Origin: a bacterium
GTDB taxonomy: Bacteria; Armatimonadota; UBA5829
DNA length: 64,000 nt
Direction: 5' to 3'
Assembly (NCBI GenBank): GCA_021371935.1
Contig: JAJFVF010000022.1
Coordinates: 1-64,000, forward strand
In this document: positions 1 to 64,000 of the stretch, one piece after another
Numbering within the stretch: position 1 is the stretch's first letter
How the letters are laid out: each line of letters opens with the position of its first letter
Made by a program: the position numbers and the translations under genes
Notes under the pieces: generated by a model
What the model saw: only the letters and a program-made list of their open reading frames with translations
Told to the model about the DNA's origin: nothing
Databases searched by the model: none

Positions 1-59
1 TGCATTTCTTAGGCACGTCGCTAGCGTTCGTCCTGAGCCAGGATCAAACTCTCCATAAG
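1..59 (-). rRNA. 16S ribosomal RNA, 5' end only
   Basis: The reverse complement reads AGAGTTTGATCCTGGCTCAG at its start, the conserved 27F site near position 8 of bacterial 16S rRNA, followed by a typical GACGAACGCTAGCG continuation. Only about 59 nt are in the window and the gene runs off the left edge. The mature 5' end is estimated by alignment with E. coli numbering, so it may be off by a few bases. The segment is too short for taxonomic placement. Confidence 0.95.
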
Positions 60-188
60 AATATTTATGTCACTACGCAAGAAACGTAGATAAACAACTC
101 AAGAGAGTCTATCTGTTGTTCATACTTTACCAACACCTGCAATAGCAGGCTGAAACTCATAACCTTATTTCACGCTTGCACTATTTAG

Positions 189-200
189 TTTTCAAAGAAC
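189..200 (-). promoter_or_regulatory. boxA-like antitermination element in rRNA leader
   Basis: The minus strand reads GTTCTTTGAAAA about 45 nt after the rRNA -10 box and about 130 nt before the 16S gene. This resembles the boxA element that binds NusB/NusE in rRNA leaders. The match is approximate and the call rests mainly on its position in an rRNA leader. Confidence 0.4.
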
Positions 201-242
201 TTCGCTCTTACCAGGAGGTGTCTACCCCCAGGCGCGAGATAT

Positions 243-271
243 ATAATACCACCCTGGATCAGCCTTGTCAA
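243..271 (-). promoter_or_regulatory. rRNA operon promoter
   Basis: On the minus strand TTGACA (271-266) is followed by a 17-bp spacer and TATTAT (248-243), a near-consensus housekeeping sigma promoter. An A-rich tract lies about 20 bp upstream of the -35 box and could act as an UP element. It sits about 185 nt upstream of 16S, as expected for an rRNA operon. Confidence 0.85.
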
Positions 272-309
272 TCGAATTCGGAGACTTTCTGCGTTTTTTT
301 TGACCTTAC

Positions 310-1626
310 CTAGTAGGGTATCGTCAACTTAAGCAGATGCCAGCCAGGCACAACCACCATGTTATGACTCAACACCAGATATGCAACACTTAGCGCTCCC
401 ATAGTAAGCAATGCCCCAATCCATAAGCCATAGTATAATCTTCTGCGCTTGTTTTCAGCCAATGAAAAAGCAATGAGACCATATGAACAAGCCAAGCCAC
501 TCATCATATAGCGGCCGCCGAAGCTGAAAGCGAAATCTATAAACCAGGCCTGATACTGCTGGGAGACGAAGATGGACATAATCAATACCCCCATCAGCCA
601 GTGTGCCGGATCACATGCTGATCTACGTTTGGCGCTATGTCTACGTAACGATGTCAAAACTGCTGCAACAATCACGCAAAACACAACCCCACATAGCAGC
701 AGCGTTATCAGTGGGAATGGCATCCAACCAAGCTCTACAAATGAACTCCCGAACGTACCAAAGAGTGTTGTCCATATCAGAAGCCCGGCCTTTCCGGACA
801 CCAATAGAAGCGGCCATCCTGGCAGAACACTGCTTATAGTGTGCGGAAAAACCACATGATATAACAAGCCGTTTCGGTAATACCACCAGCCTGCCAGTAT
901 CATAGCGGCTAGAAATGTTCCAAAAATTCCAAGTCTGCACTTCTCCCACCTCTTTGAAGCTTCAGCGGCAGGCGCAAAAATGTATGCCAGCACCACTACA
1001 GGCACCATGGAAAGTGCAGTAAGTTTGGTAAGAAGTCCCAAGCCAAGCGCTATACTCAAAATCACCTGGTCGGATCGCCTGGCTGTTCCTCTGGCAACCC
1101 TCATTGCCATCCAGAAAGCAAGTGTCGACCATAAAGCACACATAATGTCTGGATTGGGATAAGACGAATATTCCAGCACAAGAGGCGTGACACTTAATGC
1201 CGCCAAAGGCACAAGAGCAAGCTCATTATGATCCTTGAAATAATCTAGAAAGAATCCCCGAGCCACCCAAAATAGACAAACACCAATCAGTAATGAATAC
1301 CACCTGAGAATCTGCCATCGCCAATTCTCAGGCAAAAAACTTGAAGCTCGATAAACTACAGCGCCTGTTGCATACATCAACGGAGGATGCTGACTTTCGT
1401 AGCCCGCTTCACCACCTCCATCCGGCTTCCATATCGGCAGACTGCCGGTGCGGGCCATATACTTGATATATTTAACATGTGCCGCCTCATCTGGCGACAG
1501 CCCCAATGGCAGAACGAGACTGTATATGATCCCTCCGCATAAAAACACCGCAAACAACAGTAATGTCCCTCGCCGAGTCGAGCGATGTGCAACATTTGTA
1601 ATCACATCCGCAACAGACTTATTCAT
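310..1626 (-). CDS. polytopic membrane glycosyltransferase-like protein (GT39/DUF2142-like)
   Basis: This 438-residue protein has about ten hydrophobic segments. A short loop after the first one carries SPDEAAHVKY, the acidic motif position where PMT/ArnT-type GT-C glycosyltransferases keep their catalytic aspartate. Such enzymes use a lipid-linked sugar at the outer face of the inner membrane. The chosen ATG has GGAG six bases upstream and overlaps the stop of the preceding gene; ATGs at 1629 and 1638 are alternatives. It is the last gene of a five-gene membrane operon and ends about 40 bp before the rRNA promoter, with no clear terminator between. The substrate cannot be read from the sequence. 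Confidence 0.75.
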   Translation of the reverse strand: MNKSVADVITNVAHRSTRRGTLLLFAVFLCGGIIYSLVLPLGLSPDEAAHVKYIKYMARTGSLPIWKPDGGGEAGYESQHPPLMYATGAVVYRASSFLPENWRWQILRWYSLLIGVCLFWVARGFFLDYFKDHNELALVPLAALSVTPLVLEYSSYPNPDIMCALWSTLAFWMAMRVARGTARRSDQVILSIALGLGLLTKLTALSMVPVVVLAYIFAPAAEASKRWEKCRLGIFGTFLAAMILAGWWYYRNGLLYHVVFPHTISSVLPGWPLLLVSGKAGLLIWTTLFGTFGSSFVELGWMPFPLITLLLCGVVFCVIVAAVLTSLRRHSAKRRSACDPAHWLMGVLIMSIFVSQQYQAWFIDFAFSFGGRYMMSGLACSYGLIAFSLAENKRRRLYYGLWIGALLTMGALSVAYLVLSHNMVVVPGWHLLKLTIPY

Positions 1627-3214
1627 CATAAGCTCCATTATTCACACGGAACACAATTACCTGACCGCGTCTATAGACAGGTCTCAAACCTATTTTCTCC
1701 AGCTTATATGAATGTTTGTTATCGATCATTACTACATAATCGGCTTTACTTTCTTGAATGAACTGCTCACAAATGTTGAGCGGGATCAGGTTATTCTCCA
1801 TCAGATGGAAAAACCGCACTTTGTGAGCATAATCTGGTGTTTCACTCCAATGGCCATAGCATACCTGCACACCAGTGAACGCAGGAGTAAACAACGCAAA
1901 TGTTGGTGGAGCCAGAACACTATCGTTCCATTTAGCGCGCCTTTCAAGGAAATGCATTGCACCCCATTCTTGCTTGCTCATATATGTCTGGTATCCGGGA
2001 ACTGTTATGCCATCCAATAGCATATTGACATCAGTTGCTACAAACCGAACATTGCTTATCACGGTCAGCAATATCAACACTATAAGAATATATTTGTATT
2101 TGCTTGCCGCTTTGGACGACAGCAATCGACCAACGGCATATGCGCAGAGTATGCACAATGGTATGTGCAGACCCATCACAAGTTTTCTCTGTTGTGCGAT
2201 TGGTATAAACGGGACCAAGAAACCTACAAGCGCCCATACCGTGGGGAAAAAAAATGACAATCTGCCCCGGCATCGCCCTCCTGCCGACCATAGCACGACA
2301 CCCGCTATTGCTCCTGCAAGGATAAGCCCGTAACCCGATAAGAGAAACCAGAATTCGGGCGATGGAGCACCTGAATTTGCACGAGCACGATATACCGCAT
2401 CAACTGAATACAAATAGAACTGATAACCTGTTGATGGAATGGCTATTAACGCCGCAAGAATGCTCAATGCAATCGTCCTGGTTGGAAACTTCTTCATTAC
2501 AATTGCATGACTTACAACATAAGCCACCCATATACATGCGATAGTAAGAATGTCATATGTATGAACGTTTCCCAAAATCAACAGGTAAGCACCAGCTGTA
2601 ACAGCATCGCGCACCCGACCATTGCGTTCGGTAAGAATCAGATAATAAAACGTTCCCAACATTAATATCTGACTGAACAGAAACAGAGGATTAAGATATA
2701 TGGAAAGAAACGTAATAGCCTCTGGCTGCCACAGGTCAACTGAGCGTGGAAGCTGACCTGGAGACACCAACCAACCAATTCCAGACGAGAAACCCACCAA
2801 AACCATCAATACAATTCTTTGCTTTGACTCATACAGGAAGAGCTTTGAAAACTTCCATATCGCCAGAATTAAACCAAAGCCAAAGACTATTCTGAACAGA
2901 TGAAAAACGATAATCAGCGGCAGGTGCGTGACCCGAGCAAAATTGCCCATCACCAGAAAGAGAATGTTAAACGCTTTGGCGGATTGGGGATCGTTGGTGA
3001 ATAGATTGCGTATGAAGAAATGGCCATCGGCTGCCTGACGCATCCAAGAAAGATAGACCGCGCCATCGTCGATATTATGAGTAAGACCCAGAAAATGGTA
3101 GCCCTTTGGAGTGAGGAACAAACCAAAGATATACGGCAGAGTGGTCAGCAGCATGATAGCTGCCGCACACATAAACACCCAGTTTCGTTCGGACCTGCTG
3201 CTCTTTTCCATCAT
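1619..3214 (-). CDS. polytopic membrane protein, probable GT-C-type glycosyltransferase
   Basis: The product has 531 residues with about ten to twelve predicted membrane segments and a soluble C-terminal part of about 110 residues. The first periplasmic loop contains HNIDDGAVYLSW, with paired aspartates where GT-C enzymes hold catalytic acids. I do not recognise a named family. The start shares an ATGA overlap with the stop of the upstream YfhO-like gene, and its own stop overlaps the next gene, so the three are likely translated together. A role in adding sugars to envelope glycans is inferred from architecture and from its neighbours. Confidence 0.65.
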   Translation of the reverse strand: MMEKSSRSERNWVFMCAAAIMLLTTLPYIFGLFLTPKGYHFLGLTHNIDDGAVYLSWMRQAADGHFFIRNLFTNDPQSAKAFNILFLVMGNFARVTHLPLIIVFHLFRIVFGFGLILAIWKFSKLFLYESKQRIVLMVLVGFSSGIGWLVSPGQLPRSVDLWQPEAITFLSIYLNPLFLFSQILMLGTFYYLILTERNGRVRDAVTAGAYLLILGNVHTYDILTIACIWVAYVVSHAIVMKKFPTRTIALSILAALIAIPSTGYQFYLYSVDAVYRARANSGAPSPEFWFLLSGYGLILAGAIAGVVLWSAGGRCRGRLSFFFPTVWALVGFLVPFIPIAQQRKLVMGLHIPLCILCAYAVGRLLSSKAASKYKYILIVLILLTVISNVRFVATDVNMLLDGITVPGYQTYMSKQEWGAMHFLERRAKWNDSVLAPPTFALFTPAFTGVQVCYGHWSETPDYAHKVRFFHLMENNLIPLNICEQFIQESKADYVVMIDNKHSYKLEKIGLRPVYRRGQVIVFRVNNGAYDE

Positions 3215-5328
3215 CTATGACGATTATACTTCAGGAAGCGATATGTGCCAACTCCGCAGATCGTGCCGACACCGATGAGCATAAGGTACAGGCCGAAATA
3301 GAATGCGCGGAAGCCCATGGTCCATTTCGGGGGCTGTGCATGAATATAGTTGAGCGATTTATAGATGCGAACTCCGTCAATCGTATTGATCAGTTTGAGT
3401 GAAGCATCATTTATCTCATCACGTGACAAGATATACTTCGCTGCGCGGCCTACATCCGGCGTGTATCTGCGCATTAGCACCATATTGCCGTTTTCCTGTG
3501 GGCTGGAGTCCCCGCCCTGAATCCTGCTCGACCAGTCCTTATATGACTTTGTGAACAACGAATCGTATCCTTGCATATCATACAGCCCGTAGACCATTGC
3601 GGCATTTGGCGGAAGAATGGCATCGGGAGTATTGTATAGGCTCCAGTTCGGATTGATCGGCGCTATGCGCGAGCCGTCCATTGTTAGTGACTGGAGTTTC
3701 TTCGTAAGTGGCGTATCGGGATACACTTTTGATCGGGAACATGTGGGATTATAGTTGACTCCAAAAGCGAAGAGGTCGGCAGCAATTAAGACAACAACCA
3801 TCACGGGATACATAGAGCGGGCGACAGTGTCTCTACTTCTCGCAAGCAGCAGACCCAGCGAAACCAGAATCAAAACCGTGAATATTCTTCCATTTGGACC
3901 GGCCAGACCAGAAAATGATTTGCCTATGATACCTGCAATATAACTTGCACCCAGTATATTTGTTATGGCAAAAAACACTCCGACAATCAAAAAAGCAAAT
4001 AGTGCGGCGAGTTCACCCCACATCAATTCCCTGCCCCGCACACACACTTTCTCCTGCGCGCGTTCAGCAAAATAATCCGCTCCAAAGCCTGCCATTACGG
4101 CTATGCTGAAGAAATAAAGAAGCAAGATCCTGTTGGGTCCGCCGAAAGCACTAAAGCCTGGTATGAAGAAGTAAAAAGGCGCATTTATAGGTGTGCCCAG
4201 AGCACATAGCAGCGCAAATAGTGCAAGAAAAGCAAAGAAACCTATGCACGGCTTGTCTTTTACCCGGCCAAGCGAGATTATCGCAAACATCAATGGCAAT
4301 ATGCCTATATACAGTCCGTACTCCATAAAATCAGCGGCGCTGCCCAGGAAATATGTGTTTTTGCTCGGATTACCGAAGAAATTGGGGACGAACATAGTAA
4401 TTAAGCGATACGGTTTCAGGGCGTTGCCGATAAACCAAGCATAACCCGCACCCGTTACCTGCCTGATACGATGGGAGTGCTGCGCAAGATCATGACTTGG
4501 AAGTATCTGCGGAGCCGATATGAGAAACGCAATCGCCACAAACACAACGAATTGAAGCATGGCATATTTTGCAGAATTATTCAGACCATCTGACCGCCAC
4601 TTGCCGATACACTTCCATATCCACCAGAGCACAGACGCCATAGCTACATAAAACGCTATCTGGAAGTGACCGGCCAAAAATGCCAAACCCAAAGATCCCC
4701 CGGCGAGCATTGCATAAAAAGTGGATCGTTTCTCGACAGACCTGTGTATAAGAAAAAGTGTTAAAGGTAGATATACTGCTACACTTATAAAAGTCGGCAG
4801 TTCCAGCCACAGCACAATAAATGCGCTGAATGTAAAGCATATCGCCGATACTATACCGCCCAGCAGCCCTGCGCCGAGTTCACGCATAAACTTATAGGTG
4901 AACACCTGAGCCAGAAACAGGTGCAGTGCGGCAAATATAGTAAATGCGGTGATCGGATCGAAGATCAAAAACAGCAGATTGCCCGGATAGAGCACTGCCG
5001 ACTGGCCGTTCGCCTGGAACGGTGTGCCGCAGAACTGATGTGGGTTCCACAACGGAATATGACCTGCTCGTATCGATTCGGCATAGAAAACTCGCCATGG
5101 GTAAAACTGAGCGATTGCGTCCCACTGCAGAGCGTTCCACTGAGGAGGCGGACTTGTGGGTTTTGTGACGCTGTTCCATGGAGACATCTGAGCCAGATAA
5201 TCGCCAGGCAGCAGAGCATCTCCTCTAAATATAGGCCTCCAGAGGAATATGCACACCAGTATCAAAAACAGCACATACGGCAGTAGGCCTTTGATCCTAA
5301 TACTTTTAGTGTCCTTGTCCAAGTCCAA
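3211..5328 (-). CDS. YfhO-like membrane protein
   Basis: The 705-residue protein has the YfhO layout: one N-terminal membrane helix, a loop with FYPWR and IPLWNP motifs typical of the family, about a dozen further helices and a C-terminal soluble region of roughly 150 residues before a last helix. YfhO relatives take part in glycosylating lipoteichoic acid or other envelope polymers. There is no ATG near the start. The TTG given here lacks a convincing ribosome binding site, so the true start may lie slightly downstream. It overlaps the end of the upstream SMR-like gene by 23 bp. Confidence 0.8.
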   Translation of the reverse strand: MDLDKDTKSIRIKGLLPYVLFLILVCIFLWRPIFRGDALLPGDYLAQMSPWNSVTKPTSPPPQWNALQWDAIAQFYPWRVFYAESIRAGHIPLWNPHQFCGTPFQANGQSAVLYPGNLLFLIFDPITAFTIFAALHLFLAQVFTYKFMRELGAGLLGGIVSAICFTFSAFIVLWLELPTFISVAVYLPLTLFLIHRSVEKRSTFYAMLAGGSLGLAFLAGHFQIAFYVAMASVLWWIWKCIGKWRSDGLNNSAKYAMLQFVVFVAIAFLISAPQILPSHDLAQHSHRIRQVTGAGYAWFIGNALKPYRLITMFVPNFFGNPSKNTYFLGSAADFMEYGLYIGILPLMFAIISLGRVKDKPCIGFFAFLALFALLCALGTPINAPFYFFIPGFSAFGGPNRILLLYFFSIAVMAGFGADYFAERAQEKVCVRGRELMWGELAALFAFLIVGVFFAITNILGASYIAGIIGKSFSGLAGPNGRIFTVLILVSLGLLLARSRDTVARSMYPVMVVVLIAADLFAFGVNYNPTCSRSKVYPDTPLTKKLQSLTMDGSRIAPINPNWSLYNTPDAILPPNAAMVYGLYDMQGYDSLFTKSYKDWSSRIQGGDSSPQENGNMVLMRRYTPDVGRAAKYILSRDEINDASLKLINTIDGVRIYKSLNYIHAQPPKWTMGFRAFYFGLYLMLIGVGTICGVGTYRFLKYNRHR

Positions 5329-5707
5329 ACCCGATAAATGAAACCCCGGCGGAGATGAAAAACAGCCCCAGCCCCGCCAGTTTCCAGTTGACCCGTTCCT
5401 TCAAAACAGTTGCCGATAGAATCACGACCAGAAAATAGCTGATGCTGAGCATCGGATAAGCCACGCTCAATCTCACTTTGCTGAGCACCAGTATCCATAA
5501 AAATGCGCTTATCACATATAAAAATAATCCGGTCAGAACGCGTGGAGTAAACATCGCGCGCACGATGTTGAAAAGCGTCTTGACTATGGAATCGCCGATT
5601 AGGTTAACATTGCCAAGACCCAGTTTTTGCAGCACCTGTGCGGTCGCCATCAGTGTGACCGATGCGCACATCAAACCGAATGAACCTAGTGTGAGATTGC
5701 CCTGCAC
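5306..5707 (-). CDS. small four-helix transporter (EamA/SMR, ArnE-like)
   Basis: This is a 133-residue protein with four membrane helices, matching the small EamA/SMR proteins that flip undecaprenyl- or polyprenyl-linked sugars (ArnE/ArnF type). A VLKERVNW segment between the last two helices is characteristic. The GTG start follows the TAA of the upstream paralogue directly and has GGAGGG seven bases before it. The two paralogues share the N-terminal QGNLT motif and most helices, so they may form a heterodimer. With the glycosyltransferase-like genes downstream, a lipid-sugar flippase role is the best inference. Confidence 0.75.
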   Translation of the reverse strand: MQGNLTLGSFGLMCASVTLMATAQVLQKLGLGNVNLIGDSIVKTLFNIVRAMFTPRVLTGLFLYVISAFLWILVLSKVRLSVAYPMLSISYFLVVILSATVLKERVNWKLAGLGLFFISAGVSFIGFGLGQGH

Positions 5708-6133
5708 TTAACTGCCCTCCTGAGTGGGCTTTTCTTTCGCCTGGCCCAATCCTACACCTATGAAAGATACTCCTATTGAAATGAGAGCCAGACCGACGCC
5801 GGCCAGCATCCAGTTCACTTGTTCATGAAGCATGCACCCCGAAAGTATCACCACCAGAATATAGCTCATGCTTATCAGTGGATATGCGACACTCAGCCTT
5901 ACTTTGCTGAGCACGACAATCCAAAACAGAGTGCTGACCACATACAGCCCAAGCCCAAGGAGCACATATGGAGCCATCATCGCGTGAAGAATATTGATGA
6001 AAGTCTGCATCATCGAGCTTGACGCCAGCTTCTTTGCGCCGAGGCCGAGCTTGAGAAATACCTGGCCGAATGCACCGAGGGTTATTGCAATACAGATGAT
6101 GCCGAATGAAGCCGGAGTGAGATTGCCCTGCAC
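5708..6133 (-). CDS. small four-helix transporter (EamA/SMR, ArnF-like)
   Basis: This 141-residue protein is a paralogue of the next gene, with four helices and a LHEQVNW segment at the matching place. A longer reading frame exists upstream, but the GTG at 6133 has GGAGG nine bases before it and lines up exactly with the start of the paralogue, so it is chosen. It is the first gene of the membrane operon. A TATAAT lies at 6170-6165 upstream, with only a weak -35 (TTTCCT) at 17-bp spacing. A heterodimeric lipid-sugar flippase with its partner is inferred. Confidence 0.75.
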   Translation of the reverse strand: MQGNLTPASFGIICIAITLGAFGQVFLKLGLGAKKLASSSMMQTFINILHAMMAPYVLLGLGLYVVSTLFWIVVLSKVRLSVAYPLISMSYILVVILSGCMLHEQVNWMLAGVGLALISIGVSFIGVGLGQAKEKPTQEGS

Positions 6134-6214
6134 GAGCAGTAACCTCCAAAATAGTGTTGACTCAATTATAGACCAAGATGGGGATTTAGGAAAGTCTGAA
6201 GTCAAAACAAAGGA

Positions 6215-6245
6215 CGTCCGGGGCAAGAATACCCCGGACGATCAA
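6215..6245. repeat. 31-bp palindromic direct repeat, left copy
   Basis: The 31-bp sequence contains CGTCCGGGG and CCCCGGACG arms around an eight-base loop. The identical sequence recurs at 7267-7297, on the other side of the metallo-hydrolase gene. No T-run follows, so it is not an ordinary terminator. Confidence 0.9.
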
Positions 6246-6310
6246 GATCAAGGTAATCGTAAGTCCACTAAGTATAGGCCAGTATTTGTTGCACTTTGGG
6301 AACTGTTTCT

Positions 6311-6339
6311 TTGTACTCAACAATGCAAGATGATATACT
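6311..6339 (+). promoter_or_regulatory. promoter of metallo-hydrolase gene, probably leaderless
   Basis: TTGTAC (6311-6316), a 17-bp spacer and TATACT (6334-6339) form a good promoter. The ATG at 6346 begins only seven bases after the -10 box, so transcription would start at or next to the A of the start codon. No ribosome binding site precedes it. Confidence 0.7.
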
Positions 6340-6345
6340 GTTTAT

Positions 6346-7194
6346 ATGAAAATAATTTTTTTAGGGACTGCTGCTGCAACTTCATATCCTTTGGCTTTTT
6401 GCCAATGTGATTATTGCAAAGAGGCAAGAAAACTAGGAGGAAAAAATCTAAGAAAAAGGTCGTCGATAATCATTAACGACGATCTACTTATAGATTTGGG
6501 GCCAGACGTATTATCTGCTTCATTTATGTATAATAAATCAATTGCCGATATTAGGTACTGTCTGCAAACCCATCCTCATTCTGACCATTTTGATCCTTCA
6601 CATCTTACAACTCGAATACCGGAATATATGGGAGTAAGTACCCCGCCACTAGAGATTTATGCATCTTTGGCAACCCTAACAAAGATGTCTGAAATGCTCA
6701 AGAATGAAGGCTACGTTGCAGACCTGTTTGATCTTAAAGAACAGAAGAAAATGAACCTCAAAATTAATCCAGTAGTTTCCCAGCAAACTTTCGTGGCAGG
6801 TAGTTATAAAATCACGGCATTTTCGAGCGACCACGACAAATCCGCAGATTCACTCATTTATAGTATATCTGAAGATGATTTTACCTTACTTTATGCAACT
6901 GATACCGATTCATTTCGCAAAGACGTCATAACAAGCTTTGTTAATAAGAAGATGCGTTTTAATGTCGTTATTTTAGACCATACCTACGGTCCAAACGCTG
7001 ATAGTGGAGGTCATCTTAATGCAAATAGATTTATTGAGCAATTAGAGCTGCTTAAAGAGCAAAACCTATTATCAGATAATGCCCGAATACTCGCAACACA
7101 TATATCACATGAAGGAAACCCTCCATATACAGAGCTTTCTAATTATGCTAAGCAGTTTGGATACGAAATTGCATATGATGGTATGGCGGTCTGA
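6346..7194 (+). CDS. MBL-fold metallo-hydrolase (PhnP-like)
   Basis: The 282-residue protein has the metallo-beta-lactamase fold signature THPHSDHFD (HxHxDH metal site), a later FSSDHD histidine region, ATDTD, and a C-terminal THISHEG. A CxCxxC cluster near residues 19-24 resembles the structural zinc site of PhnP-type cyclic phosphodiesterases, so a phosphodiesterase on a small cyclic phosphate is likely. It stands alone on the plus strand between two minus-strand operons. Two 60-base lines that I counted in it have 35% and 40% G+C, against 58% in a sampled lpxD line. With the identical flanking repeats this suggests acquisition. Confidence 0.8.
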   Translation: MKIIFLGTAAATSYPLAFCQCDYCKEARKLGGKNLRKRSSIIINDDLLIDLGPDVLSASFMYNKSIADIRYCLQTHPHSDHFDPSHLTTRIPEYMGVSTPPLEIYASLATLTKMSEMLKNEGYVADLFDLKEQKKMNLKINPVVSQQTFVAGSYKITAFSSDHDKSADSLIYSISEDDFTLLYATDTDSFRKDVITSFVNKKMRFNVVILDHTYGPNADSGGHLNANRFIEQLELLKEQNLLSDNARILATHISHEGNPPYTELSNYAKQFGYEIAYDGMAV

Positions 7195-7266
7195 TAGGGA
7201 ATTGGCTCTGGGAATACCTCGGACGATATATATCAAGATTTAAGAAATATGAGGTAGAAACAAAAC

Positions 7267-7297
7267 CGTCCGGGGCAAGAATACCCCGGACGATCAA
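7267..7297. repeat. 31-bp palindromic direct repeat, right copy
   Basis: This copy is identical over 31 bp to 6215-6245. A degenerate third piece (GGGAATACCTCGGACGATA) lies just upstream, at about 7211-7229. The copies bracket the metallo-hydrolase gene. Confidence 0.9.
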
Positions 7298-7324
7298 AAT
7301 AGGAAGTAGGTAATAGGAATTAGG

Positions 7325-7392
7325 AAACAGGTAATAGTGTGCAAGTTGCACCACCTATTTCCTAATACCTGATCCCTATTACCTGTTTTTTT
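7325..7392 (+). terminator. long hairpin with T-tract after metallo-hydrolase gene
   Basis: AAACAGGTAATAG (7325-7337) pairs with CTATTACCTGTTT (7376-7388), which runs into a seven-T tract on the plus strand. A GTGCAAGTTGCAC palindrome sits inside the loop. The surrounding bases (7302-7391) are built from repeated TAATAGGAATTAGG-like words. It could terminate the plus-strand gene; the long loop makes this uncertain. Confidence 0.5.
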
Positions 7393-8026
7393 ACGCTATC
7401 TTGAGAAGTTCTTTTGCCTTGTCGACTGCGCTCGCCGCATCAGGAGCATAGCCGTCGGCATTGATCTCGTCGGCATAGTTCTGAGTGACTGGAGCGCCGC
7501 CGATCATAACAGAGATCCTGTCACGGACTCCCTCATTTTTCATCGCCTCAATGGTCTCTTTCATTGCAGGCATGGTGGTCGTCAACAAAGCAGAAAGCGC
7601 GACAAGGTCTGCGCCGTCCTTAATCGCCTGAACAAACGTCTGAGGCTTTACGTCGACGCCGAGATCGACAATTTCAAAACCGGCGCCCTCAAGCATCATC
7701 GCGACCAGGTTCTTGCCGATATCGTGAAGGTCACCGCTTACCGTGCCTATCGCAACCTTGCCCTTGGCCTCGACACCACTCGAAGCCAGTTTCGGACGAA
7801 GTACCTCCATTGCCATCTTCATAGCACGAGCGGCAATCAACACTTCCGGTACATAGAACTCATTGTTCTTGAACTTTGCGCCCACAACATTCATACCGGC
7901 CACAAGACCGTTATTCAGAATGTCACCGGGGTTCATCCCCTCGGCAAGCGCATTCTCTGTAATCTCTTTTGCGTCCGGCGCTTTGCCATTGATTATGGCC
8001 TGCGCCAGTGCTTCCATATCAGCCAA
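7391..8026 (-). CDS. methyltransferase-associated corrinoid protein
   Basis: The 211-residue protein has the N-terminal helical cap and C-terminal Rossmann B12-binding domain of MtaC/MtbC/MttC-type corrinoid proteins. The DxHxxG motif (DLHDIG) places the lower axial cobalt ligand at His101, followed by the expected GGAPV segment near the C terminus. Such proteins carry a methyl group between a substrate-specific methyltransferase and a methyl acceptor. The TTG start has AAGGAGG seven bases upstream and is preferred to any ATG. The gene has its own promoter, and the reductive activator lies just upstream. No substrate methyltransferase is present in the window. Confidence 0.92.
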   Translation of the reverse strand: MADMEALAQAIINGKAPDAKEITENALAEGMNPGDILNNGLVAGMNVVGAKFKNNEFYVPEVLIAARAMKMAMEVLRPKLASSGVEAKGKVAIGTVSGDLHDIGKNLVAMMLEGAGFEIVDLGVDVKPQTFVQAIKDGADLVALSALLTTTMPAMKETIEAMKNEGVRDRISVMIGGAPVTQNYADEINADGYAPDAASAVDKAKELLKIA

Positions 8027-8055
8027 TCTAGCTCCTCCTTAAATTGCTGACATCA

Positions 8056-8083
8056 GACAATGGTGATTCATATTACCACTGTC
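8056..8083 (-). promoter_or_regulatory. hairpin in corrinoid gene leader
   Basis: GACAATGGT and ACCACTGTC form a nine-pair stem with one mismatch around a ten-base loop, in the transcribed leader between the promoter and the TTG start. There is no T-run. Its function is unknown; it does not match a cobalamin riboswitch. Confidence 0.35.
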
Positions 8084-8101
8084 CGGTTTTGTTTCGCCAT
8101 A

Positions 8102-8130
8102 AGTATAACCATTGTGCACATCAGATGCAA
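8102..8130 (-). promoter_or_regulatory. corrinoid protein promoter
   Basis: On the minus strand TTGCAT (8130-8125), a 17-bp spacer and TATACT (8107-8102) precede the corrinoid gene by about 75 bp. This gives it a transcript separate from the activator gene. Confidence 0.6.
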
Positions 8131-8162
8131 GGTTGTTTGAGAAAAAATGCAAAATATTTGAC

Positions 8163-10025
8163 TTATAAAACTGCTCCTGCGCCTGGAAACATCATTCTCT
8201 CCATCAATTCCATCTGATAATATGGCGATACGGCAAGCTCGATATGCTCAGCCATTTGCGCCAACTGCCTGCCCAGTTCCATCTCTTTTTCACACAATAA
8301 AGCCAGCTTTGCGCCTGCACCTGCCGCATTGCCGATCGATATGACCCTCTCAGGCGTAATATCAGGAATCAAACCTATCCGAATAGCGCTCTCGACACGA
8401 ATATAGCTGCCGAACGCACCGGCAAGCATTATCTGATCCAGGTGGGAATCGGTGATGCCTGCGGTCTTTATCAGCGTCTGGATTGCGGCATGGATCGAAC
8501 CCTTTGCAAGCTGCATATGACGGATATCGCCGGATGTAAGAGTAATGGCTTTGCCCGAGCCGGACTGCATCTCGCTTGCCAATACGAACTCGACCCCGCA
8601 CTCAGTCTCAATCAACCTTGCTCGAATTGCATCCGGCAGATTGGCTGCATCACTGGGTGAAACCATTCGACCGCTCTCATCGATAATTCCCGCATCCAGC
8701 ATCTGCGCGACTGCATCCACCAAGCCGGACCCGCATATCCCAACCGGCGGTTTATTATGAATTGTAGTTATATGGACATCACCGTCTATAATCACGCTGT
8801 CGATTGCGCCCGGAGCGCCGCGCATGCCGCAGCTTATGCCCGCCCCCTCAAACGCGGGACCGGCAGCAGCCGAACATACATACAGATGCTGCTTGTGTAT
8901 CAATGCCATCTCGCCGTTGGTGCCTATATCGACCGCAAGCCGGACGCTGCCGTTATCCTCATACAGGCTCGAAAGCAGCACCCCCACAGTGTCTGACCCG
9001 ACAAATCCCGCAATATTGGGCAATATGACTACTTTTGCCTCGGGATTGACCTCAATGCCCAGATCATGTGAGCGCACGGTGATATCTGCGCATATGGACG
9101 GCACATATGGCGATTGGCCAAGACTCGTAGTATCGATCCCAAGCAGGAGATGGGTCATGCATGTGTTGCCGACCACAGTTACCTTATATATATTGTCCAG
9201 CGATATTTCGGAACTATCGGCAAGATCATGCGCAATAAGATTCAAAGCACCGACAGCAGCGGACTGCAATATATTCGCGCCGTCATCTTGAGTCGTGGCA
9301 AAGCTGATACGGGAGACCAAATCGTCGCCGTAGGCCATCTGGGGATTCATCACAGACGATACCGCCATCTCCTGACCGGTCGTCAGGTCCATCAGATAGC
9401 CGACTATGGTCGTGCTGCCCAGGTCATAGGCAATGCCGTAACACTTATCAGTGGTATCCCCCGGCTCGACCCCGATCAGCTCATCATCAAAAATTACTGC
9501 AGTGACTTTGTAGTCCGCACTGCGCATATCGGCTGAGAGTGTGCGCACTACATTCAGGCTCGGTTGAAGATGTATGTCGCGGGACTTCAAGCTAACTGCA
9601 AGCCGCTCGAACTCGGCCTGCTCATCTTCAAGGCTGGGCGCTGGAAGCTCGCAATAGACTTTGGCGACGTTCGAGAGCACCGCGCACTCTTTATGAATAC
9701 CTCTGCTCAGTATCTTCTGAACCAGTGAGCGGCTGGACTCGGGTATCTCGACAGTCACATCGCCCAATGCGTTCGTCATGCATGCCAGTCTTACACCCGA
9801 AGCGAGTTCATCAGCGGTCAGGCGTTCGCGCTCGGTGGGGTCCGGCTCCGTTACATCACCATGCACGACTACCCTGCATTTGCCGCAGATGCCCATACCG
9901 CCGCATGGCGTCTCGACTCCTCGCCCTGTCGCGGCGGCTGCCCTTGATAGCAATGTGCCCGAGGGGACCATTACTTCCATCCCATCGGGCTCAAATATCA
10001 CCTTTACCAATTTATCTTTGCTCAT
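8163..10025 (-). CDS. ASKHA-domain corrinoid activation protein with N-terminal [2Fe-2S] ferredoxin domain
   Basis: The 620-residue protein starts with a plant-type ferredoxin domain whose ligands are C41, C47, C50 and C82 (Cx5Cx2C plus a distal Cys). A linker and a large ASKHA ATPase domain (DUF4445 type) follow, with phosphate-binding motifs such as YDLGSTT and AVDIGTNGE. This is the RACE type of reductive activator, which uses ATP to reduce inactive Co(II) corrinoid to Co(I). Its natural partner is the corrinoid protein encoded directly downstream. The start shares an ATGA overlap with the preceding TPR gene. It lacks the C-terminal [4Fe-4S] arrangement of archaeal RamA. Confidence 0.92.
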   Translation of the reverse strand: MSKDKLVKVIFEPDGMEVMVPSGTLLSRAAAATGRGVETPCGGMGICGKCRVVVHGDVTEPDPTERERLTADELASGVRLACMTNALGDVTVEIPESSRSLVQKILSRGIHKECAVLSNVAKVYCELPAPSLEDEQAEFERLAVSLKSRDIHLQPSLNVVRTLSADMRSADYKVTAVIFDDELIGVEPGDTTDKCYGIAYDLGSTTIVGYLMDLTTGQEMAVSSVMNPQMAYGDDLVSRISFATTQDDGANILQSAAVGALNLIAHDLADSSEISLDNIYKVTVVGNTCMTHLLLGIDTTSLGQSPYVPSICADITVRSHDLGIEVNPEAKVVILPNIAGFVGSDTVGVLLSSLYEDNGSVRLAVDIGTNGEMALIHKQHLYVCSAAAGPAFEGAGISCGMRGAPGAIDSVIIDGDVHITTIHNKPPVGICGSGLVDAVAQMLDAGIIDESGRMVSPSDAANLPDAIRARLIETECGVEFVLASEMQSGSGKAITLTSGDIRHMQLAKGSIHAAIQTLIKTAGITDSHLDQIMLAGAFGSYIRVESAIRIGLIPDITPERVISIGNAAGAGAKLALLCEKEMELGRQLAQMAEHIELAVSPYYQMELMERMMFPGAGAVL

Positions 10026-10378
10026 AATTGCACGAAATACATTATATTCTTCTTCGCGGTCTCGTTTTCCGGATCGGCCGAAAGCACGGCCTCGAACTCC
10101 GCTCTTGCCTCGTCACACATTCCCAGCATCGAGTATGTCAGCGCAAGGTCATTTCGTGCGCCAAGGTTGCCCTCGTCAAGGCGTACGGCAACGGTCAGCT
10201 CTTCTATGGCTTCATCGAACAGGCCTACGAAGCCGTAAACTAGCCCGAGCTGCCTGTGCGCCTCAACGCTCTCAGCGTCAATCTCGAGAGCATGTTTGAG
10301 TTCCGACTGAGCTTCATCGTAGCGCCCATCGTTTTTGAGGCTGACGCCGCGCTCTATGTGCTCTTCTATCTGCCCCAT
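10022..10378 (-). CDS. TPR-repeat protein
   Basis: This is a 118-residue soluble protein made of about three tetratricopeptide repeats, seen as recurring A-x4-A-x3-L spacing with DP and DAES turn residues. The reading frame extends further upstream, but the ATG at 10378 has GAGG six bases before it and begins just before the first repeat. It overlaps the start of the corrinoid activator by four bases, so the two are probably translationally coupled. A scaffolding role is typical of the family; its partner is not known. Confidence 0.75.
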   Translation of the reverse strand: MGQIEEHIERGVSLKNDGRYDEAQSELKHALEIDAESVEAHRQLGLVYGFVGLFDEAIEELTVAVRLDEGNLGARNDLALTYSMLGMCDEARAEFEAVLSADPENETAKKNIMYFVQL

Positions 10379-10451
10379 GACTTTCCTCGGTGGCACGCAA
10401 AACCGCGCTTGGATGCAGTATATCAGCATATCGACTTCAAATCAAGTTTAC

Positions 10452-10480
10452 TTGACTCTTTTTGAGCATGGGGGTATAAT
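10452..10480 (+). promoter_or_regulatory. tRNA-Val promoter
   Basis: TTGACT (10452-10457), a 17-bp spacer and a perfect TATAAT (10475-10480) lie 21 bp upstream of the tRNA 5' end. Confidence 0.85.
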
Positions 10481-10501
10481 ATCCGAGCACAAAACACATT
10501 C

Positions 10502-10576
10502 GGGCGATTGGCTCAGTGGGAGAGCGCTTCGTTCACACCGAAGAGGTCACTGGTTCGAACCCAGTATCGCCCACCA
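10502..10576 (+). tRNA. tRNA-Val (anticodon CAC)
   Basis: GGGCGAT pairs with ATCGCCC to form the seven-pair acceptor stem. The D arm (GGCTCAGTGGGAGAGC), an anticodon stem CTTCG/CGAAG with loop TTCACAC (anticodon CAC at 10534-10536) and the T arm GGTTCGAACCC are all present. The 3' CCA is encoded. It stands alone between convergent genes. Confidence 0.95.
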
Positions 10577-10610
10577 CGCTTCTTGTGATGGACTGCCTGC
10601 AATTTCGCTG

Positions 10611-12017
10611 TTACTCCAGAGTGGCAGGCTCCTCGTTATTAATCACCTTTATTTCACGCCACCTGCCGCTGCGATACCTCATCCAGAAAGCAATAAAGAG
10701 CACCATAAACCACAATATCATCGCCACCCAGCCTGCCTGAGCGCTGAGATGCATCACCCTAAACATGACAAACAGGATTACAACCATCAGCCAGTGCAGG
10801 ATTACGGACATACACATGGCAAAGAATGTGTCTCCCGCACCTCGCAAAGCCCCGCAAAATGCAATTATGATCGCCTCAAGAAGCACATACAGCGACATTA
10901 ACCGGACCATGAAGACAGTCAGAGGCATGGCATTCGTGAAAACAGTGTCATTTACGTCCGGTCGAAAGATATTGATAAGCGGGTATGGTATAGTCAAAAA
11001 AAGCACCATCATAACTGCGGAAAACAGTATCCCGGCCTTTATGCCCGACATCGCCACATGATGCGCTGTGTCGGGTCGCCCGGCTCCCATATAGCGCCCT
11101 ACCAGGCTCGTTACGGCTATCTCTATGCCGATCAGAGGAACATACCCGACCATGTCCCAGTTGAAAGTGATTGTGGCGGCTGTGGCAACTGTCTGACCCA
11201 GTGATTGAAAAAGCATGATTATCGCAGTAAATGCGGAGAGCGTGAGAAAGAACTCCAACCCCGCCGGGTATCCGAATTTGAGGAGTTTGCGCATCACGTC
11301 AAGATCGAATCTGTATGATTTTCCAATGCTGTATTCCTTGTATTTGTTACCGAAGAAATATGCCGTCATCAGGATCAATAGACCACTCAGGCCACCTGCT
11401 ATGGTTCCATATGCCGCTCCTCTGATCCCCATCGGCTGGAAACCGCAATGACCAAAGATAAGAACGTAGTTTGCAAAAATGTTGACCACCATGGCAGTCA
11501 CTGACGCGACCATCACAGTGCGGGTCCTGCCGATGCCTGAAAAGAAACAACTGAAAACATTGCGCATAAGACCAATGATCGTGCCATAGATCATTATACT
11601 GAAATAAATAATCTGCGGACCCAGCTGTTCGGAGGCAATGCCGAAAGATCGAAAAGAAGCCTTGGCCAACGGGGCAATTAGAAGTATTATCGGATAAGCC
11701 ACCAGCGCAATGACCGCTGCTTGTGTGACGACTATCGCACAATTGTTCTTGCGACCCGCACCGTAATATTGACCGATGAGTGCAGTGCTGTAACCGATCA
11801 GGCCGATGAAAAACGTCATTAGCATGAAGCTGGTCATTCCGCCGCCAAGCGCCGCATTCATTTGTGAAGAACCCAGCTTCGACAAAAACAGCCTGTCGGT
11901 GAAGGTCATCACTGTGTCGCATACACTCGATGCCATCATCGGTAGGGCTATTACCAGCAGTTCTCTGACGCTGCCCGGCGTGTATTTGGCGGTCTTGTCA
12001 TGTGTTTCTTGCATCAT
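10611..12017 (-). CDS. MATE-family efflux transporter
   Basis: The 468-residue protein has twelve predicted helices in two related halves, with the MATE features FTDRLFLSKLG in the first helix pair and GALRGAGDT in the second half. Family members export cationic drugs or metabolites using a sodium or proton gradient. The start has AGGAAG five bases upstream; a second ATG directly follows. It lies alone, convergent with tRNA-Val and divergent from the repeat-protein gene. The substrate cannot be deduced. Confidence 0.9.
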   Translation of the reverse strand: MMQETHDKTAKYTPGSVRELLVIALPMMASSVCDTVMTFTDRLFLSKLGSSQMNAALGGGMTSFMLMTFFIGLIGYSTALIGQYYGAGRKNNCAIVVTQAAVIALVAYPIILLIAPLAKASFRSFGIASEQLGPQIIYFSIMIYGTIIGLMRNVFSCFFSGIGRTRTVMVASVTAMVVNIFANYVLIFGHCGFQPMGIRGAAYGTIAGGLSGLLILMTAYFFGNKYKEYSIGKSYRFDLDVMRKLLKFGYPAGLEFFLTLSAFTAIIMLFQSLGQTVATAATITFNWDMVGYVPLIGIEIAVTSLVGRYMGAGRPDTAHHVAMSGIKAGILFSAVMMVLFLTIPYPLINIFRPDVNDTVFTNAMPLTVFMVRLMSLYVLLEAIIIAFCGALRGAGDTFFAMCMSVILHWLMVVILFVMFRVMHLSAQAGWVAMILWFMVLFIAFWMRYRSGRWREIKVINNEEPATLE

Positions 12018-12209
12018 TATTACTTCCTGTCATCACCGCCTCTGCTGAGTTATTGCCGGTGTGGATTGTCTTGTCCAAGGTACTGTATAGAGTGGAACAA
12101 GAGACACGCTAAAGACAATACAATAAATCACAAAAACCTATTTTACAACACGCACAATTATACCAGAACGAGGCAGAGTATGTTGGATACCCTATGTTTG
12201 GCCGCTATC

Positions 12210-12238
12210 TTGACTGGGTAAATGGCATCCGTTCATAC
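12210..12238 (+). promoter_or_regulatory. possible promoter of repeat-protein gene
   Basis: TTGACT (12210-12215), a 17-bp spacer and TCATAC (12233-12238) lie about 77 bp before the start codon. The -10 box is weak. No riboswitch was recognised in the rest of the 297-bp spacer. Confidence 0.35.
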
Positions 12239-12314
12239 AGACATCAATGATGGACAGGCGCTCCTATCTTTCTGCCTAGGCCGCCCGTAGAGCATTTGAT
12301 ATGGAGGTGCAATT

Positions 12315-15300
12315 ATGAAGCTTATGCACCTGATGATCTTGGTCAGCATATTAATGACATTTGCTCAGGCACAAACGGCAGAGGCTGCCAGTCCACCTCA
12401 GCCCACATACGGCACAGCAGTCGTCGATGGGGATATCAGCGAATGGGACCTCACTAACGATTTCTTCGCCAACATGTATCGGGCGGGTAACCCGGCATTC
12501 AAAGTCGAGTCCAAGGCATATTTGCGGTATGATTGCAATACTCATACGCTTTATGTGCTGGTATTGGCCGTGCCGGGTGTCAAAGCGCTGGCTCAAGGAT
12601 GGGAAACAGCTGCATGGGGAGCTATAGGAACTGTCGCCAATAAAGTATATACCGGAAACTCGGGAAACCCTCCCACACCACCGCAGTTTGCCTGGGTCAA
12701 CCAGAGCGCTGATAAGCTGACAGCCGATGGATATGAGGCATCTTTCATAATCACTCCCGGCACTCCGACTTCACCGGCATTCTATTCGCTGTTCTTGCAC
12801 GTTGAAGTATATGATGAAAACACAAGTCATACTTCAGCCACTTCGGGATCTCCCAGAACAGGCATACCTCTGGAGCTTATATGCTGCGATGCGTCTATTG
12901 ATCTTCAAAAATCGTATACATGGACCACGGGAAACGGATCGCACGTCGGCGATGTTGTGACATATACCTATACCGTTACAAATACAGGCAACGGGCCTTT
13001 GAATTCAATCACAGTTGATGATGATGTATTCGGATCGATCACTTTGGCAAGCACAACACTTAACCCGGGTGAAAGTACTACGGGCAATGCAACGCTGACA
13101 TTGACACAGGAACTGCTGGATATCGGATTCCAGATAAATACAGCTGATGCAAGCGGCACGACGCCTATTGGCTGTGTCGTGACCGACTCGGCCACTCAGA
13201 CAGTCACATTTTTGACGACACCATCGATCGAGGTCGTAAAAGACTATGAGTGGACCACTGGAAATGGCTCTCATGTCGGCGATGTAGTTACATATACATA
13301 TACTGTTACTAATACCGGCAACGTGACACTCGACCCGGTCTCGCTGACTGATGACAAGTACGGCACAATCACTCTTGCGGTGACCAGCCTTGCGCCTGGA
13401 GAATATACTACCGGCACGGCAACTCTCACTCTCACCCAGGAACTGCTGGATGCTGGGTCACAGACCAATGTCGCCACCGCCACCGGCACGCCGCCGACAG
13501 GACCGGATGTCACCAATACGGCCACAAAGACGGTGACGTTTATCACGACACCGGCAATCCATATAATAAAGACATTTGAGTGGACCAAAGGAGACGGTAC
13601 TCAAGTCGGTGATGAGGTGACATATACCTATACGGTCACGAACGCGGGTAATGTCACTCTGGACCCCGTAAGCGTATCTGACGACCAGTTTGGTAATATC
13701 ACCCTGCTCGATACCAGTCTGTCTCCCGGAGAGTCAACGACGGGGACCAAGGTGCTTGTTGTGACGCAGGAACTTTTGGATCAAGGCACGCTGACAAATA
13801 TCGCAACTGCTACCGGCACACCGCCAAGCGGACCTGATGTTACAGATACAGACAGTCAGACAGTCACATTCGGCGGAGGAGCGTCCATCGACATCAAAAA
13901 GACATACGAATGGACCACAGGAGACGGCTCACACGTAGGTGATGTGGTGACATACACCTTTACCGTCAAGAATACCGGCACTGTAACACTCGACCCTGTG
14001 AGCGTTACGGATGACGTATTCGGCTCAATCACCCTGTCCGCAACCAGCCTTGCTCCGGGAGAGTCCGCCACCGGCACAGCTACACTGACACTGACACAAG
14101 AACTGCTGGACGCCGGATCGGAGACTAACACAGCCACAGCCACAGGCACGCCGCCCAGCGGACCCGATGTCACAGAAACATCCACACAAATAGTCACGTT
14201 TCTTACGACACCGGCAATAAAACTCGTAAAGGACTTCGCATGGACGACCGGAGACGGCTCTCATGTGGGCGACGTGGTCACATACACTTATACTGTGACT
14301 AATGAAGGCAACGTGACACTCGATCCGGTATCCGTGAGTGACGATAAACTGGGAAGCATTACACTGCTTGCCACAAGTCTGGCACCGGGTGAATCAACTA
14401 CCGGCACGGCAACTCTGACACTTACTCAGGAACTGCTGGACGCTGGATCGCAGACAAATACTGCAACAGCAACCGGCACACCGCCAAGCGGACCTGATGT
14501 GACAAGCACATCGACTCGTACGGTCACATTCATCACTTCACCGGCTATCGATATTCAAAAGACATTTGAATGGACTACAGGAAATGGCTCTCATGTGGGT
14601 GATGTTGTGACATATACATACACTGTTACTAATACTGGCAATGTGACTCTGAATCCCGTATCAGTAACCGACGACATACTCGGCACAATTACTCTACTGG
14701 ACACAAACCTGGCGCCGGGCGAGTCGACTACCGGCACGGCAACTCTGACACTTACTCAGGAACTGCTGGACGCTGGGTCACAGACTAATATTGCAACCGC
14801 CACCGGCACACCGCCAAGCGGACCTGATATCACAGAAGCGACATCTCAAACAGTCAACTTCCTGCAAATCCATAACATCGGTCTGGTGAAATATGTTTCT
14901 GTTGACGGAGGCACGACCTGGATCGATGCCAATACACCGCCCGGACCAAGTGTGCTGATCGGCAATACGGTCGATTACAGATACGACGTCACCAACACAG
15001 GCAATGTTACACTCACTGACCTCACTCTGATCGACGACAAACTCGGTCCTATCCCTTTGAGCCCAACTACATTGGCTCCGCAAGGTTCACTTACAGTTTA
15101 TGACAGCACAACAGCATTGAGCGGATTGAACACAAATATCGCCACGGCTACTGGAACACCACCGATAGGACCTGATGTGCAGGTCACCGATCCGGCTAAC
15201 TACACTGGAAAAGACTCATTATTCTGGCTGCCTCAGGCATGTGAGACAATAATTGCCGGTCCGAGTCAGTACTTCATGGGCTATCTTGGTGTAGAATCCG

Positions 15301-15995
15301 ACATGCCTGTGGCTGTGCCTGGAGTACTGGCGATTGTGCCAGGGGATAATTGGTCATATTATGTGGGCGCGGCTCAGGATGGAGTGGAATACACTCTGAA
15401 GAACGTTACAATGCAAAAAGAGACGCCTGAAATTGTTCAATGCGCCGATGTTTTCCCGGAAAAGACCATCACTCAACAAGGCACAACAAACATTAGACTT
15501 TGGTGGCCGTTGATGTATGAGGTTCCCGGCACAACATGGACGCTGAGTATCCTCTATGGCACACAAACACCATATGATGACGACGGTAACGGACCAAACC
15601 AATCAGGTTATGTCCACAGCAATACATGGGAGTGGACAATAGACGCAGATATTGAGAGTATGAGTCACCTTATCGATCTATTCCATGAACTGCCGTTCGG
15701 CAAAGATGAAGTGCCGCTGATTTCAGACGAAGCCTTATATGGCCTGCTACAGGCAAAACTGATCCAGATTCAAGACCTGATCGATGTCGGCGACACGGTA
15801 AACGCCGGGCTTATGCTTTCAGAATTTGAACTGATGGTAATGGATGCCTGCATTGCTGTTTCGCCTGTACGGCCATACCCAACAGGCAATGGAACCGGTA
15901 TTGCCAATTCTGAAGAAAACCCCGCTTGCTGCAAACTCCTTGCGGATGCAGAATATATCAGCAGAAGGCTCGGTATATTCATTCAAAAAAAGTGA
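12315..15995 (+). CDS. large secreted protein with six DUF11-like repeats
   Basis: The 1226-residue protein has a signal peptide (about residues 1-25) and an N-terminal domain starting VVDGDISEWD, a motif seen in CBM9-like modules of exported proteins. Six tandem 110-residue repeats (residues 194-853) follow, each with WTTGNGSHVGD, VTYTYTVTNTGN and LTLTQELLD motifs, then a divergent seventh copy and a unique C-terminal region of about 260 residues with several cysteines. DUF11-like repeats build beta-rich stalks in surface proteins. No sorting signal, PEP-CTERM or membrane anchor is visible at the C terminus. GGAGG lies seven bases before the ATG. A terminator follows the gene. Confidence 0.85.
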   Translation: MKLMHLMILVSILMTFAQAQTAEAASPPQPTYGTAVVDGDISEWDLTNDFFANMYRAGNPAFKVESKAYLRYDCNTHTLYVLVLAVPGVKALAQGWETAAWGAIGTVANKVYTGNSGNPPTPPQFAWVNQSADKLTADGYEASFIITPGTPTSPAFYSLFLHVEVYDENTSHTSATSGSPRTGIPLELICCDASIDLQKSYTWTTGNGSHVGDVVTYTYTVTNTGNGPLNSITVDDDVFGSITLASTTLNPGESTTGNATLTLTQELLDIGFQINTADASGTTPIGCVVTDSATQTVTFLTTPSIEVVKDYEWTTGNGSHVGDVVTYTYTVTNTGNVTLDPVSLTDDKYGTITLAVTSLAPGEYTTGTATLTLTQELLDAGSQTNVATATGTPPTGPDVTNTATKTVTFITTPAIHIIKTFEWTKGDGTQVGDEVTYTYTVTNAGNVTLDPVSVSDDQFGNITLLDTSLSPGESTTGTKVLVVTQELLDQGTLTNIATATGTPPSGPDVTDTDSQTVTFGGGASIDIKKTYEWTTGDGSHVGDVVTYTFTVKNTGTVTLDPVSVTDDVFGSITLSATSLAPGESATGTATLTLTQELLDAGSETNTATATGTPPSGPDVTETSTQIVTFLTTPAIKLVKDFAWTTGDGSHVGDVVTYTYTVTNEGNVTLDPVSVSDDKLGSITLLATSLAPGESTTGTATLTLTQELLDAGSQTNTATATGTPPSGPDVTSTSTRTVTFITSPAIDIQKTFEWTTGNGSHVGDVVTYTYTVTNTGNVTLNPVSVTDDILGTITLLDTNLAPGESTTGTATLTLTQELLDAGSQTNIATATGTPPSGPDITEATSQTVNFLQIHNIGLVKYVSVDGGTTWIDANTPPGPSVLIGNTVDYRYDVTNTGNVTLTDLTLIDDKLGPIPLSPTTLAPQGSLTVYDSTTALSGLNTNIATATGTPPIGPDVQVTDPANYTGKDSLFWLPQACETIIAGPSQYFMGYLGVESDMPVAVPGVLAIVPGDNWSYYVGAAQDGVEYTLKNVTMQKETPEIVQCADVFPEKTITQQGTTNIRLWWPLMYEVPGTTWTLSILYGTQTPYDDDGNGPNQSGYVHSNTWEWTIDADIESMSHLIDLFHELPFGKDEVPLISDEALYGLLQAKLIQIQDLIDVGDTVNAGLMLSEFELMVMDACIAVSPVRPYPTGNGTGIANSEENPACCKLLADAEYISRRLGIFIQKK
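12894..14873 (+). repeat. six tandem 330-bp coding repeats
   Basis: Repeat units begin at 12894, 13224, 13554, 13884, 14214 and 14544, an exact 330-bp period with no length variation. Parts of units are nearly identical at the nucleotide level, for example the GGCACGGCAACTCTGACACT region of units 5 and 6. Other parts differ mainly at third codon positions. Confidence 0.9.
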
Positions 15996-16025
15996 TGTAA
16001 TAGCAAACCATCAAATGGTTTTCGA

Positions 16026-16054
16026 CCCCGTCGGAAAATACCGGCGGGGTTTTT
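16026..16054 (+). terminator. rho-independent terminator
   Basis: CCCCGTCGG and CCGGCGGGG form a nine-pair stem around an AAAATA loop, followed by five T residues. It closes the repeat-protein transcript and separates it from the TonB receptor genes. Confidence 0.9.
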
Positions 16055-16180
16055 GCGCGCCTGTGCGCCGTGGTCAATTTCGGCAATACCCCTCAAATAA
16101 CGCCAGGAAAATACCGATTATCTGGATTGATTGTCGGCTAAAAATCTATCACAATCCTGGCAACCGGCAACAAGGACAAT

Positions 16181-18250
16181 ATGGATAAGCCTTCTCGATC
16201 GTTTACAAACATTAACGACCAAACTCATCCGTATAAGCTGAATAGCACTATACTCGTTATTGCAATATTCATAGGAATAATAGCAGGACTCATATCTACA
16301 CCACACTCAGCCACGGCTCAAGATCAAACACCTCAAGTCGACTTGACCTCTCTCAGTATCGAAGACCTGATGAATATCGAGGTCACGTCAGTGTCAAAGA
16401 AAGCTGAGAAAATAAGTAAAGCTCCTGCATGTGTATCAGTCATCACTGGCGATCAGATAGAACGATGGGGATATCGCACGCTTGGTGAAGCGCTCCGCAG
16501 AATTGCCGGAATGTATGTAAGCTCAGACCGTAATTATGATTATTTGGGAGTGAGAGGATATTCAAGCCCGGGCGACTATAACACCAGAATTCTTCTGCTC
16601 ATAGACGGTATGCGAATCAACGACACCATGTACGACTCCGCAACTGTAGGCTTGGATTTGCCAGTCGATATCAAAAGCATAGAACGAATTGAAGTCGCAA
16701 AAGGTCCAGGCTCGGCACTCTGGGGGACTAATGCCCTACTGGGTGTGGTGAATATCATTACAAAGAAAGCAAGACGTAAAGATGAGGTCCGATTTACACA
16801 GAGCTATGGATCGGATGCCGAAAATAAGTCCTATCTGCAATACGAAAACACGAGCCCTGACGGGCTAAATATCATTGCCGCGTTCAGCACTCTCAAATCA
16901 CAGGGTCAAAAGTCTATCTTCTTCCCGGAGTATGTCGAGTCGGGTGTATGTGACGGATTGGCCAGAAATGTAGACGGCACAAATGCAGACCATGGCTATA
17001 TTGCGGCTTCATACGGCCAACTTAAAATGACTTACTGCTCAGGATATATGAGGAAAGTCATCCCAACCGGCTCGTTCGGCACAACATTCAATGACGACGG
17101 CAATTTCACCAAAGATAGCAGAACCCATTTTGACCTCAGCTACGAAACCAAGATGGGCGCCTCTGAACAAGACACTTTGCAGGCTAGAGTTTTCTATGGC
17201 GACTATCTGTATGAAGGCGAATATGTATATGACACTGATTCAGACCCGCTCGTCAATATCGACTACAACAGGTGCAAATGGTTCGGCACTGAACTGCGGT
17301 CAATAATAAACCTCAACAACCAACTGTCGCTGACTTCGGGCATTGAATATACGAGAACATATTCCGTCCAACTCGATAACTATAACCTTGACCCATTTTT
17401 GATGTTGATAAACTCACGCGGGTCGCTTTCGGTCTTCTCATATTATCTTCAAGCAGACAAAGATATCAGCCCTACCTTGAAACTAGTCGGCGGAATTCGT
17501 TTGGATGATTACTCGACATTCGGCACACATTCGAGTCCAAGGACTGCCGTTATATATCAGCCAACGCATTCCGATACATTGAAACTGCTATATGGCACGG
17601 CATTCAGAGCACCTAATTTTTACGAAATGGACTATTGCGATGGAGTCACTACCATAGGAAATCAAAACCTGCAGCCAGAAAATCTGACGAACGTCGAACT
17701 TGTGTGGGAAAAGGCTCTGAGTAATGAAACAAGAATAACGACCAGCTTCTTTAACTTCAAGCTCGATGATGTAATCACGCAGACAATTAACGATGATGAT
17801 ATGATCCAGTTTGTAAACAACGGCTGCGTGCGAAGCCGTGGGATTGAAGTTCAGGCGGATATGCTGCTGCCGAACAAATGCAGTGCTTACCTTGGCATAA
17901 GTTTGCTGAAAGCAACAGACGTTCAGACGGATGAACGCATAACTAACTCTCCGAGGTGCATTGCGAGTACGGGCATATCCATTCCTCTGGTATCAGACAA
18001 ACTGTATCTGAGCCCCGAAGCTCAATATATAGGCAGGCGAAAAACACTCGCCGGAAATGAAATACCATCAGCAAGTGTGGTCAATCTGACTCTCAAAACA
18101 AACCAAAAACAAGACAAAACGAATTTCTATCTGAGCATATATAACCTCCTCAACAGATCCATATACGTTCCAGGCTCTGGAGAACATATTCAAGATCAAA
18201 TACCGCAGGAAGGAAGGACGATTCAGTTTGAAGCATCCTACCGTTTTTAG
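16181..18250 (+). CDS. TonB-dependent outer-membrane receptor
   Basis: The 689-residue protein has an N-terminal signal segment (hydrophobic stretch at about residues 23-45), a plug domain at about residues 60-170 with LLLIDGMRINDT and KGPGSALWG motifs, and a beta-barrel to the end, where an aromatic C-terminal Phe closes the last strand. The leader region LSIEDLMNIEVTSVSKKAE is shared with the next gene. These receptors import siderophores, cobalamin or glycans using TonB energy; the ligand is not evident. AAGGA lies four bases before the ATG. It heads a five-gene same-strand group with a YfiR/CHASE8 signalling module, so a sensory role is also possible. Confidence 0.9.
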   Translation: MDKPSRSFTNINDQTHPYKLNSTILVIAIFIGIIAGLISTPHSATAQDQTPQVDLTSLSIEDLMNIEVTSVSKKAEKISKAPACVSVITGDQIERWGYRTLGEALRRIAGMYVSSDRNYDYLGVRGYSSPGDYNTRILLLIDGMRINDTMYDSATVGLDLPVDIKSIERIEVAKGPGSALWGTNALLGVVNIITKKARRKDEVRFTQSYGSDAENKSYLQYENTSPDGLNIIAAFSTLKSQGQKSIFFPEYVESGVCDGLARNVDGTNADHGYIAASYGQLKMTYCSGYMRKVIPTGSFGTTFNDDGNFTKDSRTHFDLSYETKMGASEQDTLQARVFYGDYLYEGEYVYDTDSDPLVNIDYNRCKWFGTELRSIINLNNQLSLTSGIEYTRTYSVQLDNYNLDPFLMLINSRGSLSVFSYYLQADKDISPTLKLVGGIRLDDYSTFGTHSSPRTAVIYQPTHSDTLKLLYGTAFRAPNFYEMDYCDGVTTIGNQNLQPENLTNVELVWEKALSNETRITTSFFNFKLDDVITQTINDDDMIQFVNNGCVRSRGIEVQADMLLPNKCSAYLGISLLKATDVQTDERITNSPRCIASTGISIPLVSDKLYLSPEAQYIGRRKTLAGNEIPSASVVNLTLKTNQKQDKTNFYLSIYNLLNRSIYVPGSGEHIQDQIPQEGRTIQFEASYRF

Positions 18251-18328
18251 AAAGCCTAATGTGGGCTATGCCGGTCACCGATAATAGTTAGATGTATCAA
18301 CAATCCATTTAATATAGAGTCATTGCTA

Positions 18329-20338
18329 ATGAAAAAAATTGCGGTAATACCGATAATTGCATTGGTAATCGGAATATTCACACCAGCTTGGTGCGCCGAT
18401 ACCGAGACACGCTCAAACACATCAGACCTTACACAGTTAAGTCTCGAAGACTTGATGAACATACAGGTGACGTCAGTCTCAAAAAAAGCCGAGCGGCTTT
18501 CGGATTCGGCTGCCGCTGTGTATGTAATTACCTCAGAGGATATCAGGCGCTCAGGAGCTACAAGTATTCCAGAAGCTCTTCGCATGGTCCCGGGGCTTCA
18601 TGTTGCCAAGATCGACTCGAACAAGTGGACTGTCTCAAGCCGGGGTTTCGCTGAACGATTCACGAACAAGCTTCTGGTGCTCATAGATGGAAGAAGCGTA
18701 TATACTCCACTCTTTGCCGGTGTCTATTGGGATATGCAGGATACAGTTATGGAAGATATCGATCGCATTGAAGTGATCCGTGGACCTGGAGCGACTATGT
18801 GGGGCGCAAATGCCGTCAACGGTGTAATCAACATCATCACCAAAAACTCCAATACCACTCAAGGGACATTGGCATCGGAATACACAGGCAATACAGCCAA
18901 AGGTATCGGCAGCATTCGATATGGCGGCATGCTCAGCGAGAATGCTACATATCGAGTATATGGCAGATATCTGAACTGGGATAATGCCGCCTACGAAGAC
19001 GGTCAGACAGCCAACGACGGATGGGAACAAAATAGACGAGGATTCAGAGTCGATTGGAACTTGACCAAATCAAGTTCGTTGATGGTTCAGGGAGATTTCT
19101 ATAACGAAGTCGCTCAACAGGAGGCTAAGCTCGATCCGGCATTAAGTGTCGTCAGCCAAGATAACATCAACGCAAAAGGATCAGATGTACTGGCGAAGTG
19201 GACATATTCGCCTTCGCCAAAGTCCAGCACTGATATACAACTCTACTATGACCATACCAATAGAACCGAAAGCAGCTATGGCGAAATACGCAATACGGTC
19301 GATTTTGACTATCAAAAAAGGCTGACATTGAATCCTAGACAAGAACTTGTATGGGGCATGGGCTATCGCCAAAGCTCAAACGATCTCACCAGCAGTGAAG
19401 TCGTCAGTTTTGATCTGTCAGGCGAAACTACATGCCTCTATAGCGCATTCTGCCAAGAAGACATTACACTTGCTGAAAATCGGTCGAGACTTACTATCGG
19501 ATCCAAATTCGAGCACAATAGCTATACGGGCTTTGAAATACAACCCAATATCCGATTCCTATGGACACCGCAGCCACGACATACATTCTGGGCCTCAGTG
19601 TCAAGAGCAGTTAGAACACCTTCGTATGCAGAGAGATATTCACAGTTTTCCTGGGTCGGACGGACATATGACGACGGCAACTATTATTTGCTTAGAATAA
19701 TCGGAAATAAAGACTTCAAGCCCGAAGAGCTGACCGCATATGAAATCGGCTATAGAGTCCAAAGAGCCGATAAGATGTCGCTCGATTGGACCGCATATTA
19801 CAATGTTTACGATAACTATCGCAGCTTTGAGCCGGGATCACCACAGATAGTAACATCACCATTTACCTACATTGTCATACCCTTGACGATAAACAATCTG
19901 GTCAATGTCAATGTCTACGGCTGGGAGATATCCGGCAAGTATAACATCACCAATAATTGGCGCTTGTCAACAGGCTATACATATTGCAGGTTGGATATGT
20001 CGAGCGATCCGGAAAGCAACGACACATTCTCAGTAAATAACGATGTGTACTATCCACGTAAGCAATTCCAAATCCAATCCAGCCTTGACCTTGCCAGAAA
20101 TTTTGAACTCGATATTAACCACTATTATTCAGGTCCTATGACTGATGTCGTTTTCAACGTTCCGAGATGGTCGAGAACAGACCTCAGGCTCGGATGGAAA
20201 AAGGCCGAGACAACTGAAATAAGTCTCGGAGTCCAAAATCTGTTCAATAAACGGCATAGAGAAGCCTATGCAACAACCAACGAAGTAGCTACATACGCCA
20301 CGAGGAGCTATTATGCTATGTTCTCTTGGCGCCGTTAA
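18329..20338 (+). CDS. TonB-dependent outer-membrane receptor, paralogue
   Basis: The 669-residue protein has a clear signal peptide ending near WCAD, then LSLEDLMNIQVTSVSKKAE as in the preceding receptor, a plug with VLIDGRSVYTPL and RGPGATMWGANAVNG, and a barrel ending in FSWRR. The barrel contains the conserved FKPEELTAYEIGY segment of family members. A TTG six bases upstream is in frame, but the ATG is preferred because it starts the basic n-region of the signal peptide. It lies only 31 bp before yfiR, so the two are probably co-transcribed. The ligand is unknown. Confidence 0.9.
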   Translation: MKKIAVIPIIALVIGIFTPAWCADTETRSNTSDLTQLSLEDLMNIQVTSVSKKAERLSDSAAAVYVITSEDIRRSGATSIPEALRMVPGLHVAKIDSNKWTVSSRGFAERFTNKLLVLIDGRSVYTPLFAGVYWDMQDTVMEDIDRIEVIRGPGATMWGANAVNGVINIITKNSNTTQGTLASEYTGNTAKGIGSIRYGGMLSENATYRVYGRYLNWDNAAYEDGQTANDGWEQNRRGFRVDWNLTKSSSLMVQGDFYNEVAQQEAKLDPALSVVSQDNINAKGSDVLAKWTYSPSPKSSTDIQLYYDHTNRTESSYGEIRNTVDFDYQKRLTLNPRQELVWGMGYRQSSNDLTSSEVVSFDLSGETTCLYSAFCQEDITLAENRSRLTIGSKFEHNSYTGFEIQPNIRFLWTPQPRHTFWASVSRAVRTPSYAERYSQFSWVGRTYDDGNYYLLRIIGNKDFKPEELTAYEIGYRVQRADKMSLDWTAYYNVYDNYRSFEPGSPQIVTSPFTYIVIPLTINNLVNVNVYGWEISGKYNITNNWRLSTGYTYCRLDMSSDPESNDTFSVNNDVYYPRKQFQIQSSLDLARNFELDINHYYSGPMTDVVFNVPRWSRTDLRLGWKKAETTEISLGVQNLFNKRHREAYATTNEVATYATRSYYAMFSWRR

Positions 20339-20369
20339 GAGCTATTGTAATCATTCGGAGCAGTAGACA

Positions 20370-20951
20370 GTGCAGTTAATAAATCGAAAATCCGAAAGCC
20401 TGCTTTTACATTATCATGCATTCGCTGTGATGCTTGTATGCATGATGATTTTGGGCAGCACAGCATTTGCGAGAAGAACAGGCTCATCACCAAATGAATA
20501 TGAGATAAAAGCGGCATTTTTATACAATTTCGCGAGCTTTGTTGAGTGGCCGCCCAAAACATCCGCAGATAGCTCCGGCTCGTTTATCATCGGAGTCTGC
20601 GGCGATAACCCGTTCGGTAATACACTTGAAAAAACCGTTAAGGGCAAAACAATTAACGGCCGTAGGATCGATGTCAGATATTTTGGATCGGCACGCGATC
20701 TCAAACCATGCCATATACTCTTCGTCAGCTCATCCGAAGATAATCACTTCGGTAAAATTGCAAACACTGTCAGAGATTGGCACGTTCTTACCGTCGCAGA
20801 TACCGACGGCTTTACACGCAATGGGGGAATAATCAACTTTTTTACAGAGGACAATAAAATCAAATTCGAGATCAACGCAGATAACGCGAAAAAATCCGGA
20901 CTGAAGATTAGTTCAAAATTGCTGAAACTTGCTAAAGTCGTGAAAGGTTAA
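20370..20951 (+). CDS. YfiR-family periplasmic protein
   Basis: The 193-residue protein has a signal peptide (hydrophobic about residues 18-32) and the YfiR (DUF4154) domain. Its markers are [26 protein letters not shown], the ILFVSSSE strand, and GGIINFF near the C-terminal half. YfiR in Pseudomonas binds the periplasmic CHASE8 domain of the cyclase YfiN and represses it. Here the next gene, ten bases away, encodes a kinase with a CHASE8-like domain, so the same pairing is likely. The GTG start has GGAG nine bases upstream. The usual third partner, an OmpA-like lipoprotein YfiB, is absent; TonB receptors lie upstream instead. Confidence 0.88.
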
Positions 20952-20961
20952 CAACGTTAAG

Positions 20962-23760
20962 ATGCGCTCTTTTAAAGATATTTCAATCAAACACAAATTG
21001 ACGCTTGCAATAATGCTTACCAGCTCGATTGCCTTGATACTGGCAATAGGCTCATTCCTTGCATATGAACCAATTACGTTCAAGAAAGCAATGGTTAACA
21101 ATCTCTCCAGCCTTGCAAGAATTGTCGGAGATAACTCTAAAGCCGCACTGATATTTTCAGACAAGACCGCCGCCCAAGAAACATTGTCGGCACTGCGAGT
21201 GGAAGCCAGTATTGTGGAAGCGTGTATATATACGCCGGAAGGACAGATGTTTGCACACTATACCCGACCGAATGCCAGTCGGACATTCCCTCCTCCTCAA
21301 GCCCGCAAACTAAATACTTGGAGTTTCAACAATGGATATTTAACGCTCTACAGAAGAATTACCCTGGATGGAAAAATGATCGGCATTGTATATCTGCGCT
21401 CGGACATGGAAGAGATGCATTCGCGTCTGAAGAGATACTCAGGAATTGCAGCCATTGTCCTATTGATGTCGTCGTTCGTCGCTCTGCTGCTGTCGGCAAA
21501 AATGCAGCGCCTTATCGCCAAACCTATACTCGATCTTGCCGATACGGCCAAATTGGTTACCACACAAAAAAACTACTCCGTCTGCGCCATAAAACATGGA
21601 CAAGACGAGATGGGATTGCTGATCGACAGCTTTAATGAAATGCTCTGTCAAATACAGGAAAGAGACGCTGCACTCCGGGAAGCCCACAACGAACTGGAAC
21701 GCCGTGTGGAACAGCGTACAGAACAACTGCAGCTTGAAATATCGGTGCGCAAAAATACTGAGGCTGAGCTAATAAAAGCCAAAGAAGCAGCAGAAGAAGC
21801 TAACCAGGCAAAAAGCGAGTTTCTTGCAAATATGAGCCATGAAATCCGCACGCCGATGAACGGCATAATCGGCATGACAGAACTTGTATTGGATACTAAG
21901 CTGACACCAGAACAAATGGAATATCTGGATGCAGTCAAATCCTCAACGGATTCACTGCTCTCGGTCATAAACGATATTCTCGACTTTTCCAAAATCGAAG
22001 CTCGTAAGCTCGACCTGGATTCCACAGACTTCAGTATCAGGGAAAGCCTGGAAGATACAGTCAAAACACTTGCACTTAGAGCGCACGCAAAGGGGCTTGA
22101 ACTGGCTTGCCATATCGAACCGGATGTGCCTGATGCACTTATAGGAGACCCTATGAGACTGAGGCAGATTGTCGTCAACCTGGTCGGCAATGCAATCAAG
22201 TTTACTCATCAAGGCGAGGTCGTGGTGCATGTTGAAACCGAATCGGTTACAGATAAAAATGTTAAGCTGCATATCGCGGTCAGAGATACAGGCATAGGCA
22301 TTCCAGAAGCAAAACGACGGTTGATATTTGAAGCATTCTCACAAGCCGATGCATCCACAACTCGTAATTACGGAGGAACAGGACTGGGTCTGGCCATATC
22401 ATCTCAACTCGTAAAAATGATGAATGGAGATATCTGGCTCGAAAGTGAGGTCGATAAAGGCAGCACGTTTCATTTCACTGTCCGTATGGACCGCAGCAGC
22501 AGTGATTCAAATAGAAAAACCTGCCCTATGCCGGTTGATTTGAAAAATGTGCGAGTGCTGATAGTAGATGATAATGCCACCAACAGACGCATACTTGAAG
22601 AAGCACTGACAAACTGGCAGATGAAACCGGTCTCTGTTGACAATGGGCAAACAGCCCTTGCTGAAGTAACACGCGCCAATGATACTGACAAACCATATGA
22701 CCTGATTCTGCTTGATGCACAAATGCCGGAAATGGATGGATTTGCTGTCGCTGAAGGTATCAAACATGATCCCAAGACCGCCGGTGCGACAATCATGATG
22801 CTCACATCAAGCGGACAATACGGCGATGTGGCTCGGTGCAAAAGCCTGGGAATCGCTGCACATATGACCAAGCCAATCAGACAGTCTGAACTATTTGACG
22901 GCATAATGAGCGTGCTCAGCAAATCATGTACACCTGAAGAAATGGGAATCACTGAGAGTCAGAAGTTGCAAGGCATAACTTCAGAAAAGAATAGTAAACC
23001 GGGCACACAACTGCGTATCCTGCTTGCTGAGGATAATGCGGTGAACCAGAAGCTGGCGGTGAGCATACTTGAGAAGAAAGGATATAACGTCACTGTGGTA
23101 AACAATGGACGCGAAGCACTGGACGAACTCGAAACGGAACACTTCGATATGGTGCTTATGGACGTTCAAATGCCGCAAATGGACGGCATTGAAGCAACCA
23201 CTATTATTCGCGAGAAAGAAAAAACTACAGGAGCACATATTCCAATTGTAGCAATGACCGCACACGCAATGAAAGGCGACAAAGAGAGATGCCTCGAATC
23301 GGGCATGGACGCTTATGTGGCAAAGCCGATTCAGTCGAGTGAGCTATATAAAGTGCTGGAAGATGCCGGCAAGTCTCTTGTTTTACCTAAAAAACGCACA
23401 ACGCCGTCTGATAAATCATGCTTTAACATGACCGAATTGCTTGCAAGAGTGGACGGAGATATGTCGCTGCTTAAGGAAATTGTGGAACTATTTACTTGTG
23501 ATGCACAAAATCTGATGACTCAGATACAAGATGCTATTGCCAGTGGCGATGCCGGCGCACTTGAAAAGAGCGCTCATACACTGAAAGGCTCCGTGGGCAA
23601 TTTTGCCGCGAAGCCCGCTTACGACGCTGCATATCGACTTGAACAGATTGGACACAGCGGTAATTTGAACGGCGCGCATGACGCATACGTCACACTGGAA
23701 GATAAAATAGAACAGTTGCAAAACACACTTGCCAAGCTTGACATGGAGGAAGCAGCATGA
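20962..23760 (+). CDS. hybrid sensor histidine kinase: CHASE8-HAMP-HisKA-HATPase-REC-REC-HPt
   Basis: The 932-residue membrane protein has helices at about 13-35 and 161-180 around a CHASE8-like periplasmic domain. HAMP (about 182-235), a coiled coil and HisKA follow, with phospho-accepting His293 in MSHEIRTP. The ATPase domain has [10 protein letters not shown] and GGTGLGL boxes. The first receiver has Asp585 ([11 protein letters not shown]), the second has Asp734 ([11 protein letters not shown]), and the C-terminal HPt carries His872 ([10 protein letters not shown]). All relay residues are present. YfiR immediately upstream is the likely periplasmic regulator. The stop overlaps the start of the REC-GGDEF-EAL gene by four bases, making that protein the probable final phospho-acceptor. 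Confidence 0.92.
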
Positions 23761-25481
23761 GGGTACTCATTGCTGAAGACGATCCTGTTTCACGCAGGCT
23801 GCTTCAAGCACTTCTGACAAAATGGGGATATGAAGTCATCGTCGCTTGTGATGGCGAGCAAGCATGGAATGTGCTCAAGGATGATGACACTCCCAGGCTG
23901 GCAATCATAGACTGGATGATGCCCGGTATCGATGGCGTTCATCTCTGCCGTAGAGTGCGTGACCGAAATAGCGGCCCGTATGTTTATATCCTTTTGCTGA
24001 CGGCCAAAAGCCAGAAAGAAGATATTATTCGTGGCATAGATGCCGGTGCAGATGACTATATCACAAAACCGTTTGATACGAGCGAACTCAATGCAAGACT
24101 GCGAGCAGGCATGAGAATTCTCGACTTGCAGGCCGAGCTCATATCCACGCGTGAAACCCTGAGGCAGCAGGCTACACACGATCCACTAACGGGTCTGCCT
24201 AATCGCCTTCTCTTTGGTGACAGGCTTACACAGCAACTTGCAATATCGCGTCGCAAAAACCAGTTGACGGCTGTTATGTACCTGGACTTGGACAGGTTCA
24301 AGTTCATTAACGATACACTCGGACATAATTTCGGTGATATGCTCCTTCAGGAAGTGGCTATACGACTTACAACCTGTCTGAGAGAGACGGATACTCTCGC
24401 GAGGATGGGTGGTGACGAATTTACCATTATACTGACCGATGTAGACATACCGGACAACGCGACTATGGTTGCACAAAAAGTTCTGGAAAAACTCTCAAAG
24501 CCGTTCTCACTCGAAGGACGAGAACTCTTCGTTACGGCAAGCATCGGTATAAGCATTTCTCCATCCGACGGCCTGGACGCGGAAACCTTGGTCAGAAACG
24601 CAGATACCGCAATGTACCGTGCTAAAGAGCAGGGTAGAAACAATTACCATCTCTATACCGAATCAATGAACGCTGCGGCAGTGGAGTGGATGAAACTCGA
24701 AAGCAATCTGCGCAAGGCTCTCGATAACAATGAATTCCTTGTCTACTACCAGCCGAGAGTGGAAATTGAAACAGGACGCGTTATGGGCGTCGAAGCACTT
24801 GTTCGCTGGCTGCATCCTGAATATGGAATGATACAACCCGCGCAGTTCATACCTCTTGCCGAGGAAACAGGACTAATTGCACCGATCAGCGAACTCGTGG
24901 TTCGCAAGACTTGCGCACAAGCAGTGCAATGGCAAACAATGGGGATTGAACCGATAACTGTCTCAGTAAACATATCGGCGCGTCAATTCCAGCAGGATTC
25001 ACTTGTGACAATGATAACAAACGCTCTCAATGAAGCCAAATTGGAGCCTCAATACCTTGAACTGGAATTGACCGAAAGCACGTTGATGCAGGATCCCGAA
25101 GCAGCCATAGGAATCCTGCTCAGACTCAAATCGATGGGCGTCAGAATCTCAGTCGATGACTTCGGAACGGGATATTCATCGCTGAGCTATCTGAAGCGGT
25201 TCCCAATTAATGCAGTGAAAATCGACCGTTCATTCGTCCGAGATATCAACTCAAACGCCGACGACGCAGCAATTGCAGGCGCCGTGGTTGCAATGGCGCA
25301 CAGCCTTAAGCTGACAGTCATCGCCGAAGGAGTTGAGACACTTGAGCAACTTGAATTTCTAAGAACCCTAAAATGTGACGAGATGCAGGGCTACTTCATT
25401 ACTCCCCCAATCCCGGCAGACGAATTGGCACATATCGTGTTGAACACTGCTCAACAGACGAGCAATAAGTGGGCTGCATAG
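23757..25481 (+). CDS. response regulator with REC, GGDEF and EAL domains
   Basis: The 574-residue cytoplasmic protein has an N-terminal receiver (Asp52 in IIDWMMPG), a GGDEF domain with an intact GGDEF signature at residues 218-222 and an RxxD inhibitory site (RETD) five residues before it. A C-terminal EAL domain follows, with [10 protein letters not shown] (Glu346), LELELTES and [10 protein letters not shown]. Both the diguanylate cyclase and the cyclic di-GMP phosphodiesterase therefore look catalytically competent, and phosphorylation may set the balance. It is translationally coupled (ATGA) to the hybrid kinase upstream, whose HPt domain should feed it. It is the last gene of the group. 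Confidence 0.93.
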
Positions 25482-25618
25482 ATTCTCAGAAGGCTGCATT
25501 TGCTTTGAATTGCCTGGCCATGTAGTTAAAAGCATCGCGGAAACGCTGAGTTGTCGGCTGAACCGCAAATCCGCGACTTCGAGGGATAAAAAAGGAATCC
25601 AATACTTGAGCTTCCAAA

Positions 25619-25641
25619 CCTTGGCCTCTGTTAGGCCAAGG
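25619..25641 (-). terminator. hairpin downstream of cold-shock gene
   Basis: CCTTGGCCT and AGGCCAAGG form a perfect nine-pair stem around CTGTT. On the minus strand it is followed only by TTTGG, so as a terminator of the cold-shock transcript it is weak. A smaller hairpin (CTTAGC/GCTAAG, 25708-25723) overlaps the cold-shock stop codon. Confidence 0.4.
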
Positions 25642-25718
25642 AAAAATCCATTTCCGCTTAAAGCAACTTGCCTTGCAAATTGAGAACTTCCTATTCCCAA
25701 TAATAACCTTAGCTTAGG

Positions 25719-25934
25719 CTAAGATACGGGTGCTACGTTCTTCGCTTGAAGACCCTTGGGAGTGTCCATTAACTCAAACTCAACATCCTGACCCGGCGCA
25801 AGACTTTTGTAGCCGTCTTTTACTATCTCCGAATAATGTACAAAGATGTCTTTGCCTGCCATGGGATCATCCTCAGTCTGAATGAAACCATAGCCCTTTG
25901 CATCACTAAACCACTTCACCTTTCCTATTGCCAT
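25719..25934 (-). CDS. cold-shock protein (CspA family)
   Basis: The 71-residue protein is a single cold-shock domain with the RNP1 motif KGYGFIQ and RNP2 motif DIFVHY and the usual C-terminal PKGLQAKNV. These proteins bind single-stranded RNA and act as RNA chaperones. The start at 25934 has GGAGGAAGG directly upstream; a longer reading frame to 25970 is not supported. A strong promoter lies about 60 bp upstream, which leaves a leader of about 50 nt as is common for this family. A spare insert (EDDPMAGK) lies between the two RNA-binding motifs. Confidence 0.95.
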
Positions 25935-25990
25935 ACCTTCCTCCTGCAAAAAACACTTCACACGAAGCAAGCTTTCTGCATCGTGGAGGA

Positions 25991-26019
25991 ATTATATCAC
26001 ATGATACTTACTCAGTCAA
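25991..26019 (-). promoter_or_regulatory. cold-shock gene promoter
   Basis: On the minus strand TTGACT (26019-26014), a 17-bp spacer and TATAAT (25996-25991) make a near-consensus promoter for the cold-shock gene. Confidence 0.85.
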
Positions 26020-26136
26020 CTATTTGAGAGAATAAATATAGCATAATTGGCCTATCAGGCCGATATAAGGCACTATCATTCACATAATGTGCATGTTAAT
26101 CTAAACTGCAAGGAATCATTTTGCCTACAACAAGAG

Positions 26137-26892
26137 CTAGTGTTGAACTTTTTTTATTAATTTTGCTGCACGTGTCATATTAGAGTCTATAACCAATGCC
26201 TTGTTCAACTCTATTAATGCCTCATCTCGCTTGCCGACGCTGTTATATGCTGCTCCGAGGTGATAGCGCAGCTCGGCAGCGTCCGGCTGCAGCTCCACCG
26301 CACGCTTCAATGTGTTGATTGATGCCGCATATTGACCGAGTTTGTACTGACTCCAACCGAGACTGTCAATTATATTTCCATCATTCGGAGCAAGCGCTGC
26401 CGCCCTTTTTGTAAGTCGGAGAGCCTCATTCAGCTTGATGCCACTATCCGCATAAAAGTAACCCAGCGCATTCAGCAGCTGAGGGCTGTCAGGGGAAATG
26501 GCCAGAGCATGCTCATATGCAGACTCGGCTTTCTGCAAATCGGGCACATTCTGATATACCTGAGCGAGGATGACATACGTAGATGCAAGCTCTTCATCGG
26601 TGAGACTGCGATCAAGTCTTCCAGACTTTATACGCTTAAGCAGCGCATCGCCAATATTAGCGGCATCATGATAGCGTTCTTTTTTGAAGAGCAAGTCGAT
26701 GGAAATAGCATATATGTCGAACCGAGAAGGATCGGACTTTATGGCGGCATACATCTCATTTACTGCGGCATGGGGTTTATTACTATCGAGCAGGCCGACT
26801 GCCCTGGATATACGCGAAAGATCACGATCAGCGCAGCCGCCGATCAGAAATACAAGCAGGCAAAGCAGTATTGTTGTCTTAATGCGAAGCAA
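26137..26892 (-). CDS. TPR-repeat lipoprotein
   Basis: The 251-residue protein begins with a lipoprotein signal peptide ending in the lipobox LIGGC and continues with five or six tetratricopeptide repeats. The reading frame runs back to an ATG at 26922, but the TTG at 26892 has GGAG five bases upstream and gives a short basic n-region, so it is preferred. It overlaps the end of the heptose kinase gene by 14 bp and is the last gene of the LPS run. A role in assembling or anchoring an envelope complex is inferred from the domain type and place only. Confidence 0.8.
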   Translation of the reverse strand: MLRIKTTILLCLLVFLIGGCADRDLSRISRAVGLLDSNKPHAAVNEMYAAIKSDPSRFDIYAISIDLLFKKERYHDAANIGDALLKRIKSGRLDRSLTDEELASTYVILAQVYQNVPDLQKAESAYEHALAISPDSPQLLNALGYFYADSGIKLNEALRLTKRAAALAPNDGNIIDSLGWSQYKLGQYAASINTLKRAVELQPDAAELRYHLGAAYNSVGKRDEALIELNKALVIDSNMTRAAKLIKKVQH

Positions 26893-27898
26893 GTTGGCTC
26901 CAGGACGCGCAGAGCAGAGCATCTATCTCATCGACTGTGGTAGTCGCGACACCGACTTTCCTCACGACGGCTCCTCCAGCACAGTTGGCAATCGCACCCG
27001 AACCGGCCAGGTCCAAACCAGAGGTCAGCGCAAGAGTGAGCGCGCTCACTGCCGCGTCCCCTGCCCCGGCCTCGTCATAGACCTCACTCTTGATCGCGGG
27101 GACAAGGCTCATCTCACCTGACTTCGAGAATGCGGCAAGACCCTGCGCACCGAGGGTGATGACCAGTTCCCGACATCCGGTGGAGCGCAGTATCTTTCGC
27201 CCGGCTTTGTCTGCGTCGGCAATGTCTTCTACCTCTATTCCGGACGCCGTTCCTGCCTCGGGGCGGTTCATAGTTATAAGGTCGATCCCGGCAAAATGAG
27301 ACAGATTGCGCGGTTTTGCATTGGAAATAGACAGCATGGAATGCTCATTGGCGATTCGTATGGATGCGCGAATGGTATCGGTCATCACCACACCCTTGTC
27401 ATAATCCGAGAGCAGGATCGCATCTATATCGGGCGCAACATTCTCCAAAAAGTCAACCATACGCTTGACCATGCCTGCGGAAATCTTGTGCTTGTCCTCC
27501 CAATCCACACGCACTACCTGCGCGCGGACCGCTTGATGCCGGTGCGATGCCCAGACACGGGTCTTGCGGGTGGTCGGACGCTTTTTGTCCACAAACAGAC
27601 CCGATGTGTCTATGCCGGATGCTGAAAGAGTCGATTTGAGCTTTTCACCGGCTTCGTCATCGCCCACGACACCTACCACACAGGCCTGTGCGCCCAAAGC
27701 ACGTATATTATTGGCTGTATTTGCGGCACCGCCGGGCATGCAACTCGTGTCCTCTGCATTGACGACCATGACAGGAGCTTCCGGAGAAATGCGGTTCACA
27801 TTTCCCCAGATGTGCTCATCGAGCATCATATCACCCAGCACAAGCACACGTTTGCCGGTAAATTGTTTTAGTGCCGCACGGCATGCGTTTAAATTCAT
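26879..27898 (-). CDS. hldA: D-glycero-beta-D-manno-heptose-7-phosphate kinase (HldE/RfaE kinase domain)
   Basis: The 339-residue protein is a PfkB-family sugar kinase of the RfaE type. It has VLGDMMLDEHIWG near the N terminus, RISPEAPV, a GGAANTANN nucleoside-sugar motif, and the catalytic GAGD motif (Asp281) near the C terminus. It would phosphorylate heptose-7-phosphate to the 1,7-bisphosphate in ADP-heptose synthesis for the LPS core. The length covers the kinase alone; the adenylyltransferase half of bifunctional HldE is missing, so that step must be encoded elsewhere. The start overlaps the upstream gene by ATGA. The two GT9 genes upstream are the probable users of ADP-heptose. Confidence 0.88.
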   Translation of the reverse strand: MNLNACRAALKQFTGKRVLVLGDMMLDEHIWGNVNRISPEAPVMVVNAEDTSCMPGGAANTANNIRALGAQACVVGVVGDDEAGEKLKSTLSASGIDTSGLFVDKKRPTTRKTRVWASHRHQAVRAQVVRVDWEDKHKISAGMVKRMVDFLENVAPDIDAILLSDYDKGVVMTDTIRASIRIANEHSMLSISNAKPRNLSHFAGIDLITMNRPEAGTASGIEVEDIADADKAGRKILRSTGCRELVITLGAQGLAAFSKSGEMSLVPAIKSEVYDEAGAGDAAVSALTLALTSGLDLAGSGAIANCAGGAVVRKVGVATTTVDEIDALLCASWSQLASH

Positions 27899-28857
27899 TG
27901 TGACTGCCTTTCCAGCTTTTCGACAACACCCGCGGCAATCAACGGGATCATAAGCTCATGGTGGCCGGTGAGAGAAATCCCCTCGCCGCCTATCTCACGC
28001 ACACGGGCAACTATCTGCTGGTTCGAGCGATAGTGCTGAACAAAGTCCAGGTTCACCCCTGTCATGCCGGCCATATCGCAGCCCATATTTATCAGCATCG
28101 TTATGGCCTTCAAAGCCACCTCCGGCAAGACCACAGCCGATCCTAAATTCGCAAGCACACCGCCGCCGCCGAGATTTCTCATCGCCTCGGTGAGAATCCT
28201 GAAGTCGCGCAGAGATGCCGTGCCTATCGCGCTGCCGTCTGCGCTTGGGTGCATATGCACAATATCACAGCCGATGCATGCATGGATCGTAATAGGAACA
28301 TTGCACTCGTAAGCAGTCGCAAGCAGGCTCACCGATTTATTCGGGGCATTCATCTCCACAAGCCCCCTGCCCAGAGCTTCGCCGAATCCCAGTTCCTCGT
28401 CATTCGCGATTTTGGCGGAACCGTTGAGAAAGTCGGCAGTTTCGACGGCCATGCCGAACATACCAGTGTGCATACCGTCGACTACATCCTCGCTCGTCAC
28501 TCCAAAACGGGTTATCTCGGAATCATGGATGGCTCCGGCGCCGTTCATGCCTATCGCTGTGATGATTCCCCTGCGCATCAGATCGCACAGCATTGGGCTC
28601 AGGCCGCATTTGATGACATGAGCGCCCATCGTAATCACAACCGGCTTACCTGCGCGGTGAGCAGCCACTATGCGCTCTATCACCGTCCGAATCCATCGAC
28701 CGGCAAATATATTTGGCAGGCTCTCAAAAAACTGCGCAACTCCGGCTCCCGGACTGTGAGGCTCGGCAAAATCGGCTACATCGACCTTGCTCTTGCGATC
28801 GCAAATCGACATCGTCCGCAGATTGCTGGGGTCCACGACAGGATATTTTGAACTCAT
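27895..28857 (-). CDS. conserved protein, deoxyhypusine synthase-like
   Basis: The 320-residue soluble protein has glycine-rich segments (GMNGAGAIHD, MHTGMFGMA, GGGVLANLGSA) and an IHACIGCDIVHMHP stretch with two cysteines and two histidines. The pattern suggests a Rossmann-type NAD-binding protein, and I recall similar bacterial proteins being assigned to the deoxyhypusine synthase superfamily. The lysine-centred active site of true deoxyhypusine synthase is not evident. It is coupled by ATGA overlaps to the methyltransferase before it and the heptose kinase after it, so a role in sugar or LPS-core metabolism is inferred. I cannot state the reaction. Confidence 0.6.
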   Translation of the reverse strand: MSSKYPVVDPSNLRTMSICDRKSKVDVADFAEPHSPGAGVAQFFESLPNIFAGRWIRTVIERIVAAHRAGKPVVITMGAHVIKCGLSPMLCDLMRRGIITAIGMNGAGAIHDSEITRFGVTSEDVVDGMHTGMFGMAVETADFLNGSAKIANDEELGFGEALGRGLVEMNAPNKSVSLLATAYECNVPITIHACIGCDIVHMHPSADGSAIGTASLRDFRILTEAMRNLGGGGVLANLGSAVVLPEVALKAITMLINMGCDMAGMTGVNLDFVQHYRSNQQIVARVREIGGEGISLTGHHELMIPLIAAGVVEKLERQSQ

Positions 28858-29657
28858 CTTTTGACTCCGTATACTGTCAGCACATCGTTGAGCTGGAACA
28901 GCCTCGCCATACCGCCGCGTATGGCTGCGCCCGTGCTGCCAGGGAATTTTCTCCCGCCCGACACCGGCGGATCAACAAGGTCAAAACCCGTCTTATCCAA
29001 TAGCCGCGAAATGCTGGATTTCATAAAGTAGAATATATGCTCGGCGGGCTTCAAATGACGCCAGTTTTCACGCTGTGCCCTGAACCGGATGTGACCCAGG
29101 TTCGGCGTCCCGATCACTACCATGCCACCGGGCGATAGAATCCTGTTCACTTCGATCATGTGTGCAGTCGGGTCGGGAACATGCTCCAATACATCCCACA
29201 TGGTCACACAGTCGAATGAGCAGTCCCGGTAACCGGCATCCTCAAGCACGCCCGTCTTTACGTCCAACCCCATCTTGCGTGCCTCCTCGGAGGCATATGG
29301 GGAAATTTCAACACCCGATGCGCACCAACCCCTGGTGTTCGCCGCCTCAACAAAATAACCCAGAGAGCAGCCTATGTCAAGCAGTCTGCCCGGCTCTCTT
29401 ATCAATTCTATCTTGCGGAGACGGCTGTCGCCCCGCTTGAGCCTGAATGATCTGCGACGGCGATATAGATCGAAATATGAAGCATCGTATTGATCGGCTA
29501 TTGCTTCCGGCTGAGGCCAGGTAAATGCCAGAGAGCATTTCCCACACTGATATACTTTATGGCCTCCCTTGCTCACCAGAACACTCGTAACATTGCTGCC
29601 GCAGAGATTGCAAATTATAGGTTTCGGACTTTCCACGCTTAGCTTTCCACTTTCCAC
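28854..29657 (-). CDS. class I SAM-dependent methyltransferase with N-terminal zinc finger
   Basis: The 267-residue protein starts with a CxxC...CxxC finger (CNLCGS and CGKC), followed by a Rossmann methyltransferase domain with motif I LLDIGCSLGYF and a later MWDVLEHVPDP segment. The layout matches sugar-modifying methyltransferases found in LPS and polysaccharide clusters. The GTG start directly follows the stop of the preceding gene, though its ribosome binding site is weak and a second in-frame GTG seven codons later is possible. It lies among LPS core genes and overlaps the next start by four bases. Confidence 0.82.
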   Translation of the reverse strand: MESGKLSVESPKPIICNLCGSNVTSVLVSKGGHKVYQCGKCSLAFTWPQPEAIADQYDASYFDLYRRRRSFRLKRGDSRLRKIELIREPGRLLDIGCSLGYFVEAANTRGWCASGVEISPYASEEARKMGLDVKTGVLEDAGYRDCSFDCVTMWDVLEHVPDPTAHMIEVNRILSPGGMVVIGTPNLGHIRFRAQRENWRHLKPAEHIFYFMKSSISRLLDKTGFDLVDPPVSGGRKFPGSTGAAIRGGMARLFQLNDVLTVYGVKR

Positions 29658-30410
29658 TTACTCAAACAACGAATCAGGCAGGCCGGAATTGTATTTGATG
29701 TCGCTCATCTCGGTCGTGCCGACCTTGTCACCGCTGGAGGAATACATCTCCGCCTTTGTCGGCAGCCATATGATCCCGTCGATATTCTTGGGGTTGGAAT
29801 ATACTACCCTAACCTTGAGATCACCCTGCCCGTCGCGCTTCTCCAACTTCTTCAGCCAGAGGTCATTCTTATCGATCCAGATAAAAGTCTGCATGTCGCC
29901 CTTCGGCCATTTTAGTTGAAGCTTAATCTCACAGTTCGCCTTTGCCTCAGCATCCTCAACAATTTCGACTTTACGATTGTCCCACAGCGTTGATGTAATC
30001 AACCCGACATCCAGTGCACTCTGCAATTTGGCGGGATCGTCCGAATAGTCCGACCGCTTGTTTATCCTGACGGGCGATGCACGAAATATCTTGATGCCGC
30101 CATTTATAATGTACTCGAATTTCACCATGCCCAGCTTGCCCTCCATCCGCATCTTGTCGGGAAGCTTGAGCATAACCCTGGCGGATTTGAACTCATAAAG
30201 CCGGGTATAGTTTTCATCGATCTTGGCTATTGCATCCTTATTGGACTGGGTCACTGTGCCAAGCATGCTGATATCCTTGAGACCATTTGTCGCCGCCTGG
30301 ACTTTTGCCTTTAGCTCGTCGCTTGTTATTGCAACAGATGGAACAGACAGTATCAACACTAGTATGCCTATGATCGGCAGGATGCGCATGTATGGTATTC
30401 TACTTCTCAT
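29658..30410 (-). CDS. LolA-like periplasmic lipoprotein-carrier protein
   Basis: The 250-residue protein has a signal peptide (about residues 8-27) and an incomplete beta-barrel domain like LolA/LolB or DUF4292 proteins, with NYTRLYEFKSARVMLKLPDKMRME and a KWPKGDMQTFIWIDKND strand pattern. Such folds carry lipids or lipoproteins across the periplasm. The ATG at 30410 has GAGG nine bases upstream and overlaps the preceding glycosyltransferase gene by 11 bp; an upstream extension of the frame would run deep into that gene and is rejected. Its place inside an LPS cluster makes a lipid-shuttle role plausible. Confidence 0.75.
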   Translation of the reverse strand: MRSRIPYMRILPIIGILVLILSVPSVAITSDELKAKVQAATNGLKDISMLGTVTQSNKDAIAKIDENYTRLYEFKSARVMLKLPDKMRMEGKLGMVKFEYIINGGIKIFRASPVRINKRSDYSDDPAKLQSALDVGLITSTLWDNRKVEIVEDAEAKANCEIKLQLKWPKGDMQTFIWIDKNDLWLKKLEKRDGQGDLKVRVVYSNPKNIDGIIWLPTKAEMYSSSGDKVGTTEMSDIKYNSGLPDSLFE

Positions 30411-31173
30411 CAACTTGATCCTCGTTCGATGGGCCTTGCGAACACAATTCCCACAAATATGCATAACGCAGCAGAGACGAACATGCCGTAAGACCGCATA
30501 AGACCAAACCATGTACGCCATCCAGAAAACCCTGACGAAAGACATACATTTTTATAAATGAGTGCCACGGCCTGTACAGCAAATCCACAATATGAAACCT
30601 GCGGCCTTCATTATACTTCTGCTGGGCGGCCGCTCTGGTGTATAAAACCATTTTGCGGCAATAGTCCGCCATCGTATCATAGCTGTAATGAATAATCGGG
30701 TGTTCCAGAGTGCCGACAGGCCCGTTATAGTCAAGCGTCTCATGCACCAGCCTATGCGGTATGCAAGCCTTATCGCGTCTTACCAGTCTGAGCTGATAAT
30801 CGGGATACCAACCGCAGTGGCGAATACATTTTCCCAAGAATGATGTGGTGCGAGGCATCTTGTAGGCACCAAACTCATCGGTCTCTGCTGCCGCAACGAT
30901 TTCGGAAGCAAGCTCTTTTGAGACTACTTCATCGGCATCAATTATCAATATCCAATCTTCTTTGGCAAGCTCGATTGCCGCACTCTTCTGGTCTGAAAAC
31001 CCGGTAAATTTCCTTTTGGAAATATTGCTTGTGTATTCTTTGGCTATATCCAGCGTTTTGTCGGTGCTGTGGGAATCGAGTACGATAAGTTCATCGGCAA
31101 ATGTCAAGCTCTCTAGACACCGCGCGATCCTTGCTTCCTCATTATACGTAAGAACCAATGCAGAAATTCCCAT
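30400..31173 (-). CDS. family 2 glycosyltransferase (WaaE/KdtX-like)
   Basis: The 257-residue protein has the GT-A features of family 2: SALVLTYNEEARIARCLESL at the N terminus, LDSHSTDKT, and the metal-binding IIDADE. A C-terminal helical part after residue 195 contains a hydrophobic stretch. The size and the pattern match WaaE-type enzymes that add glucose to the inner LPS core. It lies between a GT4 gene and the LolA-like gene in the LPS run. The ribosome binding site is poor, so translation may depend on readthrough from the upstream gene six bases away. Confidence 0.85.
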   Translation of the reverse strand: MGISALVLTYNEEARIARCLESLTFADELIVLDSHSTDKTLDIAKEYTSNISKRKFTGFSDQKSAAIELAKEDWILIIDADEVVSKELASEIVAAAETDEFGAYKMPRTTSFLGKCIRHCGWYPDYQLRLVRRDKACIPHRLVHETLDYNGPVGTLEHPIIHYSYDTMADYCRKMVLYTRAAAQQKYNEGRRFHIVDLLYRPWHSFIKMYVFRQGFLDGVHGLVLCGLTACSSLLRYAYLWELCSQGPSNEDQVDEK

Positions 31174-31179
31174 ACTCGC

Positions 31180-32268
31180 TCACATGCCCAACAGTTCGTA
31201 ATACAACGATTCATTTTTGTGCGCCATATTTTCTAGACTGAAGTTTTCGCGCACTCTTGCCCGTCCGGCTTCGCCAAATCGCCTCGCCTGCTCGGGATCA
31301 TCGATCAATTTGTCTATCGCATCCGCCAGGCTTTTGGGATCGGCAGGAGGAACCAGATAGCCCGTGACACAATCCTGCACGGACTCACGCAGACCGCCGA
31401 CAGCACTGGCAATGACCGGTTTTCCGGCAGCCATCGCTTCCAATGCAGCGACACCCAAACCTTCAGCCAGCGAAGGCATCACGAACGCATCAGTCACCGC
31501 GAGAAGACCCGGCATATCGGAACAAAAACCTGTGAACGAAGCCGAAACTCCTTTATCGCGCGTCAATGCTTCAAGCATATCACGCTGCTCGCCATCACCT
31601 GCAATTATCAGATGAACCTTTCTCTTGACAAGACTGGCCGCTTCAATGAGATAGCGGATTCCTTTGCACTCCGCAAGGCTCGCGGCACAACATATTATAA
31701 ATGCAGACGGATCGATTCCAAGCCGCTCTCGCAGATTTGGATCGCCGACTGCATGCTCGAAACGGTCGACATCCGTCCCACTTTGAATGACCCTGATCTT
31801 TGACGGCTCTACGCCGGAAAGCACCAGCTTATAGTGCACAGAATCAGATATTGCAATGATCGCCTTTGTCCATCGTCCGTAAGCATCAGTATTCGGCCAG
31901 AGCATTTTCACTATATCATCGTTGCGCCTGGTCGCCAACGCTATACCAATACCTGCCAATCTCGCGGCGGCAGAACCGAGGACATGCGCGCGTGAACTGT
32001 GCATATGGACAATATCAGGACGCTCCCGGGCTATTATCGAACGAATCGACAGAACTGCACTCACCGACAGGATAGACTTCATCTCGACAGGAAAAGATGC
32101 AAAACCGTTCTCATCAGCCCACTTCTGAAGTTTGGAGCCGGGTCTGCAGACCAGCTTGACGTCATGCCCCCAGTCGCGAAGATAGGTGCAAAGCCCGGAT
32201 ACCTGTCTCTGACCGCCGCCCCATGACATCTCGGAATCCACATGAAGCGTCTTGAGTTTTTTGTCCAT
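31180..32268 (-). CDS. family 4 glycosyltransferase
   Basis: The 362-residue protein has the GT-B fold of GT4: an N-terminal SWGGGQRQVSGL phosphate-grip segment, a central CCAASLAECKGIRYLIEA, and the C-terminal EX7E region MPSLAEGLGVAALEAMAAGKP. It would transfer a sugar from a nucleotide donor to the LPS core or a related glycan on the cytoplasmic side. The ATG follows directly on the TAG of the GT9 gene (TAGATG), so the two are coupled. The sugar is not predictable from the sequence. Confidence 0.88.
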   Translation of the reverse strand: MDKKLKTLHVDSEMSWGGGQRQVSGLCTYLRDWGHDVKLVCRPGSKLQKWADENGFASFPVEMKSILSVSAVLSIRSIIARERPDIVHMHSSRAHVLGSAAARLAGIGIALATRRNDDIVKMLWPNTDAYGRWTKAIIAISDSVHYKLVLSGVEPSKIRVIQSGTDVDRFEHAVGDPNLRERLGIDPSAFIICCAASLAECKGIRYLIEAASLVKRKVHLIIAGDGEQRDMLEALTRDKGVSASFTGFCSDMPGLLAVTDAFVMPSLAEGLGVAALEAMAAGKPVIASAVGGLRESVQDCVTGYLVPPADPKSLADAIDKLIDDPEQARRFGEAGRARVRENFSLENMAHKNESLYYELLGM

Positions 32269-33261
32269 CTAGCCTGCCTCAACAGCGATTATGGATTCAA
32301 CGCACGAAATCACTTCTTGCACGTCTATGTTTGTCATGCATTTTCGCCCAAACTTACACACGGTCTGCATGCATGGACTGCACTCCTCGCCCGATATCAC
32401 CAACTTATGACCCTCACCCTGCGGCCCAGTGACTTGCCAGTTTGATGGACCATACAGACCAACCACTTTCTTTCCCAGCGCTGCGGCCAAATGCAGCATC
32501 CCGGAATCCACCGCAACAAGAGTCAAGCATCTGTTCAAAATTCCTGCAGCCTCATCAAGAGATGTCGCTGCACTCAAGTCTACTATGGACTCACATAGGC
32601 TTGTAATCTCCACTGCCGGGATAGTCCCCAATACTACTACCTTATATCCCCTGTCTATAAGATGCCGGCCGACCTTTGCGTAACCTTCATCCGTCCATTC
32701 CTTTACGCTGCGTCTGTCTGAAGTGCCCGGGGCAAATGCGACAATCTTGTCTTCAGCCGAAATGCCATGCCTTGCGAGCACATTATCTCCCGCCGCACAT
32801 TGATCTTCTGTCAACTTGAGCAGTCCCGAATAATCATGTGATGTGATCTCGCAGCCCAAGGCGGCAATCAAATTGAGATTGTTTTGCGTCGAGGGCGGAT
32901 GTGTAAAGCTCACCTGCTCGGTCAACAAAGAGCCGAGAGATGTGTTTACAAAACCAACTCGTCTCTTCGCACCACTCAGATATGCAAGTACGGCGCAATC
33001 CGCACTCTGCGAAAACACGACAGCCAGGTCATATCGTGCGGCCATGATGCGCCCAGCGAGCATAAGTTTGTTTAGGTTTATGCCTCTATTCCTTGGCAAC
33101 ACGTTGTCTATAAGGCCGGTTGCGGTGAGCAGACTGCAGCAGTTCGGTCTTGCTACGCTGGTAATATGCGCATCGCGAAAAGAGTCGCGCAGGCACTTTA
33201 AGGCCGGTAGTGAAAAAGCAAGGTCGCCTACCTGGTTGAGATGAAAGCAGATGATCTTCAT
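32269..33261 (-). CDS. family 9 glycosyltransferase (heptosyltransferase-like)
   Basis: The 330-residue GT-B protein has family 9 marks: an N-terminal FHLNQVGDLAFSLPAL, the central FAPGTSDRRSVKEW and a C-terminal VAVDSGMLHLAAALGKKVVGLYGPS that binds ADP-heptose in WaaC and WaaF. A cysteine-rich tail with CSPCMQTVCKFGRKC is also common in the family. It is the second of two GT9 genes in tandem, separated by six bases, and probably adds a heptose to the inner core. AGGA lies four bases before the ATG. Confidence 0.87.
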   Translation of the reverse strand: MKIICFHLNQVGDLAFSLPALKCLRDSFRDAHITSVARPNCCSLLTATGLIDNVLPRNRGINLNKLMLAGRIMAARYDLAVVFSQSADCAVLAYLSGAKRRVGFVNTSLGSLLTEQVSFTHPPSTQNNLNLIAALGCEITSHDYSGLLKLTEDQCAAGDNVLARHGISAEDKIVAFAPGTSDRRSVKEWTDEGYAKVGRHLIDRGYKVVVLGTIPAVEITSLCESIVDLSAATSLDEAAGILNRCLTLVAVDSGMLHLAAALGKKVVGLYGPSNWQVTGPQGEGHKLVISGEECSPCMQTVCKFGRKCMTNIDVQEVISCVESIIAVEAG

Positions 33262-33267
33262 TCCATC

Positions 33268-34311
33268 CTACGCTATCAGCGGCGCAACCGCGCTCACGAC
33301 GTCTTCGGCAGTTATGGCCTGCATGCAGTCGACATTTTTGCAGGTCGGATGCCTGCGGCATGGGCTGCATGGAAAGTCCTTTGCAACCCACACAAAATTC
33401 GGCTTCTTCTGAAAACAACGCCATGCGCTCGCACCGAAGAGGCCTACGGTCGGTCGGTCGAGCGCGACAGACATATGCAGGAGTCCCGTGTCTACACCTA
33501 TCACGGCTGCGCACTTCTCCATAAGCGCTCCCGCCTGTTTGAGCGAAGTCTGACCTGCGCTTATGACCGGTTTGCACTCGGCATTGTCAGAAATCTGTTG
33601 TGCGAGTGGGATATCGGTCTTGGAGCCGAAAATCAATGACCGTGCGCCATGACGCAGCCATAACATATCCGCCACTTGTGACCAGCCCTCAGGTGTCCAG
33701 TGCTTGTTTGCCCATGTCGTGGCGGGGCAAAAGCCGACCACCTTTTCGGTGTCAAGCTCATTATCACCAAAAAAACCGGCTGCAAAAGATCGGTCATCAT
33801 CACCAACAGGCATATACATGGCCGTATCGGTCGAGCGGACACCTATTTTTTGCAATAAGTCAAGATTGCGCTGCTGGGCGTTCACGTCGTCGCCGCCAGG
33901 GTCATATCTCTCATGATACAGGCATACGCTGCACTCCGCACCATCCGCAAAACCTATTCTCCTTTTCGCCCCGGAAACCAGACATACGCCTGCACTGCGA
34001 AGCAGCCCCTGCAAGTCAACACAGACATCGAAATTGCGTGATTTGAGTTCTCTACTCAGGCCGGACATAGACTTAATGAAGCGGCATGCGCCGCTGATCG
34101 GACCATGACCCTTGGTTCGCTCCCAGACAATCACTTCATCCAAATATGGGTTTCCGAGCACGATATCGGCTGACTTGCGTTCGACAACCCATGCGATGTA
34201 GCTGTCTGGATAGGCCTGACGTACTGCACGCGCGGCTGGAGTCGCCATCAACACATCGCCTATTGCGCTCAGTTTTACAATCAATATCCTCTTTGGCACA
34301 TCAGCGGGCAT
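33268..34311 (-). CDS. family 9 glycosyltransferase (heptosyltransferase-like)
   Basis: The 347-residue protein opens with ILIVKLSAIGDVLMATPA, the classic start of WaaC/WaaF-type heptosyltransferases, and has GFCPATTWANKHW and GVDTGLLHMSVALDRPTVGLFG in its C-terminal half. The ATG at 34311 has AAGGAA seven bases upstream and overlaps the stop of the acyltransferase gene; a reading frame extension of 40 codons lies inside that gene and is rejected. With its neighbour it probably adds heptose to Kdo2-lipid A. ADP-heptose supply is supported by the hldA-type kinase in the same run. Confidence 0.88.
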   Translation of the reverse strand: MPADVPKRILIVKLSAIGDVLMATPAARAVRQAYPDSYIAWVVERKSADIVLGNPYLDEVIVWERTKGHGPISGACRFIKSMSGLSRELKSRNFDVCVDLQGLLRSAGVCLVSGAKRRIGFADGAECSVCLYHERYDPGGDDVNAQQRNLDLLQKIGVRSTDTAMYMPVGDDDRSFAAGFFGDNELDTEKVVGFCPATTWANKHWTPEGWSQVADMLWLRHGARSLIFGSKTDIPLAQQISDNAECKPVISAGQTSLKQAGALMEKCAAVIGVDTGLLHMSVALDRPTVGLFGASAWRCFQKKPNFVWVAKDFPCSPCRRHPTCKNVDCMQAITAEDVVSAVAPLIA

Positions 34312-35224
34312 TGGGCGATTCCTTTCCGGGCATTGTCGAAGCTGCTGAGACAGACGGAGACAGTTTCCATCGGTCATGCAGCCAGAGCCACTGTGACGGG
34401 TTGGAGCGTATCTCATGCTCGATTGCTGCATTGACCAGTTCAGTCAGATTGCAAACATCGCGCTCATGGTCACCCGTGGGCATATACTCAATGCGCGGAT
34501 AGACCTTTGCCTGGTACTTGCCTCCGTTGACTCTGCGTGCAAACACGGGCACTATCGGAGCGCCTGACTTTAACGATAAAACCGCCGTGCCGGTTGCAGT
34601 CTTTGACGGCCTGCCGAAGAAATCTACAAATATACCACTGCTGTCATTCTGATCGGGCAGGATCCCCAAAATCTCATTATTCTTAAGCGCCCTGAATGCG
34701 CCTATGATTGGCTGATCCCGGTCAAAAACTCGATAACCGCCGTCCTCGCGGATGCGTTCCGTTATACCGGTCATGCCCGGATCATCACTGTCGCGCGCGA
34801 TGACATTCACCTTATAGCCGAGTATTACCAGCTTACGCGCAAGAAGCTCCCAGTTGCCGTAATGAGCGGTGAGGATAATGCAGCCTTTTCCCTCAGACAA
34901 AACCGAACTTATATGCTCGCCGTCCTGGAGGTCAATCATCGAATCGATTCGGTCTCGGCTCAGGGAAATCAAATAGAAAAATTCGACTGCAGCCTGCGAG
35001 AAGTGCTTGAACACTTCTTTGGCGATAACCTGTATTTCCTCTTCGCTCTTGTTATCCGCGTAGACGCTCCTGAGGTTTTTCAAGGCAACGTTTCGATATC
35101 GGCTGGAAAGCTGATAAAACGCCGAGCCGAGAGTCTGTCCGATGAGCCTGACCGACCACGGCCTCAACAGACCTGCTGTTTTGGTCATACACCAAAACGT
35201 GATGCGGCCTATTAGCTTAATCAA
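34301..35224 (-). CDS. LpxL/HtrB-type lipid A acyltransferase
   Basis: The roughly 307-residue protein belongs to the lysophospholipid/lauroyl acyltransferase family, with the catalytic HX4E motif in LTAHYGNWELLARKL, LPDQNDSSGIFVDFFG and a C-terminal PSQWLWLHDRWK. It would add secondary acyl chains to Kdo-lipid A at the inner membrane. The start is uncertain: the TTG at 35224 overlaps the LpxK stop by eight bases and fits the usual N terminus, while an ATG at 35188 would be slightly short. A longer frame to 35293 lies inside lpxK. It lies directly after lpxK and kdtA, which fits the pathway order. Confidence 0.85.
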   Translation of the reverse strand: MIKLIGRITFWCMTKTAGLLRPWSVRLIGQTLGSAFYQLSSRYRNVALKNLRSVYADNKSEEEIQVIAKEVFKHFSQAAVEFFYLISLSRDRIDSMIDLQDGEHISSVLSEGKGCIILTAHYGNWELLARKLVILGYKVNVIARDSDDPGMTGITERIREDGGYRVFDRDQPIIGAFRALKNNEILGILPDQNDSSGIFVDFFGRPSKTATGTAVLSLKSGAPIVPVFARRVNGGKYQAKVYPRIEYMPTGDHERDVCNLTELVNAAIEHEIRSNPSQWLWLHDRWKLSPSVSAASTMPGKESPNAR

Positions 35225-36326
35225 CCGCTTCTTTGGCGGAAGTCTGCGTACCCTTACTTTTGATTCGATTAGCAAAACGAATGTTATCCTCAACTTCGAG
35301 TCTGATCACGAGTATGTGCAAGTTGTTGATACGAACAAGCTCACCCAGTCGAGCGAGGTCTTTCTGAGTGGTCACAATGGCCTCGGCAGACGATGAACTG
35401 CGCTCACTTTCGATCAGAGATATATCCTCGTGCGAATATTCATGATGGTCCGAAAATACAAGCTGCTTGACGACTATGGCACCCAGCGATTCGAGCATAT
35501 CTATAAACGACTGGGGCTTACCTATACCGCAAAATGCCAATACCCTGCGGCCTTTTACCCAGTCCAGAGCAAGCTGCTCGCCATCAGAGATGCGAACAAA
35601 ACTCTCAGGCGTGCGCCGACACCGATATATATCGACCCCCGGAGCAATACGCCTGATGCGCTGTTCGACAGATTCTATGTCAGTGGCTCCGTCGGTATTC
35701 AGCAGCACTACGCCCGCGCGCTTGAGACCATTCACACTTTCGCGCAGATCGCCCATAGGCATCACAAACCCGCTGCCGAAGGGCTTTGCCGCGCTCACTA
35801 ATACTATATCAAGATCGCGGTGAAGCTGCCAATACTGCAGGCCATCATCGAGCACAATTACATCAGGACTAAACTCTTCGACAGCCAGTTTCCCGCTGAC
35901 CCGCCTGTCTTTTCCCACAACAACCGGCACGCCCGGCAGGCTCAGAGCAAGCAGAACAGGCTCGTCACCTGCCTCTGAAGCACTTGCCGACACATGCTTG
36001 CCGTCTGAGACAATCAATGCGCCTTTCGCAGACCCGCCATGCCCGCGCGACAGGATAACCACCTTTTTCCCACTTTGAACGAGCAGGCGGCATATGGTCT
36101 GGACCGCCGGAGTCTTGCCGGTGCCGCCGAACGTCAGATTGCCGACACTTATCACAGGCACACTCAGGGCATATCTCTTTCTGATGCCGAGTGAGTATAG
36201 CCAAAGATAGACTGCCAGACCGGCTCGATATATTATTGACAGAAGCCACAGAGCACCTCGGATCAACCAGGACAGTGCGCCCCTGTCTTCGCCGACTATT
36301 ACACGTTCTATATAGTCCTTAGTCAT
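35217..36326 (-). CDS. lpxK: tetraacyldisaccharide 4'-kinase LpxK
   Basis: The 369-residue protein has an N-terminal membrane helix (about residues 21-45) and the LpxK Walker A segment GNLTFGGTGKTP at residues 62-73. [15 protein letters not shown] and VLDDGLQYWQL complete the family pattern. It phosphorylates the 4' position of the lipid A disaccharide at the cytoplasmic face of the inner membrane. The ATG overlaps the KdtA stop (ATGACTAA); a longer frame upstream is rejected because it lies inside kdtA. It lies between kdtA and the LpxL-like gene. Confidence 0.93.
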   Translation of the reverse strand: MTKDYIERVIVGEDRGALSWLIRGALWLLSIIYRAGLAVYLWLYSLGIRKRYALSVPVISVGNLTFGGTGKTPAVQTICRLLVQSGKKVVILSRGHGGSAKGALIVSDGKHVSASASEAGDEPVLLALSLPGVPVVVGKDRRVSGKLAVEEFSPDVIVLDDGLQYWQLHRDLDIVLVSAAKPFGSGFVMPMGDLRESVNGLKRAGVVLLNTDGATDIESVEQRIRRIAPGVDIYRCRRTPESFVRISDGEQLALDWVKGRRVLAFCGIGKPQSFIDMLESLGAIVVKQLVFSDHHEYSHEDISLIESERSSSSAEAIVTTQKDLARLGELVRINNLHILVIRLEVEDNIRFANRIKSKGTQTSAKEAVD

Positions 36327-37605
36327 GGTTATACAGCCGCACCAGCGCTTCGGCTGTGCGTCGAGATGCACCCTGATTTGCCTGCATCATCTGTTCACAG
36401 CCGACTCTGATCTTCTCCAACAGCGCAGCATCACCCAGCATATCGGCTATACTCTCGCCGAGCGCATGGCCGTCCGCAATCTCAAAACCCACTCCCGCAG
36501 CCTTTGCCTGAGAAACCAAGTCCTTTGCCTTGAATGTATATGGACCAAAAAACACCGGCTTGCCCTGCGATATGGGCTGGAGAATGCTGTGACAGCCGCG
36601 AGGGATCAGGCTGCCCCCCACAAAACTCACGTCCGCTATGGAATATACCCGCGCCAGTTCGCCGAAAGTGTCCAGTATCACGACATCCTCATCGCCTGTA
36701 ATGCTCACAGGCTCGCTACGCCAGCCGCACTTCAAGCCCATTTCATGTGCAACAGAGACTATCTCATCGCGGCGCTCTATCTGCCTGGGAGCTATTATCA
36801 GCCGCAGGCTCGGATGAGCATTCCTCGCAATCACGTATGCTTCCAACACGGGCGCATCCTCGCCGGGGTTTGTGCTGCCCGCAACAAATACCCTTGACCC
36901 ATCTGGAAATTTGTAACGCGACCATATCTCGTTCTTCTCCGACTCGCTTAAGTTCTCAGCCGACTGATCGGCCTTGCAGTTGCCGGTCACGATCACCTTC
37001 GTTTGGTCAGCACCCAGCGCAATTACCCGCTCTGCATCGGCCTGAGACTGCATACAAAATAGGTCTATATTGGACATGGTCCACCGATAGAGCCATGGTA
37101 TCTTCCTTGAGCCGGACATAGTCTTGTCAGATATCGTGCCGTTTATCATGGCTGTCTTCACGCCCTTTTTGCGCGCTATGTGGCGGAAATTCGGCCATAT
37201 CTCGGTATCGGTGCTCGCGAACACCCTTGGTTGGACACTGTCTATGGATCGAGACACGAAAGGCGCCAGATCGAACGGATAATAGAAAAATGCATCGGCA
37301 TCCTTGATCGACTTGCGAGCCATCTCCTGGCCGGTCTCGGTCGTGGTCGACACCACTACAGCAGCATCAGGCAGCATCTGCTTAATTTCGCTCACAACTG
37401 CCGCGCTGGCCACCGACTCACCCACTGAGACGGCATGAATCCATACCTTTTGCTTGTCCGCTATCTCATCGGGCAGAGCCGTATAACCCATCTGCTGACG
37501 CCATGACTTGCGCGATTTGCCTGAAATAAAAATGCGATACAAAATAAACACCGCAATAAGCGGCGAGAGTATCAGCAGCAACAGGTTGTATAAAAAGTAA
37601 GTCAT
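36319..37605 (-). CDS. waaA: Kdo transferase KdtA/WaaA
   Basis: The 428-residue protein has an N-terminal membrane anchor (about residues 2-22), then WIHAVSVGE, whose glutamate is the likely catalytic base, TDTEIWPN, and the C-terminal GGSLIPRGCHSILQP signature of Kdo transferases. It transfers Kdo from CMP-Kdo to lipid IVA. The start at 37605 begins directly before the membrane anchor; the frame continues 31 codons upstream, but into AT-rich repeat DNA. It is the first gene after a 366-bp spacer full of repeats. No kdsA, kdsB or kdsD is in the window. Confidence 0.93.
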   Translation of the reverse strand: MTYFLYNLLLLILSPLIAVFILYRIFISGKSRKSWRQQMGYTALPDEIADKQKVWIHAVSVGESVASAAVVSEIKQMLPDAAVVVSTTTETGQEMARKSIKDADAFFYYPFDLAPFVSRSIDSVQPRVFASTDTEIWPNFRHIARKKGVKTAMINGTISDKTMSGSRKIPWLYRWTMSNIDLFCMQSQADAERVIALGADQTKVIVTGNCKADQSAENLSESEKNEIWSRYKFPDGSRVFVAGSTNPGEDAPVLEAYVIARNAHPSLRLIIAPRQIERRDEIVSVAHEMGLKCGWRSEPVSITGDEDVVILDTFGELARVYSIADVSFVGGSLIPRGCHSILQPISQGKPVFFGPYTFKAKDLVSQAKAAGVGFEIADGHALGESIADMLGDAALLEKIRVGCEQMMQANQGASRRTAEALVRLYNHD

Positions 37606-37697
37606 ACAAGTTTGATGGTTCGATAGTTGGATGGTTTGATAGTTACAATCCGCGTCGAAGCATGCAGGTAAATTTCTGCCATCCATTATATTATACA

Positions 37698-37834
37698 TGT
37701 CATTCCGAACTTATAACCCGAATTGCAGAATTTGATTAGTTAAGATGTAGCTGCAATTCGGGTTAGTGAGGAATCTGCCTTTTACTACGTGTGGTTCAAA
37801 GCAGATTCTTCGCTGCGCTCAGAATGACAGTTAT
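37698..37834. repeat. MITE-like palindromic element
   Basis: The segment starts TGTCATTCCGAAC and ends with CAGAATGACAGTTAT, and its two halves (GAGGAATCTGCC and GCAGATTCTTCGC) are partly complementary, so it could fold on itself. A perfect 14-bp inverted repeat (AACCCGAATTGCAG, 37715-37728, and its complement 37751-37764) is nested inside. No reading frame is present. Confidence 0.65.
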
Positions 37835-37883
37835 CTATTGCTTCTTTTTATTAAGTGGACACTTACCGGCTTGTGACCACATT

Positions 37884-37920
37884 GGTTCAAAGCAGATTCC
37901 TCGGCTTCGCATCGGAATGA
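37884..37920. repeat. dispersed repeat, AAAGCAGATTC family
   Basis: GGTTCAAAGCAGATTCC followed by TCGGCTTCGCATCGGAATGA repeats the right arm of the neighbouring MITE-like element (37791-37834). It recurs at 62551-62592. With 37698-37834 it accounts for most of the 366-bp spacer; the rest (37606-37690) is TTTGATGGTT-like low-complexity DNA. Confidence 0.6.
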
Positions 37921-37971
37921 CTTACTTTAACGGCTTTGCTGCTTTATGCAGAGTATTGCGCAGCAGGCACA

Positions 37972-38631
37972 TTATCTCAAAATTTCATTGGCACGGTCTT
38001 CCGCGCTGTTAATGGCATTCTCTATCATCTCGGCGGCTTCCTGCTCCTGCATACCCTCCGGGATATGTATCGGGTCGCCGAATGCAATCACCGCGCGCGA
38101 AAAAGGCATAGGGATCATATGAGAATCCCAAGAGTGCAGCCTCTTGCACGGACTGCATGCAACACCCACCGGCAGCACCGGGCAGCCCGAACGCTGCGCC
38201 ATATATACAGTGCCCTGCTGCACCTTCTTAGGCGGACCTTTGGGACCATCGGGTGTATATGCAAGCACATTGCCGTTCTTTAGACACCGAATCGCTTCGA
38301 GCAGAGCACGGACAGCATGCCTTGCGCTCGACCCGCGAATTGTATGGAACCCTCGCAGGCGCAATATGCCGTTTTGCAGTTCGCCGTCCTTTGAGACAGA
38401 TGCAATCGAATAAAAACCCATGTGACGGCAATAATAGATAGGCAGCACGGTCACGCCATGCCATGGTAGGATCAGCCCACCTCTGCCATCGTCCCTTATC
38501 TTTATCAGCTTCTCCCAGCCCTCAACCTTGAACCGGACTGTCATTGCGATCCCGGTGGATATGAGCCAGAGCAGCCGTATGATAATGCCTCGCTTGATCC
38601 GCTCTCTCAGACTCGATCTCTCGCCGCTCAT
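37972..38631 (-). CDS. DUF374-family lysophospholipid acyltransferase-like protein
   Basis: The 219-residue protein has an N-terminal hydrophobic helix and the DUF374 pattern: ILPWHGVTVLPIYY with the histidine of the acyltransferase HX4 motif, RGSSARHAVRAL, and YTPDGPKGPPKKVQQGT. Family members lie beside kdtA or msbA in many LPS-making bacteria and are thought to act on lipid A or a precursor. The start overlaps the stop of the msbA gene by four bases (ATGA). It ends at the repeat-rich spacer before kdtA. Confidence 0.85.
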   Translation of the reverse strand: MSGERSSLRERIKRGIIIRLLWLISTGIAMTVRFKVEGWEKLIKIRDDGRGGLILPWHGVTVLPIYYCRHMGFYSIASVSKDGELQNGILRLRGFHTIRGSSARHAVRALLEAIRCLKNGNVLAYTPDGPKGPPKKVQQGTVYMAQRSGCPVLPVGVACSPCKRLHSWDSHMIPMPFSRAVIAFGDPIHIPEGMQEQEAAEMIENAINSAEDRANEILR

Positions 38632-40421
38632 TTTGCACCCTGATCGCGAAACTGAGTCTTATATAACTGCTCAAAAAGGCCGCCTGCGCTCATTAGTTCA
38701 TCAAATGTGCCGGACTCGATCACGCTGCCCCTGTCCATCACAAATATTTTATTTGCGTTTTTGACGGTCGAGAGCCGGTGCGCGATCACCAGCGTCGAGC
38801 GGCCCTTCATCAGGCGGTCCAATGCCTCCTGGACGATGCCTTCGGACGCGGCATCCAGAGACGAGGTCGCCTCATCGAGTATGAGAATCCTTGGGTTCTT
38901 GAGCAGAGCGCGCGCAATCGAAATCCTCTGGCGCTGGCCGCCGGAAAGCCCCACTCCACCCTCGCCAAGCTCGGTGTCGTAGCCGTTCGGGCACTGCATA
39001 ATAAAATCATGCGCGTTCGCGGCCTTGGCAGCCTCGATTATCTCGGTCATATTGGTGCCGGGTCTGCCGTATGAGATGTTTTCTGCGATTGTGCCGCTGA
39101 AAAGGATCGTCTCCTGCGGGACCATCGCCATGTGCTCGCGCAGACTCTTTGTGTTGATCCAGCGTATGTCATGACCTTCGATCAGGATCCGGCCTTTGTC
39201 GACATCGTAAAAACGCAAAATGAGGTCAGCTATCGTCGATTTTCCGGCGCCGCTGGGACCGACTATAGCGACCACCTCTCCGGGGTCTATCTTAAAAGAC
39301 AGTCCCTGAATCACGGGTTCGCCAGGATTATATTCAAAACAGACATCCTCGCACTCGACCATGCCCTGAACATTCTTCAGAACAATTGCATCAGGCGCAT
39401 CAGGCAGATCAGATTTGGTATCGAGTATCTCAAATACACGCTCGCCCGCCGCTATTGTCTGCTGATAGAGCGAGCCTAGACGACCGAACTGCTTGGCCGA
39501 GCCCGCTACATAAAACGCAAGGACCATGAACTCAGCAAGATCAGGAAAAGTGATTGTGCCCTTGACCAGCATCCGACCGCCGATTATCATAAGTAAAGCT
39601 GCTGCAATGGAACCCATCAGCTCGACAATCGGTGTCACCAATGCGTTTCGCCGCCAATATTTGAGCGTGGCAGCCAGGCTGTTGTTATTCGCCTTGTTGA
39701 AACGCTTGACCTCGTAGTCCTCCATCCCAAAAGCCTTTATAACCCGCACACCATGGATGGACTCCTCGATGGCCGAACTTACGTCCGCAAACCTTGACTG
39801 AGTGGCGGTCGTCAGAGGCCGGATCTTCCTAGTCAACTTGTTTATTGCAGCACCCATCAGAGGCACAAATAATATCGTACAGACCGTGAGCTGCCAACTG
39901 ATGAGCGCCATCTTGGCCAGTCCGCCGATTACCATCAGAGGACCGTCTATCGCCTGGACGACTATAGTGCTCGAGTTTTGAATGAGCGCGACATCTACAC
40001 TCATCCGGGACAGGATATCCCCTAACCTGCTCCTGTGAAAATAGCGCAGAGGAAGTGTCTGCAGATGTGCATAGACATCCGCCCTCACGTCTGTGCCGAT
40101 GCGGCTGGTGACGGAGGCTATTAGATAATTATTGAAAAAGGTGAATGTCGACTTCGGGATATTGATGAGCACCATCAACGCCGCAGCTATTATCATCAGC
40201 GCGGCCGGCGCATTCTTGGCATCAAAGAGACCATGTTTGATGCCGAACCTCACTATGGCATAGCCTGTGACCGGCTCATTGCTGGCAACCGCGGTAAACC
40301 ATTTTATCAGGGTCGCCATAAACAGTGTGCAGCCGGTCATCAACAGCCCGCATACTAAAGCTGTGATCAAGCGGCCTTTATGAGCCAGAACATATCCTAA
40401 AAGGCGTTTTTGAGAGGTCAC
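38628..40421 (-). CDS. MsbA-like ABC exporter
   Basis: The 597-residue half-transporter has six membrane helices (about residues 15-320) and a C-terminal nucleotide-binding domain. Walker A is GPSGAGKST (residues 388-396), the signature is LSGGQRQRIS, Walker B is ILILDEATSSLD and the switch is IAHRLSTV. By sequence type and by position among lpx genes it should flip core-lipid A across the inner membrane as a homodimer. The GTG start has AGGT just upstream, and it overlaps the DUF374 gene at its end. Other type I exporters share the layout, so the assignment leans on context. Confidence 0.9.
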   Translation of the reverse strand: MTSQKRLLGYVLAHKGRLITALVCGLLMTGCTLFMATLIKWFTAVASNEPVTGYAIVRFGIKHGLFDAKNAPAALMIIAAALMVLINIPKSTFTFFNNYLIASVTSRIGTDVRADVYAHLQTLPLRYFHRSRLGDILSRMSVDVALIQNSSTIVVQAIDGPLMVIGGLAKMALISWQLTVCTILFVPLMGAAINKLTRKIRPLTTATQSRFADVSSAIEESIHGVRVIKAFGMEDYEVKRFNKANNNSLAATLKYWRRNALVTPIVELMGSIAAALLMIIGGRMLVKGTITFPDLAEFMVLAFYVAGSAKQFGRLGSLYQQTIAAGERVFEILDTKSDLPDAPDAIVLKNVQGMVECEDVCFEYNPGEPVIQGLSFKIDPGEVVAIVGPSGAGKSTIADLILRFYDVDKGRILIEGHDIRWINTKSLREHMAMVPQETILFSGTIAENISYGRPGTNMTEIIEAAKAANAHDFIMQCPNGYDTELGEGGVGLSGGQRQRISIARALLKNPRILILDEATSSLDAASEGIVQEALDRLMKGRSTLVIAHRLSTVKNANKIFVMDRGSVIESGTFDELMSAGGLFEQLYKTQFRDQGAK

Positions 40422-40431
40422 ATTTACCTGC

Positions 40432-40956
40432 CTATAATCTTGATATCAACCATGAGATCGGCATATCACTCGACGAGTATGCCAGTATGGCATACAGCGC
40501 CAAAGCCAATGCTGTTATGAGAGCGCCTCTGTGCTCGTTGTTATTCACGACCTGCCTGATCGAGAATTCACCATGACCTGCCAGAGAACGCGGAAAAGAG
40601 ATGAGCCTTGGTATGGTCTTACAGTATTCATTAAACTCATCTCCGAACAAATTCGCAAGCAGCCTTTCCTCATAAGAAATTGCGCCGCCATGAAACAGCC
40701 AGAATAAAATCGGGCCGGCAATCCAGACAATGGGTTGGTTGCACATGATAAAATATCCCAGGCTGATAAGGAAACTGCCTATATATAGCGGATTGCGGCA
40801 AATTGCAAAGGGTCCGGCGGTTATCAGACTCTTTAGCTTGCTCAGATACCCCGATGCCCATATGCGAATCGCTTCACCTACAATGACAAACGGCAGACCT
40901 ATCAAAAAACTTTTTGGAGTCGGCTTGGCGACCAATAGAATGATGATGGACGCCAA
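40432..40956 (-). CDS. isoprenylcysteine/phospholipid methyltransferase-like membrane protein
   Basis: The roughly 174-residue protein has four or five membrane helices and the C-terminal PEMT/ICMT signature: CRNPLYIGSFL, a YEERLL segment and FGDEFNEYCKTIPRLIS. Such enzymes methylate lipids or small hydrophobic substrates using SAM. The start is uncertain. The TTG at 40956 has no good ribosome binding site. In-frame hydrophobic sequence continues upstream to about 41007, where an ATA lies six bases after a GGGAGG in the end of lpxB. The gene sits between lpxB and the MsbA-like gene, which suggests envelope lipid work. Confidence 0.75.
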   Translation of the reverse strand: MASIIILLVAKPTPKSFLIGLPFVIVGEAIRIWASGYLSKLKSLITAGPFAICRNPLYIGSFLISLGYFIMCNQPIVWIAGPILFWLFHGGAISYEERLLANLFGDEFNEYCKTIPRLISFPRSLAGHGEFSIRQVVNNNEHRGALITALALALYAILAYSSSDMPISWLISRL

Positions 40957-41003
40957 TAATAAAAAAGAAGTCCTTCGTCTGAAGAGAAAATATATCAGCT
41001 TGT

Positions 41004-42158
41004 CTATTTCAATCCTCCCATCTCAAGCAGCAAGTGTGACGCACGGACAAGCGCACCCGGTTCACCAAGCACACGTCTGACATCGAGCAGACCTGCCTTC
41101 ATTGTATCAAGGTTCTCGCTGTCCTGCAGCAGGCTGAGCGCAATATCCGACGCAGCCTCAGGGGTCGCCTGCTCATTTATGAGTTCCGGGCATATGCCCC
41201 TGTCCGCTACGATATTCGGCAGCCCGATGTATTCCTCGAGCACGGCCTTACGGAACAAAAACTCAAAGCGCATAATCGCCGACCCGCTGTATATGATGAC
41301 CATCGGTGTGCCCAAAATTGCTGCTTCTAGTGTAGCTGTCCCGGACTTAGATATCAAGAGGTCGGAATGAGCCATGCAGTCATATGTGCGGCCTTCGATC
41401 ACGCGGATCACCGGCAAATTGCTCTTTCCGGCGGCGTCATCTATGTATTTATGAATCCGGCCAGTTCTTCCTGCTGCTGCTATTACAAATTGAGCACCGC
41501 CGAGTTTTTCATCGATTATGCGAGCACACTCGATCATTATAGGCATGTGCTCTTTCAGCTCATGCCCACGGCTGCCGGGCAGCATGCCAATAGTGGGCAG
41601 TGTGTCGGACAAGTCGAACTCACGCAAAAAAGTGGCCTTGTCAGCCGAGGGTTTTACTATGTCTATGAGCGGATGGCCGACAAACCTGGCGTCGACTCCT
41701 GCCGCGCAAAGCAGTTCCTGGGACCAGGGAAATGGAGTTATCACTTTGCCGCCGCAAGCTATCAGTTTGGCTGCATTCTTGGGCTTTCGCCTCCATGAAG
41801 ACGGCGGAAAGTAGTACACCACCGGTATGCCGTTTTTATGCGCGATCTGAGCCAGCCGGATGTTGAATGCACCAAAATCTATCGGCACAAACAGCTCAGG
41901 CCGCCGCTCAAGCAGTTGAGACCGAAAGTTGAAATACTTTGCGGCTACCGAGGGAAGTGACTTTAGGGTCTCCGATACGCCTATGGTGCCGCCGCCTGTC
42001 ATATCTACGGTCACATCGACACCCGCTTCACGCATTTTCGGACCGCCCGCACCCCATAAGTCCAGGTCATTTCGTATATTTAGCAGTTCGGCGGCCAGTC
42101 GGCCGCCGTACATGTCGCCGGACGCCTCACCGGCAGATATGGCAATTTGATATGACAC
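41004..42158 (-). CDS. lpxB: lipid-A-disaccharide synthase LpxB
   Basis: The 384-residue GT19-family protein has GEASGDMYGG near residue 10, GAGGPKMREAGV, the FPPSSWRRKPKNA loop and LPGSRGHELKEHMP before the C-terminal SKSGTATLEAAILGTPMV. It joins UDP-2,3-diacylglucosamine and lipid X to form the lipid A disaccharide at the inner membrane. The GTG start lies two bases after the stop of lpxA and has AGGT seven bases upstream. Its substrate step needs LpxH, LpxI or LpxG, none of which is in the cluster. Confidence 0.95.
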   Translation of the reverse strand: MSYQIAISAGEASGDMYGGRLAAELLNIRNDLDLWGAGGPKMREAGVDVTVDMTGGGTIGVSETLKSLPSVAAKYFNFRSQLLERRPELFVPIDFGAFNIRLAQIAHKNGIPVVYYFPPSSWRRKPKNAAKLIACGGKVITPFPWSQELLCAAGVDARFVGHPLIDIVKPSADKATFLREFDLSDTLPTIGMLPGSRGHELKEHMPIMIECARIIDEKLGGAQFVIAAAGRTGRIHKYIDDAAGKSNLPVIRVIEGRTYDCMAHSDLLISKSGTATLEAAILGTPMVIIYSGSAIMRFEFLFRKAVLEEYIGLPNIVADRGICPELINEQATPEAASDIALSLLQDSENLDTMKAGLLDVRRVLGEPGALVRASHLLLEMGGLK

Positions 42159-42160
42159 TA

Positions 42161-42976
42161 TTAGAACCTGGGAGCTTCCAACTGCCGCCCCGCATAGCCT
42201 TTTCTGATGCTGCGAATGAAGTTGAGCAGATATTCAAGCTCGGAACTCGGCTCGACCTCACGCTCGATTGCTTCCAACGCCTGACTGGTGTTCAGGTTCG
42301 ACCTGTAGAGCAGCTTATACGCCAACCTTATGCCTGCCCGTTCCTGGGGTCCCACACCATTGCGGCGAAGGCCGACCTTGTTGAGATCGTATACCCTGGT
42401 GGGTCTGCCCTCGACCATCGCGAACGGAGGCACATCTTGCAGAATCTTTGAGAAGCCACCGATCATAGCCAGTTTGCCGATGCGGACATTCTGATGAACG
42501 CCCACAATCCCGCCAAAGACGACCTTGTCCTCGACAACAACATGGCCGCTGATGCCCACGGTGTTTGCCATGGTGATGCAGTTGCCGAGAGTGCAGTTAT
42601 GGCCTACATGGCAGTATGCCATGAGCATATTGTTGTCGCCGATGGTCGTGGCATTGCCCTCGCCACTGGCTCGATGCAAAGTTACGCATTCCCTGATAAT
42701 ATTATTGTCACCGATCTTCAAATAGGTCGGCTCACCCTTGAACTTATAGTCCTGAGGAGCACCACCCAAGACCGCACCGCTCAAAATTTTGCAGTTTTGC
42801 CCGATGGTCGTGTTGGTCTCTATAACCACATGCGAAGCAAGTCTGGTCCCATCACCGATGCGGACGTTCTTGCCGATTATGCAGTAAGGTCCGATCTCGA
42901 CACCCTCACCTATCTCGGCTGACGCATCTATTATCGCGCTCGGGTGTATTTCTGTCTTCTGGTCTGTTTTATTCAT
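42161..42976 (-). CDS. lpxA: UDP-N-acetylglucosamine acyltransferase LpxA
   Basis: The 271-residue protein is a left-handed beta-helix of hexapeptide repeats (residues about 10-190) with a helical C-terminal domain. The GGAPQDYKFKGEPT segment and HVGHNCTLGN, where His126 corresponds to the catalytic base, identify LpxA. It performs the first lipid A step, adding a 3-hydroxyacyl chain to UDP-GlcNAc. The start ATGAATAA overlaps the fabZ stop. A frame extending to 43015 is less likely. The order lpxC-fabZ-lpxA-lpxB is common in diderm bacteria. Confidence 0.95.
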   Translation of the reverse strand: MNKTDQKTEIHPSAIIDASAEIGEGVEIGPYCIIGKNVRIGDGTRLASHVVIETNTTIGQNCKILSGAVLGGAPQDYKFKGEPTYLKIGDNNIIRECVTLHRASGEGNATTIGDNNMLMAYCHVGHNCTLGNCITMANTVGISGHVVVEDKVVFGGIVGVHQNVRIGKLAMIGGFSKILQDVPPFAMVEGRPTRVYDLNKVGLRRNGVGPQERAGIRLAYKLLYRSNLNTSQALEAIEREVEPSSELEYLLNFIRSIRKGYAGRQLEAPRF

Positions 42977-43466
42977 CGCTGCGCCGAGCTCCGTTTTCTT
43001 CTGTCTCGGCAGCATCGCCGGTCAGTTTTCGCCTTCTGTCTCTTTCTACAAGTGCAAACATAAACTCGCCTTCCGCCGCGACCTCATCGTCGATGCGTGC
43101 CACCGCCTTCACTTTGCCGATATTTCCTCTGGATGCAATCATTTCGACATCGGTGACCAGCGTGTCTCCCGGCAACACCGGTTTTCGGAAACGAACCTTG
43201 TCCATTCCACCAAAGTACGCCAGCTTGCCTGCATTGCCGGTCATCGAAAGCAGCAGCACTCCTGCAACTTGTGCCATAGCCTCGCAAACCAACACCCCAG
43301 GCATTACGGCATGACCCGGGAAATGACCCTCGAAAAACTCCTCGTTTATAGTCACGTTCTTGTAACCGCGACAGCTCTTTTCGGGGACAAGCTCCAGAAT
43401 CCTGTCGACAAGCAGGAATGGATACCTATGCGGCAGCACATCCCTGATTTGCTCTACGTCAAGCAT
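42969..43466 (-). CDS. fabZ: 3-hydroxyacyl-ACP dehydratase FabZ
   Basis: The 165-residue protein has the hot-dog fold motifs HRYPFLLVDRI and FFEGHFPGHAVMPGVLVCEAM, with catalytic His48 and Glu62. It dehydrates 3-hydroxyacyl-ACP in fatty acid elongation and competes with LpxA for the same acyl-ACP, which explains its place in lpx operons. A charged C-terminal tail of about 20 residues (RDRRRKLTGD onward) is longer than in the usual ~150-residue enzyme. It overlaps lpxC by 13 bp and lpxA by 8 bp. In several phyla lpxC and fabZ are fused; here they are separate genes. Confidence 0.95.
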   Translation of the reverse strand: MLDVEQIRDVLPHRYPFLLVDRILELVPEKSCRGYKNVTINEEFFEGHFPGHAVMPGVLVCEAMAQVAGVLLLSMTGNAGKLAYFGGMDKVRFRKPVLPGDTLVTDVEMIASRGNIGKVKAVARIDDEVAAEGEFMFALVERDRRRKLTGDAAETEENGARRSDE

Positions 43467-44380
43467 ATCTCTTCGCCTACTCCAATCTCACGATTTTGTA
43501 ATTCACAGACCATACTCTCCAACGTCTTCGCAAACTCGACATTGAGCATGTGGCCCGATTTAACAGCCAATATCTCAGCTTGCGGCACGCTGCCCGCAAG
43601 GGATAGATCACCGATCAGGTCCAGGACTTTGTGTCTGACCAGTTCATCGTCAAAACGTAGTTCCGAACTAAAATGGTCCCGCCATATGACAATCACATTA
43701 TCTATGCTGCCGCCTTGAGAAAGCCCCTCATTTAGCAGCCCGGCTATCTCTTCATACAATACAAACGTCCTGGCCGGAGCAATCTGCTCACCGAAGTCCG
43801 TCTCGCCCGGCACATATGAGGCAGTCTGAGAGCCTATCATTGGGTGATCGTAATTGAGCACATATGTAATGCTCAACCTGGGCGCGGGTACGGCCAAAAT
43901 ATATGAACCGTTTTGACGCACACATATAGGGTCCTTCAGCTCGACCAATCTGCGCTTTGCATCCAACTCCACCACACCCGCTGCATCAATCGCCTCGGAA
44001 TATACCAGAGCACTGCCGTCAAGTGCAGGTAGTTCGGGGCCGAGCACCTCGATTATCGCGTTGTCTATGCCCTCACCGCTCAAAGCTGCCATCAAGTGTT
44101 CAATGGTGCGAAAACTCGTGCCGTTGCTGCCGATGGTGGTCCCGCGCGATGTGTCGGTCACATTGGAAGCAAGTGCGCGCACGATGTTGTTCTCGCCGTC
44201 GCTGAAGACGATACCGAGGTCATTGTCCGCAGGATGAATGAATACCGTTGTCTGGTCACCACTGTGCAAGCCCGTGCCGGTCAGCCGTACGCTTTCGGCA
44301 ATTGTCGTCTGATTTGAGGTGACGACCGAACGCTTGGACCGGCATGTCCTGGTATTCATATCAATCTTCAGCACATTCAT
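43454..44380 (-). CDS. lpxC: UDP-3-O-acyl-N-acetylglucosamine deacetylase LpxC
   Basis: The 308-residue protein has the three zinc ligands His95 ([10 protein letters not shown]), His250 and Asp254 ([11 protein letters not shown]), and the catalytic His277 (KSGHMLN). LTGTGLHSG near residue 33-41 is also characteristic. LpxC is the committed step of lipid A synthesis. The ATG at 44380 overlaps the lpxD stop by 20 bp; an in-frame ATG at 44359, directly after that stop, is an alternative. The order of genes places it after lpxD and before fabZ. Confidence 0.95.
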
Positions 44381-45416
44381 CTACAGCACATTCCCCACTT
44401 AGTCTCGCAACCTCATTTTCCAGGTCACGAAGTCTTGTCATTATCTCCGGCAGGTGCAGCCTCGCAGCCTGGACTCTCATCTCAGCACGATGGTCTCTGG
44501 CCGGGAAGCCCGATACTACCGCGCCCTGCTCCACATTACCTATCACACCGGCTCGCGCCGCCACTTTTGCGCCGTCGGCAATGTGGACATGGTCCTTTAC
44601 GCCGACCTGAGCCGCCAGAACAACACCACTGCCGATCTCCACGCTCCCGGCAACACCGCTCTGCGCGACTATCACACAATGAGCACCCACCTTTACGTTA
44701 TGCGCAATGTGCACCAGATTGTCGATCTTTGTCCCGCTGCCGATCACAGTCACGCCGGTCTTTGCACGGTCGACGGTGGAGTTCGCACCGATCTCCACGT
44801 CGTCACCTATCTCGACCGTCCCTATATGCGGAAACTTCATCAGTCCCCGCGGCGACGGCTTGTATCCAAACCCGTCAGCGCCGATCACTACGCCTGCATG
44901 CAATATCACATGTTTGCCAAGGGTGCACTTGGAATAAACAACTACCCCAGGATGGAGCACGCAGCCCTCCCCAATCGTGACATCACGAGCAATATATACG
45001 CCAGGGTATAAAACGCATCCGTCGCCCAAACTTGTGCCCCGGCCCACAAAACAGTTCGCCCCTATCGCGACATCCTTGCCGAGCAGTGCGCCCTGTTCTA
45101 TGACCGCTCCGCATCCGATGCCCGGAGACGGACATTCCTCACCGCCCTTGAAGACCTCTAGCACCTTAATAAAGGCTTCCACCGGGTCCGCAGCACGTAT
45201 CAGGCACTTGCCAGGCGCACATCCCGAGTCAGTGCGCGCAATAATACAACCAGCATCCGAAGAGATAGCCTTTGCAAAATATTTTGCATCCTCAGCCAAA
45301 ACTACATCGCCGACCTCAGCATCATCCACGCCTGCAGCGCCGGTTATGAGCGTATCAGGACTGCCGTCCAATATCCCGTCGACAAGAGCGGCAATATCCG
45401 CAGCGATGATCTGCAT
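44361..45416 (-). CDS. lpxD: UDP-3-O-acylglucosamine N-acyltransferase LpxD
   Basis: The 351-residue protein has the N-terminal LpxD domain (about residues 1-95), a hexapeptide-repeat beta-helix (about 100-300) and a short C-terminal helix. The catalytic His239 lies in [10 protein letters not shown] at the same number as in E. coli, and GADGFGY is present at 179-185. It adds the N-linked hydroxyacyl chain to the LpxC product. The ATG overlaps the stop of the Skp-like gene by one base (TAATG). LpxD stands next to Skp-type genes and bamA in many diderms, as here. Confidence 0.95.
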
Positions 45417-46543
45417 TATGAATCGCCCGCCATGCTGATCACCGGATCACATCCGTTCCATATGCTCTCACTCATCAATCGAGCAAAACGCTTGGTCTCA
45501 TCGGGAATTCCCTTTGACTTCCGAGTAAAAATGACTCTCACGCCTTGAGTTTGGGCAATTCTTGAAACAGCGATCTTTACATCCTGCCTGATGCGACTTT
45601 TAAGGCTGGTATTCTCTTCGCGCCAGTCTGCAATATCGATCCGGCCGGAACCGGCAAATGCTGCGCTTGACTCCACTGCAAATGCCCTACTCGGATTAGA
45701 CAGTAATGCAGTTGAAGTGTCGCCGAAATCATAAAGCGAGAGCAACTCGCGCAAAATTTCATTTCGTGACGCCGCGCCCTTGTTACTGATCTTCCTCTTT
45801 TCACCACTCTCAATAATAGACAGAGATGCATCCGTCCGAGTAATGGCATTCGACCACAAACTATCCGTCAGAGCCTTGGCCTGATCCAACACCTTATCTG
45901 TCTCCAGCGAGCACTGCTCATTGACCCGGGCAAGCCCATTTTCAGCCGCCGCGATTTTTAAATCGTTCAACTTATCATCAATGCCCGGCTGGCCCGATCT
46001 CAACTGCAAAGTTTTAACATTCAGCTCTGCATTTATTTTATCGGCGCAGTACTTGCGAGCTATCAGCTCAACCTGGTCTGCAGCTTTTTCACTGATTTCT
46101 TGTGCCCTCGCAGTCACCTCAGTCTCGTAACTCTTTTTCATCGTCTCGCGCCTCTGGCCTAGACGCAGATCAACTATCTCCAACTGCTGCTTCTCGAGTT
46201 TCAACATCGCGTCATCGGCAAGACGAATAGCCTCTGAAACAAGGCGTTGCCTGATATTCGGGTCCAACTCTGAATATTTGATATCGGTATCAGCATTCTT
46301 GCCATACACTGCTGATCCGCCGACCTTTACCGAATCGGCCAGCGCATCACTCATTACCGACCCGGTCATTGATACAGCCTGCCACGCAGGATGCATCTGC
46401 ACCAGAGTGTCTATGTCGACATAGACAACTTCACGGTCGTTCGCTTGCCTAGGCGCGCTAACGGGCTGACTACCAGATAGAGTCAGCCCGGCAACCGTCG
46501 CAATCAACATCGCGCCCGCCAATGTGTATATTGCAAACTTCAA
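45416..46543 (-). CDS. divergent Skp/OmpH-like periplasmic protein
   Basis: The 375-residue protein has a signal peptide (about residues 5-30), then [19 protein letters not shown], which parallels the IAVVDVEKVYTNAPR start of the OmpH/Skp protein encoded upstream. A long charged, coiled-coil-rich middle (about residues 90-230) and a C-terminal [16 protein letters not shown] segment match the Skp ending in layout. It is about 160 residues longer than a typical Skp. I infer a diverged outer-membrane-protein chaperone, not a confirmed one. The TTG start has GGAG seven bases upstream; the gene lies between ompH and lpxD. Confidence 0.6.
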
Positions 46544-46563
46544 GAACAGTCTCCGATAAAAAC

Positions 46564-47208
46564 CTACTGCATCTTGCGGTCGAGGTTCTTTATGATATCG
46601 TCGGTAATATCAAGTCCGCCAAACAAAACAGCGTCCTTTGCAATCACCATCGTGATTCCCTTCTCACCGGCAACCTTATTGATCGCTCCTCTTATATCTG
46701 CATCCGCCTTGCCGAGCAGTTCCTGCTGCTTCGACTTGAGCTGACCGTCATAGTCCTTTGCAAGAGCGTCCAGGGTGTCCTTGGCCTTTTGACGCATATC
46801 CTGCAGCTCTTTGAGCTGAGCCTTCTGCTCATCGGTCGGCTCTTTTGTTGCCTGCAGATTCCGATACTGATCGTCCCTTGTGCGCTCAGTACTCTCGATC
46901 TCCTTGATACGCGCATCCTCGGCAGCTGTCCGATTCGACTTGGTCTTGAGCGTAACGAGTTCCTGAATCTCTGCCTCGTTGAGCATCATGTTCTGGTTGC
47001 GAATATCTACCTTCTTGCTTAAATCCTGCCCGAATGCATTCAATTCCTCACTGTATTGCTTGACACGCGGCGCATTCGTATACACCTTCTCGACATCTAC
47101 AACAGCAATTTTTTGAGCCTGATCGGCAGCAGATGCTGCTGTTGCCATCAGTCCGGCGCTGACGACCATTATCGCCAACACCCACGCCATAGTGCGTGAT
47201 TTTAACAT
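46564..47208 (-). CDS. OmpH/Skp-family periplasmic chaperone
   Basis: The 214-residue protein has a signal peptide ending near ATAASAA, the IAVVDVEKVYTNAPR strand, a long coiled coil (about residues 75-165) rich in Lys, Glu and Gln, and the C-terminal AGEKGITMVIAKDAVLFGGLDITDDI segment. It is slightly longer than E. coli Skp. Skp binds unfolded outer-membrane proteins in the periplasm and delivers them to BamA, which is encoded just upstream. The ATG at 47208 has GAGGTG seven bases upstream, and the gene has its own promoter. An RNA hairpin lies in its leader. Confidence 0.9.
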   Translation of the reverse strand: MLKSRTMAWVLAIMVVSAGLMATAASAADQAQKIAVVDVEKVYTNAPRVKQYSEELNAFGQDLSKKVDIRNQNMMLNEAEIQELVTLKTKSNRTAAEDARIKEIESTERTRDDQYRNLQATKEPTDEQKAQLKELQDMRQKAKDTLDALAKDYDGQLKSKQQELLGKADADIRGAINKVAGEKGITMVIAKDAVLFGGLDITDDIIKNLDRKMQ

Positions 47209-47262
47209 AAGGATGCACCTCACAAACGCATTATGGAGGCTAAGATGCCGCCTCCTGCAAAA

Positions 47263-47291
47263 ATTATATCAAATACGCCACAGCCCAACAA
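47263..47291 (-). promoter_or_regulatory. ompH promoter
   Basis: On the minus strand TTGTTG (47291-47286), a 17-bp spacer and a perfect TATAAT (47268-47263) precede ompH by about 55 bp. The transcribed leader contains a GGAGGC/GCCTCC hairpin. This is probably the start of the long lpx transcript. Confidence 0.7.
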
Positions 47292-47325
47292 GCAAAAGAG
47301 GTTTACGTCCACAACGTGAACCCAC

Positions 47326-47393
47326 TAACCCGGATTATGCGCTTCCCGCAAAATCCGGGGCTCAGACACGCTCCTCGTGAATAATGCAAGCTA
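47326..47393. repeat. palindromic intergenic repeat, copy A
   Basis: The unit opens TAACCCGGATTATG and closes AATAATGCAAGCTA, with CTCCTCGTGAATAATGC in common with copy B at 47522-47581. It contains a hairpin around CCCGGATT and AATCCGGGG. Confidence 0.75.
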
Positions 47394-47461
47394 AGCCCAT
47401 ATGGCATAGACGTAGCAAAACAAACTGTATTGCCGCCGCAACAATAAATTTCATTGCAGAC

Positions 47462-47495
47462 AAAAAAAGGGCCGGATAGATGAACCATCCGACCC
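47462..47495 (-). terminator. bamA terminator
   Basis: On the minus strand GGGTCGGATGG and CTATCCGGCCC form an eleven-position stem with two mismatches around TTCAT, followed by seven T residues. It ends the bamA transcript before ompH. Confidence 0.85.
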
Positions 47496-47521
47496 TGTAC
47501 CATTAGTTTATCGGATCTTGC

Positions 47522-47581
47522 TAACCCGGATTATGTGCTTACCGCATAATTCGGGTCTCTCCTCGTGAATAATGCGGGCTA
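47522..47581. repeat. palindromic intergenic repeat, copy B
   Basis: The unit opens TAACCCGGATTATG and closes AATAATGCGGGCTA, matching copy A at both ends. A clear hairpin (ACCCGGATTATG with CATAATTCGGGT) lies inside. Its last three bases are the bamA stop codon. Confidence 0.75.
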
Positions 47582-49438
47582 AAATGCCTGACCCATACTA
47601 AAGTGCGTCCGCGGGCCATATCTGCCCTCCGCATAGTCAAGCCGCAGGTTGCCTATTGGTGTCGCCACCCTTAAACCAATGCCGACACCAACATTACCTA
47701 CAAATGAATTGCTCTGGGGAAGGTCTTCTGTGTTGAACTCATCCGCTGTCCCCCAAGCATCTCCATAATCCACAAACGCCACACCTGCGATTGACTGAGC
47801 AATCGGCTTGCGATATTCTATACTCGCAAGCAGCATCTTGTCACCCCAGAATTGGTCCTCTCTGTATCCGCGAAGACTCTCACCGCCGCCCACGAAAAAC
47901 TGCTCGAAATAGGGTATGGTGCCGTTGCCGTACCCTGCTCTGAGACGCATCGCCCATGTTGTCCGCTTATCCTGCAGAGAACTTTTTGGGCCCTGCTTAC
48001 TGTAATATCGCCTGATCTCGATGGATGTCTTTTGGTACCCACCGCTGAAATCAAATGGGATCGGCTGCTGGTCGACATCATATGTGCCGGGTTTGCTCTC
48101 ATCTTCGACTAACACGGCATTCGGTTCGTATCGAGTGGCGTCTACCGCACCGACTTCAAATGAAACGGCATCATATCCGCCCGCCGCGGGATCGAGATCA
48201 TAGTCACGAGTGTTGCGCACATAACGAAGTGAACCACTACCGACATTACCATCCTGCACAATGTTGAGAATGCTTGCATCTGTAAGCAGACTAGGATCAG
48301 TCTCGACATTCTCAAACGAACCACCAAGATATAATCTTACCTTTTCATTCATCGGACGGCTTACGGTTACCTCGCCGCCTTTATGGCGCTCATTGTATGC
48401 ATCATCATCACTGCTGAAAATTCCCGAAGAAAATCTGTAAATCAACTTGTTGTATGCGTTTACGTTCAGTGAAGTATGCTTGGTATCTATCCACGGCTCA
48501 TAGAAACCCAACTCGTAACTCGCATTGCCCCCGGTTGCGTTATCAGTGGTGCCCTGCTCCCACATCAAATTTAGACCCTGACCAAGGCCGCGGAAGTTTG
48601 TCTCGGAATACCTCGCCTGGCCGACAAGCCTCTGCTTGGACGAATAACCAACACCAACCGACATCTGGCCGGTCTTTTTCTCCACAACAGGAAGAACAAC
48701 TTTGACATAACCAATTTCGCTGCCCTGATTGATCTGTGGCGTCTTGATGTCCTCAAGAATGTCCAGGCTGCCTATTTTCATCATGTCCTTCTGGAGAGTC
48801 TTCCAATTGAATATCGTTCCGGGTTTGGTACTCATCTCTCGCAGAAATACCATCTCTTTGGTCTTTTTGTTATCTACGATCTCGACACTCTCGACCCGGT
48901 GCACTACTATCGGCACGGTCAAAACGCCTGTCTGAGAATCAACACCACCATCCTCGGCGACATAAGCAATGTAGCCCTGCTCGCCATAGAAATTTTGAAT
49001 TGATTCGATATCCTGATATAAGACGGCTGTGTTGAGGATATGGCCCGGCTTTGTCTTCATTAATTCCAGAATCTGCTGGGCTGTCATTGGTTCACTGTTG
49101 ACGATCTTGATGTCACATATCTTTGGGTTCTCAGTCACTTCAAAGGTGACCTTTACACCCTCGGCGACATCCTCGGTGTGAACCGTTACCGCACTGAAAT
49201 ATCCCAGAGCTATGATTGCGGCCTTATCCTTATCGATAGTCTGCTCGTCATAGTCTGCGTCCACCTTAAGCAAGATGGCATTCAATATGGTGTCGGTGTT
49301 GATGTTGTCGTTGCCCGTCACGGCAATCTCAGTTACTTTTTTTGTTTCCTGCGCCATAAGCACTGCCGGCACAGCCAACACACTCAAGACCAAAGCTGTA
49401 AATATGGCATCTCTTAAAAAAACATATGCCCGATTCAT
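47579..49438 (-). CDS. bamA: outer-membrane protein assembly factor BamA
   Basis: The 619-residue protein has a signal peptide ending at VLMAQ, about three POTRA domains (residues about 32-270, starting VTEIAVTGN, KICDIKIVN and VESVEIVDN) and a C-terminal Omp85 barrel. The GGGESLRGYREDQF motif and the aromatic C-terminal residue of the beta-signal are present. BamA folds and inserts barrel proteins into the outer membrane. Three POTRA units rather than the five of E. coli account for its smaller size. GGAGG lies nine bases before the ATG; a promoter and a terminator frame it as a single-gene transcript. Confidence 0.93.
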   Translation of the reverse strand: MNRAYVFLRDAIFTALVLSVLAVPAVLMAQETKKVTEIAVTGNDNINTDTILNAILLKVDADYDEQTIDKDKAAIIALGYFSAVTVHTEDVAEGVKVTFEVTENPKICDIKIVNSEPMTAQQILELMKTKPGHILNTAVLYQDIESIQNFYGEQGYIAYVAEDGGVDSQTGVLTVPIVVHRVESVEIVDNKKTKEMVFLREMSTKPGTIFNWKTLQKDMMKIGSLDILEDIKTPQINQGSEIGYVKVVLPVVEKKTGQMSVGVGYSSKQRLVGQARYSETNFRGLGQGLNLMWEQGTTDNATGGNASYELGFYEPWIDTKHTSLNVNAYNKLIYRFSSGIFSSDDDAYNERHKGGEVTVSRPMNEKVRLYLGGSFENVETDPSLLTDASILNIVQDGNVGSGSLRYVRNTRDYDLDPAAGGYDAVSFEVGAVDATRYEPNAVLVEDESKPGTYDVDQQPIPFDFSGGYQKTSIEIRRYYSKQGPKSSLQDKRTTWAMRLRAGYGNGTIPYFEQFFVGGGESLRGYREDQFWGDKMLLASIEYRKPIAQSIAGVAFVDYGDAWGTADEFNTEDLPQSNSFVGNVGVGIGLRVATPIGNLRLDYAEGRYGPRTHFSMGQAF

Positions 49439-49484
49439 CAGATAATTCCTCCACGTCCGTTCCCTCGACAGCATACTCGCCGAG

Positions 49485-49514
49485 ATTATATTATATGACC
49501 CAATTCTTGTTCAA
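49485..49514 (-). promoter_or_regulatory. bamA promoter
   Basis: On the minus strand TTGAAC (49514-49509), an 18-bp spacer and TATAAT (49490-49485) precede bamA by about 50 bp. Confidence 0.7.
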
Positions 49515-49544
49515 GCAAACGAAATGTCTAACTCAAAGCAGTTT

Positions 49545-49587
49545 GTGCCCTCACCCCAGTCCTCTCCCCCGGAAGAGAGCGGCTGAC
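49545..49587. repeat. dispersed repeat, CCCTCACCC family
   Basis: GTGCCCTCACCCCAG and TCCTCTCCCCC followed by GGAAGAGAGCGGCTGAC recur with changes at 63322-63364, in the same orientation. CTCTCCC and GGAAGAG can pair in part. Confidence 0.55.
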
Positions 49588-49607
49588 CGACACCAAACAA
49601 TCATCAC

Positions 49608-50120
49608 CTATTCCAGATATTGCTCAAGTTTTTTGCGGAGCATGCTTCGCGCCCTGGCAAGACGCGTCCTTACTACATCAACCGACAAGTCCACAGTTTG
49701 TGCAATCTCTTGATAGCTCAAACCATGCAACTCGCGAAGGACCGTCACTATTCTATAGTCGGGGGGAAGCTGGCTTATTGCCTGGATTATGCGTTCTTTT
49801 AGCTCTTTTCTTTCAAAGGCTGCCTCGGGACTATATGTTGTATCAGACTCGCCAAGTGCATCCAATGGTAATTCTTCATCAAGCGTAAAACTCTCCTTAT
49901 GCCTGGCACGCTCCTTGAACTTGTTTTTGCATTTGTTTACAGCTATCCTGTATAGCCAGGTGTATTCAGACGACTCGGCTTTGAACTTGGAATAGGACTT
50001 GTACGCGGAGACGAATGTCTCCTGCGTAAGGTCGGCTGCCTCATCTGCATCACCAATGAGCCGAAATATAAGGTTATATATTGGCTTCTCGTAAGCATCG
50101 AGCAACTCGCCAAAGTCCAT
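49608..50120 (-). CDS. ECF-type RNA polymerase sigma factor
   Basis: The 170-residue protein has region 2 (residues about 10-75, with DEAADLTQETFVSAYKS and WLYRIAVNKCKN) and region 4 (about 105-165, with LPPDYRIVTVLRELHGLSYQEIAQ and VRTRLARARSMLRKKL), the layout of SigE/RpoE-like ECF factors. It would direct polymerase to envelope-stress or similar promoters. It is encoded six bases after tamB, on the same strand. No anti-sigma factor follows; the next gene downstream is bamA with its own promoter. Confidence 0.92.
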   Translation of the reverse strand: MDFGELLDAYEKPIYNLIFRLIGDADEAADLTQETFVSAYKSYSKFKAESSEYTWLYRIAVNKCKNKFKERARHKESFTLDEELPLDALGESDTTYSPEAAFERKELKERIIQAISQLPPDYRIVTVLRELHGLSYQEIAQTVDLSVDVVRTRLARARSMLRKKLEQYLE

Positions 50121-50126
50121 ATCTGC

Positions 50127-53100
50127 CTACCAAAACGCCCTTGTATATTGAATCTGGAATGAACCGTTCTGCTGATCATCGACAAAGACCGAAGCCTGAT
50201 AATTGGGATTCATCCTGTAGCTTAAGCCCAGTAGATATGCCACGTCATTCGGACTCGTAAAATCAGACGTTAGATAACCATAATATGAAATGTATATATT
50301 GCCGATTAGCTTCCTGGACACATACAGAGCCAGAGGCTGGCCAAGAGAATACTCCAGCGAAAACTGCTCGAAGCCCAGTTGCTCCACAAACAGAGTCTCC
50401 ACCGGAGCAAAAATTGTGCTCGTGCCAACGGCTGTTAAAATATTGCCCAGCTCATTTTGCAGACCGCTTTCACCAGTGGCAAAGATACCTGAAACATGCC
50501 CTAGAGCTGCCAGCATCTGTTCCTTGTTCAAACCAGATGGATCGGACGAAAGCTCGATATCCAGATTCGATACCGTGCCGCTGACCGCTACGGTTATCTC
50601 ATATCTCTGACGCTTGCCGAAAGAATCCATTGCAGTAACGTTAGTCGTCGCATTCAAATTGACCCGCACCACCGGCTCCTCGGGAGGTGCATAGCGCACA
50701 TATAGAGTGCCGTCAGGCTCAACAGTCAAACGCGAAACAGCCAAACGAAGAGTGCCCTCTTCAATCCTGATGGGATCAAACACGACAACAGGACTTGCAA
50801 GGCTGCCATTGATGAGGCCGTCACCGGTTATCGTAAGCGTCATGTTCGGCGGCGCAAGCACTACCTTGTCTCCAATCTTGACTGCCACATTGAATGTCGG
50901 ATTAATCGGTGGAGTCTTGATAGGCTTGCTCTCTGGAACGTTCGGCGCAACAAACGAAATATGAGAATCATGTATGTTTATGCCGCCTGCCACAGTGCCC
51001 ACGTTCGCATTCGTGACCATCGGCGCACTGACATCCCCGGTCACTGATATACCGGCATCGAATTGAAGTGAGATGTCTTCTTGCATACCCAGAGCATTCT
51101 TCTCGGCAACAGAGAAATCACTTGCCGCAATTTGCAGATTGGTCTCGGCTTTTCCGTCCGCGCTCATCTCTATGTAGCCGCCTGGGACTATGCTGAGCGT
51201 GCCGCCCAAACTCGACGCAACCGAAAACTGATCCACCGTTATCCTGTTGCCGTCAAATACCATGTTTATGTTGATGTTGTTGAACTGGTTCGAGAAATTC
51301 TTAAGCGCGATGGCACCGTCTGTGATAGCCAGAGAACCATTCAAGACAGGCGCAGCAGGCGTACCGCTTATATTTAGCGAGGCCTCAATCGAACCAGCGG
51401 TAGCGCTCGGCTCTATCGCAGTTGTGAATGAAGACAACATCGATAAGTTCTGCTTGTTTAGTCGTGCAGTGACCTCCATCGGTTTGTTTGTCGGGATAGT
51501 CAGAGTCGACCAATCCCACGGCAGATAACCGTGAGCTATGACCTGATGATTGCCGGATGCTAATATGACATCGGCAGACTCAATCTTGTCGGATGTAATC
51601 TCAATGCGGCTTGTGCGCAAATTATCGAATGTCAGACCATTGAAACTTGGCTGCTTAACTTCCACGGAAGCAGTAACACTTGGCGACGATATGTCTCCGC
51701 TGATCTCAAAATAGGCAGCCATCATACCGCCCGGTGTATTTGCTCCCAGCAATGGGCTCAGACGTGAGAGATCGAAGTTGGCGGCGGATGCATCGAGTTG
51801 TATTTGTCTGTTTGCAAGCTCGTAGCTGCCAGTGGCCGTCAGGCTCGTTGACCCCGACATAGCTTTAAATTGACTCAGATTCACAGCGCCGCCTGACAAG
51901 CTCGCATCTAGAACAACCGTATCGATGCGTGTGATATCGACACCAATATCCGATCCTGCAAGATGGATCGCACCTTCGGGGCTTGTCATGCAGCCGCTTA
52001 CTGAAAATGTGCCATTGATAAGGCCACTCGTTAACTTCGGCAGACGCGTAAGCGACTCTCGCAGCCGAGCACCTCCCTCGGTTCGCAAGTATGGCGATGA
52101 ACGAAATATATTCCACATCTCAGGAACACTCACATTTTCAATTGTCCCGCCTGCCGACGTCAGACAGTTTGTCTTAAGATTATATCTATTTGCTTGAATC
52201 AAAACTGATTGATTGCCCTTCTTTATCAGTGCCGAGGCCGTCTTGATAAGACCGTCTGAATACTCGGCCTTTGCCTGCGCAACGTCGAACTTGGAATAGT
52301 TTATGATTAGGTTTTCGATGGCCGCATCAAGCGAAATCTTCGGATTTGCGGTAGTCCCGGTAACTGAACCGCCTGCATGTGCAGTTCCGCCAATAACGAC
52401 ATACTGGCCGATCACGTTATGAAGCCTGGCTAGATCAAAATCGGAAATGTCATATGTCATATCCACATCGCCGGTATCCAACATGACCGAACCGTTCAAG
52501 TTCGCTTTGGCCTCCTGGCTGCTGAGCTTTGCCTCTTTAACCTCAAGCCTGTTGCCGATCAGATTTAGCTGAGCCGATGCCTCGTTTATAGGGTATCCGA
52601 ATGCCGACCCATCCTCCAGCGTAATCTGTGCTGATGCAGAGGCATCCTGCAGAGGTATTTGACCCAGCTTCGGATTGGTCAGGTAAACTCCCGACGCAAC
52701 AAAACTGCCCACCAGAGTGCCGCTGAAATCAATTTTGCGGTCGAGGATTTCCGACAGCTTCTCGATCGTGAGCCTGTCAACCTGACCGGATGTCTTGAAT
52801 GCTATACGGTCGGTTCCCAAACCGCCTGCACTACCGCTGAACCTAAACTCCGCCGGGAACAGCCTGACAATGCCGCTTGTGATCGATGCGGTCTTCAGAT
52901 CGGTCGAAAACTCCAGGCGAGTATAATCCGCTCTGTATTTTCCATACCCCAAATCAAATGCCTCGAAAATGCCCGAGAATGTGGGCGTGTGGAGAGGCCC
53001 CCTGATCGTGCCGGTAAAATATCCCGTGCCTGTGACATCCTTCACACCAAACAATTGACCGACCGTGGCCAGATTTACTGACTCGCCGGTTACCGACAAA

Positions 53101-54710
53101 TTTACCCGCTTGGCAGTTACCGCTCCTTTGGCCGTCACCAATCCTGCCGCTGCCCTGCTCGTCACCTCAAGAGCCGCAACTTCGACACGACCGGAAGCAT
53201 ACGTTATACGCGCGCGCGCTTGCTCAACCGGAATTCCTCGAAACTCGCCCCTCGTCACATTCACATTCGCGCGGATTGTCGGATCGACTAGAGTGCCACT
53301 TATACTGAAACCAACATTTGCAATGCCCTTTGCAGACACTGCGGACGGAAGCGGCAGATCAGCTATGTTTACTCCCGTCGCGCGCCCACTGATAGCAACT
53401 CGCTGGTCGCCGGCGGTCGACAGTGAGCCACTTGCGGCAAAACGCGTGTCTCGCCAGGTGAAGGTCAAGGGTGACACCACAATCGCCCGGTCGGCATATC
53501 TCGCAGAGATTTCGACATCTTTGGCCGTGTAACCCCGAATATTCACACCTGGCACTTTTGCCCTGACTGCAATTATCGGAGAGGATGTCTTGCCGGTAAT
53601 CCTGGCTTTTAGTTGACCGCGTCCGCTTGCATGCAGCTCACGGGCACTGTCCGGCAGTTTGAAAGCACCGACAAGAGTCGCAAAATCAGCATTGTTTGAT
53701 GAAACGGATATATCCAGTCGAGGTTTTGTGAAGCCGCTTATTGTGCCGGTTGCACGCACATCTGAGCCTGATAGTCTGCCGGTCACACTCATGATCGCAC
53801 TTTGCCCACGCAGCACAACAATACCGTTGATACCTGTCACCGGCTTGGTCATCATCGACAGCCGGGCACTGGCATCGGAAATACGCGCCACACCTGACAG
53901 GGACATTTTCGTCTTACCGGCAGATTTGGCTAGACGAATGCCCGCAATTACGTTCATTACACCGCCGCGCACGTCAATGCTCTTGGTCAGCCCGATATAC
54001 CTGCTTAAATAGGCCGCATTTACACCACGTGCGCTGACGTCCAGATTGATTTTCTTGGCACGAGTATCATATGTGCCGATAACCTCCGCCGACTGGAATC
54101 TGCCGCCCGGACCTCTAGCTTTCCCATGAAATTTATAGACGGGATAACTCGCCGCGCTCAGTGAACCGTTCATATCATATATGCGGTTCATTGCAGGCAG
54201 CGGTCTTGTCTTGGCGAGGTAGTCCCTGAATGTGAGGTTGCCGCCCCGGACGCTTACTACGCCCTTGAACGGTCTGGCAGGCCGGCCGGGCGGCTGCTTC
54301 AAAAGGTCCTGGATATTAAGAGTGCCGTCGCGCCGCCTGACTAGATTGACATTCGGCTCAACGACAAGAATGCTCTTGATACTCTGCGCTCCCATACCAG
54401 ACAGCATCGCCTTGACATCGTATTTGATTCTGATCTGTTTGACTCTGACTATATAACCATCTGTAAGTCTTTTGCCGGAAGCTATTGCAACATCGTCCAA
54501 AACTACCGTGCCGAATGGAGTAACTCTGGCACTGCTGATTTTAACCTCGCGATCCAGCCGACTTTCGAGTTCATCGACTATTATGATCGAGGCATTGCTT
54601 ATCGTTCTGCGATATTGGCCGACTACATATGCGACGCTTGCAAATAACATGACCAATACCGGCAACCAAGCGATTGTTGTTACAATTAGCTTTTGGCGGC
54701 GATTTGTCAT
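50127..54710 (-). CDS. tamB: TamB-like translocation and assembly protein (DUF490)
   Basis: The 1527-residue protein has one N-terminal membrane helix (about residues 8-30), a very long stretch of beta-strand repeats with frequent GTISG- or GSLSI-like units, and a C-terminal TamB/DUF490 domain with GSFQIQYTRAFW at the end. TamB-type proteins span the periplasm as hydrophobic grooves for lipid transport or outer-membrane protein assembly. The ATG at 54710 overlaps the lipB stop by four bases; a GTG four codons upstream is possible. It lies in a lipB-tamB-sigma operon. No tamA is adjacent; BamA lies in the same region. Confidence 0.9.
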   Translation of the reverse strand: MTNRRQKLIVTTIAWLPVLVMLFASVAYVVGQYRRTISNASIIIVDELESRLDREVKISSARVTPFGTVVLDDVAIASGKRLTDGYIVRVKQIRIKYDVKAMLSGMGAQSIKSILVVEPNVNLVRRRDGTLNIQDLLKQPPGRPARPFKGVVSVRGGNLTFRDYLAKTRPLPAMNRIYDMNGSLSAASYPVYKFHGKARGPGGRFQSAEVIGTYDTRAKKINLDVSARGVNAAYLSRYIGLTKSIDVRGGVMNVIAGIRLAKSAGKTKMSLSGVARISDASARLSMMTKPVTGINGIVVLRGQSAIMSVTGRLSGSDVRATGTISGFTKPRLDISVSSNNADFATLVGAFKLPDSARELHASGRGQLKARITGKTSSPIIAVRAKVPGVNIRGYTAKDVEISARYADRAIVVSPLTFTWRDTRFAASGSLSTAGDQRVAISGRATGVNIADLPLPSAVSAKGIANVGFSISGTLVDPTIRANVNVTRGEFRGIPVEQARARITYASGRVEVAALEVTSRAAAGLVTAKGAVTAKRVNLSVTGESVNLATVGQLFGVKDVTGTGYFTGTIRGPLHTPTFSGIFEAFDLGYGKYRADYTRLEFSTDLKTASITSGIVRLFPAEFRFSGSAGGLGTDRIAFKTSGQVDRLTIEKLSEILDRKIDFSGTLVGSFVASGVYLTNPKLGQIPLQDASASAQITLEDGSAFGYPINEASAQLNLIGNRLEVKEAKLSSQEAKANLNGSVMLDTGDVDMTYDISDFDLARLHNVIGQYVVIGGTAHAGGSVTGTTANPKISLDAAIENLIINYSKFDVAQAKAEYSDGLIKTASALIKKGNQSVLIQANRYNLKTNCLTSAGGTIENVSVPEMWNIFRSSPYLRTEGGARLRESLTRLPKLTSGLINGTFSVSGCMTSPEGAIHLAGSDIGVDITRIDTVVLDASLSGGAVNLSQFKAMSGSTSLTATGSYELANRQIQLDASAANFDLSRLSPLLGANTPGGMMAAYFEISGDISSPSVTASVEVKQPSFNGLTFDNLRTSRIEITSDKIESADVILASGNHQVIAHGYLPWDWSTLTIPTNKPMEVTARLNKQNLSMLSSFTTAIEPSATAGSIEASLNISGTPAAPVLNGSLAITDGAIALKNFSNQFNNININMVFDGNRITVDQFSVASSLGGTLSIVPGGYIEMSADGKAETNLQIAASDFSVAEKNALGMQEDISLQFDAGISVTGDVSAPMVTNANVGTVAGGINIHDSHISFVAPNVPESKPIKTPPINPTFNVAVKIGDKVVLAPPNMTLTITGDGLINGSLASPVVVFDPIRIEEGTLRLAVSRLTVEPDGTLYVRYAPPEEPVVRVNLNATTNVTAMDSFGKRQRYEITVAVSGTVSNLDIELSSDPSGLNKEQMLAALGHVSGIFATGESGLQNELGNILTAVGTSTIFAPVETLFVEQLGFEQFSLEYSLGQPLALYVSRKLIGNIYISYYGYLTSDFTSPNDVAYLLGLSYRMNPNYQASVFVDDQQNGSFQIQYTRAFW

Positions 54711-55411
54711 GTCGGACCACACCAGGCCTGGAGTTCGACGTTGAATATCCTGGAAAATGCACGCGCATACACATCGCGAACATCGCGCATCTCAGGCACA
54801 TACCCAAGAAGCTTTGCCATAGAGGTAATCTGTTCAGAGTGAAGTCCACATGGGTTTATAAGCGCAAAGTGGGAGAGATTTGGGTCCACATTGAGGGCAA
54901 AACCGTGATATGTGACCCACTTGCGCACCGCAATGCCTATTGAACAGACCTTCTTGTCCGCCACCCATACCCCCGCCGGACCATTCCTGTGGCCTTCAAG
55001 ACCGAACTCGGCAAGTGTATCGATGATGCTCTGTTCAAGCAGACGAAGATAGCTGTGGACATCGCCGGTGAGTTCGCGCAGTCGCACTATGGGATAGCCA
55101 ACCAACTGACCCGGTCCATGGTATGTTACGTCCCCTCCCCTGTCGGTCTCGACTAGCTCCACACCATTCGCTTTCAGCAGTTTGGGACTTGCAAGCACAT
55201 TGCCGCGACTGGAATTTTTGACCCCTAAAGTAATTACCGGATCATGTTCGAGAAGGATTAAAACACCTGGTATATCGCCCACTGCGCAGCGGTCATGCAG
55301 ATCGTTTTGCAGCTTCAAGGCGTCGGAGTAACATATGCGGCCGATATCTTGAAGCAGACAAGCCTTTGTGCAAGATTGGGCGTGAATATCAGGTGTGGAC
55401 ATATCTTGCAC
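54707..55411 (-). CDS. lipB: octanoyl-[ACP]:protein N-octanoyltransferase LipB
   Basis: The 234-residue protein has LLEHDPVITLG, RGGDVTYHGPGQLVGYPI and the catalytic Lys154 in DKKVCSIGIAV with Cys188 in INPCGL, all in the order expected for LipB. It moves octanoyl groups from ACP to lipoyl domains. The GTG at 55411 has GGAGGAG eight bases upstream; the ATG three codons on is too far from it. A strong promoter lies about 45 bp upstream, overlapping the end of the GntR gene. No lipA or lipoylated enzyme gene is in the window. Confidence 0.95.
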   Translation of the reverse strand: MQDMSTPDIHAQSCTKACLLQDIGRICYSDALKLQNDLHDRCAVGDIPGVLILLEHDPVITLGVKNSSRGNVLASPKLLKANGVELVETDRGGDVTYHGPGQLVGYPIVRLRELTGDVHSYLRLLEQSIIDTLAEFGLEGHRNGPAGVWVADKKVCSIGIAVRKWVTYHGFALNVDPNLSHFALINPCGLHSEQITSMAKLLGYVPEMRDVRDVYARAFSRIFNVELQAWCGPT

Positions 55412-55452
55412 TGCGTAGTCTCCTCCGTTATAAGTTCCTGGCGGCTTGACTC

Positions 55453-55481
55453 AGTATACCTACTCAAGTGCACACGGTCAA
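55453..55481 (-). promoter_or_regulatory. lipB-tamB promoter
   Basis: On the minus strand TTGACC (55481-55476), a 17-bp spacer and TATACT (55458-55453) form a strong promoter. The -35 box overlaps the last codons of the GntR gene. Confidence 0.8.
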
Positions 55482-56173
55482 GCAGAACCGGAAGCAGGAG
55501 GAAAGCCCAACATCTGAGCTCGAACACCACGCTCTTCAGCCACACGATGTAAAACTGATAGCGATCTTTCGATATGAGCCTTTGCAATCTGCGCAGAAAG
55601 ATCGGCATTGCCGGACACAATTGCGTCAACTAGATCATCATGAACATCTGGAACTATCTTGCTCGGAGGCAGCCAGTACACATTATACATGGTGTTCGTA
55701 ATCACGCGTGAGTTTGAAATCATACGGGCAAGTATGCGAGAACCTGAACACTTTGCAATAAATGAGTGTATGCTGACATCGATATCTCGAACCTTGTCTC
55801 GATCTCCTGCCGTTGCGCTCGTTTTATATTTCTCTGCCAACTCCTTGAGTTTGGCGCGCTGCTCATCAGTAGCTCGAACGGCACAAAGACGCACAGCTAC
55901 CTGCTCAAGCGAAGAGCGTATCATGATTATGGACTCAATCTCCTCAACCGAAGACATGTCCACAACCTGTGCGCCGCAGTTCGGCTTTGATACCACCAAA
56001 CCGTCGTGTTCAAGCCGTCGGATTGCTTCCACAATCGGTATATTGCTGGTACTGAGCCGCTTCGCGAGGTCGCGCTGAATCAGCCTCATTCCAGGCTTGA
56101 GTTCGCCGCGCTCGATCATACTGCGTATTTCTTTGTATATGTGCTCGGACGCAGTTCCACTTTCTCTCGCCAA
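55478..56173 (-). CDS. GntR-family transcriptional regulator (FadR/FCD type)
   Basis: The 231-residue protein has an N-terminal winged helix (residues about 8-70, with IRSMIERGELKPGMRL, LAKRLSTSNIPIVEAIRRLEHDGLV) and a C-terminal FCD ligand domain (about 85-210) with metal-binding residues such as HSF and HDDLVDAI...HIERS. Such regulators control carbon and amino acid use in response to organic acids. The TTG at 56173 has GGAGG six bases before it; earlier in-frame ATGs would place that site inside the coding region. It appears to be a single-gene unit. The target is not deducible. Confidence 0.9.
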   Translation of the reverse strand: MARESGTASEHIYKEIRSMIERGELKPGMRLIQRDLAKRLSTSNIPIVEAIRRLEHDGLVVSKPNCGAQVVDMSSVEEIESIIMIRSSLEQVAVRLCAVRATDEQRAKLKELAEKYKTSATAGDRDKVRDIDVSIHSFIAKCSGSRILARMISNSRVITNTMYNVYWLPPSKIVPDVHDDLVDAIVSGNADLSAQIAKAHIERSLSVLHRVAEERGVRAQMLGFPPASGSA

Positions 56174-56352
56174 TGTATTCCTCCTCATATAAGAAGCCCG
56201 TACCAACAGCTCTGTGGCATTTACATCTTCTGCTGAGGCGCGGTGTGCTATGACTGATGCCAGTCGATAACCTACTGGAAAGCATATTCAACACACTGCT
56301 TGTTGACCTATTTTATTATTGTCAAATTTCTTCGCGTTGTCAATCGATACTG

Positions 56353-56856
56353 CTACATCATTTGTAATCTGAATACCAATCGGCACACGCTGCCGGTATC
56401 GAAATTTTTGCACATACCGGAGCACATCTCAAATGTGACCCCTTTTGCAAGCTCACTTGTCCAGCCGGAAAACTCGTTGCCGCATATTCGATCCGCTATT
56501 GATTCCGAAAGATGCGTCCTGCCACTGCTTTTTAAGACCTCATACCAGGGACACTTGGTGATTGTGAAAACCAGTTCGTTATCACCCATCTCCACATTGA
56601 AATCGTAACCCTCTGATGTCAACTTGAGCTGGAATGCTTTCGCAAGATCATCAAGGTCGCCGCCAGCAAGGTCAAGAATTTCCTTAGCCTTACGTGCCTG
56701 AATCTTGTACATCACTGACCATACGGACTCGTCGAGGTCCATCGCATCGTCCGAAGAAAAGCGCTCCTCGACATTCAGAAACCACAGACCGTCTACAGCT
56801 AAGTATGATCTGCGCAGAAAATCAGCTATTTGAGCATCGGAAAAACACTGTTTCAT
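56353..56856 (-). CDS. DUF6125-like protein
   Basis: The 167-residue soluble protein has DGLWFLNVEERFS near the N terminus and KCPWYEVLKSSGR in the middle, then conserved cysteines near the C terminus (CGNEF, CSGMC, VCRLVF). This matches my memory of DUF6125 proteins, which are found in anaerobes and archaea and lack a known reaction. GGGG precedes the ATG at 56856 by six bases; a TTG two codons upstream is also possible. No promoter or partner gene stands out. Confidence 0.6.
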   Translation of the reverse strand: MKQCFSDAQIADFLRRSYLAVDGLWFLNVEERFSSDDAMDLDESVWSVMYKIQARKAKEILDLAGGDLDDLAKAFQLKLTSEGYDFNVEMGDNELVFTITKCPWYEVLKSSGRTHLSESIADRICGNEFSGWTSELAKGVTFEMCSGMCKNFDTGSVCRLVFRLQMM

Positions 56857-56934
56857 GTTCAACCCCGTTGTCTATTGCAACCATATACCTGCAATAATTT
56901 ACACAGAGACTCTTAAGAATCCTGCCCAGACCAC

Positions 56935-56963
56935 TTGAATAGTTGCTGAAAGTGGGGTATACA
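56935..56963 (+). promoter_or_regulatory. promoter of small zinc-ribbon gene
   Basis: TTGAAT (56935-56940), a 17-bp spacer and TATACA (56958-56963) lie about 85 bp upstream of the GTG start. The transcript would have a leader of about 78 nt. Confidence 0.5.
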
Positions 56964-57048
56964 TGTGCCATGTAATGCATATGTTGATAGATGCGCATCG
57001 GACTGACGGCAGTTCTCGATTTACACTCGAAAATTGGAGGTGGAGATC

Positions 57049-57240
57049 GTGGAGCGAGTTTATAGAAACAAATTCGACAGGAAACTCGGAGGCGGCTTGA
57101 AAGATATGCCGCGATGTGAGCGCTGTGGTAAACCCGTCAAGATCACCAGCGATGACTGCACACGCGAGGAAATCCTATGCCCCTGCTGCGCAGCTGAAGC
57201 CAAAGCCACTGCTGTGGATGAATATGAGATACGTAGATAA
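57049..57240 (+). CDS. small zinc-ribbon protein
   Basis: The 63-residue protein has two cysteine pairs, C23-C26 (CERCGK) and C44-C47 (CPCC), that fit a zinc ribbon of about 25 residues. The GTG at 57049 has GGAGG eight bases upstream and is preferred to the TTG at 57034. The N terminus is basic. Small zinc ribbons often bind nucleic acids or act as regulators, but no specific family is recognised. It is on its own, with a promoter and a hairpin-containing spacer downstream. Confidence 0.65.
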   Translation: MERVYRNKFDRKLGGGLKDMPRCERCGKPVKITSDDCTREEILCPCCAAEAKATAVDEYEIRR

Positions 57241-57351
57241 GAAATTTCCCCGCTGATACGGCTTTCGCATAAGTTATCAGCCAATCCGCCATAGACGAAC
57301 GTGGTGCGTTCGTGCACGACTGGAACGATCTTGCACGGCTTATATGCAGGC

Positions 57352-57380
57352 TTGACTTACCTATGTTACTAGGGTATGAT
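57352..57380 (+). promoter_or_regulatory. promoter of ankyrin gene
   Basis: TTGACT (57352-57357), a 17-bp spacer and TATGAT (57375-57380) lie about 110 bp before the start. The 247-bp spacer before it also has a GCTGATA/TATCAGC hairpin (57252-57281) without a T-run. Confidence 0.65.
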
Positions 57381-57487
57381 AGCCTCAATATAGCAAATAG
57401 TCTGTTGAAGTTCTTGGCTGGTCATTGCCCAAAAGGCAGTGCCAGCCTGATGTGCGTACAGGAAGTATCGCTTGGAGGCATCCCAAG

Positions 57488-57916
57488 ATGTATTCATGGA
57501 GTGAGAGGCTGGATATAGCCATACTAAACAATGATATTGCCAATATAAACAGACTACTTCACGCCTCGCAGGCTTATAAGACGCTGGACAAGGTCTTTAT
57601 ACACTCGGGACCTAGAAAGGCACGACATAACGGCAGACTTCATATTGCCGCATACTCGAACAGTGTGAAAGCAGCACAGATCCTCATCCAATACGGAGAA
57701 GATGTAAACTCAAGGAACTGCATCGGTGATACACCCCTGCATGTGGCAGCCAGATACAATGCATGGGAAACTGCCGATCTGCTTATAAGCTGTGGAGCGG
57801 AAGTAGACATACAAAATAAAGACTCCCAAACGCCTATGGACATAGCGTTGAGTTGTGGAAACCATCATCTGGCCGAACTACTTATGCTCGTACAAAGACA
57901 GAGCATGTACGGCTGA
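57488..57916 (+). CDS. ankyrin-repeat protein
   Basis: The 142-residue soluble protein has about three ankyrin repeats, marked by RLHIAAYSNSVKAAQILI, GDTPLHVAARYNAWETADLLISCGA and QTPMDIALSCGNHHLAELL. No signal peptide is present. The ATG at 57488 has GGAGG nine bases upstream; a frame extension of 21 codons is not supported. The Rnk-like gene follows after 17 bp. Ankyrin repeats mediate protein binding; the partner is unknown. Confidence 0.82.
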   Translation: MYSWSERLDIAILNNDIANINRLLHASQAYKTLDKVFIHSGPRKARHNGRLHIAAYSNSVKAAQILIQYGEDVNSRNCIGDTPLHVAARYNAWETADLLISCGAEVDIQNKDSQTPMDIALSCGNHHLAELLMLVQRQSMYG

Positions 57917-57933
57917 CGACAAAGGAGTATGCA

Positions 57934-58350
57934 ATGAATAAACGCACTATATTTGTTACCGAATACGACTTGCAACGTCTCCAAACACTTATAAACAACC
58001 CGGGCAGACTTGAACATCCTCAGCCTGAAAATATAAGTTCACTTAAAAATGAGCTTGCCCGCGCTCGAATAGTGGCACCAAAAGATATTCCACCCGATGT
58101 GGTCACTATGAACTCCATCGTTCACCTAGCGGATATGGAAACGGGTGAAGAAGAAATCTATACCCTGGTTTTTCCTTCGGATGCGGATGTAGCAGAATGC
58201 CGTATCTCGGTCCTTGCTCCAATAGGCACCGCTATGCTTGGATACAAGACAGGTGACACATTCACATGGCCCGTGCCGGGAGGCAAAAGACACCTTATGG
58301 TGAAAGAAGTAATCTATCAGCCAGAGGCTTCCGGAGACTACCACTTGTAA
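57934..58350 (+). CDS. Rnk/GreA-type regulator of nucleoside diphosphate kinase
   Basis: The 138-residue protein has a short N-terminal helical part (ITEYDLQRLQTLI-like segment) and a C-terminal GreA/GreB domain (about residues 50-135) with VVTMNSIVHLAD, LVFPSDAD, LAPIGTAMLGYKTGDTF and GGKRHLMVKEVIYQP. This is the Rnk layout, which binds RNA polymerase without the long cleavage-stimulating coiled coil. AAGGAG lies six bases before the ATG. It is probably co-transcribed with the ankyrin gene 17 bp upstream. Confidence 0.88.
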   Translation: MNKRTIFVTEYDLQRLQTLINNPGRLEHPQPENISSLKNELARARIVAPKDIPPDVVTMNSIVHLADMETGEEEIYTLVFPSDADVAECRISVLAPIGTAMLGYKTGDTFTWPVPGGKRHLMVKEVIYQPEASGDYHL

Positions 58351-58379
58351 TCTGGAACAAAGCCCAAATCGTTTTTTGT

Positions 58380-58409
58380 TTGACTATGCAAGCGCCATCA
58401 TGCTATTAT
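58380..58409 (+). promoter_or_regulatory. tRNA-Ser promoter
   Basis: TTGACT (58380-58385), an 18-bp spacer and TATTAT (58404-58409) lie 11 bp before the tRNA. Confidence 0.75.
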
Positions 58410-58420
58410 TTTGTGTGCGT

Positions 58421-58511
58421 GGAGTGGTGTCCGAGTTGGCCGAAGGAGCAGCACTGGAAATGCTGTAGGGGGGCAACTCCCTCCAGGGTTCGAATCCCTG
58501 CCACTCCGCCA
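58421..58511 (+). tRNA. tRNA-Ser (anticodon GGA)
   Basis: GGAGTGG pairs with CCACTCC to form the acceptor stem. The anticodon loop CTGGAAA gives GGA (58456-58458), a long variable arm (GGGGGGCAACTCCCTC region) marks a class II tRNA, and GGTTCGAATCC is the T loop. The discriminator is G and CCA is encoded. Confidence 0.95.
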
Positions 58512-58685
58512 CAAGTCAGGTGATGGGTGTTAGGGATCAGGTGTTGGAAATCTAGAGCGAACACTTATTACCACATATTCCTCGGCTGAACCTCATTATC
58601 CACCTCATAGTATGACCCAAGCGGCATCTTTACCAAATGACTGCGTTTGTGCTATCCTTGTGGTGAACAAGGAGATGGTCTTCTA

Positions 58686-59774
58686 ATGAATTACTGCAGA
58701 GAATGCATACTTAAACTCACACCATATGTCCCCGGCAAGCCTATTGAAGAGGTCAAGCGTGAATTGGGAATAGACGATGTCATAAAAATGGCTTCCAACG
58801 AAAACCCATTCGGGCCTTCACCCAAGGCAATCGAGGCGATTAAAGCCGGTGCAGAAAATGTCTCGCTCTACCCGGATGGAAGCTGTTATGAACTCAGGCA
58901 GGCTCTTGCGCCGTTCCTGGGAGTGGACACGGACATGCTCTTTTTTGGAGCAGGCGGAGATGAGGTCATATTCTACCTGGGCACGGCATTCCTGGAAGAA
59001 AACGATGAGATCATACAGGCCGACCCCACATTCGGTGAATATAAGGCTGCATCGACCATAATGAACTGCAACGCACATTGCGTGGCCGTCAAGGACTGGA
59101 CGCACAACCTTGACGCTATGCTCGAAATGGTCAATGAGCACACCAAAATTTTTGTGATTACCAACCCGAACAATCCCACAGGCACCCTGGTCCCTGCGGA
59201 TGAGATAGAGCGGGTGATGGATACACTGCCGGAGCGCTGCATCGTGCTGCTGGACGAGGCGTATTACGAATATGTCGACGATCCGAACTACACCCGTGCC
59301 GTTCAATGGGTCAAAGAAGGACGTAATGTGCTTGCTCTGCGCACATTCTCCAAGGTTTACGGCCTGGCCGGACTGCGTATCGGCTACGGCATCGCGCCCG
59401 CACACATCACCGACATGCTCGAACGAGTTAGAGCGCCGTTCAATGTCAACAGCATCGCTCAGTCGGCTGCTATAGCCAGCATCGGTGATACTGAGCAGGT
59501 CAGGCGCACAAGAGAACTCAATAAGCGTGCAAAAGAGTATTTCTACCGCGAGCTCGACGCAATGGGCATCGAATATACGCCCACGCAGGCCAACTTCCTG
59601 TGGATCGATACGGGCAGAGACTGCCAGATGGTCTTTAAGGAACTGATGAAACGCGGAGTTATCGTGCGGACGGGAGACATATTCGGCTGCCCGACACATA
59701 TCCGCGTCACCACCGGAACAGATGAGCAAAACGAGCGGTTCATCAAAACGTTCAAGGAGGTGCTTGTGCTGTGA
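58686..59774 (+). CDS. hisC: histidinol-phosphate/aromatic aminotransferase (HisC-like)
   Basis: The 362-residue PLP enzyme has MASNENPFGPSP, FGAGGDEVI, ITNPNNPTGT, LLDEAYYEY and the PLP lysine Lys223 in TFSKVYGLAGLRIGYG, the HisC fold-type I order. HisC enzymes convert imidazole-acetol phosphate to histidinol phosphate, and many also act on aromatic keto acids. The next two genes are aroF and tyrA, so a role in tyrosine or phenylalanine formation is likely. The ATG at 58686 has AAGGAG 11 bases upstream. It overlaps aroF by four bases (GTGA). Confidence 0.92.
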   Translation: MNYCRECILKLTPYVPGKPIEEVKRELGIDDVIKMASNENPFGPSPKAIEAIKAGAENVSLYPDGSCYELRQALAPFLGVDTDMLFFGAGGDEVIFYLGTAFLEENDEIIQADPTFGEYKAASTIMNCNAHCVAVKDWTHNLDAMLEMVNEHTKIFVITNPNNPTGTLVPADEIERVMDTLPERCIVLLDEAYYEYVDDPNYTRAVQWVKEGRNVLALRTFSKVYGLAGLRIGYGIAPAHITDMLERVRAPFNVNSIAQSAAIASIGDTEQVRRTRELNKRAKEYFYRELDAMGIEYTPTQANFLWIDTGRDCQMVFKELMKRGVIVRTGDIFGCPTHIRVTTGTDEQNERFIKTFKEVLVL

Positions 59775-60793
59775 TTATCATTCTATCGCCGACTGCCACC
59801 GACAGCGATCTTGATGAACTGCTCAGTAACCTGAAGGACCGCGGTTATGGTGTGCACCTTTCCAAGGGTGTCGAAAAGACTATCGTAGGTGTCATCGGCG
59901 CGCACGACGAGGCCAAGCCGATGATCGCCGAGCAGCTTTCGTCACTTGCATACGTCGAGGGTGTGATCCCAATCCTCAAGCCCTACAAGATCGTCGGCAG
60001 GGACTTTCACCCGGACAAGACTATAATTTCGGTGCGTGGAGTCGATATCGGTGGGCAGAAGATAGTCGTTATGGCCGGGCCATGCTCGATAGAAACCGAG
60101 GAGCAGACACTTGAAGTGGCCAAAGCAGTTAAAGCAGCCGGGGCGACAATACTGCGAGGCGGAGCGTTCAAACCCAGCACTTCGCCATACAGCTTCCATG
60201 GCCTTGGTGAAGATGCTCTAAAAATGCTTGCTGCCGCGCGGGAAGTTACTGGTATGCCCATTATCACTGAAGTGATGGATGCGCGCGATATCGAGCTGGT
60301 CTCGAAATACGCCGATATACTCCAGATCGGCACGCGGAATATGGCCAACTACTCTCTGCTGCAGGAACTTGGCAACGTGAAGAAGCCTGTAATGCTCAAG
60401 CGCGGAATGGCCTCGACCATTGAGGAATGGCTCCAGGCGGCGGAATATATCGCCAGCAGCGGCAATGATGAAATTATTCTCTGTGAGCGCGGAATACGCA
60501 CATTCGAGACATTTACGCGAAATACCTTCGACGTAAGCGCAATTCCGGCGCTGCTTGGGCTGACTCACCTGCCGATAATCGCTGATCCGAGCCATGGCAC
60601 CGGTAAGTTCAGCCTTGTATCTCCGGTCGCCAAGGCAGCAATTGCGGCAGGCGCGGATGGGCTTATGATCGAGGTCCATCCGCATCCTGAAAAAGCCCTA
60701 AAGGATGGTCCGCAGTCGCTCACTCCGGCCAACTTCGATACGATGATGAAGGAAATGTCGGCTGTAGCGCGCGCGGTGGGTAGATACGTCTGA
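59771..60793 (+). CDS. aroF: 3-deoxy-7-phosphoheptulonate synthase AroF (type I beta)
   Basis: The 340-residue protein has an N-terminal ferredoxin-like regulatory domain (residues about 1-70) and a (beta/alpha)8 catalytic domain with [33 protein letters not shown] and ADPSHGTGK. This is the type I beta DAHP synthase layout seen in Thermotoga, and the N-terminal domain can bind tyrosine or phenylalanine for feedback control. It condenses PEP and erythrose-4-phosphate, the first shikimate step. The GTG start overlaps hisC by four bases, with AAGGAGG ten bases upstream. Confidence 0.95.
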
Positions 60794-61686
60794 TGCCCAC
60801 GGCAGGCAAAGACAACTTCATATTCGACACCGTGGCTATCGTAGGAGTCGGGCTGATTGGTGGTTCGCTCGGAATGGCCATGAAAAAACATGACCTGGCT
60901 GGTCGTGTAATCGGCATCGGACGTACTGAACAGAAGCTGATGCGCGCGAAAATACTCGGCGCGATAGATGACTACAGCCTGGACCTCGATAATGGCGCCG
61001 CCGATGCCGATCTGATCGTGATATGCACACCCGTCTGTCTGATAGCTCCCAGTCTGAAACGTATGGCCTCAAGCATAAAACCCGGCGCTATTGTCACCGA
61101 TGTCGGCAGCACAAAGAGCCGGGTTATCAAGGAAGTGGAAGCCGTGCTGCCCGAAGGAATTTTCTTTGTGGGCGGCCATCCCATGGCCGGCTCGGAACAA
61201 GCCGGAGTGGAATCGGCATCAGCCGATCTGTTTCAGGAAGCAACCTACGCACTTACCACCACCGAAAACACGAACCTTGATGCACTGGGCAAGCTGGCCG
61301 CCATGGCAGATTCGATCGGCTCGAACGTGGAGATAATGAACCCCGACGAACATGACCGTGCCGTCGCCATCATCAGTCATTTGCCTCATGTCATCTCCGC
61401 AGCCCTGCTCGAAATTGCCGAGCAATCGCAGCACGAATCGGGAAAAGTATTTAGGCTGGCAGCGGGCAGTTTCAGAGACCTCACCCGCGTTTCGGACAGC
61501 CCTCCAGAGATTTGGCGTGATATCTGCGCAACCAACAGCAATGCGCTCATTCATGCCATCGAGAAATTTATGCAATCGCTCGATGACTTCAAGATCGCAC
61601 TGGAAAGCGGCGACGAGGAGGCAATTTCACGCTTCTTTGAGCAGGCGAGCAAGATCAGATCGACATATCAAAGGATTTGTAAATGA
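60793..61686 (+). CDS. tyrA: prephenate dehydrogenase TyrA
   Basis: The 297-residue protein has an N-terminal NAD-binding fold with [12 protein letters not shown], the segment [10 protein letters not shown] and [16 protein letters not shown], then a helical C-terminal domain with [19 protein letters not shown]. It oxidises prephenate (or arogenate) to the tyrosine precursor. No ACT domain is present at the C terminus. The ATG overlaps the aroF stop by one base. The stop overlaps the cmk start by four bases. The usual neighbour aroA (EPSP synthase) is missing between tyrA and cmk. Confidence 0.95.
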
Positions 61687-62369
61687 GTAAACCCATAATC
61701 GCCATAGACGGACCTGCGGGCGCGGGAAAAAGCACTGTCGCGCGCGCGGTTGCCGACAGACTGGGATATTTATATATCGATACGGGCGCAATGTATAGAG
61801 CAGTGGCGCTTAAGGTGATACGGGAGGGTATTCCGCTCTCGGACACCGCGAAAATATCGGCACTGGCAAAGCGAACTGATATCAGGTTCGAGATCATAGA
61901 CGGCATCCAGCATGTGTTCGCCGATGGTGAGGATGTGACAAACGACATCCGTACACCCGAAGCCACTCGTCTCTCCTCACCCGTGAGCGCGATCCAGGGC
62001 GTTCGCAGGCGGCTTGTCGAGCTTCAGAGAAATATGGGAGCCGAGGGTGGCATAGTGATGGAAGGGCGCGATATAGGCACGATCGTCTTCCCAAACGCTG
62101 AGGTTAAGGTCTTTTTGACCGCATCGGTGACAGAGCGCGCAAGGCGTCGAGTCGAGCAGCAGAAAGAGATGGGCATGGATGCAGATATCGAACAGATTTC
62201 CGCTGAGATTCGTGAGCGCGACCTTCGTGACAGTTCACGTGAGCATGCTCCATTGAAGATGGCTCCGGGTGCAGTGCTGCTTGAAACTGATAGCATGTCC
62301 GCCGAGCAGGTGGCGGATGCCATCATCAATATCCATAACGAGAAGGTGTCCAAAGCAAAGAGTGAATAA
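61683..62369 (+). CDS. cmk: cytidylate kinase
   Basis: The 228-residue protein has the P-loop GPAGAGKSTVARAVA at residues 9-23, LGYLYIDTGAMYRAVALK, the substrate region GRDIGTIVFPNAEVKVFLTAS and the lid RRVEQQKEMG. It phosphorylates CMP and dCMP. It is the last gene of the hisC-aroF-tyrA-cmk operon. Cmk is often found beside aroA or rpsA in bacteria; here it keeps the link to aromatic genes. Confidence 0.95.
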   Translation: MSKPIIAIDGPAGAGKSTVARAVADRLGYLYIDTGAMYRAVALKVIREGIPLSDTAKISALAKRTDIRFEIIDGIQHVFADGEDVTNDIRTPEATRLSSPVSAIQGVRRRLVELQRNMGAEGGIVMEGRDIGTIVFPNAEVKVFLTASVTERARRRVEQQKEMGMDADIEQISAEIRERDLRDSSREHAPLKMAPGAVLLETDSMSAEQVADAIINIHNEKVSKAKSE

Positions 62370-62486
62370 ATTCGCGGCAACAACTATACTGCGCCGAAAA
62401 GGGCCAAACGGCATCCCCGATGCCAACAGAAGATTAGGTGCGCTTGCTCTGATGTTTTGTGGAGCAGTTCATTTTTTGCAAGCGCC

Positions 62487-62532
62487 AAACCAAAGCTCGG
62501 CAGGAGCCTCGCCCTCCCAGCTTTTTTGGTTT
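62487..62532 (+). terminator. possible terminator or palindromic repeat after cmk
   Basis: AAACCAAAGCT (62487-62497) is matched by AGCTTTTTTGGTTT at 62519-62532, around a G+C-rich centre with CGGCAGGAGCC and CTCGCCCTCCC. The T-run is inside the right arm, as in some terminators. The rest of the 306-bp spacer (62370-62675) holds a dispersed repeat and no gene that I can support. Confidence 0.4.
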
Positions 62533-62550
62533 CTTTGTGATATAGGTTAG

Positions 62551-62592
62551 GCTCAAAGCAGATTCTTCACATTCGTTCAGAATGACAGTTAT
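62551..62592. repeat. dispersed repeat, AAAGCAGATTC family
   Basis: GCTCAAAGCAGATTCTTC followed by a short variable part and CAGAATGACAGTTAT repeats the arms found at 37791-37834 and 37884-37920. Confidence 0.65.
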
Positions 62593-62675
62593 TGATACGG
62601 TATTCCGCTTGTTGATACGGTTTCATTACAATAATCAATATAAAACACTCAATATTCAATCAAGGAAACATGTAG

Positions 62676-63299
62676 ATGCTTTATTGGATAGGCGCGTCGC
62701 TTTCGGCGATGGTCTGCAGAATATTTGGCCGTTGGCAGGTTATTGGCCGTGAAAATATTCCCAAAACCGGCGGTGTGATGCTGTGCGGCAACCACGTGAG
62801 CTACATCGACCCGCCTGCTCTAGGTGCCCGTGCCAACGGGCGGCCTGTGCATTTCATGGCCAAACTGGAGCTTTTTCAAATACCCATCCTTGGACTGCTC
62901 ATCAAAGCCGTAGGAGCGTTCCCGGTCAAACGGGGCACAGCGGACAGGGCGGCTCTCAAAAAAGCAATAGAACTGCTGCAATCCGGCGAGGTAGTCGGTA
63001 TGTTTCCCGAAGGTCAGAGGAGCCTGGACGGCACTCTGCTGCCCGCTGAGGCAGGTGTCGGGATGATTGTGCTGCGGGCGAAGGTTCCCGTAATCCCTGT
63101 AGGGCTGATAAACTCAAACAAGCTGCTGCCGCCGCACTCCATCTTCCCCAAGTTTACTCGATTGAAGGTAGTCTACGGTAAACCTGTCCCGCTCGAAGAT
63201 CTATATGATAAAGGTGGGCGAGAGGCTGTCGAGAAAGTCGGCAGGAGGATCATGGCAGCAATTGGCGAACTGCTGAATAAGTACGGGGACGTTAAGTAA
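62676..63299 (+). CDS. plsC: 1-acyl-sn-glycerol-3-phosphate acyltransferase (PlsC family)
   Basis: The 207-residue protein has an N-terminal hydrophobic segment, the catalytic HX4D motif in CGNHVSYIDPP, FPVKRGTADRAAL, and the glycerol-phosphate motif MFPEGQRSLDGTL. It acylates lysophosphatidic acid at the inner membrane to form phosphatidic acid. AAGGAA lies eight bases before the ATG. It is separated from cmk by 306 bp with a possible terminator and a repeat, so it is probably transcribed on its own. Confidence 0.92.
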   Translation: MLYWIGASLSAMVCRIFGRWQVIGRENIPKTGGVMLCGNHVSYIDPPALGARANGRPVHFMAKLELFQIPILGLLIKAVGAFPVKRGTADRAALKKAIELLQSGEVVGMFPEGQRSLDGTLLPAEAGVGMIVLRAKVPVIPVGLINSNKLLPPHSIFPKFTRLKVVYGKPVPLEDLYDKGGREAVEKVGRRIMAAIGELLNKYGDVK

Positions 63300-63321
63300 C
63301 GTTCTGTTCATTTGAGGCTGC

Positions 63322-63364
63322 GCCCTCACCCTAGCCATCTCCCCCAGGAGAGGTACTGGCTGAC
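63322..63364. repeat. dispersed repeat, CCCTCACCC family
   Basis: GCGCCCTCACCCTAG and CCATCTCCCCC followed by AGGAGAGG and GGCTGAC match 49545-49587 with several changes. It lies in the gap between plsC and the convergent gene at the right edge. Confidence 0.55.
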
Positions 63365-63393
63365 ATTACTTCCGCTTTTGCTTTATTTTCGGC

Positions 63394-64000
63394 CTAATGC
63401 AGCAACAGATCACAAACTACCATCCTGTGATCCGAATTATGCGTCTTGTATGCACGCACACTCACCGCGTGAAAGCGCTTATCTGCCCAGATTTGATCCA
63501 CTCTTTGAACCGGAAAATCATTTAGGACCGTGTTGCCCCACCCTACTCCATGCTCAGCAAATGTGTCGTGCATGCGGGGACATAAATGCTCGAATATGTC
63601 ATCTCCAGCAGGAGCGTTGAAATCACCACCAGCTATTATTGGCAGATGGCGAGGCAGGCCGGCAATAATATTCGCGATCTGTTTTGTCTGATCACGCCGT
63701 ATGCGCCGATTACCTGCATATTCATTCCAACAGTTCGGTGACCACAGATCAAGACGAACCACGGGCGGCACTAGTCGCAGACTTATTGCCTCCAGCTCAA
63801 AGCCGGAGCACAGCTTCACATGCGCCGAGGCGCATATTAGTCTGTTGTCACTTGAAGGAGTATGAGGCTGCACATGTCCACGGGCAAGTATAGAATCATC
63901 CGCTGTGCATGTATATCCACCATGGCTGCCGAAGAGTTCTCGCGTCAGGCGCTTTATATCTGATTCACTCGGTGATTCCTGCAGCAGGACAATATCTGGC
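63394..64000 (-). CDS. endonuclease/exonuclease/phosphatase-family protein, 5' end beyond window
   Basis: The frame is open from the stop at 63394 to the right edge, giving 202 codons with no start in the window. At the edge it reads DIVLLQESPS, matching the DIVxLQE motif with the metal-binding glutamate, followed by GGDFNAP, QRVDQIWA and the terminal NSDHRMVVCDL, all standard for the EEP fold. The substrate could be a nucleic acid, a phospholipid or a phosphoinositide; this is not decidable. An internal GTG at 63873 is not a likely start because the motif-bearing part lies before it. Confidence 0.85.
   Translation of the reverse strand, partial: PDIVLLQESPSESDIKRLTRELFGSHGGYTCTADDSILARGHVQPHTPSSDNRLICASAHVKLCSGFELEAISLRLVPPVVRLDLWSPNCWNEYAGNRRIRRDQTKQIANIIAGLPRHLPIIAGGDFNAPAGDDIFEHLCPRMHDTFAEHGVGWGNTVLNDFPVQRVDQIWADKRFHAVSVRAYKTHNSDHRMVVCDLLLH

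Follow-up and report, generated by a model that had tools for sequence, protein, structure and literature searches.

Introduction

RAYT-associated REPs, including the arrangements described as REPtrons, are short palindromes scattered across spacers, frequently in doublets, with a RAYT gene flanked by members of its own family (PMC2817692, PMC8266576). Two REP superfamilies, GTAG and CGTC, have been described, and the CGTC superfamily was described without a transposase (PMC3733652). REPs also serve as targets of insertion sequences (PMC1525189), as illustrated by ISPpu9 (PMC8450116). Small variable segments, mainly 20-500 bp, are likewise found between direct repeats of <30 bp (PMC2884548). 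Regions of Pseudomonas genomes whose composition is atypical tend to be without REPs (PMC3390384), and on that basis a foreign single gene with a REP at either edge would be less expected. Our literature search, whose coverage was incomplete, found no description of REP-bracketed single foreign genes without a transposase.

Here, we analyzed a window of 64,000 nucleotides (the whole stretch of DNA under study) from a genome of ~3.5 Mb, G000, and compared it with G004, the genome of a sister species; C3, C8, C9, C19 and C21 denote G000 contigs. The REP family in G000 resembles that of REPtrons in its dispersal through spacers, its doublets and its association with a RAYT. It differs in that the tail is ATC rather than GTAG, the copy number is below the usual >100, and two copies bracket an unrelated, apparently foreign gene. 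The palindrome starts with CGTC, as in the CGTC superfamily; here, however, CGTC is mirrored and pairs with GACG in the stem instead of forming a one-sided, unpaired end tag, a CCA-like tail was not found, and the family flanks a transposase gene. As at REPs targeted by insertion sequences, REP sites appear to attract insertions, but the G000 inserts are single non-transposase genes with a REP on each side. The locus shares with small variable segments (PMC2884548) a variable stretch flanked by short direct repeats, but in G000 the variable stretches are whole genes and the repeat is a dispersed REP. These features bear on the cellular role of REPs and domesticated transposases, and on how single genes that lack an integrase enter chromosomes.

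Two copies of a palindrome bracket a single plus-strand gene

An initial annotation of this locus reported a lone plus-strand gene amid minus-strand genes, with an identical 31-bp hairpin on both sides and a degenerate third piece, and all of these elements were found again (Table 1). The two REP copies (CGTCCGGGGCAAGAATACCCCGGACGATCAA) are in the same orientation, 1052 nt apart from start to start, and 97% identical when extended to 34 nt. Each contains a 26-nt core palindrome, CGTCCGGGGCAAGAATACCCCGGACG (6215-6240 and 7267-7292), that forms a 9-bp stem with an 8-nt loop. Their predicted folding energies as single-stranded DNA are -12.1 and -11.8 kcal/mol (z -5.5 and -5.9 versus shuffles), and the palindrome had no match when the window was dinucleotide-shuffled 100 times. 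The degenerate piece (GAATACCTCGGACGAT) has no fold of its own (z +1.2). The sequences immediately left of the two REPs also resemble each other (~79% identity, p 0.001-0.003 in dinucleotide shuffles), which hints, tentatively, that REPs 1 and 2 may be part of a longer duplicated segment.

Table 1 Features of the REP-bracketed locus (positions in the window)
Feature	Position	Strand	Basis or remark
Left anchor gene, EamA/EmrE-like small membrane protein	5708..6133	-	paralog of 5306-5707
Segment left of REP 1, ~29 nt	6183..6211	+	resembles 28 nt left of REP 2
REP copy 1	6215..6245	+	arms 6215-6223 and 6232-6240, then conserved ATCAA tail
PhnP-like MBL-fold hydrolase gene, 282 aa	6346..7194	+	PF12706, TIGR03307 (below cut-off), PDB 3g1p, composition, tree
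Degenerate REP piece, right half of REP	7212..7227	+	15/16 nt match to REP copy 1
REP copy 2	7267..7297	+	31 nt identical to copy 1
Right anchor gene, methyltransferase-type corrinoid protein	7391..8026	-	profile matches; 94% identity to G004

For the left anchor gene, a GTG start at 6133 is likelier than a TTG at 6226, which lies within the REP. This gene and its neighbor form a tandem pair of EamA/EmrE-like paralogs (5306-6133), an arrangement that is conserved across the family. Directly after REP 2, at 7296-7389, is a second repeat family made of heptad-like units (GGTAATAGG/GGAAATAG) in a long imperfect inverted repeat. In genome G001, the corresponding spacer holds a similar repeat on its own, and related units are present elsewhere in the genus. 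The only match to known RNA families in the window was one tRNA.

The bracketed gene encodes a PhnP-like hydrolase and was probably acquired horizontally

The sole gene between the REPs had been annotated as an AT-richer metallo-hydrolase. Its product matches PF12706 (3.7e-12; 46.7 bits versus a Pfam cut-off of 27), which places it in the MBL fold. The nearest profile is that of PhnP (TIGR03307; 1.9e-14), although the score of 53.7 bits is far below the equivalog cut-off of 272.25, so the protein does not qualify as PhnP itself. Like PhnP-type MBL-fold phosphodiesterases, it has MBL motifs (THPHSDH) and an N-terminal CxCxxC, and PhnP (3g1p) was its only PDB match; unlike them, it belongs to a rare separate clade and has no phosphonate genes beside it. 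The enzyme is probably a metal-dependent phosphodiesterase.

The composition of the gene is an outlier, with a GC of 37.5% versus a mean of 50.4% for the 49 open reading frames of the window (z -3.4), a GC3 of 0.301 versus 0.545 (z -3.65) and a codon-usage score at z -3.85, each the lowest of the 49. The G+C values sampled for the initial annotation were thus rough but correct in direction. A search of 291 genomes from the phylum found this version of the gene in only one (E<=1e-45), G000 itself, while most relatives have a homolog of ~30-35% identity. The closest kin, at 67% identity, come from assemblies of Wildermuthbacteria (Patescibacteria) and Anaerolineae (Chloroflexi), where their gene contexts are unrelated. 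In a phylogenetic tree, the gene and these two kin grouped with full support, and the homologs from the genus clustered elsewhere. Composition, distribution, distant kin and tree placement together argue strongly that the gene was acquired horizontally.

We also considered how it might have arrived. No close relative was found in phages, plasmids or viral contigs (27-30% identity at best) and the palindrome was absent from viral contigs, and a phage or plasmid vehicle was therefore rejected. No flanking repeats were found around the distant relatives of the gene. A role as a defence gene was rejected in the absence of a PADLOC match. Contamination of the assembly appears unlikely because the gene lies inside a 313-kb contig, with the genome's own REP on both sides of it. 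By eye, a candidate promoter (TTGTAC, 17 nt, TATACT; 6311-6346) that is absent from the list of the promoter scan ends 6 nt before the start codon; if used, it would yield a leaderless mRNA.

The sister species has one REP and no gene at the same site

In G004, the anchor genes are 94% (corrinoid) and 89% identical to those of G000, and the short spacer between them contains one REP and lacks the gene. The DNA alignment of the two genomes extends from the left anchor to the final base of REP 1, breaks off precisely there and picks up again where the corrinoid gene ends, leaving 1149 nt in G000 versus 98 nt in G004. REP copy 1 is thus likely the ortholog of the single REP in G004. None of the eight related genomes read had the gene in this spacer, and in seven of them, each with both anchors, the REP was missing there as well. 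Because G004 has one REP without the gene and the other relatives have neither, the MBL gene was most likely gained in the G000 lineage, in a spacer that already held one REP.

A history in which the gene is older than the species split and was lost from G004 by recombination between the direct REPs, leaving one behind, is improbable. Such recombination would yield exactly the single-REP state of G004, and variable segments are known to arise through deletion between short repeats on either side (PMC2884548). Yet this history requires an earlier gain as well as a loss, and leaves the origin of REPs on both sides of the gene unexplained.

The palindromes form a REP family with an associated RAYT

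Genome-wide, we found 23 copies of the palindrome with at most 3 mismatches, of which four contain the exact 26-mer. A covariance model matched at least 46 sites in G000 and at least 19 in G004, and the remaining relatives that were scanned gave few matches or none; these counts are lower bounds because 150 candidates were scored per genome. The family therefore numbers in the dozens, not the hundreds. Copies lie mostly in spacers, outside genes, and many form the second of the two hairpins in a doublet. The hairpin is conserved through compensating changes (96% of cells paired, with 7 double changes; slid controls were far lower), and the ATC tail (GAT on the opposite strand) is conserved on one side of the palindrome only. 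One exact copy (L001 1501-1526) is within a 721-codon open frame, and some copies may thus be translated.

A RAYT gene at C3:49022-49531 passes the NCBIfam model NF047646 (108 bits versus a cut-off of 80), has TnpA-REP as its best PDB match and has members of the same REP family on either side. The palindrome family and the C3 gene thus constitute a REP/RAYT arrangement, though one without a GTAG tag. G000 has a second RAYT-like gene with hairpins of its own (C19:139540-140380), which is missing from the syntenic site in G004. There, the alignments with G004 have an overlap of 38 nt, which indicates a duplication of the flank on either side of the insert.

Two further lineage-specific genes are bracketed by REPs

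Comparing REP loci between G000 and G004 revealed two more G000-specific genes with a REP on each side. At C9:142170-143733, an AICARFT-like gene, for which full-length close homologs are missing from 14 family relatives, lies between inverted REPs (32 nt, 97%). At C21:61596-62760, an M23 peptidase-like gene with no close homolog in 60 relatives lies between direct copies of the REP hairpin (29 nt, 93%); it is inserted within a REP doublet, and the hairpin found in direct orientation on both sides of it is the first of that doublet. In G004, both sites hold just one REP unit and lack the gene. Deletion in G004 between direct repeats could apply at the MBL and C21 sites, but the inverted C9 pair cannot pop out in this way.

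We compared 224 syntenic spacers that separate shared genes. Indels of 500 nt or more occurred in 4 of the 8 spacers with REPs versus 15 of the remaining 216 (Fisher p=0.002; p 0.009-0.02 after removal of short spacers). This test is small and post hoc, covering ~330 kb of aligned sequence in stretches partly chosen around REPs, and it leaves out the C9 case owing to a contig end. In the same comparison, at least seven gene-sized gains had no REP and no flanking repeat, and the dispersed REPs are mostly without cargo. Because the majority of REPs do not bracket a new gene and the majority of gains lack a REP, any association is a bias and not a rule. On C8, the genes that lie between a further pair of REPs (21835 and 23722) are ordinary in composition.

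Gene gain at this site may be coupled to the resident REP

The reading that we favor, and to which we give about an even chance, is that the PhnP-like gene was acquired horizontally into the EamA/corrinoid spacer at a resident RAYT-type REP and that its insertion was coupled to this REP. The foreign gene would have landed at the pre-existing REP, and the coupling would have left one REP on either side. The most likely route would be REP-REP recombination, in which a piece of DNA with both the gene and a REP joins the resident REP in a Campbell-type insertion, and RAYT cleavage at a REP hairpin could start such an event. Both the causal role of the REPs and the recombination route are what we infer; REP-REP recombination, RAYT action and spacers that are merely permissive are all candidate, unproven mechanisms. 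At the level of sequence, the one-REP site in G004, the foreign gene, the C9 and C21 cases, the indel association and the REP-flanked RAYT make coupling plausible. Against it stand the gains without a REP and the small, post hoc nature of the association test. Moreover, the inverted REP pair on C9 is not a simple Campbell product and, since the genes in the donor lineages lack flanking repeats, the second REP must stem from the host genome.

The initial annotation had viewed the gene as a passenger inserted with, or between, mobile palindromes. The passenger reading is supported by the foreign gene, the near-empty site in G004 and the lack of the gene in this spacer of all eight relatives; the two findings that would have spoken against it, the gene at the same place in many relatives and the palindrome at hundreds of unrelated sites, were not made. 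Insertion between palindromes also fits, with C9 and C21 as two additional cases. That the palindromes moved the gene is conjecture: the family is dispersed mostly without cargo and one REP probably predates the gene. The palindromes may nevertheless mark, or help make, entry spots for new genes. With three REP-bracketed lineage-specific genes, single-REP sites in G004 and a REP-flanked RAYT, the link can be tested directly.

The main rival to coupled insertion is coincidence in a permissive spacer, where illegitimate recombination brought the gene and the second REP arrived independently. We consider this unlikely, though it deserves serious weight. Spacers and the neighborhood of gene ends are where REPs settle, at least seven gene-sized gains proceeded without any REP, and controlling for spacer length weakens the indel association; furthermore, two identical REP copies are not rare, given how many copies share the exact 26-mer. 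Yet three REP-bracketed new genes at near-empty sites that already had a REP would be unexpected given ~46 REPs in 3.5 Mb, and the sequence left of both REPs is weakly duplicated as well.

A more general version of coupled insertion, in which REPs of the G000 lineage would act as docking sites where gene-plus-REP cassettes join resident REPs, through RAYT or REP-REP recombination, to allow gene gain free of an integrase, is quite improbable. IS200/IS605 elements have their left and right ends taken and are moved as a block. Composite transposition of this kind, with a RAYT or another HUH transposase using REPs as ends to move a REP-gene-REP unit, would suit the same-orientation REPs, which resemble IS200/IS605 end hairpins, and the presence of a RAYT flanked by the same family, but it is very improbable because the genome has a single copy of the MBL block, the three bracketed blocks contain unrelated genes, the C9 REPs are inverted, and one REP predates the gene and is retained at the G004 site.

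Elsewhere in the window, a repeat-rich protein frame at 12991-15264 contains 2.2 kb that is missing from its G004 counterpart, a difference that likely reflects gain or loss of internal repeats.
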